DNA from: a virus
Reading direction: 5' to 3' (one strand)
DNA: 20,051 nucleotides
Virus record (IMG/VR): IMGVR_UViG_3300043544_000257
Location: 1-20,051 of that record
A model generated the notes under the pieces. It worked only from the letters and a program-made list of their open reading frames with translations. It had not been told where the DNA came from and did no database searches. This document shows, piece after piece, positions 1-20,051 of the stretch. The translations under genes and the position numbers were made by a program. Position 1 is the first letter of the stretch. Each line of letters starts with the position of its first letter.

Positions 1-567
1 TATCCGACACTTGCCAGTTTGATAAGGCAGATAAGTAAAGTAAATAACTGGTATGTTACCCGTAATCCTTGGAGTAAAGGTAAAAGTGTATTTAGTCCAT
101 ACGTCGTACAAAGTAATGACGGTCCCAGGCCAAACCGCATTCGTGTAATTACCGTCTGAAATCCTAACGTGAAGACCATTTGCCCCTGAAATCCACTTAG
201 CCCAAAAAGAAATCGTGTATCGTTCAGTTGTATCGAAATAAGGTGCTGTCCTATACCGACAGAAGTCGTTTGCGAAATAAGCCCACGAAGGGCTAGTTGT
301 TATTTCATATTCCAAGCAGGAACTGTCAACCACTCCATCACCTGTTATGCGTCTAATGACTCCGTTACTACCAGAGCCATTGGATGCATACCAGTAATGG
401 AGGTCACTCTCTAACGAACCATTTATAACAAGATTCGTTGTCCCCTCCTCCACCATCACCGCATAGTCAAAACGCCCAGGCTCAAAGCGGGGAACGCCAG
501 GGCGCACTTGAGTACCGTTCTGCGTATACGCTACAGAATTTCTTGTGAAGCTGGCAGTTACGCTCAC
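1..567 (-). CDS. Phage tail-fibre / receptor-binding protein with carbohydrate-binding-like domain (partial, cut by window edge)
   Basis: The frame is open for 189 codons from a GTG at 567 to the window edge with no stop, so only the N-terminal part is seen. The GTG overlaps the TGA of the glycosyltransferase gene (GTGA) and GAGGTG lies just upstream. Residues 28-50 carry a segment common in phage appendage proteins (RFEPGRFDYAVMVEEGTTNL), followed by NGSLES and aromatic, beta-strand-rich sequence such as YTISFWAKW. This pattern resembles the jelly-roll CBM4/9-like modules used for surface-glycan binding. Its place at the end of the tail operon fits a host-recognition fibre. Base composition is visibly richer in A/T than the capsid genes, as is common in exchanged receptor-binding modules. 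The frame is certain; the domain assignment is by sequence character only. Confidence 0.72.
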   Translation of the reverse strand, partial: MSVTASFTRNSVAYTQNGTQVRPGVPRFEPGRFDYAVMVEEGTTNLVINGSLESDLHYWYASNGSGSNGVIRRITGDGVVDSSCLEYEITTSPSWAYFANDFCRYRTAPYFDTTERYTISFWAKWISGANGLHVRISDGNYTNAVWPGTVITLYDVWTKYTFTFTPRITGNIPVIYFTYLPYQTGKCRI

Positions 568-1676
568 CGCCGCATCACCTCACCCAAAACTCGTCTCCAC
601 CGCTCCCGCCAGATGCGGATGTCGAAGGCCAGTGCCGTCTCCCGCGCCTTGCGGCCCACGGCCTCAAGGAACTCGCCGTGCCGGAGGAGCGCGGCCAGCT
701 TGGCGTGCAGCTTCTCGGCGTGAAGGTCAACGAAAAAGCCGTTGTAGCCGTCAATCACCAGGTTGGCCAAGCCCCCCACCGTGGTTGCCACCACAGGCAG
801 GCCAGAAGCCATCGCCTCCAGGGCGGCGAGGGAAGTTCCCTCCGCCGCCCTTGTAGGTATTACGGCCAGATCAACCTGCCGGTAGACCTCCGGCATCTCG
901 TCAAAGGAGCACTTGAGCCATCTCAAGTTGTGGTACTGACCGCAAATCTCGGCAAGTCTCGCTTCGTCAAGTTCTTCATCCCCGTGGCCCACCATCCAGA
1001 AGTCCACATCGGGAAGTTCTTTCACCGCCCACAGGAACTCGTTGCTCCCCCTAAGAGTAGTGAGCCGTCTGGGGTAGAGCACACGTGGCCGCTCCCAGTC
1101 CTTCGGCTCCTGTCTCGGGCAAAACACTGAAGTGTCCACGAAGTTAGGGACGTAGCGCATCCGCCTTTCCTCGCCCGGCCAGGTGGCCCGCACGAAGTTG
1201 ATCGCGTTGGTGTCCACGCAGACCACAGCATCTGGAGCCGTGAGGCCGTACTTCACCCGCCGGAAGTACTCCTTCTTGAAATTCTCCGGCCCGTTCGCCA
1301 GCGGGTGCTCCGGGTAGTCCCACCAGATGCCGTGGCAAACAGCTATGCACGGCGAGACCACCCTGGGGAAGCAAACGAACGGTGCAAAGTAAATCCTAAG
1401 GTCGGCGCTGAGGGCCACCTCATTGAAGAGCTTGTTCAAGAGCGGGTTTGTTTCGAAATCAAAAACGGTGCCCGGAAACCCGCGCACCGTCATGCCCTCG
1501 TACTTCGTTTCCCAGGCGTCTTCCCCGCACTGCACCACCAGCACCCGCCAGCCCTCGTCCCGGAAGAACCGTCCCAACTCCACCAGGTAGCGGTCGGCCC
1601 CCGAGCAGACTAGCGACGCGTCTTTTTTGCCGGCGGGGAAGAAAAACGTGGTCAGGATGGCAACGGTAGGCATCAT
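564..1676 (-). CDS. Glycosyltransferase family 4 (GT-B fold)
   Basis: This 370-aa protein should transfer a sugar from an activated donor to an acceptor in the cytoplasm. The C-terminal Rossmann half carries the GT4 signature: EGTSLAALE at 279-287 is the EX7E motif, followed by MASGLPVVAT, VGG and DGYNGFFVD. The N-terminal half starts with hydrophobic strand VAILTTFFFPAGKKD and includes the GADRYLVELGRFFRDEGW helix typical of the acceptor domain. Length is normal for the family and no membrane segment is evident. The start ATG ATG at 1676 overlaps the stop of the endonuclease gene by one base (TAATG), with GGCAGGG upstream. Placement between tail genes suggests glycosylation of a virion protein or host surface polymer; that role is inferred. 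Substrate and acceptor cannot be read from sequence. Confidence 0.88.
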   Translation of the reverse strand: MMPTVAILTTFFFPAGKKDASLVCSGADRYLVELGRFFRDEGWRVLVVQCGEDAWETKYEGMTVRGFPGTVFDFETNPLLNKLFNEVALSADLRIYFAPFVCFPRVVSPCIAVCHGIWWDYPEHPLANGPENFKKEYFRRVKYGLTAPDAVVCVDTNAINFVRATWPGEERRMRYVPNFVDTSVFCPRQEPKDWERPRVLYPRRLTTLRGSNEFLWAVKELPDVDFWMVGHGDEELDEARLAEICGQYHNLRWLKCSFDEMPEVYRQVDLAVIPTRAAEGTSLAALEAMASGLPVVATTVGGLANLVIDGYNGFFVDLHAEKLHAKLAALLRHGEFLEAVGRKARETALAFDIRIWRERWRRVLGEVMRR

Positions 1677-2575
1677 TAACCCTGCCTTGATACAACTTCG
1701 GCCTCTACTTCTGCTAGCACTTTCAATACCGCTCCCACAACATCGGCACGTATCTCTGGTTCGGTCAAATACACAACCTTGTAGCCAAGCGAGGTGATAT
1801 ACGCTTCGCGCCTCTTGTCATGCTCTATTCTGTCGGGAAAGTCATGCCAATAGTTTCCGTTACATTCTAGGACCAAGTTGTACTTTGGAAGGTAGAAATC
1901 CACCAAGTACGTCCCTATGATGTGTTGGTGGATGTGCTCTACATCCAATGCATCTAGGACACGACGCACCGCAACTTCAAGCGATGAGGTTTTCTGCGAC
2001 ATAATGCGCCGTATTCCACGCCTTAGTTTCATCAACTGCGTCCTTTTGTTCTCAGGATTACTCCACCACCTCTTGCGTGCTACCGATATCTTATAGCGTG
2101 TCTCCTCCGAGAACACTCTCCCACGCATCAATTCTGATAGGTATAACCGCCTAGTAGGGTCGCTCCAAAACAACTTGGCGTTCGCCTTACTCTTCACGCT
2201 TATCTTTCGCCGTGTCTCTTCCGGCAGTTTCTTGCCCTTACGCGCTTCCGACTGCTTTTTCCGCCACTCCTCTGATCGACCATGCTCAGCACAAAAACGC
2301 TTCAACGCCTCCGATATCTTCCTTCGCGTCTCCTCGGACCGTAGGCCAAATTTTCTACCACGTCTTGCTTCGGATATCTTGCACCGTGTTTCCTCGCTAT
2401 GCCTTTTTCCGTACATGGGATGGCCCGGTCCACGTATTTTCTCCGAAAACGCCCGTCGGCGCTCCCCGCTCCACTTCTGCCCTCTATGACCTTCTGCCAC
2501 ACGCCTAGCGTAGTCTGGATCCTGCCATCTGCGCTTAATGGCCTCACTAAGTCTTGCACGTACTTCCTCGGGCAT
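1676..2575 (-). CDS. NUMOD3-repeat EDxHD (Vsr-like) homing endonuclease
   Basis: This 299-aa protein has a highly basic N-terminal half with repeated NUMOD3-type DNA-binding motifs around SEETRxKIS (near 60-71, 80-90, 118-126, 156-165). A C-terminal Vsr/EDxHD-like nuclease domain follows from about 195. Candidate catalytic residues are E200 (SSLE), D226 (LVDFYLP) and H244-D245 (NYWHD), the order that defines the EDxHD class typified by I-Bth0305I. Such enzymes cleave a DNA site and promote copying of their own gene. I place the start at ATG 2575, with AAAGGG upstream; the frame also opens at TTG 2593 next to the stop of the fibre gene. It sits in the tail operon without a visible intron, so it appears free-standing. 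Its A/T-richer composition suggests later insertion. Confidence 0.88.
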   Translation of the reverse strand: MPEEVRARLSEAIKRRWQDPDYARRVAEGHRGQKWSGERRRAFSEKIRGPGHPMYGKRHSEETRCKISEARRGRKFGLRSEETRRKISEALKRFCAEHGRSEEWRKKQSEARKGKKLPEETRRKISVKSKANAKLFWSDPTRRLYLSELMRGRVFSEETRYKISVARKRWWSNPENKRTQLMKLRRGIRRIMSQKTSSLEVAVRRVLDALDVEHIHQHIIGTYLVDFYLPKYNLVLECNGNYWHDFPDRIEHDKRREAYITSLGYKVVYLTEPEIRADVVGAVLKVLAEVEAEVVSRQG

Positions 2576-2593
2576 CCTCTGCCCTTTCTGCAA

Positions 2594-3505
2594 CTACATC
2601 CCACTCCCACAGAGCAATGCTGTGAGCCCAACAACGGCTGCGCCAAAGGCATAGAGCATGTGCGCGGCCAGGTTGAGCTTGGAGGTGGCTACTGCACCCG
2701 CGCCGATCTTGGTGCCGACCACCGCGCCGTCGGCAAGCTTCGTTGAGGCCACGGCGCCGTCGGCAATGTGAGAGGTGCCGACTGCACTCGCCGCGAGCTT
2801 GGCCGACGTAACAGCGGCGCTACCGAGCTCGTTGGTGCTTACCGTGCCGTCCAGCAGCGTAGCCCCGGGGCGGAACTTGCCCGGCAACAACACCACGTGG
2901 GGTGTACCGCCCTCGTTCACCGCTACCAGACAGTCGTTCACCCCCAAGCTGGGCTTGGTGTTGGACACCTGGAACGCGCTCGGCGTGGCTTGCACCCAGT
3001 AGATGTACCTCTGGTTGGTGTTCGAGTTGGAGATGGTGTAGTCCACGCCCTGGTAGACGATGTGGCAGTCCGTCCAGGCGACGTAGCCCGTGGACGGCGA
3101 ATTGGTCGTGAAGGTGTAGCCGTCGAGCAGGTGGTGCGCCAGGTTCAGGTGTTGGGAAGTGATGTTGTGCGGAAGCCCCTGCGCCGACTTGGCCACGTCG
3201 GAGAGGACGCCGATGCGGTAGCTGATGTCCTGGAGCACGTCGGCGAACTTGTCACTGATGGCCCGGTCAACCGCCTTCTGGATCATCTCCTCCAGGACAT
3301 GTGCCTCGCCGTTTAGGGGTTTGGCGGGCTTGGCCTCGACCACCCTGGCTTCAACCGGCCTCACCTCGGCGGCGGTCTCCTCGACCATCATCTCCGCTAC
3401 CTCTTCCGTAAGCCGGCCCACCATCTTAACCACCGCGCCGAAGATGCGCTCCCGCTCCTGCGCGGCCACCTCGCGCATCTGGCGGCTGAGGACAAGGTTG
3501 GGCAT
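2594..3505 (-). CDS. Phage tail-fibre-like protein with GAV/KL repeats and C-terminal hydrophobic segment
   Basis: This 303-aa protein begins at ATG 3505 (MPNLVLSRQMREV), preceded by AGGGGGTG; longer readings run into the neighbouring gene. The N-terminal 100 residues are charged and helical, probably coiled coil. The middle (about 110-215) is beta-rich with many polar and aromatic residues. From about 230 to 275 come short repeats of the type AVTSAKLA, AVGTSHIAD, AVASTKLAD, AVVGTKIGA and AVATSKLN, typical of trimeric fibre shafts. The end is a hydrophobic stretch (AFGAAVVGLTALLCGSG), possibly a membrane-interacting tip. It follows the 129-aa gene and precedes the endonuclease with no gap. 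Structural role is inferred from repeats and position; the receptor is unknown. Confidence 0.7.
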   Translation of the reverse strand: MPNLVLSRQMREVAAQERERIFGAVVKMVGRLTEEVAEMMVEETAAEVRPVEARVVEAKPAKPLNGEAHVLEEMIQKAVDRAISDKFADVLQDISYRIGVLSDVAKSAQGLPHNITSQHLNLAHHLLDGYTFTTNSPSTGYVAWTDCHIVYQGVDYTISNSNTNQRYIYWVQATPSAFQVSNTKPSLGVNDCLVAVNEGGTPHVVLLPGKFRPGATLLDGTVSTNELGSAAVTSAKLAASAVGTSHIADGAVASTKLADGAVVGTKIGAGAVATSKLNLAAHMLYAFGAAVVGLTALLCGSGM

Positions 3506-3522
3506 AAAGGACACCCCCTCGA

Positions 3523-3912
3523 TTAATAAAGTTGGTGGTACGGAAAATTGGTCTTCACGACCGGGATCTCCCCGGCCTTTATGTGCAGGCTCCTGATCGC
3601 GTTGACCGCGATCTTGGCCTCCGTCACAGCCTGGTCGGCAAGCTGGAGTTCGTGCTGGAGGCCCACCAGTTTGTCGGACAACTTCTCCACCGGGATGGTG
3701 CCGTCGGGGTTGATGCTTGAGGCCCGGTTCCATACCTCGGCACTGGCCGGCAGGTCTTTCACCGCCCCACCCGTGGCCTGCCTGACATAAATCTGGAGAA
3801 ACGAGAGCGCCCGCTCGACCTCCTTAAAGTTACGGTCGAGCGCGACTAGCATGCTCTCGTTGAACTCGGTTATCCTGAACGGGAGCTGAAACACATCCTG
3901 CTGACCACTCAT
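3523..3912 (-). CDS. Small phage tail/appendage protein, function unknown
   Basis: This 129-aa protein starts MSGQQDVFQLPFRITEFNE. The ATG at 3912 is chosen because GAGGTG lies 6 bases upstream; an in-frame GTG at 3921 overlaps that ribosome binding site. Residues 15-45 look helical (ESMLVALDRNFKEVERALSF) and 75-110 form another amphipathic helix, suggesting a coiled-coil connector. The short segment SSINPDGTIPVEKLSDKLVG resembles the AEV/KL-type repeats of phage fibres. It lies between the hub-like protein and the fibre and reads in the same operon, so it may link the fibre to the tail. No specific family is recognised. Confidence 0.65.
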   Translation of the reverse strand: MSGQQDVFQLPFRITEFNESMLVALDRNFKEVERALSFLQIYVRQATGGAVKDLPASAEVWNRASSINPDGTIPVEKLSDKLVGLQHELQLADQAVTEAKIAVNAIRSLHIKAGEIPVVKTNFPYHQLY

Positions 3913-3917
3913 GCACA

Positions 3918-5324
3918 TCACCTCGCATAGGGCTTCGGGATATACTCAACCATCAGCCCCCGCACCTCACAGGAAGTAGAGGCGTTGTGGTAAAACTTAG
4001 GGCGCAGGTACCGGCACTCGCTACCCGTGGGGAAACGGTACGGACGCAAGAGCACGTCCCCACCCTCAGCAACAAGGGACTGGAAGTCCCCGTAGTCCAA
4101 TGACACCTGCAAGTTCACGTCATTCGCTCCAGGGCTGTCCACGACGTAAGCCTTGCGCAACCGCTTTACCCGTTCCGCCGCACCTACGTCGAACGCCTTG
4201 CCCACCCAAAACGCCTCAATGGCTACGCCGCAGTCGGTCGTACCCACATCCTGCTCACGAACATAACCGTCCATAGAGCCCCCGGCGTAAAAGTGCCTGA
4301 ACGACCCGTCGTCGTACTCAAGGAAACAAGAGGCGTTAATGCCCCTCCAAACCCACCACGAGCCCCCTGCGGCGGCGTCTGCAGGAGGGTCGTATACCAG
4401 CACCACATTGTTGTAGGAGCTAGTGCCCTCCGGGAGCGCGAACCATATGAGGTCGTTCCACACTCCCGCGCAGGCTTTGTGCAAGTGCTCGTGGTTGACA
4501 GTAGCCCAGAAACCCGGTATGGTGTCCTCAATGAGGTTTTCGTACTTAATACCGTTCCAGACGCAGATACCGGCATCCGAGACGAAGTAGAGGTAGCCGC
4601 GATGGTGAGTTACGGCACGCGGTCCCACAGCGCCCACACGCGACTCCAGCTCGTCGGAACGGAAGTCGTCAAGTGTAGTGCCCCGCAGGGTGTGGATCGA
4701 GTACCGCTTAAAAATCACCAGCTCCCCCAGGAAAGGGTAGAGGCAGGTGATCCGGTCGCCATCTCCCTCCTTGAAAGCCCACTCGTTCACGGGGGGCCAG
4801 TTCTCGGGCTCAAACGGCGCACTCCACTTTACCTTGGAAGGCTCACTGGCCGGAACCATAAACAACTGCTCTTTGTGCAGGAGTGGAAACTGGCCGTCGG
4901 CCGGGGCGTTGGCAAGATTGGAAGCTACAACCCCGTTCCACTTCCACGGATGGTCTACCCCGTTGGCTGCTACCATATAGCTGACACAGGTGGCAAACAG
5001 CACCGGGGCCGTATTGTCAAGGCCGGTCCTGATGCTGACAAACGCACCTGTGCCAGGATCCCAGTAGTACGCCGTACCGCCGGCCACAACTACCAAGCGG
5101 CGGCTTACTCCGTAGTAGTAAGCGTAGAGCCCCTGGACCGGACCTCCGAGAGGCGTGGTATTGAGGAACTGCTGGCCGCGCCGCTTGACTAGGCTACCGA
5201 CCTTACGCGCTACGAAGTTCTGAACGTCCCTGGCCGCGTTGTCAGGCAGCAGGTTGTCATCCTGCTTGTCGAGCAGCCCCGCCGAAAAGTCGTGTATCTT
5301 CCACTCCTCCCAGCGCCCCGCCAT
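3918..5324 (-). CDS. Phage tail hub / nozzle-like protein (P22 gp10 or T7 gp12 type)
   Basis: This 468-aa, almost entirely beta-rich protein has ATG at 5324 with GAGGTGG upstream. The N-terminus (FSAGLLDKQDDNLLPDNAAR, then QNFVARKVGSLVKRRG) matches the opening pattern of tail tubular B/nozzle proteins, where a ...LP..A....N.....G.l..R.G segment precedes repeated beta modules. Later segments such as LVVVAGGTAYYWDPGTG, AANGVDHPWKWNG and YFVSDAGICVWNG look like propeller blades. In podoviruses such proteins close the bottom of the tail and form the DNA exit channel. Following two adaptor-like genes, it fits the order adaptor-adaptor-nozzle. Assignment is by pattern and context, not a verified family match. 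Confidence 0.72.
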   Translation of the reverse strand: MAGRWEEWKIHDFSAGLLDKQDDNLLPDNAARDVQNFVARKVGSLVKRRGQQFLNTTPLGGPVQGLYAYYYGVSRRLVVVAGGTAYYWDPGTGAFVSIRTGLDNTAPVLFATCVSYMVAANGVDHPWKWNGVVASNLANAPADGQFPLLHKEQLFMVPASEPSKVKWSAPFEPENWPPVNEWAFKEGDGDRITCLYPFLGELVIFKRYSIHTLRGTTLDDFRSDELESRVGAVGPRAVTHHRGYLYFVSDAGICVWNGIKYENLIEDTIPGFWATVNHEHLHKACAGVWNDLIWFALPEGTSSYNNVVLVYDPPADAAAGGSWWVWRGINASCFLEYDDGSFRHFYAGGSMDGYVREQDVGTTDCGVAIEAFWVGKAFDVGAAERVKRLRKAYVVDSPGANDVNLQVSLDYGDFQSLVAEGGDVLLRPYRFPTGSECRYLRPKFYHNASTSCEVRGLMVEYIPKPYAR

Positions 5325-5341
5325 ACAGCCACCTCACCAAC

Positions 5342-5971
5342 CTACGCCTGCTGCTGTTGTCCGTGCCTCGGCCCCAACAGCCTGCGCCTGTTATGCGGCT
5401 CAGCAGCCCATATGCGGTCGTAGGCAAACTGCCGCTTGGCCGCAAGATAATCGCTGTAAATCGTGTTGCGGTCCTCCAAAGACATCTCACGCTCCATTGC
5501 CCGCGTCACCGCGTACAGCACCAGTAAGTAGTGGTACTCAGCGGGCAGGTCAGGAGTATCGCTTGGGGATGTCACGTGGCTGAGTTTTCGATAATACGCT
5601 ACGTCTACTTTACCGGAAGTGCCGGTGAGCCCCTGCAGTTTCAGAGTATCCGTGCCGATAAGATACCAACCGGCACCTGATATCCCGTGCTGCCCCAACC
5701 GGCGGAGCATCATGCGCGGCCCTGCTGGAGCCGTAGGAGTGTAGTACACCTGGAGAACTTCATGGACCTTAGCCAGGTCGGGGTCCTCAGACATATCAAT
5801 AACCGCTTCCCCGTTGGTCGGAGTCACGGAAATATTCCGCTTCTCGCCGGGCATCTTCGCCACGGGTGTGAGGTCGTCCAAAGCCATGTTGATGTAGTCA
5901 ATCCAATCCTGGTCGGGATAAAGCTCACGGGATTGGGCCTGCGCCAGAGTTATGATCTCAGAAACGAGCAT
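5342..5971 (-). CDS. Phage adaptor / head-to-tail connector-like protein 2
   Basis: This 209-aa protein starts at ATG 5971 with AAGGAGGGTGG in front. It opens with a helix (MLVSEIITLAQAQSRELYPD) then WIDYINMALDDL, a beta-rich centre (NISVTPTNGEAVIDM, DTLKLQGLTGTSGKVDVAYYRKL) and a helical tail (AEYHYLLVLYAVTRAMEREM). This helix-beta-helix layout, including DLPAEYHYLLVLYAV, is typical of phage adaptor proteins that bind beneath the portal. The neighbouring 5987-6601 gene has the same architecture, so the two may be paralogous adaptor and tube proteins. The C-terminus is Gln-rich. Role is inferred from layout and position between capsid genes and the nozzle-like gene. Confidence 0.66.
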   Translation of the reverse strand: MLVSEIITLAQAQSRELYPDQDWIDYINMALDDLTPVAKMPGEKRNISVTPTNGEAVIDMSEDPDLAKVHEVLQVYYTPTAPAGPRMMLRRLGQHGISGAGWYLIGTDTLKLQGLTGTSGKVDVAYYRKLSHVTSPSDTPDLPAEYHYLLVLYAVTRAMEREMSLEDRNTIYSDYLAAKRQFAYDRIWAAEPHNRRRLLGPRHGQQQQA

Positions 5972-5986
5972 GTACCACCCTCCTTT

Positions 5987-6601
5987 CTACCACCACAGCC
6001 CATCACTTTTACTCCGCACATAGACGGCGGTCGCCTGCTTCTGCGCCTCCAAGACAGACCACTCCTGCCGCAGCCGCAGGTAGTCCTCCATTGCTGCCCG
6101 AACGTTAGCAGCTCCAGCCCCCTCTGTGGACGCCAGGAGCTTCCACACCGCGTAAGCTACCAGTGCCCTTTCAGCACCCGTCAAGGAAGGCTTGTCGTTC
6201 GGGTCAAACATCGCCCGCGGCAAGCTGGTTCCCACGATGTAAAGCTCGCCGTCGCGTGACGGGACCGGGTAAAGGTAAAAGTCTCCCCCAACCGAAAACA
6301 AGTCCTCCGGTCCGCCCCTGTACGCTGGGGCCTCGGGAGGGAAGCCGTAGCGCACACGCAAGGGGAACCGGTAGTTGCCGTCCTGCCAGAACGCTTCCTT
6401 GGGCAAAAGCAGCTCGGCCGGCCTGGGAACCGTCTCGGTACCGGCAGGGACAGGCACGGTCCACACCTGCAGGAAACGAGCAAGCTCGGCCAGCTCGCGC
6501 TGCCCGTTGTTGAGGTGCGTGCGAATCACCTCGTCGCTGTAAAGCTCGCCCTCGTCTCCTACGAAGTCGCGGACTTCTCTGATCAGCTCCGCGAGCGTCA
6601 A
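5987..6601 (-). CDS. Phage adaptor / head-to-tail connector-like protein 1
   Basis: This 204-aa protein is read from TTG 6601 (MTLAELIREVRDFVGDEGE). That start overlaps the TGA of the upstream gene (TTGA) and has GGGTGG before it; a longer frame from ATG 6643 would overlap the upstream gene by 46 bases and adds nothing typical. The N-terminal helix followed by LYSDEVIRTHLNNGQRELA, a beta-rich middle (RYGFPPEAPAYRGG, DFYLYPVPSRDGELYIVGTS) and a C-terminal helix with LTGAERALVAYAVWKLLAS is the adaptor layout seen in many podo- and siphoviruses. It probably attaches to the portal ring and seals the head after packaging. The specific family assignment is inference. Confidence 0.68.
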   Translation of the reverse strand: MTLAELIREVRDFVGDEGELYSDEVIRTHLNNGQRELAELARFLQVWTVPVPAGTETVPRPAELLLPKEAFWQDGNYRFPLRVRYGFPPEAPAYRGGPEDLFSVGGDFYLYPVPSRDGELYIVGTSLPRAMFDPNDKPSLTGAERALVAYAVWKLLASTEGAGAANVRAAMEDYLRLRQEWSVLEAQKQATAVYVRSKSDGLWW

Positions 6602-7014
6602 TGCTTGCCACCCCACCCCGGCCACAAGTCCCTGCCGAACCACCGAAAATCGTCCCGAAACATCTCGGACAGCACCCGGTCATCCTCCTGCGCCCTGCGC
6701 GCATTGCGCTCCCTGATCCGCTCAATGTGCCGCCTCCACGGGTGCGAATCGTTCCGGGCCATCCAGTACCCGTGCCGGATGGCCTCGACAACGGTGTGGT
6801 CCAGGCGCTCGAACGTGGCCAAAACGTAGGGGCCTCTTTTGTCGAGGCCCCACACTTCGTACTCGTGCGTCTTCATGTTGTAGAAAACCTTGAGATCGGG
6901 GTCTATCTGCCGCAACAGCTCCGGCACGCCGGTCACGTGCTTGTCAACCGCAATGCGCCCGGTAAACTGGCTCCCGACCACCACCAAGTCACTACGCAAC
7001 GGCAACCACCACAC
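6598..7014 (-). CDS. Phage structural-region protein, function unknown
   Basis: This 138-aa protein is taken from GTG 7014, which overlaps the TAG of the preceding gene by one base (TAGTG). The frame stays open further upstream, but that part only shadows the neighbour. The N-terminal part is beta-rich (DLVVVGSQFTGRIAVDK, LKVFYNMKTHEYEVWG). The C-terminal 60 residues are highly charged and helical (RRHIERIRERNARRAQEDDR), ending in an aromatic stretch (RWFGRDLWPGWGGKH). No cysteine cluster or membrane segment is seen. Its place between the fibre-like protein and the first adaptor suggests a head-completion or connector role, but no family is recognised. Confidence 0.6.
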   Translation of the reverse strand: MWWLPLRSDLVVVGSQFTGRIAVDKHVTGVPELLRQIDPDLKVFYNMKTHEYEVWGLDKRGPYVLATFERLDHTVVEAIRHGYWMARNDSHPWRRHIERIRERNARRAQEDDRVLSEMFRDDFRWFGRDLWPGWGGKH

Positions 7015-7460
7015 TACACGTAGTAGGCTACCTTCAGGATGCCGGCACCGGCAGAACCGCCCGTGCCCCCAGCGGTGCCGATCAAAGTGCCGTCGGACAC
7101 GCCATTCCACTGGGCAATCGTGGACGCCGGCGGGCTAACCACCACCCTCCCAGCAGAGCCCAAGCCGGAGGAAACGCTGGCGTAGGCGTCGTCGTCGGTG
7201 GCATGGCCGACCTTGTACGTAGCGCCGCTCGCGTTGAAGCCGGTAGTGACCTCGATCCACATCCCTAGTATCTTGGCACCGTTGGGGATGGTCATCAGCA
7301 CCTTGCCGTTGTCGTTGTAAGCGACTGCCGCCTGCTGTACCTGGGCGAACTTCGCCCCGGTAGCCGTGTCAACGCCATCCAGCTTGTTGATCTCAGCAGT
7401 AGAAACCCCCTGGTCGCGGGTGAACAGGGGACAGTAGTCGCACATCTTGCGGTCTGCCAA
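7014..7460 (-). CDS. Small phage head-fibre / decoration-like protein
   Basis: This 148-aa protein follows the post-capsid hairpin. The preferred start is TTG 7460, placing AGGGGGG about 8 bases upstream; an in-frame GTG at 7469 overlaps that site. The N-terminus has CDYCPLF (two cysteines, meaning unknown), then STAEINKLDGVDTATG, a segment found in many phage fibre and decoration proteins. The rest is beta-rich and Gly/Ala/Ser-rich (GFNASGATYKVGHATDDD, GTAGGTGGSAGAGILKVAYYV), consistent with a small trimeric beta domain. It sits just after the major capsid gene, the usual place of decoration proteins. The call is from composition, that short motif and position. Confidence 0.62.
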   Translation of the reverse strand: MADRKMCDYCPLFTRDQGVSTAEINKLDGVDTATGAKFAQVQQAAVAYNDNGKVLMTIPNGAKILGMWIEVTTGFNASGATYKVGHATDDDAYASVSSGLGSAGRVVVSPPASTIAQWNGVSDGTLIGTAGGTGGSAGAGILKVAYYV

Positions 7461-7475
7461 CTCAATCACCCCCCT

Positions 7476-7515
7476 AAAAACGAAAGCAGGGCCGCACCTG
7501 CTCTAGATGCGGCCC
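7476..7515 (-). terminator. Intrinsic terminator-like hairpin after the major capsid gene
   Basis: GGGCCGCA at 7489-7496 pairs perfectly with TGCGGCCC at 7508-7515 (8 bp, 11-base loop). On the minus strand the hairpin is followed by TGCTTTCGTTTTT. It lies between the capsid stop and the next ribosome binding site. A partial terminator here would make capsid, scaffold and portal transcripts more abundant than tail transcripts. The T tract is interrupted, so efficiency is uncertain. Confidence 0.65.
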
Positions 7516-7520
7516 GAACG

Positions 7521-8753
7521 TTACACCTCAGTAATGCCGGACACCTTGGCCGTCAGGTTACGGTGCAGGGTGATGAGGTTCATGTCCCACACCCAGATGG
7601 CCTTGTAGGTCCGGTCCCCGTCCCACTTCAGGATGCCTTCGCCCAGGTCAACCCAGCCGGGGTCGGCAAGCTGGCCGAACACGATGGCGCGCTCGTCGTC
7701 ACCGCGGTCCCCGGCGCGCAACTCCAGCGCCAAGAAGTAAGCAGTGCCAGGCGGGCAGTCAGGGTCTTCAGCCAAGGCCACACCCTGAGCATTACCAACG
7801 TTCCACTTCACAGCTTCAAAACCACCCGGCAAGATTATGCTCTCGGTCTGCACCGGGATGCGCTTGAAACTCTCCAGGTAGTTGGCCGCAGCCGACACCA
7901 CGCCGGGGGAAGCGATTATTAGATCTACGGTCCCGCCGCGCAGCCGGATTTCCCGGATGGGACGCTCGAAGGTGTCGAAGCCGAAAGTCCCAGCATTTTC
8001 CCGGACATAGGCCGCCGCCCACTCATGGTAACCCGGAGTAGCCGGATCAACACCGCCCACAGCTCCGGAGGCGGCAACAATCTTCTTCAGCCCGTCGCAC
8101 TCCTTGTTGTAGGCGCCCTTGCGGGTCACATAGTTCCCGTTGGACAACCCAAGCCCAGTGCCGGACACAACAAAGGTGTTGTTAGTATAATTGACGGAAA
8201 CTACTTCCTTGGTGACGATCTTGGCGCCGGTGCTGTGGTTGATAAAGTCGACGTTCATTCCCTTGCGAATATATTTCGCGTTGTCGACCGTCACCGTCGT
8301 ATTGCCGCTAGCCTCGGAAATGCCAGAGACAGTGGTCAGAACTCCGCTACCGTCACCAAAGAGCTGGCGGTTGATGTCCATACGCAGGTTGCGGGTGACG
8401 GACTCGAACTTGAAGCTCTCCAGGTCCCGCCACACGGCCTCAGGTCCCCGACCGCCCTGCAGCGCCCGCAGGGAGAGCTGCACCACGGCCGTTTGCTGGG
8501 TGCTGTAGTACCTGGCCCCTCCAGTAATCTCGTTGGTCGGGATAGGCAGCTCGTCGTACTCACCGCCGGCACCGATGCCCTCGTTCAGGCCGAGCTCCAG
8601 GGGCACGTAGTAGTACCTACCGCTCACGTCTACGAAGTCGGTGGTCTTCTCCAGTTCCTGGAGCAGCACCGTCTTACGCCAAACCTGGCGTGCAATCACA
8701 GGCGCGTACTTCTCTTTAAGGATGGCCTCGTAGTAAGCGATGTTAGATGCCAC
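7521..8753 (-). CDS. Major capsid protein (HK97-fold type)
   Basis: This 410-aa protein starts at GTG 8753 with GGAGGTG seven bases upstream. It builds the icosahedral shell. The N-terminal part (YEAILKEKYAPVIARQVWRK, LLQELEKTTDF) and later segments such as FGFDTFERPIREIRLRGG, VDLIIASPGV and KAIWVWDMNLITLHRNLTAK give the mixed alpha/beta pattern of HK97-like capsid proteins. Residues about 140-200 (SGISEASGNTTVTVDNAKYI ... GTGLGLSNGN) form a beta-rich insertion reminiscent of the extra domains some shells carry. It directly follows the scaffold gene, the classical order. No N-terminal maturation protease or delta domain is seen, consistent with a separate scaffold protein. Confidence 0.88.
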   Translation of the reverse strand: MASNIAYYEAILKEKYAPVIARQVWRKTVLLQELEKTTDFVDVSGRYYYVPLELGLNEGIGAGGEYDELPIPTNEITGGARYYSTQQTAVVQLSLRALQGGRGPEAVWRDLESFKFESVTRNLRMDINRQLFGDGSGVLTTVSGISEASGNTTVTVDNAKYIRKGMNVDFINHSTGAKIVTKEVVSVNYTNNTFVVSGTGLGLSNGNYVTRKGAYNKECDGLKKIVAASGAVGGVDPATPGYHEWAAAYVRENAGTFGFDTFERPIREIRLRGGTVDLIIASPGVVSAAANYLESFKRIPVQTESIILPGGFEAVKWNVGNAQGVALAEDPDCPPGTAYFLALELRAGDRGDDERAIVFGQLADPGWVDLGEGILKWDGDRTYKAIWVWDMNLITLHRNLTAKVSGITEV

Positions 8754-8781
8754 AATTCCCCACCTCCATTAGTGATCAAAG

Positions 8782-9519
8782 TTAAGCTCCAGTCACACCG
8801 CTACGCAACGCTTCGATAAAATCCCGTACACCCCGCCGCGCCTGCCTGAACGACTGAGGGGCCTCGGAAGGCACCTGCGGAATACCGCCGCCAGGACCTT
8901 CCACCGGGGGCAAGTCCTTCACTGCCGACTTCTGCAGCTGGGTCTGGAGGATGCGCTCCGCCGCCGGCCGATCGCCGCTCGCCAGCTTCTCTACAGCGTA
9001 CATCTTCACCAGCTCCGGAAGGGGCACGTTATGGTAACGGGAAGCTAACTGCAACAGCTCTTGCTCGGACAGGTCCGGAAGGATAGGAAAGTGCTGCTTC
9101 AGGTTTTCGTAAGCCTGCCGGGCCTGGTTAAGCTCCTCCTTGAGGGCGATGTCCGCCAGGGCCTGCTCTACATACCGCAGGCGAGCGTCCAACACAGCGG
9201 CAAACGGGTCCGCCTGCGGGGTGTTGACCACAGGCGTCCCTGGCTGAGACGGCTGCTGCTCCTTCTGTGGTTGGGACATAGACGCGGCACCTCCTCCCAG
9301 GCCGTAGTGCTGCCGGATAACCTCTTCTACCTTGTCATACAGGTTGGGATCAGAAACTATGACCCGCGCCAACTCGGCTAGAGGGTCACTCTGTGCAGTG
9401 GGCTCTTGCCCGGCACCGGCCGCCGGCTCAGAAGACACCACGGCCCCGGACTGCACGCCTTGCTGCTCCGGGGCCGCTGGTTCCACCGCTGCCGTCTGAA
9501 TCAAGCCTTCAGGTCCCAA
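8782..9519 (-). CDS. Capsid scaffolding protein
   Basis: This 245-aa acidic, Gln/Glu/Ala/Pro-rich protein starts at TTG 9519, preceded by AAGGAGGGAGG. The first 100 residues are low-complexity and likely disordered (AAPEQQGVQSGAVVSSEP, EPTAQSDPLAELAR). Residues about 105-145 form a long helix or coiled coil (FAAVLDARLRYVEQALADIA, then LKEELNQARQAYENLKQHF). The C-terminus is a short basic helix (RQARRGVRDFIEALRSG), the feature scaffold proteins use to bind capsid subunits. Its position between portal and major capsid protein is diagnostic. It would direct procapsid assembly and leave before or during packaging. No protease motif is apparent. Confidence 0.8.
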   Translation of the reverse strand: MGPEGLIQTAAVEPAAPEQQGVQSGAVVSSEPAAGAGQEPTAQSDPLAELARVIVSDPNLYDKVEEVIRQHYGLGGGAASMSQPQKEQQPSQPGTPVVNTPQADPFAAVLDARLRYVEQALADIALKEELNQARQAYENLKQHFPILPDLSEQELLQLASRYHNVPLPELVKMYAVEKLASGDRPAAERILQTQLQKSAVKDLPPVEGPGGGIPQVPSEAPQSFRQARRGVRDFIEALRSGVTGA

Positions 9520-9539
9520 AACCTATTCCTCCCTCCTTC

Positions 9540-11336
9540 TCATCTAGCTCCAGCACGCGGCTGCTGCGCCTGCTGAACTATGGTCTGCTGCAGGAAGGCC
9601 GTGTGCGCTGCCACGTGCTGGCGGAAAATCTGCTTCCGCTCTTCAGGCAATTCCTCGTACTGCACGGTCTTGCGGAGCCGGTTGTGCTCCACAATATGAA
9701 CAGCGTGGTTGTGGAAGTCTTCCACCACCACCTCCTCTCCGTCGAGCATTCGCTGGTTTTCCCTAGCCGCCTGGGCCGCATCCAGCTCCAGATCGCTGTA
9801 AAGCTCCTCCTCGGACCCATACTGGGTCAGGCGCAGCACTACACGCGGATCGGTGACAATCCTGCGGTCCCACAGGTTAAGAAGGAACTCCTGCTGCTGT
9901 ACCTGAGACTTGGGCAGCGTGGAGCCCGCCACCACGCGCACGTCCGCTTCCGGCGGGATGTCCTCTGCCTTGAAGAGCTTGGCCTCCCACTCGGCGTTTT
10001 CCCCAAGTACCCGCAGTACTCTAGGCACTTCGTAAAACTGCCTCGCCAGGTTGAGTGCGTACTGGAGCGCCCTGCCGATGAAACACTCCCAGTTGTACGC
10101 CACGACGTTCATGCGCGTAGCGTCCTGCTCCAACAAATAAGCCAATGCCGCCGCCGAACGAACATTCCGCGGAACTGTACCGCGCGACACCTCGCTCACA
10201 CCTGAGATGTCATCACGCTCCTGCAGGATGCGGAGCAGCGTGTTGACCATGTGGCTCGGGTACGGGTCCACCCGAATAGGTGTAAAATTGCCTCCCACAA
10301 TCGGGTTGTAGGGTATCACCTCCCCGGCCTCCCAGCTAGGTTCCCGCAAGAGTGCGTTGACTGGTGCCAGAAGCATTGGGTTGGAGAGCTTCGTGGTGTT
10401 CTCGATGATGTCAGACCTGAGCTTGTTGTAAATTACGTTTATCGCCCGCAGGTGCGACACGACGCTGGCACCATAAAACTGATCGGGCGCGGGGAGGTGT
10501 TTCATCATCACAAACGGTATAGGACAAGTGGCCGCATAGGGGTTGTCACCCTCGTAAAGCACCTTGTTCGCCGCCACTACTGCGTAACGGCCTCGCGGGT
10601 GCCTGCTACTGGGGCGCTCCCAGTACTCCTTGACCATCACTGCAGGCAAATTGCCCTCCGCACCGTACAAAATGCGGTCTCTCACGCTTCCTTCTAGAGC
10701 TGAAACGACGGTGGAAGCATCTGCCGCCACACGCACCCCGTACTTCTCCTCCACATATTCCACAGACCTGACCCTAGCATGTATAACCCAAGCCGCCTCT
10801 TCCATCGTCCGGGCGAAGGGGTCTACGAAAACCTCAAAAGGCGTCAGGTAGTCTATGGCGACATCGCCCAGCGCACGCGGACCGTCCCCCGCGTCCACCA
10901 CCGGCCCCGCCATCGGGTCCCAAAACACCTTGACGAAAGCATTTCCACAAACCAAAGCCCACAGCAGAGCCTCACGGAAGGTCTTCTCCCAATTCTGCGA
11001 GTGCCACAACCACTCCAGGAACTTCCGGCAGGCCTTAGCTTTCGCCACATCGTCCTGGTCGCCGGAAGCGGCCACAACAGTAAACACCGGCTGGTTGCGC
11101 GTGAGCCGGGCGTACTCCATGCGCACCACAGGCATTATTAGGTTGGCTACCAGCCGCGGTTTCTTCCCCGGCGGCACCCACTCGACCACGCGCCTGCTGG
11201 TGGGGTCGTAGACCACCCACTGCCTGCCGGAGTAGAAGGCGATGTCCAGCTTCCACTCCCGCTCATAGCGCAGGCGAGCCTGGTGCGCCTGCTTGAACCT
11301 CTTGTTTACCAAGGCGGCAGTACTTAGGTTTTCCAT
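9540..11336 (-). CDS. Portal protein (P22-like family)
   Basis: This 598-aa protein has ATG at 11336 with GGGAG upstream, starting right after the TAA of the preceding gene. It forms the dodecameric vertex through which DNA enters and leaves. Typical portal segments are the N-terminal helix (RFKQAHQARLRYEREWKLDI), YSGRQWV, RLVANLIMPVVRMEYARLTR, NAFVKVFWDP and IDYLTPFEVFVDPFAR. The central part includes PIPFVMMKHLPAPDQFYGAS and NVIYNKLRSDIIENTTKLSN, and the C-terminal half is helical. The length and the opening helix-stem pattern match P22-type portals better than short HK97-type ones. It lies between packaging genes and scaffold, as expected. Confidence 0.92.
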   Translation of the reverse strand: MENLSTAALVNKRFKQAHQARLRYEREWKLDIAFYSGRQWVVYDPTSRRVVEWVPPGKKPRLVANLIMPVVRMEYARLTRNQPVFTVVAASGDQDDVAKAKACRKFLEWLWHSQNWEKTFREALLWALVCGNAFVKVFWDPMAGPVVDAGDGPRALGDVAIDYLTPFEVFVDPFARTMEEAAWVIHARVRSVEYVEEKYGVRVAADASTVVSALEGSVRDRILYGAEGNLPAVMVKEYWERPSSRHPRGRYAVVAANKVLYEGDNPYAATCPIPFVMMKHLPAPDQFYGASVVSHLRAINVIYNKLRSDIIENTTKLSNPMLLAPVNALLREPSWEAGEVIPYNPIVGGNFTPIRVDPYPSHMVNTLLRILQERDDISGVSEVSRGTVPRNVRSAAALAYLLEQDATRMNVVAYNWECFIGRALQYALNLARQFYEVPRVLRVLGENAEWEAKLFKAEDIPPEADVRVVAGSTLPKSQVQQQEFLLNLWDRRIVTDPRVVLRLTQYGSEEELYSDLELDAAQAARENQRMLDGEEVVVEDFHNHAVHIVEHNRLRKTVQYEELPEERKQIFRQHVAAHTAFLQQTIVQQAQQPRAGAR

Positions 11337-11339
11337 CGG

Positions 11340-11603
11340 TTACGCTCCCACGTCAGAAATATCGAAGTCCTCCGGCTCGACATCAGGCCGAGGCTCCGGC
11401 CGCAGGATGTGCTGTTCGATCAGGTCAGCCTGCTTGTACTGAGCAAAATCACGGGCCATGATCCGGTCCAGCAACCGCTCACGGTCCGCACGCGACTGTT
11501 CAATGAGAACGTAAACCCGCTCCCAATGGGAGCGGTCACGGATAAACAAGAACACCAGCGTTACAAACCAGCAGGCTATAAAAGCCGAGACTAGGAAGGT
11601 CAC
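11340..11603 (-). CDS. Small membrane-anchored phage protein
   Basis: This 87-aa protein starts at GTG 11603, overlapping the TGA of the upstream gene (GTGA), with GAGGAGG seven bases before. A longer frame from GTG 11630 overlaps the neighbour and lacks a good site. Residues 2-20 (TFLVSAFIACWFVTLVFLFI) form one clear transmembrane helix. An amphipathic helix follows (IEQSRADRERLLDRIMARDF), with an acidic tail ending DFDISDVGA. Single-span proteins with a coiled-coil tail near packaging genes can be spanins, holins or membrane tethers; none is specifically supported. Translation appears coupled to the zinc-finger gene. Confidence 0.62.
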   Translation of the reverse strand: MTFLVSAFIACWFVTLVFLFIRDRSHWERVYVLIEQSRADRERLLDRIMARDFAQYKQADLIEQHILRPEPRPDVEPEDFDISDVGA

Positions 11604-11932
11604 TCCGAAGCCTCCTCTGTCTTCTTGCACTTCTTCCTGTGAGCCAGCAGTTTACCCGCGTTGTCGAACTCCTTGCCGCAAACGGGGCAGACAAAAGCAG
11701 ACGGCGTGGTTGATTCCCCTCCCGTCCCCTGCACGTCAGCCCCGACTTGCGCCTGCCCTGCGGAGACCCCCGCACCGGCATGCTCGATCCACGCCCGCGC
11801 CAGCTTCTCCACGCAGGAGTCGCAAATAACCTCAAACCCGACGGTGAAGCACTCAACGTTTCCTATACGCGGGTGAACGAAGGTCCTACAAAACAGGCAG
11901 GTTCCTATGACCTGCCTACGGACAACCTCCAC
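11600..11932 (-). CDS. Double zinc-finger small protein (CxxC pairs plus C2H2-type finger)
   Basis: This 110-aa protein starts at GTG 11932, overlapping the previous TAG by one base, with GGGAGG about nine bases upstream. The N-terminal part has CLFC (about 12-15) and CDSC (about 37-40), a likely four-cysteine zinc site. Residues 51-76 are a low-complexity Gly/Ala/Gln linker. The C-terminal 30 residues form a finger, FVCPVCGKEFDNAGKLLAHR with a following Cys, close to the C2H2/C2HC pattern. Such small proteins often bind nucleic acid or the terminase-portal assembly, but no function is established here. It lies in a tightly coupled cluster between large terminase and portal. Confidence 0.68.
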   Translation of the reverse strand: MEVVRRQVIGTCLFCRTFVHPRIGNVECFTVGFEVICDSCVEKLARAWIEHAGAGVSAGQAQVGADVQGTGGESTTPSAFVCPVCGKEFDNAGKLLAHRKKCKKTEEASE

Positions 11933-12126
11933 TACTTACTGCCTCCCTTCTTGGAGAGCCTGCGCAGGATAGCCTGGCGCCGCCGCGGGTCGGAAATCTT
12001 CTTCGCCGCCTCACGGGCCTTGGCGTAGCTTATTGCTACCGCCTGGTCCTTCGGATAGCCCTCCTTAATCAACCGACGTATCCTGGCGCTGATAGCCTCA
12101 CGCGAATACCCGGACTTGAGCGGCAC
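11932..12126 (-). CDS. Small basic phage protein of the MPLKxGxS...GYPxxQAVAI type
   Basis: This 64-aa, strongly basic protein starts at GTG 12126 with GGTGAG in front. It begins MPLKSGYSREAISARIRRLI and continues EGYPKDQAVAISYAKAREAA. That opening resembles a small family common in phages and prophages (MPLKxGxSxxxIxxNIxxL...GxPxxQAVAI), which I recall by sequence but not by function. Two predicted helices and a Lys/Arg-rich end (RRRQAILRRLSKKGGSK) suggest nucleic-acid or protein binding. Its stop overlaps the start of the zinc-finger gene, indicating coupled translation. Confidence 0.68.
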   Translation of the reverse strand: MPLKSGYSREAISARIRRLIKEGYPKDQAVAISYAKAREAAKKISDPRRRQAILRRLSKKGGSK

Positions 12127-12143
12127 GGTTACTCACCCCAATG

Positions 12144-12536
12144 CTAGGTCGTACTCACTTTCAACTGCCCATCAGATGTCACGGCCGCCACGTTCGTCCC
12201 GTCCCAGATCATAACCTTGCCCTCAGCCGTCTCCACGTAGCCCTGCACCGTGACCACCCCGCCCTTGTAGTTAAAGACCACAGGGCGCAGGTACGCCACC
12301 GCCTCGGTGTCGAACAGCACAAACCCAGGCTTCCCGGCCGAACCCATCAATGCCCGGCCCGCTCCTACCTGGCCCATGTACGGGAACCATGTGCTGCCGT
12401 CGAACGAAGCTTCAAAACGTATCTCCGCCTCAAAACTGCCCTGAATCAAAAACGCGGCCTTGTCCGCGCCGCGCACGTCCAGGGAGCTCCCAGGCCCGTC
12501 GGCCTGAGCACTGTCCAGCAACACCGAAAGAGGCAT
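12144..12536 (-). CDS. Phage head/decoration-like beta-rich protein
   Basis: This 130-aa protein has ATG at 12536 (MPLSVLLDSAQADGPGSSLD) with GAGGAGG eight bases upstream. That site lies inside the end of the terminase frame. A frame opening at 12575 is longer but has no such signal. The protein is beta-rich with segments common in phage structural proteins: FEASFDGSTWFPYMG and, at the end, MIWDGTNVAAVTSDGQLKVS. These resemble small jelly-roll or Ig-like head proteins. Its location next to packaging genes suggests a head-associated role, but a tail role cannot be excluded. Confidence 0.6.
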   Translation of the reverse strand: MPLSVLLDSAQADGPGSSLDVRGADKAAFLIQGSFEAEIRFEASFDGSTWFPYMGQVGAGRALMGSAGKPGFVLFDTEAVAYLRPVVFNYKGGVVTVQGYVETAEGKVMIWDGTNVAAVTSDGQLKVSTT

Positions 12537-12549
12537 CTGCCAAACCTCC

Positions 12550-14247
12550 TCAAGCGTAAGCTCCAAGTTCGTCAAACTGCCTCACAGGCGCCTTCCTGAT
12601 CGGGCGGCGCAGAAGCCCCTCCTGCTGCACCGGGACCTGCGCCTGCGGCACAGCGGCCTGCTGCGGCGAGGCTAACTGCTCTGCTACTTCCCGCCGCACC
12701 TGATTGGCGATCGCCAAAGCCATCACCCGGTCGTCGTGCGCTCCAGCCGCAGCCCCAAGCTGACCGTCGTCGTGACGAATGAACACCCGCATTTCCTTAA
12801 GCGTCTCAGCGTCGTTGAGCACTACCGCGCCGTTGGCGAAGTCGGCGCGCAAAGCGTCAATTATAAGGCCCTTGGTCCTTCTATCCGTTCTCCACCCCAG
12901 CTTGTGGGTCCAGTCACTGGTGACCTTATCAAACACCCGACGGCGGTAGAGCATGTAGTAACCCTCGTCGCGGAGCCAGTTAGCCACCGAAAGCCCGTGG
13001 CCGTCCGTAACCTCCGGGGCAACCAGTGCCATGTTGTACCACGTGCCAAGCAGCTTCACTTCATAGGCAAACTGCAGGGGCTCCATCCGGTTTGCAGCCA
13101 TGATGGCCACTTGCTCCCCCGTGGCCGCGTCCAGGACCGTCGCCACGGAAAAGTCACCCTCGATAGCGGCGCCGGAACCCACGTCCACACCCACCACATA
13201 CTGCCTTCCAGGCACCGGGGGCTTGAACACCCGCAACCGCTCCCCCGGCGCATGCTGAAACTCAACCCGGCTCCCCTGGACAACTAAAAACCCCTGCCAG
13301 GGAACAAGCGCTTCAACCTCGCGGAGCCTGGCACCGATCAGGCTGTAGTCAAAAAGAGTGGCCGACCCGGAGATGAACGCCTCTTCCTCAGTCGCCGGGA
13401 ACTCGCGCCGGAACTTTTCCTCGTCACCACCGAAATCATTCTCTACCTTCCACTGCCGCCAATAAAGCTGCTCCACGGTCAGCGGCACGCCGGACAGCTC
13501 CGGCGGTCTCCTCACCTCGACCCCCGGCGGCACCGGGCGGCGGTACTCCTCGTGCTCATACCACGGGAAGAACAGAGCCTCGTACTCGGACAGGCCGCGC
13601 TTCGCCCGCTGAAACGTGTCGTGAAACCACCCTGCCGGGCCGTCGCCCGTAGATTCGACGAAAACCGCTGTGTTGTTGAAATCCGGCACCGCAGCAAAAA
13701 GAGCGCGGGTCAGCGACCCGGCGTCTTCATAGAACGCGCACTCGGACAAGTGAACCAAGTGCAGCGTCCTCGACCGGCCGGGATTGCTGCTCTCCGCCGA
13801 AGAAATGACGAGCGATGACCCGTTGGCGAAGGCCATTTCATACTTCGTAAAGTACGTTTCCTTTATCCCTACCGCCGCACGGAACCACTCCGGCAAGCTC
13901 CTCACCGCAAACCGGTTGATGTCCAGGATGTGTCTGGCCGCTTCGCGCTCGTGCGCGATCTCCATCGCCGACAGGTTCCCGTCCCTGAGCATCCTCCACA
14001 GTATATAAGCTTGGATCACGGTGGAGACACCCATCTGCCGCGCCTTCAAGACCACAAGCCGGACAGACCGTTTCCCGGCGACCTGCTTGTTAATGGCAGC
14101 AACAATCTTCCGCTGGATAGAGTTCAGCTCCAACGTACCTACAGTGCCGTCCTTGCGGCGGATAAAGAAAAAGCGCCTGCAGAAATACTCAAAATCTGCA
14201 AGCGCCGCCCGAACGGCCTTCGCCACAAGCGGGTCTCTAGGCGTCAA
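12550..14247 (-). CDS. terL: Terminase large subunit
   Basis: This 565-aa DNA-packaging motor has an N-terminal ATPase and a C-terminal RNase H-like nuclease. The Walker A-like motif is KARQMGVST at 68-76 and the Walker B/catalytic region is LHLVHLSE with E169. FVESTGDG at 196-203 is the coupling motif. The nuclease begins at VVGVDVGSG with D355, then GDFSVATVLD, APEVTDGHG with E412, and AHDDRVMALAIA with D505/D506, so all expected acidic residues appear present. The start is TTG 14247, preceded by GAGGTGGGG. It lies upstream of the portal gene with small genes in between. The Gln/Pro-rich end (SPQQAAVPQAQVPVQQEG) looks disordered. Confidence 0.95.
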   Translation of the reverse strand: MTPRDPLVAKAVRAALADFEYFCRRFFFIRRKDGTVGTLELNSIQRKIVAAINKQVAGKRSVRLVVLKARQMGVSTVIQAYILWRMLRDGNLSAMEIAHEREAARHILDINRFAVRSLPEWFRAAVGIKETYFTKYEMAFANGSSLVISSAESSNPGRSRTLHLVHLSECAFYEDAGSLTRALFAAVPDFNNTAVFVESTGDGPAGWFHDTFQRAKRGLSEYEALFFPWYEHEEYRRPVPPGVEVRRPPELSGVPLTVEQLYWRQWKVENDFGGDEEKFRREFPATEEEAFISGSATLFDYSLIGARLREVEALVPWQGFLVVQGSRVEFQHAPGERLRVFKPPVPGRQYVVGVDVGSGAAIEGDFSVATVLDAATGEQVAIMAANRMEPLQFAYEVKLLGTWYNMALVAPEVTDGHGLSVANWLRDEGYYMLYRRRVFDKVTSDWTHKLGWRTDRRTKGLIIDALRADFANGAVVLNDAETLKEMRVFIRHDDGQLGAAAGAHDDRVMALAIANQVRREVAEQLASPQQAAVPQAQVPVQQEGLLRRPIRKAPVRQFDELGAYA

Positions 14248-14327
14248 CCCACCCCACCTCTACATAAAGCGGTGGCGGTCACAGCGCTCGAACTGACAAC
14301 ACATTTCCCCTTGACACGCCGCCACGC

Positions 14328-14690
14328 TCATTCTTCATCCTCTCCCCCCGCAGCAAAGTCCGCCTCCAACACCCTTCTTTCCTCCGACGTCAGGCCGAAC
14401 TGGTTGACCACCTGCACCATCGCGCTCGCGCCCTTGCCGGTCAAGCCCATCACGTCCAAATACATACGCATAAAGGACGCATCACCTTCCACCGCCTTGA
14501 GCTTCAGGGTGTCCAGCACGTCCGGCAGGCCCTCGCCCAGCTTGACCACCGCTACCTTCAAGAACGCCTCGCGGAGGCTCGCCGCGTCTATAGCAACGTC
14601 AAGCGCCTCCTCAAGGGTGACGGGCGTCTCCTTGTCCAGGAGGCGCAAGACGAACTCTTTTGGTTCAAGAGGCATCAACGCATTGTCCAC
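14328..14690 (-). CDS. Small acidic protein upstream of terL, possible terminase small subunit
   Basis: This 120-aa protein is read from GTG 14690 (MDNALMPLEPKEF), which follows GAGGTGGGG; a longer frame to 14741 merely overlaps the end of the previous gene. It is largely helical (VTLEEALDVAIDAASLREAF, SFMRMYLDVMGLTGKGAS), with an acidic tail (LEADFAAGGEDEE). Position immediately before large terminase is where small terminase subunits usually lie, and the helical character is compatible. I see no clear helix-turn-helix in it, whereas the next gene upstream has a candidate one. Small terminase is therefore a guess, not an identification. Confidence 0.55.
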   Translation of the reverse strand: MDNALMPLEPKEFVLRLLDKETPVTLEEALDVAIDAASLREAFLKVAVVKLGEGLPDVLDTLKLKAVEGDASFMRMYLDVMGLTGKGASAMVQVVNQFGLTSEERRVLEADFAAGGEDEE

Positions 14691-14700
14691 AGCCCCCACC

Positions 14701-15534
14701 TCACGCGCCCTGCGCGGCCCGCTTTTCTTCCACCGCCTCAAGCACTTCTTTTATCCCCTCAAGCCGTCCGTCCACGCCGCGCCTCTCGACCAGCACCTTC
14801 ATTATCCCCGCCACCGCAGCGCGGTCCTCGTGGGTCAGCGCCCGCCACAGCGTGGAAATCGCCGCGTCAGCCTCCGTCGCGCCCAAAACGCCCGGGACCC
14901 TCTTGAACGGCGCAGCGAGCATCCACATCGGTATCCCAAGCGTTTCCAGCGTCCACAACACGTGAGAAAAGTGCAGGCTGCCGTAGTAGTAGAAACCGTC
15001 CTCACTGACCCGCCGGCACAACGCGCTACCGCTGTTGTAAAAATGACCCTGGAAAAACGCTTTGTACGCCTTCGCAAGCGCACGCGTCAGGAATCCGCGC
15101 CTCGCAGGAGGCGGCATTATATCCACAAGGTCTTTAACACCCTTACGGTACGCCTCACACACCACGCGGTACGGTGTCCACCCCCGCGTGCGCCGGACGT
15201 AAAATTCTTCGTCCACAAGCATCTCTGCGGGGACGCCGAGCGCGTCGGCACACTTCCCCAATACGTCCCACCGCACCCGCCAGCCGGTACGGTCGTTACG
15301 TATCGTCGTCCTGCTCTTCCACCGGCCTTTCTCATCCCAGCAGGCCGTGTCCACCCCGGTCAGGTAATACACGGCGGAGCTGACGGGCAGCATCTTGTGG
15401 TCCCACCGGCTCCTCACCGTCTCCGGCACGCCGCGGGCGCGGCACACAAGCCAAAACACCGGCTCGTCTATCCGCAATGAAGTGGAGTTGACAATGTGCC
15501 GCGCTTCTTCTTCATCCCTACGCGAAGGAAGCAA
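14701..15534 (-). CDS. First gene of the late operon, unknown; possible HTH-containing terminase or regulatory protein
   Basis: This 277-aa protein starts at TTG 15534 with AAGGTGAGAG upstream. Residues about 48-110 contain a stretch like the second half of a Cro/CI-type helix-turn-helix (VSSAVYYLTGVDTACW, RTTIRNDRTGW, then LGKCADALGVPAEMLVD). The match is imperfect, because an insertion interrupts the usual spacing. The middle is aromatic (FYYYGSLHFSHVLWTLE) and the C-terminal 80 residues are helical and charged. As the first gene after the promoter and just ahead of terL it could be a DNA-recognising terminase component or an autoregulator. I do not recognise the family. Confidence 0.6.
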   Translation of the reverse strand: MLPSRRDEEEARHIVNSTSLRIDEPVFWLVCRARGVPETVRSRWDHKMLPVSSAVYYLTGVDTACWDEKGRWKSRTTIRNDRTGWRVRWDVLGKCADALGVPAEMLVDEEFYVRRTRGWTPYRVVCEAYRKGVKDLVDIMPPPARRGFLTRALAKAYKAFFQGHFYNSGSALCRRVSEDGFYYYGSLHFSHVLWTLETLGIPMWMLAAPFKRVPGVLGATEADAAISTLWRALTHEDRAAVAGIMKVLVERRGVDGRLEGIKEVLEAVEEKRAAQGA

Positions 15535-15549
15535 ATGCTCTCACCTTCC

Positions 15550-15579
15550 AAAACAAGAACCGCCCCCGCGCCGGGGCGG
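15550..15579 (-). terminator. Intrinsic terminator-like hairpin in the late-operon leader
   Basis: CCGCCCC at 15560-15566 pairs with GGGGCGG at 15573-15579 (7 bp, all G-C, 6-base loop). On the minus strand the hairpin is followed by TTCTTGTTTT. It lies between the late promoter and the ribosome binding site of the first gene, so transcripts must read through it. That arrangement suits attenuation or antitermination of late expression. Confidence 0.65.
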
Positions 15580-15590
15580 CTCGTACTGAG

Positions 15591-15644
15591 CAACCCGGTC
15601 AACCGGTCATGGGTGCGGCACCCGGTTGGGTTGCGGGTGCCGCG
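15591..15644 (-). promoter_or_regulatory. Structured leader: 10-bp hairpin with possible loop-to-downstream pseudoknot
   Basis: GCGGCACCCG at 15615-15624 and CGGGTGCCGC at 15634-15643 form a perfect 10-bp stem with a 9-base loop. In the minus-strand RNA the loop contains CAACCC, which can pair with GGGTTG transcribed from 15596-15591, giving a loop-downstream pseudoknot. AACCGG and CCGGTT can extend this as an alternative fold. The structure lies between promoter and leader terminator and could control read-through. It could instead be a packaging (pac/cos) element near the terminase genes. Confidence 0.5.
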
Positions 15645-15711
15645 CTCTGGTGGAGGAGGTGCGTCACGCTTATGTGAACACGGCGGCTATTATCTACTCT
15701 AAGTCAACTCT

Positions 15712-15740
15712 AGTATAACATCGCAACTGCGATTTGTCAA
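15712..15740 (-). promoter_or_regulatory. Strong sigma-A-type late promoter
   Basis: On the minus strand this reads TTGACA (15740-15735), a 17-base spacer, and TATACT (15717-15712). TG is placed one base before the -10 box, giving an extended -10. Transcription should start near 15705, leaving a leader of about 170 bases before the first gene at 15534. It is the only near-consensus promoter seen for the structural operon. Confidence 0.82.
15720..15733. promoter_or_regulatory. Palindromic operator candidate inside the late promoter spacer (ATCGC-N4-GCGAT)
   Basis: ATCGCAACTGCGAT lies wholly between the -35 and -10 boxes. A protein bound here would block or reshape polymerase binding. The same ten-base palindrome with the same four-base gap recurs at 16861-16874 beside the rightward promoter. 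Confidence 0.6.
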
Positions 15741-15746
15741 TGAGTG

Positions 15747-16245
15747 TCACACTTCTAAATACAACTTCTGCCACCGCAGGGAGCGGCGCACGGCGTCGAA
15801 CCGCCTGCGGCTTCTGCGCCTACTGACGCCGCGCTTGCTACTGGACAGCACCACGACAGAGGTGGAGCGGAACTTCGGGAGCACTTCGCGCAAGCCGTAG
15901 TACTTGTCGTTTTCCACAGTGTGGGCCTCCCTGCCCGGTCGTCGTAGACGGTGTACTTCGTCATATAAATACCACAGCCGTCCTGCTTTTTCTCCACAGC
16001 TTTCCACAGGCTGTGACAGGTAACTTCTTTGCGACTGCCATTCTTGAACACTTCGCGGAGGATTTCTTTCGCGATCTCTTTCTTTGTGGGTTTGCGAGCC
16101 TTCGGACGGCGTTTCTCTACCGTTTCCGGCAGCCCATACCGCTGACGCCTTTCTCATGCGCTTCTTCAAACAACGCCCGGCCGATGTCGTCCGGTAGCCA
16201 CAGGCATATTCCCACAGTCGTGTTTATCACCTCCACACCTGGCAT
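15747..16245 (-). pseudogene. Frameshifted unknown gene (two apparent single-base losses)
   Basis: Three frames join into one plausible protein of about 165 residues. Frame one, from ATG 16245 (or GTG 16236), gives VEVINTTVGICLWLPDDIGR and FEEAHEKGVSG. After about 16139 the reading continues one frame over as YGLPETVEKRRPKARKPTKK and VTCHSLWKAVEKKQDGCGIY. After about 15929 it shifts again to EAHTVENDKYYGLREVLPKF, ending in a basic tail (RRRSRRRFDAVRRSLRW). Restoring one G to the GG at 16139-16140 and one G to the GGG at 15929-15931 repairs both junctions. This may be a decayed gene or homopolymer sequencing error. It reads toward the late promoter. No family is recognised. Confidence 0.55.
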
Positions 16246-16302
16246 ACCACGGGTTGTATTCTAAGTCAAGATTGGTTAATTGACACTTAGCTAACTCGCA
16301 AG

Positions 16303-16482
16303 TTTCATAGTTATAAATGATGAATCCCACTAACATATAAATATTATTATCATAATCTAAAAGGAAAAATAAAAGTACTCTATTACGTGTGAACACATAC
16401 TAATGTGTTCATCCTTTTTTTAACGTGATAATGATAATAATATTTTTCTTAGGGGTGTTTTTCATCATTTATAACTATGAAA
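16303..16482. repeat. 180-bp nested inverted repeat
   Basis: The outer arms are a perfect 22-bp inverted repeat (16303-16324 and 16461-16482; left arm begins TTTCATAGTTATAAATG). Inside, a perfect 15-bp inverted repeat (16339-16353 and 16431-16445, AAATATTATTATCAT and complement) nests within it. The centre is a 9-bp hairpin (16390-16398 and 16403-16411). Three concentric stems would fold as one long interrupted hairpin. No target-site duplication is visible. It could be a small palindromic (MITE-like) insertion, an origin structure, or DNA for a structured RNA. Confidence 0.7.
16390..16421 (+). terminator. Intrinsic terminator at the centre of the nested inverted repeat
   Basis: TGAACACAT (16390-16398) and ATGTGTTCA (16403-16411) form a 9-bp stem with a 4-base loop, followed by TCC and seven T residues on the plus strand. 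No plus-strand gene lies upstream, so it would end an unannotated RNA or act as a boundary, unless it is simply part of the repeat. Confidence 0.55.
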
Positions 16483-16628
16483 TGTTGAAACTTAACCGGC
16501 TCCTTTTTTCTTCATATTCCCTTAGGACACCCCGCATGTGAGAGTTCGCCTTTCTTCCCCCCACCCTCGCCGGCCGCCCCTGCGCAACCGGGGTACCCGT
16601 CCCAGTGGCCCCATGTCGGGTGTGGTCG

Positions 16629-16703
16629 GGCAAATTGGCAATTGGTCGTAGTTGGCAAATTGGCAATTGGTCGTAGTTGGCAAATTGGCAATTGGTCGTA
16701 GTT
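16629..16703. repeat. Three exact 25-bp tandem repeats (iteron-like)
   Basis: The 25-bp unit starts GGCAAATTGGCAATTGG and ends TCGTAGTT. It occurs at 16629-16653, 16654-16678 and 16679-16703, with a decayed fourth start at 16704. Each unit contains a shorter internal repeat (GGCAAATTGGCAATTGG). The core GTCGTAGT recurs at 16835-16842 and 17002-17009. Tandem repeats beside an A/T-rich palindromic region resemble iterons of a replication origin or multiple binding sites for a regulator. Confidence 0.75.
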
Positions 16704-16794
16704 GGCAGAATTGGTGGCTGCGTCAATCATCGCATCGTTATTGAAACGAGATGAGTGAGCGAGAGTGTATAACAGCGAAAAAGATAGAAAAAAT

Positions 16795-16823
16795 TTGTGC
16801 GCATGCATGTGATAGAGTATAGA
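16795..16823 (+). promoter_or_regulatory. Weaker rightward promoter candidate
   Basis: TTGTGC (16795-16800), 17 bases, TATAGA (16818-16823). Spacing is ideal but both boxes deviate from consensus. It lies upstream of the stronger rightward promoter and would drive the same genes. Confidence 0.35.
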
Positions 16824-16860
16824 TGCGATAACTAGTCGTAGTGTCTCTAAACAGTGTGTA

Positions 16861-16874
16861 ATCGCGTTTGCGAT
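16861..16874. promoter_or_regulatory. Second ATCGC-N4-GCGAT operator candidate, at the rightward promoter
   Basis: ATCGCGTTTGCGAT overlaps the -35 box of the promoter at 16868-16896. It has the same ten conserved bases and gap as the site inside the late promoter. A half-site in the repeated word TGCGATAACT also occurs at 16824-16833. Confidence 0.6.
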
Positions 16875-16896
16875 AACTCGAGTGTGTGTGTATAAT
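16868..16896 (+). promoter_or_regulatory. Main rightward sigma-A-type promoter
   Basis: TTGCGA (16868-16873), 17-base spacer, TATAAT (16891-16896). Transcription should begin near 16903, about 20 bases before the GTG of the small RNA-binding-like gene. The first ribosome binding site, in a repeated GGTGAGGGA stretch, therefore lies at the very 5' end of the message. Confidence 0.78.
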
Positions 16897-16922
16897 CGAG
16901 CCAGGTGAGGGAGGTGAGGGAG

Positions 16923-17102
16923 GTGAAGAAGTGGTACAAGTGGCACCAGGGCGTGTGGGAGTGCACAATAACACTCCCCGCCGTCCGCGCTACAGGGTGC
17001 GGTCGTAGTAAAAAGGCGGCGTATGACGCCGCATGCGCCGCCTTATACGGCCGCCCGGTCGTATTGACTACAAACAATAGGAGAGTGAGGCTCTACGGCT
17101 AG
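16923..17102 (+). CDS. 59-aa protein resembling a minimal double-stranded-RNA-binding domain
   Basis: The start is GTG 16923 (MKKWYKWHQGVWECTITLP), preceded by GAGGTGAGGGAG. Other in-frame GTGs at 16905 and 16914 lie within the ribosome-binding stretch. Residues 4-24 form aromatic and basic strands. Residues 25-41 (GCGRSKKAAYDAACAAL) match the final loop-helix of dsRNA-binding domains, whose consensus is G.G.SKK.AK..AA..AL. At 59 residues it lacks the first helix of a full domain, so it would be a half or minimal version. In known domains SKK lysines contact the RNA backbone. It is the first gene after the rightward promoter and precedes an RNA-rich stretch, a suggestive context. Its coding sequence holds a 9-bp inverted repeat (17013-17021 and 17036-17044). 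Confidence 0.62.
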   Translation: MKKWYKWHQGVWECTITLPAVRATGCGRSKKAAYDAACAALYGRPVVLTTNNRRVRLYG

Positions 17103-17259
17103 CTCCGTCGAGCGCCTGTTTCAGTTTCAATCCTACGATGGTGCGATTGGTACTGAAACAGTTCTGCGCTGCGCGTGGCGCTAGTGTGGGCAGGTACTAG
17201 CGCCACGGCAGAGGCGGTCGCTGTTTCACGCTGAAACAGGAGTTCTTTGACAGTTTTTT
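17103..17259 (+). ncRNA. Cluster of three stable hairpins with a shared CTGTTTCA/TGAAACAG arm
   Basis: Hairpin 1: CTGTTTCAGT (17116-17125) with ACTGAAACAG (17152-17161), extended inward by CAATC (17128-17132) with GATTG (17145-17149). Together they give about 16 base pairs around a 12-base loop. Hairpin 2: GTGGCGCTAGT and ACTAGCGCCAC (about 17175-17206), 11 perfect pairs. Hairpin 3: CTGTTTCA (17221-17228) with TGAAACAG (17232-17239) around CGC. Arms of hairpins 1 and 3 are interchangeable, allowing alternative folds. Six T residues at 17254-17259 could mark a weak 3' end. No coding frame with a start signal fits. Function unknown. Confidence 0.5.
17124..17159. repeat. Isolated CRISPR-repeat-like sequence (degenerate)
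   Basis: This 36-base stretch begins GTTTCAATCC and ends CTGAAAC. Without six bases near its end (GTACTG, 17150-17155) it would be a 30-base unit with ends GTTTCAATC and GATTGAAAC, the form of common type I-B repeats in thermophilic Firmicutes. Only one copy is present. The same bases form hairpin 1 of the neighbouring cluster, so resemblance may be coincidental. Confidence 0.3.
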
Positions 17260-17633
17260 CCAGGCTGCGGCCTACTTGCCCGGGTGGCAGTCTGGGCAAT
17301 ATTGGCTGCTTCGTGGGAGTGCGGCGCAAGGCCGTACCTTGCGAAGTCGGCAGTCTGCCCTACCAGAGCAGGCTGGGAAACGCTGCCAGCCTAGCTGGCA
17401 CTGGCTGGCGCCACCCAGAATCTGGTAGTGGCTGTCCTGGGGCGCCGGGAATGCCTTCCGGCTTTGGACCAGGTTTGCCAGAACCTGGAAAACCGGCAGG
17501 GAGTTAGCTCCGGCGGCTTGGGGAGGACTGGCAAGTTCTGGCAACAGGACTTGCTGTCGGCTGGCGGTCGACACAAAAAGACGAGGCCGCCCGGCCCAAT
17601 ACGGCGCAAGGGTCGCAGCGGGCAGGCTTGTGG
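17260..17633 (+). ncRNA. Candidate large structured RNA (hairpin-dense, no gene)
   Basis: This G/C-rich spacer contains no convincing gene but many strong stems. CGCAAGG/CCTTGCG (about 17324-17342) sits inside CTTCG/CGAAG and GGGCA/TGCCC. CTGGG/CCCAG (about 17374-17419) encloses CCAGCC/GGCTGG. CCAGGTT/AACCTGG lies near 17469-17488. GCAAGTTCTG/CAGGACTTGC (about 17531-17554) is closed by a GCAA (GNRA) tetraloop. GGCC-GCCC-GGCC lies near 17585-17596. With the hairpins to its left and the kink-turn to its right it makes about 600 continuous structured bases, a size seen in ornate phage RNAs such as ROOL and GOLLD. I cannot show homology to either. It may be a separate RNA or the long leader of the 17709 gene. 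Confidence 0.5.
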
Positions 17634-17698
17634 GCTCGATGAAGCCTTGTGGGCTGAGGGCGTTTTGTACATACACATATACCAAAACGGAGGGGAGG
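17634..17698 (+). promoter_or_regulatory. Kink-turn-like leader element A, upstream of the 17709 gene
   Basis: GCUC (17634-17637) and GGGC (17658-17661) form one stem. GAU is a three-base bulge followed by GA, opposed by GA at 17656-17657. AGCC/GGCU closes a UUGUG loop. Stem, three-base bulge, GA/GA and second stem define a kink-turn. A further helix, GTTTTG (17662-17667) with CAAAAC (17683-17688), ends directly at the GGAGGGGAGG ribosome binding site. Confidence 0.6.
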
Positions 17699-17708
17699 TT
17701 GTAACACT

Positions 17709-18239
17709 ATGTTTGGCACCCTTATATATGCAGTTATGCTTTGGAGCCTGTCTCGGCGAGTTTCATTCGCTGAACTCGCTACTGATGACGAGGTGTGGGC
17801 AATCGCTGCTTACACCTCTGACAAAGATGATTACGCCTCCATCGTGGAGGCGGCGCAGTTCGCCTGCGAATTCCCGAATGAGGCGAACCGCCGTCTCCAC
17901 GAGCTTCACCTCGCCGACCCGGGCGTCCGTGCCCGGGCAGTAGAGATACTTGGCGAGGTAGCCTCCGCCTCGGCATGGGTGGAGGTGGAGCTAAGGGGCG
18001 CACCGGTGTACTCTCGGTGCGCCGACATCTCGGGAGTGGAGCGCCACGTCCATTCCCTTCTCGCTGATCTGGACGTGGCGCTGAAGTTCCGAACCTCGTG
18101 GTACTGCAACCACGAGGTGCCGGATGAGGCCTACTGCGAGTACGTCATAGTTGACGTATTCGCAGTGGACCATGCAAATCTGCGGCGGGTTCTTGCCCGC
18201 CTTGAGGACGCTGGACTCATGCCCAAGGCTCGATTTTAA
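17709..18239 (+). CDS. Unknown 176-aa phage protein
   Basis: The start is ATG 17709, with GGAGGGGAGG ten bases upstream. The first 14 residues (MFGTLIYAVMLWSL) are hydrophobic and could be a weak membrane or signal segment. The remainder is soluble, acidic and mixed alpha/beta (DDEVWAIAAYTSDKDDYASI, EANRRLHELHLADPGVRARA). A beta-alpha-beta-like end includes YCEYVIVDVFAVDHANLRRV. No catalytic motif is apparent; the few cysteines are not arranged as a zinc site. The leader contains kink-turn element A, and kink-turn element B begins within its stop codon, so its message abuts two RNA motifs. No family is recognised. Confidence 0.7.
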   Translation: MFGTLIYAVMLWSLSRRVSFAELATDDEVWAIAAYTSDKDDYASIVEAAQFACEFPNEANRRLHELHLADPGVRARAVEILGEVASASAWVEVELRGAPVYSRCADISGVERHVHSLLADLDVALKFRTSWYCNHEVPDEAYCEYVIVDVFAVDHANLRRVLARLEDAGLMPKARF

Positions 18240-18334
18240 GCCTGATGACGGCCTGTGGCCTGAGGGCTTGCTACATAATTCGCGCCGCCCGCCGCAATAT
18301 GGGGCGCGTAAGAAGTACCGGCGGGCAAAGGAGG
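18238..18334 (+). promoter_or_regulatory. Kink-turn-like leader element B with H-type pseudoknot, upstream of the 18363 gene
   Basis: AAGCCU (18238-18243) pairs with GGGCUU (18264-18269). GAU-GA on one side faces UGA on the other, and GGCC/GGCC closes a UGU loop. This includes UGAUGA and CUGA, the same strands as a box C/D kink-turn. Downstream, CGCGCC (18281-18286) pairs with GGCGCG (18303-18308), while GCCCGCCG (18287-18294) pairs with CGGCGGGC (18319-18326), a crossed arrangement typical of an H-type pseudoknot. Its last strand ends two bases before AGGAGG. Confidence 0.6.
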
Positions 18335-18362
18335 AATGATGATAAAGAAGGAGGAAATGTAC

Positions 18363-19085
18363 ATGAAGCTTAGCGATCAGGAGGTTGTAGGCCTGGTGAG
18401 GGAGGCCTACGAGGTCAAGTTAGACGATGCCGGAGTTGTAGTAATATTGCGGTCGCGCTCGACCGGCAAGGTGACTGTACTCGTGGCCGGGGGCAGGCGG
18501 GAGGTCGGCCTGCGGTGCGGGCGCGAATGGAGCGAGGAAGACCTCCGGAGGCTCGGCCTAGTAAGGCCGGAAGCGGAGTGGGTCCGGCTTTTGGCTCCGT
18601 CCGAGTGGGCGGAGCGGGCCGAGTGGAAAAGTCGCTACGGCAAGATGGACGAGAGAACCGTTCAGTACCTTAATGCGGTCCTCAAAAACATCGGGGCGAT
18701 CGGCGGGGTCGGGGATTTTCTGGACGGAAGTTCTTCACCTGTCCTGAAGGGAGAGGAGGTTGTTGAGCGGTTTCGCCTGGGTGCCTGCGGCCCCGAGGTG
18801 GAGGTCGGGCGGCACGGAGACGTGTGGGTCGTACAACGGGCGGATGTGACGCTGGATGACGCAGGCTTTACGGTCGTGCGCTTCTCGCGCCGGCCGAGCC
18901 GCAGGGACATCGAAACCGCCTTTCTGGTGGAGGGGCTTTACCTAGACTTCCTCTTCGGAGGCTTCGACCCTGTTTTCGAGTGCTGGGAATGCGGGGTCTG
19001 GCGGCACTGGTTGGACGTCTCGCCGCCGGACGGGTCCCTGGCCGGGCGCGCGGCCATGCTCCGCGAGCGCTACTGCGGGTGCTAG
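18363..19085 (+). CDS. Unknown 240-aa protein with C-terminal cysteine cluster
   Basis: ATG 18363 (MKLSDQEVVGLVREAYEVKL) has AAGGAGG eight bases upstream. An earlier in-frame ATG at 18336 has AGGAGG almost touching it, so tandem starts are possible. The N-terminal 80 residues are mixed alpha/beta (AGVVVILRSRSTGKVTVLVA). The middle is charged, and around 170-200 lies a beta-rich, Arg-rich patch (FTVVRFSRRPSRRDIETAF). The end has FECWECGVWRHW and a final YCGC, a possible CxxC...CxC zinc site. The function is not recognised. Expression is probably influenced by leader element B, whose pseudoknot lies against the first ribosome binding site. Confidence 0.72.
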   Translation: MKLSDQEVVGLVREAYEVKLDDAGVVVILRSRSTGKVTVLVAGGRREVGLRCGREWSEEDLRRLGLVRPEAEWVRLLAPSEWAERAEWKSRYGKMDERTVQYLNAVLKNIGAIGGVGDFLDGSSSPVLKGEEVVERFRLGACGPEVEVGRHGDVWVVQRADVTLDDAGFTVVRFSRRPSRRDIETAFLVEGLYLDFLFGGFDPVFECWECGVWRHWLDVSPPDGSLAGRAAMLRERYCGC

Positions 19086-19155
19086 TTCGTCCGGAAGGGG
19101 CGGTGCGGTACAGTTTCAATCCCTCATATCCCTGGTAGGCTGCGAACTTGTTTTA
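19086..19155. other. Spacer between the 18363 gene and leader element C
   Basis: No gene is seen. It contains the isolated CRISPR-repeat-like unit (19113-19147), listed separately. Confidence 0.4.
19113..19147. repeat. Isolated CRISPR-repeat-like unit
   Basis: The sequence is GTTTCAATCCCTCATA (19113-19128), five extra bases TCCCT, then GGTAGGCTGCGAAC (19134-19147). Without the insertion it is exactly 30 bases and, from memory, very like the 30-base type I-B repeats of thermophilic clostridia (GTTTCAATCCCTnATA followed by GGTAGGCT...AAC). There is a single copy and no spacer array. It could be a relic, or a solitary repeat of the kind phages use as RNA-based anti-CRISPRs. In the usual orientation the crRNA strand would be the minus strand. 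Confidence 0.45.
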
Positions 19156-19235
19156 GCCCGATGAGGTCCTGTGGGCCGAGAGCGCCGCGTATGCAACCCG
19201 CCGCAAGGCGGGCTTTAATTTTACGCGAGAGGAAG
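19156..19235 (+). promoter_or_regulatory. Kink-turn-like leader element C, upstream of the 19244 gene
   Basis: GCCC (19156-19159), GAU bulge, GA, then GGUCC/GGGCC around a UGU loop, GA at 19078+100 (19178-19179) and GAGC (19180-19183); the outer stem has one C-A mismatch. A second helix, CGCGTA (19186-19191) with TACGCG (19222-19227), encloses CCCGCC-GCAA-GGCGGG, a hairpin with a GNRA tetraloop (19197-19212). The TACGCG strand ends directly at the AGAGGAAG ribosome binding site. Confidence 0.6.
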
Positions 19236-19243
19236 TGAGATGG

Positions 19244-19492
19244 ATGCAAAAGGCCAGAGAGACCGCTCTTGTTGACCTCCTGTGGAGGCTTCTTGCGGAG
19301 GACGCTCTTCGGTTTGTTCGGCGGTACGATCTCGACGAACTTGCTGACGCTTTTGCGGATGCGCAGTCAAAGGTTGTGGAGACGCTGGAGCAACACGGCG
19401 TGGAATTGCTTCCGGCCCTTTTTGTCTTTACCGAGGGTTTGCGCATTCAGCTTTTTGATGTACTTGCGCTTCTGTTCTGTGAGGAGAGGTAA
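19244..19492 (+). CDS. Small helical protein, function unknown
   Basis: This 82-aa protein is read from ATG 19244 (MQKARETALVDLLWRLLAED), eight bases after AGGAAG; an in-frame GTG at 19235 overlaps that site. The sequence is acidic and predicted almost all-helical (RRYDLDELADAFADAQSKVV), with a more hydrophobic C-terminal helix (LRIQLFDVLALLFCEER). That end could be a buried helix or a weak membrane segment. No family is recognised. Leader element C lies directly against its ribosome binding site, so translation is probably controlled by RNA folding. Confidence 0.66.
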   Translation: MQKARETALVDLLWRLLAEDALRFVRRYDLDELADAFADAQSKVVETLEQHGVELLPALFVFTEGLRIQLFDVLALLFCEER

Positions 19493-19518
19493 GTTGAACA
19501 TTAAGGAGGTGATCACCA

Positions 19519-19701
19519 ATGGCCGATAAACTGGTCGTGGTCTTCGCCCGCGAGCGCGAGACCAAGAACACCGTCCGCTTTGCTGAGCAGGAGAACGCGG
19601 AGGGTTTACCACCTGTAATCGGTACCCTCTACGTTCAAAAGTTTGTGGTGAAGCGGTTAGGTGATCCGCAGGTCATCAAAATCACAGTGGAGAGGGGTTG
19701 A
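19519..19701 (+). CDS. Small beta-rich phage protein, function unknown
   Basis: This 60-aa protein starts at ATG 19519. AAGGAGGTGATC upstream is an almost full complement of the 16S anti-Shine-Dalgarno sequence, so high translation is expected. It is composed of short strands: KLVVVFARERETKNTVRF, then PVIGTLYVQKFVVKRLGD, ending VIKITVERG. The pattern resembles small beta-barrel proteins seen in phages and plasmids, but I cannot name a function. No kink-turn element precedes it, unlike the three genes before it. Confidence 0.74.
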   Translation: MADKLVVVFARERETKNTVRFAEQENAEGLPPVIGTLYVQKFVVKRLGDPQVIKITVERG

Positions 19702-19706
19702 TCGGT

Positions 19707-20012
19707 GTGAGGTGTCCTAAATGTAAGGAAGGCGTTTTGTGGCTCCGCGTGGATCGCAGGTATACAGAAGAATACATGTTGCGTAGCGACGGAACTGTTG
19801 GCGCCGAACCCGACTATGTGAGCTACCTTGACGGGGATGGAAGTGCTTGGATCGAGTGCGACCACCCGACCTGCACTTACTACGCCGTAGTGCTTGAGTG
19901 GGATGGGAAGGGCCAGGTTTTCATGGTGTGGGATGAGGTATTCAAAGTAGATATGCCGTTTGAGCGCTATAAACAACACATCGAGGAGGTGCTTGCTGGT
20001 GTTGACGTTTGA
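19707..20012 (+). CDS. Small zinc-ribbon-like protein
   Basis: This 101-aa protein is taken from GTG 19707 (MRCPKCKEGVLWLRVDRR), where GAGAGGGG lies about nine bases upstream. A TTG at 19698 overlaps the previous stop but abuts that site. CPKC at 3-6 and a second pair in IECDHPTCTYYAV (about 50-56) form a likely four-cysteine zinc ribbon, with beta strands between. The C-terminal half is aromatic and acidic (VFMVWDEVFKVDMPFERYKQ). Such proteins may bind nucleic acid or be structural; no specific function is supported. Confidence 0.72.
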   Translation: MRCPKCKEGVLWLRVDRRYTEEYMLRSDGTVGAEPDYVSYLDGDGSAWIECDHPTCTYYAVVLEWDGKGQVFMVWDEVFKVDMPFERYKQHIEEVLAGVDV

Positions 20013-20051
20013 CCTTAAACAGGCAAAGTTGATAGCTTCTTTGGTAAAAAC
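19999..20051 (+). CDS. Start of a further gene, cut by window edge
   Basis: GTG 19999 follows GAGGAGGT by eight bases and opens a frame reading MLTFDLKQAKLIASLVK to the edge (TTG 20002 is the next possible start). It overlaps the end of the zinc-ribbon gene by 14 bases. Only 17 residues are visible, so nothing can be said of its function. Confidence 0.5.
   Translation, partial: MLTFDLKQAKLIASLVK

Follow-up and report, generated by a model that had tools for sequence, protein, structure and literature searches.

What do the leaders of successive early genes in a phage have in common, and what might read it? The question is raised by the window analysed here, the whole 20,051 bases of the IMG/VR virus record IMGVR_UViG_3300043544_000257. 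Its minus strand carries the structural genes (terminase, portal, major capsid, adaptor), and its plus strand, from about 16,870 onward, holds small genes assigned to no family downstream of a strong sigma-A type promoter, TTGCGA-17-TATAAT at 16868..16896 (+), which matches the consensus at 10 of 12 positions and stands at the head of the early operon. Three of these genes follow the leaders under study, at 17709..18239 (+; 176 aa, no family), 18336..19085 (+; start at 18336 or 18363, no family) and 19235..19492 (+; 85 aa, start at 19235 or 19244), the gene starts in the window being our own reading. Two further observations concern the same record: GGCAAATTGGCAATTGGTCGTAGTT is repeated three times in tandem at 16631-16708, upstream of the early promoter, and is possibly operator-like, and a homing-endonuclease-like protein with NUMOD3 and DUF559/Vsr-type nuclease domains is encoded at 1676-2593 (-) among the tail-side genes.

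The most conspicuous repeat in the leaders is a 30-nt element of the form GCYY-GAU-GA-stem-UGU-stem-GA-GRGC. Copy 1 (17633..17662, +) lies at the 3' end of a large RNA described below and overlaps its terminal helix P1, copy 2 (18239..18268, +) has a C stem that begins inside the stop codon of the preceding gene, and copy 3 (19155..19184, +) carries one C-A mismatch in the C stem. These were the only matches in the window when up to three mismatches were allowed in a pattern scan, and dinucleotide shuffles of the window gave a mean of 0.05 matches and never reached three. The scan confirms the claim of an earlier note on this DNA that one motif recurs in the leaders of successive genes, and what that note had presented as the interval 17634-19235 proves to be three separate elements with genes in between. 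Shuffled windows contain a strict K-turn skeleton about 0.1 times each, so single matches mean little, and recurrence is what counts.

The element recurs beyond the window. The full record of a sister phage (IMGVR_UViG_3300005860_000047, 54.9 kb), whose terminase segment is 59% identical to that of the window, holds two further copies, and a covariance model of these five copies recovered exactly the same five when run on 222 kb of related loci. The five-copy model was also run on 319 genomes of the presumed host phylum, taken for this search from the host of a distant relative (a Thermincola MAG), and found two copies (E 2e-5 and 4e-4) in one of them, G027, whose contig 1 carries, at about 24 kb, a prophage belonging to the same family. 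The total is therefore seven copies in three phages (window three, sister phage two, prophage two), so that homologues with compensatory changes do exist, as the earlier note had proposed to check with such a model. The element had no match in Rfam, in agreement with the note's statement that no named element of this form was known; a box C/D snoRNA model matched copy 2 weakly, below threshold. We regard it as almost certain that the element is real. Pattern matches in other viral contigs were mainly chance matches in coding sequence: one was real among 22, 30 and 13 loci, the sister phage being the sole true homologue. A 35-nt match in MT835722.1 was dropped since it lies inside a reading frame taken for cas2, and a 34-nt match in G159 was dropped as chance-like.

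The terminase of the prophage and its neighbours align with the window and the sister phage at 64-91% DNA identity over short stretches, an equivalent of the early promoter (TTG-17-TATAAT) is present in both the sister phage and the prophage, and the sister phage encodes an integrase and an S24-type repressor. These comparisons suggest that the three represent one phage family of Bacillota, at least partly temperate, the host phylum being deduced from the host of the distant relative (the Thermincola MAG) and from the prophage. Two peculiarities were seen in these relatives. The terminase large subunit frame of the sister phage (8977-11814, -; 945 aa) contains an intein-like insertion that is absent from the terminase of the window, and a long GAG/GAG-type repeat run in the early region of the prophage (L101, G027:C1, approximately 15950-16000, -) ends a frame and gives it a poly-glutamate tail.

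Known kink-turns of the Kt-7, box C/D and U4 types, bound by L7Ae, YbxF or YlxQ, share with our element a C stem, a three-nucleotide bulge, two tandem G-A pairs and an NC stem; here they are repeated in intercistronic phage leaders together with the word UACAUA. All seven copies have (G/A)AU-GA on the bulged strand and GA on the opposite strand, between a C stem not longer than 5 bp and an NC stem of 3-5 bp; the three window copies all show GAU-GA ... GA and a UGU loop. The tandem G·A signature is invariant across the seven while the stems vary, which bears out the kink-turn consensus that had been proposed from three copies. Six of the seven copies have a C-G pair beside the bulge; copy 2 has U-G there. 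Every part expected of a kink-turn in sequence (C stem, bulge, tandem G-A/A-G, NC stem) is present, with one imperfect position each in copy 2 (a C-U opposition beside the G-A pairs) and copy 3 (the C-A mismatch, GCCC/GAGC). The stems had been said to keep pairing, and apart from these two positions they largely do: standard pairs fill 91% of pair cells in the seven copies, compared with 22-62% when the partner is slid by 1-3 positions, and 92% in the MAFFT alignment of five copies, where the same trend is weaker. The covariation was anecdotal on three copies and is real on seven: eight cells, affecting both stems, are changed on both sides, which one of 2000 shuffles reached, a strong result that ignores relatedness and is not to be read as a probability. 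For the seven-copy statistics the sequences were aligned by hand, with a single gap to accommodate the prophage copies, as MAFFT misplaced that gap. From these patterns we judge that the kink-turn geometry probably forms.

Could the same conservation reflect a short peptide (M-x-x-C-G-x-R-A or D-E-A-L-W-A-E-G)? In the first five copies, five of eight variable columns do coincide with the third positions of codons in the ATG frame, as coding would predict. Against this, the NC hairpin of both prophage copies has a 1-nt deletion that shifts the frame, the sixth codon of one of the two is UGA, a TAG right before copy 3 closes the other frame, and the stems covary across the frame. Because RNA pairing survives the deletion and the peptide does not, the peptide reading is refuted, and we leave it a negligible probability.

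When the leaders of all three phages are compared, the kink-turn turns out to be one form of a larger unit. The order is hairpin 1 (kink-turn or plain), 0-9 nt, a single-stranded UACAUA, usually hairpin 2, the Shine-Dalgarno sequence and the start codon. Hairpin 1 is a kink-turn in 7 of the 16 leaders and in most others a plain hairpin, often folded across the upstream stop codon, and UACAUA is present in 15. Leader 1 of the window has UACAUA at 17668..17673 (+), in the loop of a weak hairpin (17662-17667/17683-17688) that ends at the Shine-Dalgarno sequence; leader 2 has it at 18272..18277 (+), downstream of copy 2, followed by hairpin 2 at 18287..18326 (+; GCCCGCCG/CGGCGGGC), directly before AAAGGAGG; and leader 3 has kept its kink-turn and a hairpin 2 at 19197..19212 (+; CCCGCC-GCAA-GGCGGG), the site itself being lost, with a degenerate CGUAUGC at 19188..19194 (+) in place of GUACAUA. 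In the sister phage, the leaders at 16177, 16562, 17042 and 31074 lack a kink-turn and show a plain G+C-rich hairpin at similar distance, then UACAUA, then Shine-Dalgarno, and three of these four hairpins fold over the stop codon of the preceding gene. All six sense-strand UACAUA in the 18-kb early stretch of the prophage are in leaders (two with a kink-turn, three with a plain hairpin, one without a clear hairpin 1), most of them with a second hairpin downstream of the word. We consider it very probable that these leaders constitute an intercistronic module of which the kink-turn is one form of hairpin 1.

The earlier note had proposed that a kink-turn, acting as a riboswitch or protein switch, coordinates a set of accessory genes, and its interpretation is partly supported. 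A repeated RNA element acting in cis stands, and the constancy of the kink-turn signature over seven copies despite stem variation speaks for a switch. The kink-turn is however missing from nine of the 16 leaders, where plain hairpins mostly replace it and UACAUA is what is shared between hairpin 1 and the Shine-Dalgarno sequence, so it is not the common denominator; no aptamer-like conserved core lies outside it, and Rfam gave no match. Such a switch is therefore quite improbable. An L7Ae-family partner (YbxF/YlxQ) for the kink-turn is possible.

The hexamer is enriched in a strand-specific manner. UACAUA occurs 14 times on the sense strand of the three early regions, where 3.9 are expected, and 8 times on the other strand, and it ranks 7th of 4096 over-represented sense hexamers, four of the six above it being Shine-Dalgarno-type words; the expected counts derive from low-order Markov models of short regions, and the early regions were chosen after the motif had been seen. 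All 14 sense sites lie within leaders. Four of them are crossed by open frames with Shine-Dalgarno-like starts, frames that we judged spurious. On the plus strand of the sister phage from 15 kb, 13 sites stand against 1.7 expected, and on the other strand 3 against 2.1. Seven of its sites fall outside the scored early region: a leader at 37126 has one, and the other six belong to noncoding, GGC-rich arrays that are not directly before genes. Two such arrays, in which CTACATA recurs at intervals among degenerate GGC-rich repeats, occupy 36.7-38.7 kb of the sister phage; in the first of them, the final unit precedes a gene start. The predicted unpaired probability of UACAUA averages 0.65, compared with 0.38 at control positions; the site at 19782 of the sister phage is predicted to be paired (0.01), and the word is strictly free in only some predicted folds. 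No complementarity between UACAUA and the large RNA was found.

An A+T-rich word confined to one strand before genes in G+C-rich genomes would also be expected if TACATA were a promoter -10 box and the hairpin the terminator of the preceding gene. Upstream by 16-18 nt, however, there is no -35 box (1.8 of 6 matches on average, against 2.3 in controls), TACATA does not end in the T of a -10 box, and a U-tract is mostly missing after the hairpins, all of which makes this explanation very unlikely.

The word is identical in all six bases to the target of a known family of endoribonucleases. EndoA, a MazF of Bacillus subtilis, cuts in vivo strictly at U/ACAUA, requires the sixth base, and leaves a cut signature that vanishes in an ndoA deletion (PMC11780869); MazF of Symbiobacterium thermophilum (MazF-sth) cuts U^ACAUA (PMC10893535). 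Known EndoA/MazF sites are scattered over cellular mRNAs, and those of the phages are confined to leaders, between hairpins, in a mostly single-stranded context, so that the U^ACAUA sequence is found here in RNA predicted to be accessible, as a MazF/EndoA target should be. The genome that bears the prophage encodes a single MazF-family protein, identical to EndoA at 77 of 115 residues (67%), with a small gene beside it that we take to be the antitoxin gene. Neither virus record (window, sister phage) encodes a mazF. A 5-mer cutter should leave UACAU depleted in early frames, and no such depletion was seen; the literature that we searched yielded no description of UACAUA sites in phage leaders.

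That host MazF/EndoA reads UACAUA and cuts the leaders is in our view the most likely mechanism, inferred from sequence and held at slightly less than even odds. Cleavage by MazF would explain at once why all six letters agree, why the word sits single-stranded between hairpins, why it favours one strand and why it is confined to leaders. The early operon would be transcribed from one sigma-A promoter, and the host enzyme would cut each leader at U^ACAUA, leaving an upstream piece with a 3'-terminal hairpin (with copy 1, the 3' end of the large RNA), and the downstream gene would gain a new 5' end and keep a hairpin and its whole Shine-Dalgarno sequence. Early gene expression would thereby be processed by, or sensitive to, the state of the host MazEF. 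The least certain step is the part played by the kink-turn, which probably either gives hairpin 1 added stability or serves as a docking site for a host protein of the L7Ae family. Wild-type B. subtilis shows no EndoA cuts unless an exonuclease is lost (PMC11780869), so the mechanism requires that MazF be released. Two points weigh against it or escape it: leader 3 of the window has GUAUGCA and has lost the site, and MazF cleavage leaves the recurrence of the kink-turn unaccounted for, since plain hairpins replace it. The hexamer could instead be a binding site for another protein or RNA. To the fuller reading, dedicated processing by host MazF/EndoA with one U^ACAUA per early cistron leader, MazEF activity setting the early programme (e.g. 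lysis versus lysogeny) and the first cut freeing a new RNA of about 540 nt, we give a probability of roughly 0.4.

A start-associated element working without a nuclease must also be considered. The SAS/ESAS of Cluster K mycobacteriophages (PMC3203893) likewise combine a short word and an inverted repeat just before the starts of non-structural genes, at the same genome position, with function unproven; and our copies, scattered over unrelated genes, would fit an element for translation or mRNA stability spread by recombination between gene cassettes. The phage leaders differ from them in sequence, in distance from the start, in the RNA hairpin with a kink-turn and in host phylum. The 13-bp GGGATAGGAGCCC found at the ribosome-binding site in SAS/ESAS is absent from the leaders read, UACAUA stands upstream of the Shine-Dalgarno sequence and not at it, and the 6/6-letter identity with the EndoA site would be coincidence. 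We hold an element of this type to be improbable.

Somewhat less unlikely is a protein-binding translational leader, in which a phage or host RNA binder would sit on hairpin 1 and UACAUA and set access to the Shine-Dalgarno sequence with no cleavage. YbxF or YlxQ on the kink-turn would be one candidate, and YbxF/OapC is indeed known to bind the kink-turn of OLE, a large RNA (PMC9723947). A second candidate is the 59-aa protein encoded at 16923..17102 (+; 65 aa if the start is 16905), with a homologue at 54% identity in the sister phage and no match in Pfam. Its AlphaFold model (pLDDT about 89 for residues 1-42) is a predicted truncated dsRNA-binding domain, with the beta-beta-beta-alpha core and the fold relatives of a dsRBD; it lacks the first helix, alpha-1, and begins with strand 1. 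The best PDB matches in Foldseek are nearly all dsRBDs (R2D2, RNase III, TRBP), with probabilities up to 1.00 and E-values of at least 0.048, weak because the protein is short, and superposition on 8kfp gives an rmsd of 1.2 over 43 columns. On this model the protein is a candidate RNA binder of a non-L7Ae kind. The placement of the module directly before the Shine-Dalgarno sequence in all leaders, the kink-turn consensus and the dsRBD-like gene in two of the three phages all fit regulation by binding. Yet hairpin 1 swaps with unrelated plain hairpins, a dsRBD has no sequence specificity toward UACAUA, and tblastn of the prophage region found no homologue of the protein; we therefore place it below processing by MazF.

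The large structured noncoding RNA (17103..17641, +; about 540 nt) begins immediately downstream of the 59-aa gene's stop codon, with copy 1 at its 3' edge and a second locus at L075:15251-15790. Its MFE z is -7.3 in the window and -5.6 in the sister phage, 385 nt align to the sister phage at 85% identity, above most structural genes, and the two-sequence consensus has 171 pairs, 22 of them changed on both sides, against 0-4 in slid controls. The terminal helix P1 pairs 17106-17116 with 17632-17641, GGGCUCGAUG of copy 1, and a G-to-A change in the kink-turn bulge of the sister phage is compensated by C-to-U in the 5' strand. As P1 overlaps copy 1, kink-turn and P1 are mutually exclusive there; judging from the predicted pairings, copy 1 would either be a switch or serve P1, the kink-turn mattering only in the other copies. 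In OLE RNA, too, a kink-turn is in competition with other helices (PMC9723947), and our RNA resembles OLE in approximate size and high structure and ROOL and GOLLD in being phage-borne. In contrast to these, it has an adjacent dsRBD-like gene, no tRNA was found in the sister phage, and searches at permissive thresholds matched it to no Rfam family, nor to the OLE, ROOL and GOLLD models even at E up to 5-10. Searched as DNA or as a core model in up to 398 genomes of the phylum, it had no homologue. A noncoding stretch of the prophage in a similar place, before leader A, has z = -3.7 and was not matched by the core model.

Two sequences reminiscent of CRISPR repeats occur in the same region. At 17118-17163 an inverted repeat, CTGTTTCAGT ... 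ACTGAAACAG, contains GTTTCAATCC; its reverse complement contains GATTGAAAC, like the end of many CRISPR repeats. The inverted repeat was not found in 398 genomes of the phylum and is absent from the sister phage. A lone CRISPR-repeat-like unit, GTTTCAATCCCTCATA-tccct-GGTAGGCTGCGAAC, lies at 19113..19147 (+), 7 nt before copy 3, and scores below the gathering threshold; of 81 genomes from the presumed host phylum, 11 have arrays built of the insert-free form of this repeat, and the unit is a candidate RNA anti-CRISPR of the solitary-repeat type (PMC10651486).

New in these phages are a family of kink-turns borne by leaders, a large structured RNA and, encoded beside it, a small dsRBD-like protein. 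Among known systems, a close parallel is the AimX/YosL/phi3T_93-MazEF network of phage phi3T, where an early programme is also tied to an EndoA-type host MazF (PMC10769878); there, phage proteins act on MazEF, and the link proposed here consists of RNA sites in the phage's own leaders. Host MazF promotes lysogeny of temperate Bacillus phages such as phi3T by a route stated to be unknown, perhaps the cutting of lytic transcripts (PMC10769878), and leaders of the UACAUA kind would be one possible route. The exact EndoA hexamer stands before many early genes and in no credited early frame, which makes the question of MazF and lysogeny directly testable. If the reading is true, a toxin usually viewed as a defence would become a processing enzyme for phage mRNA.
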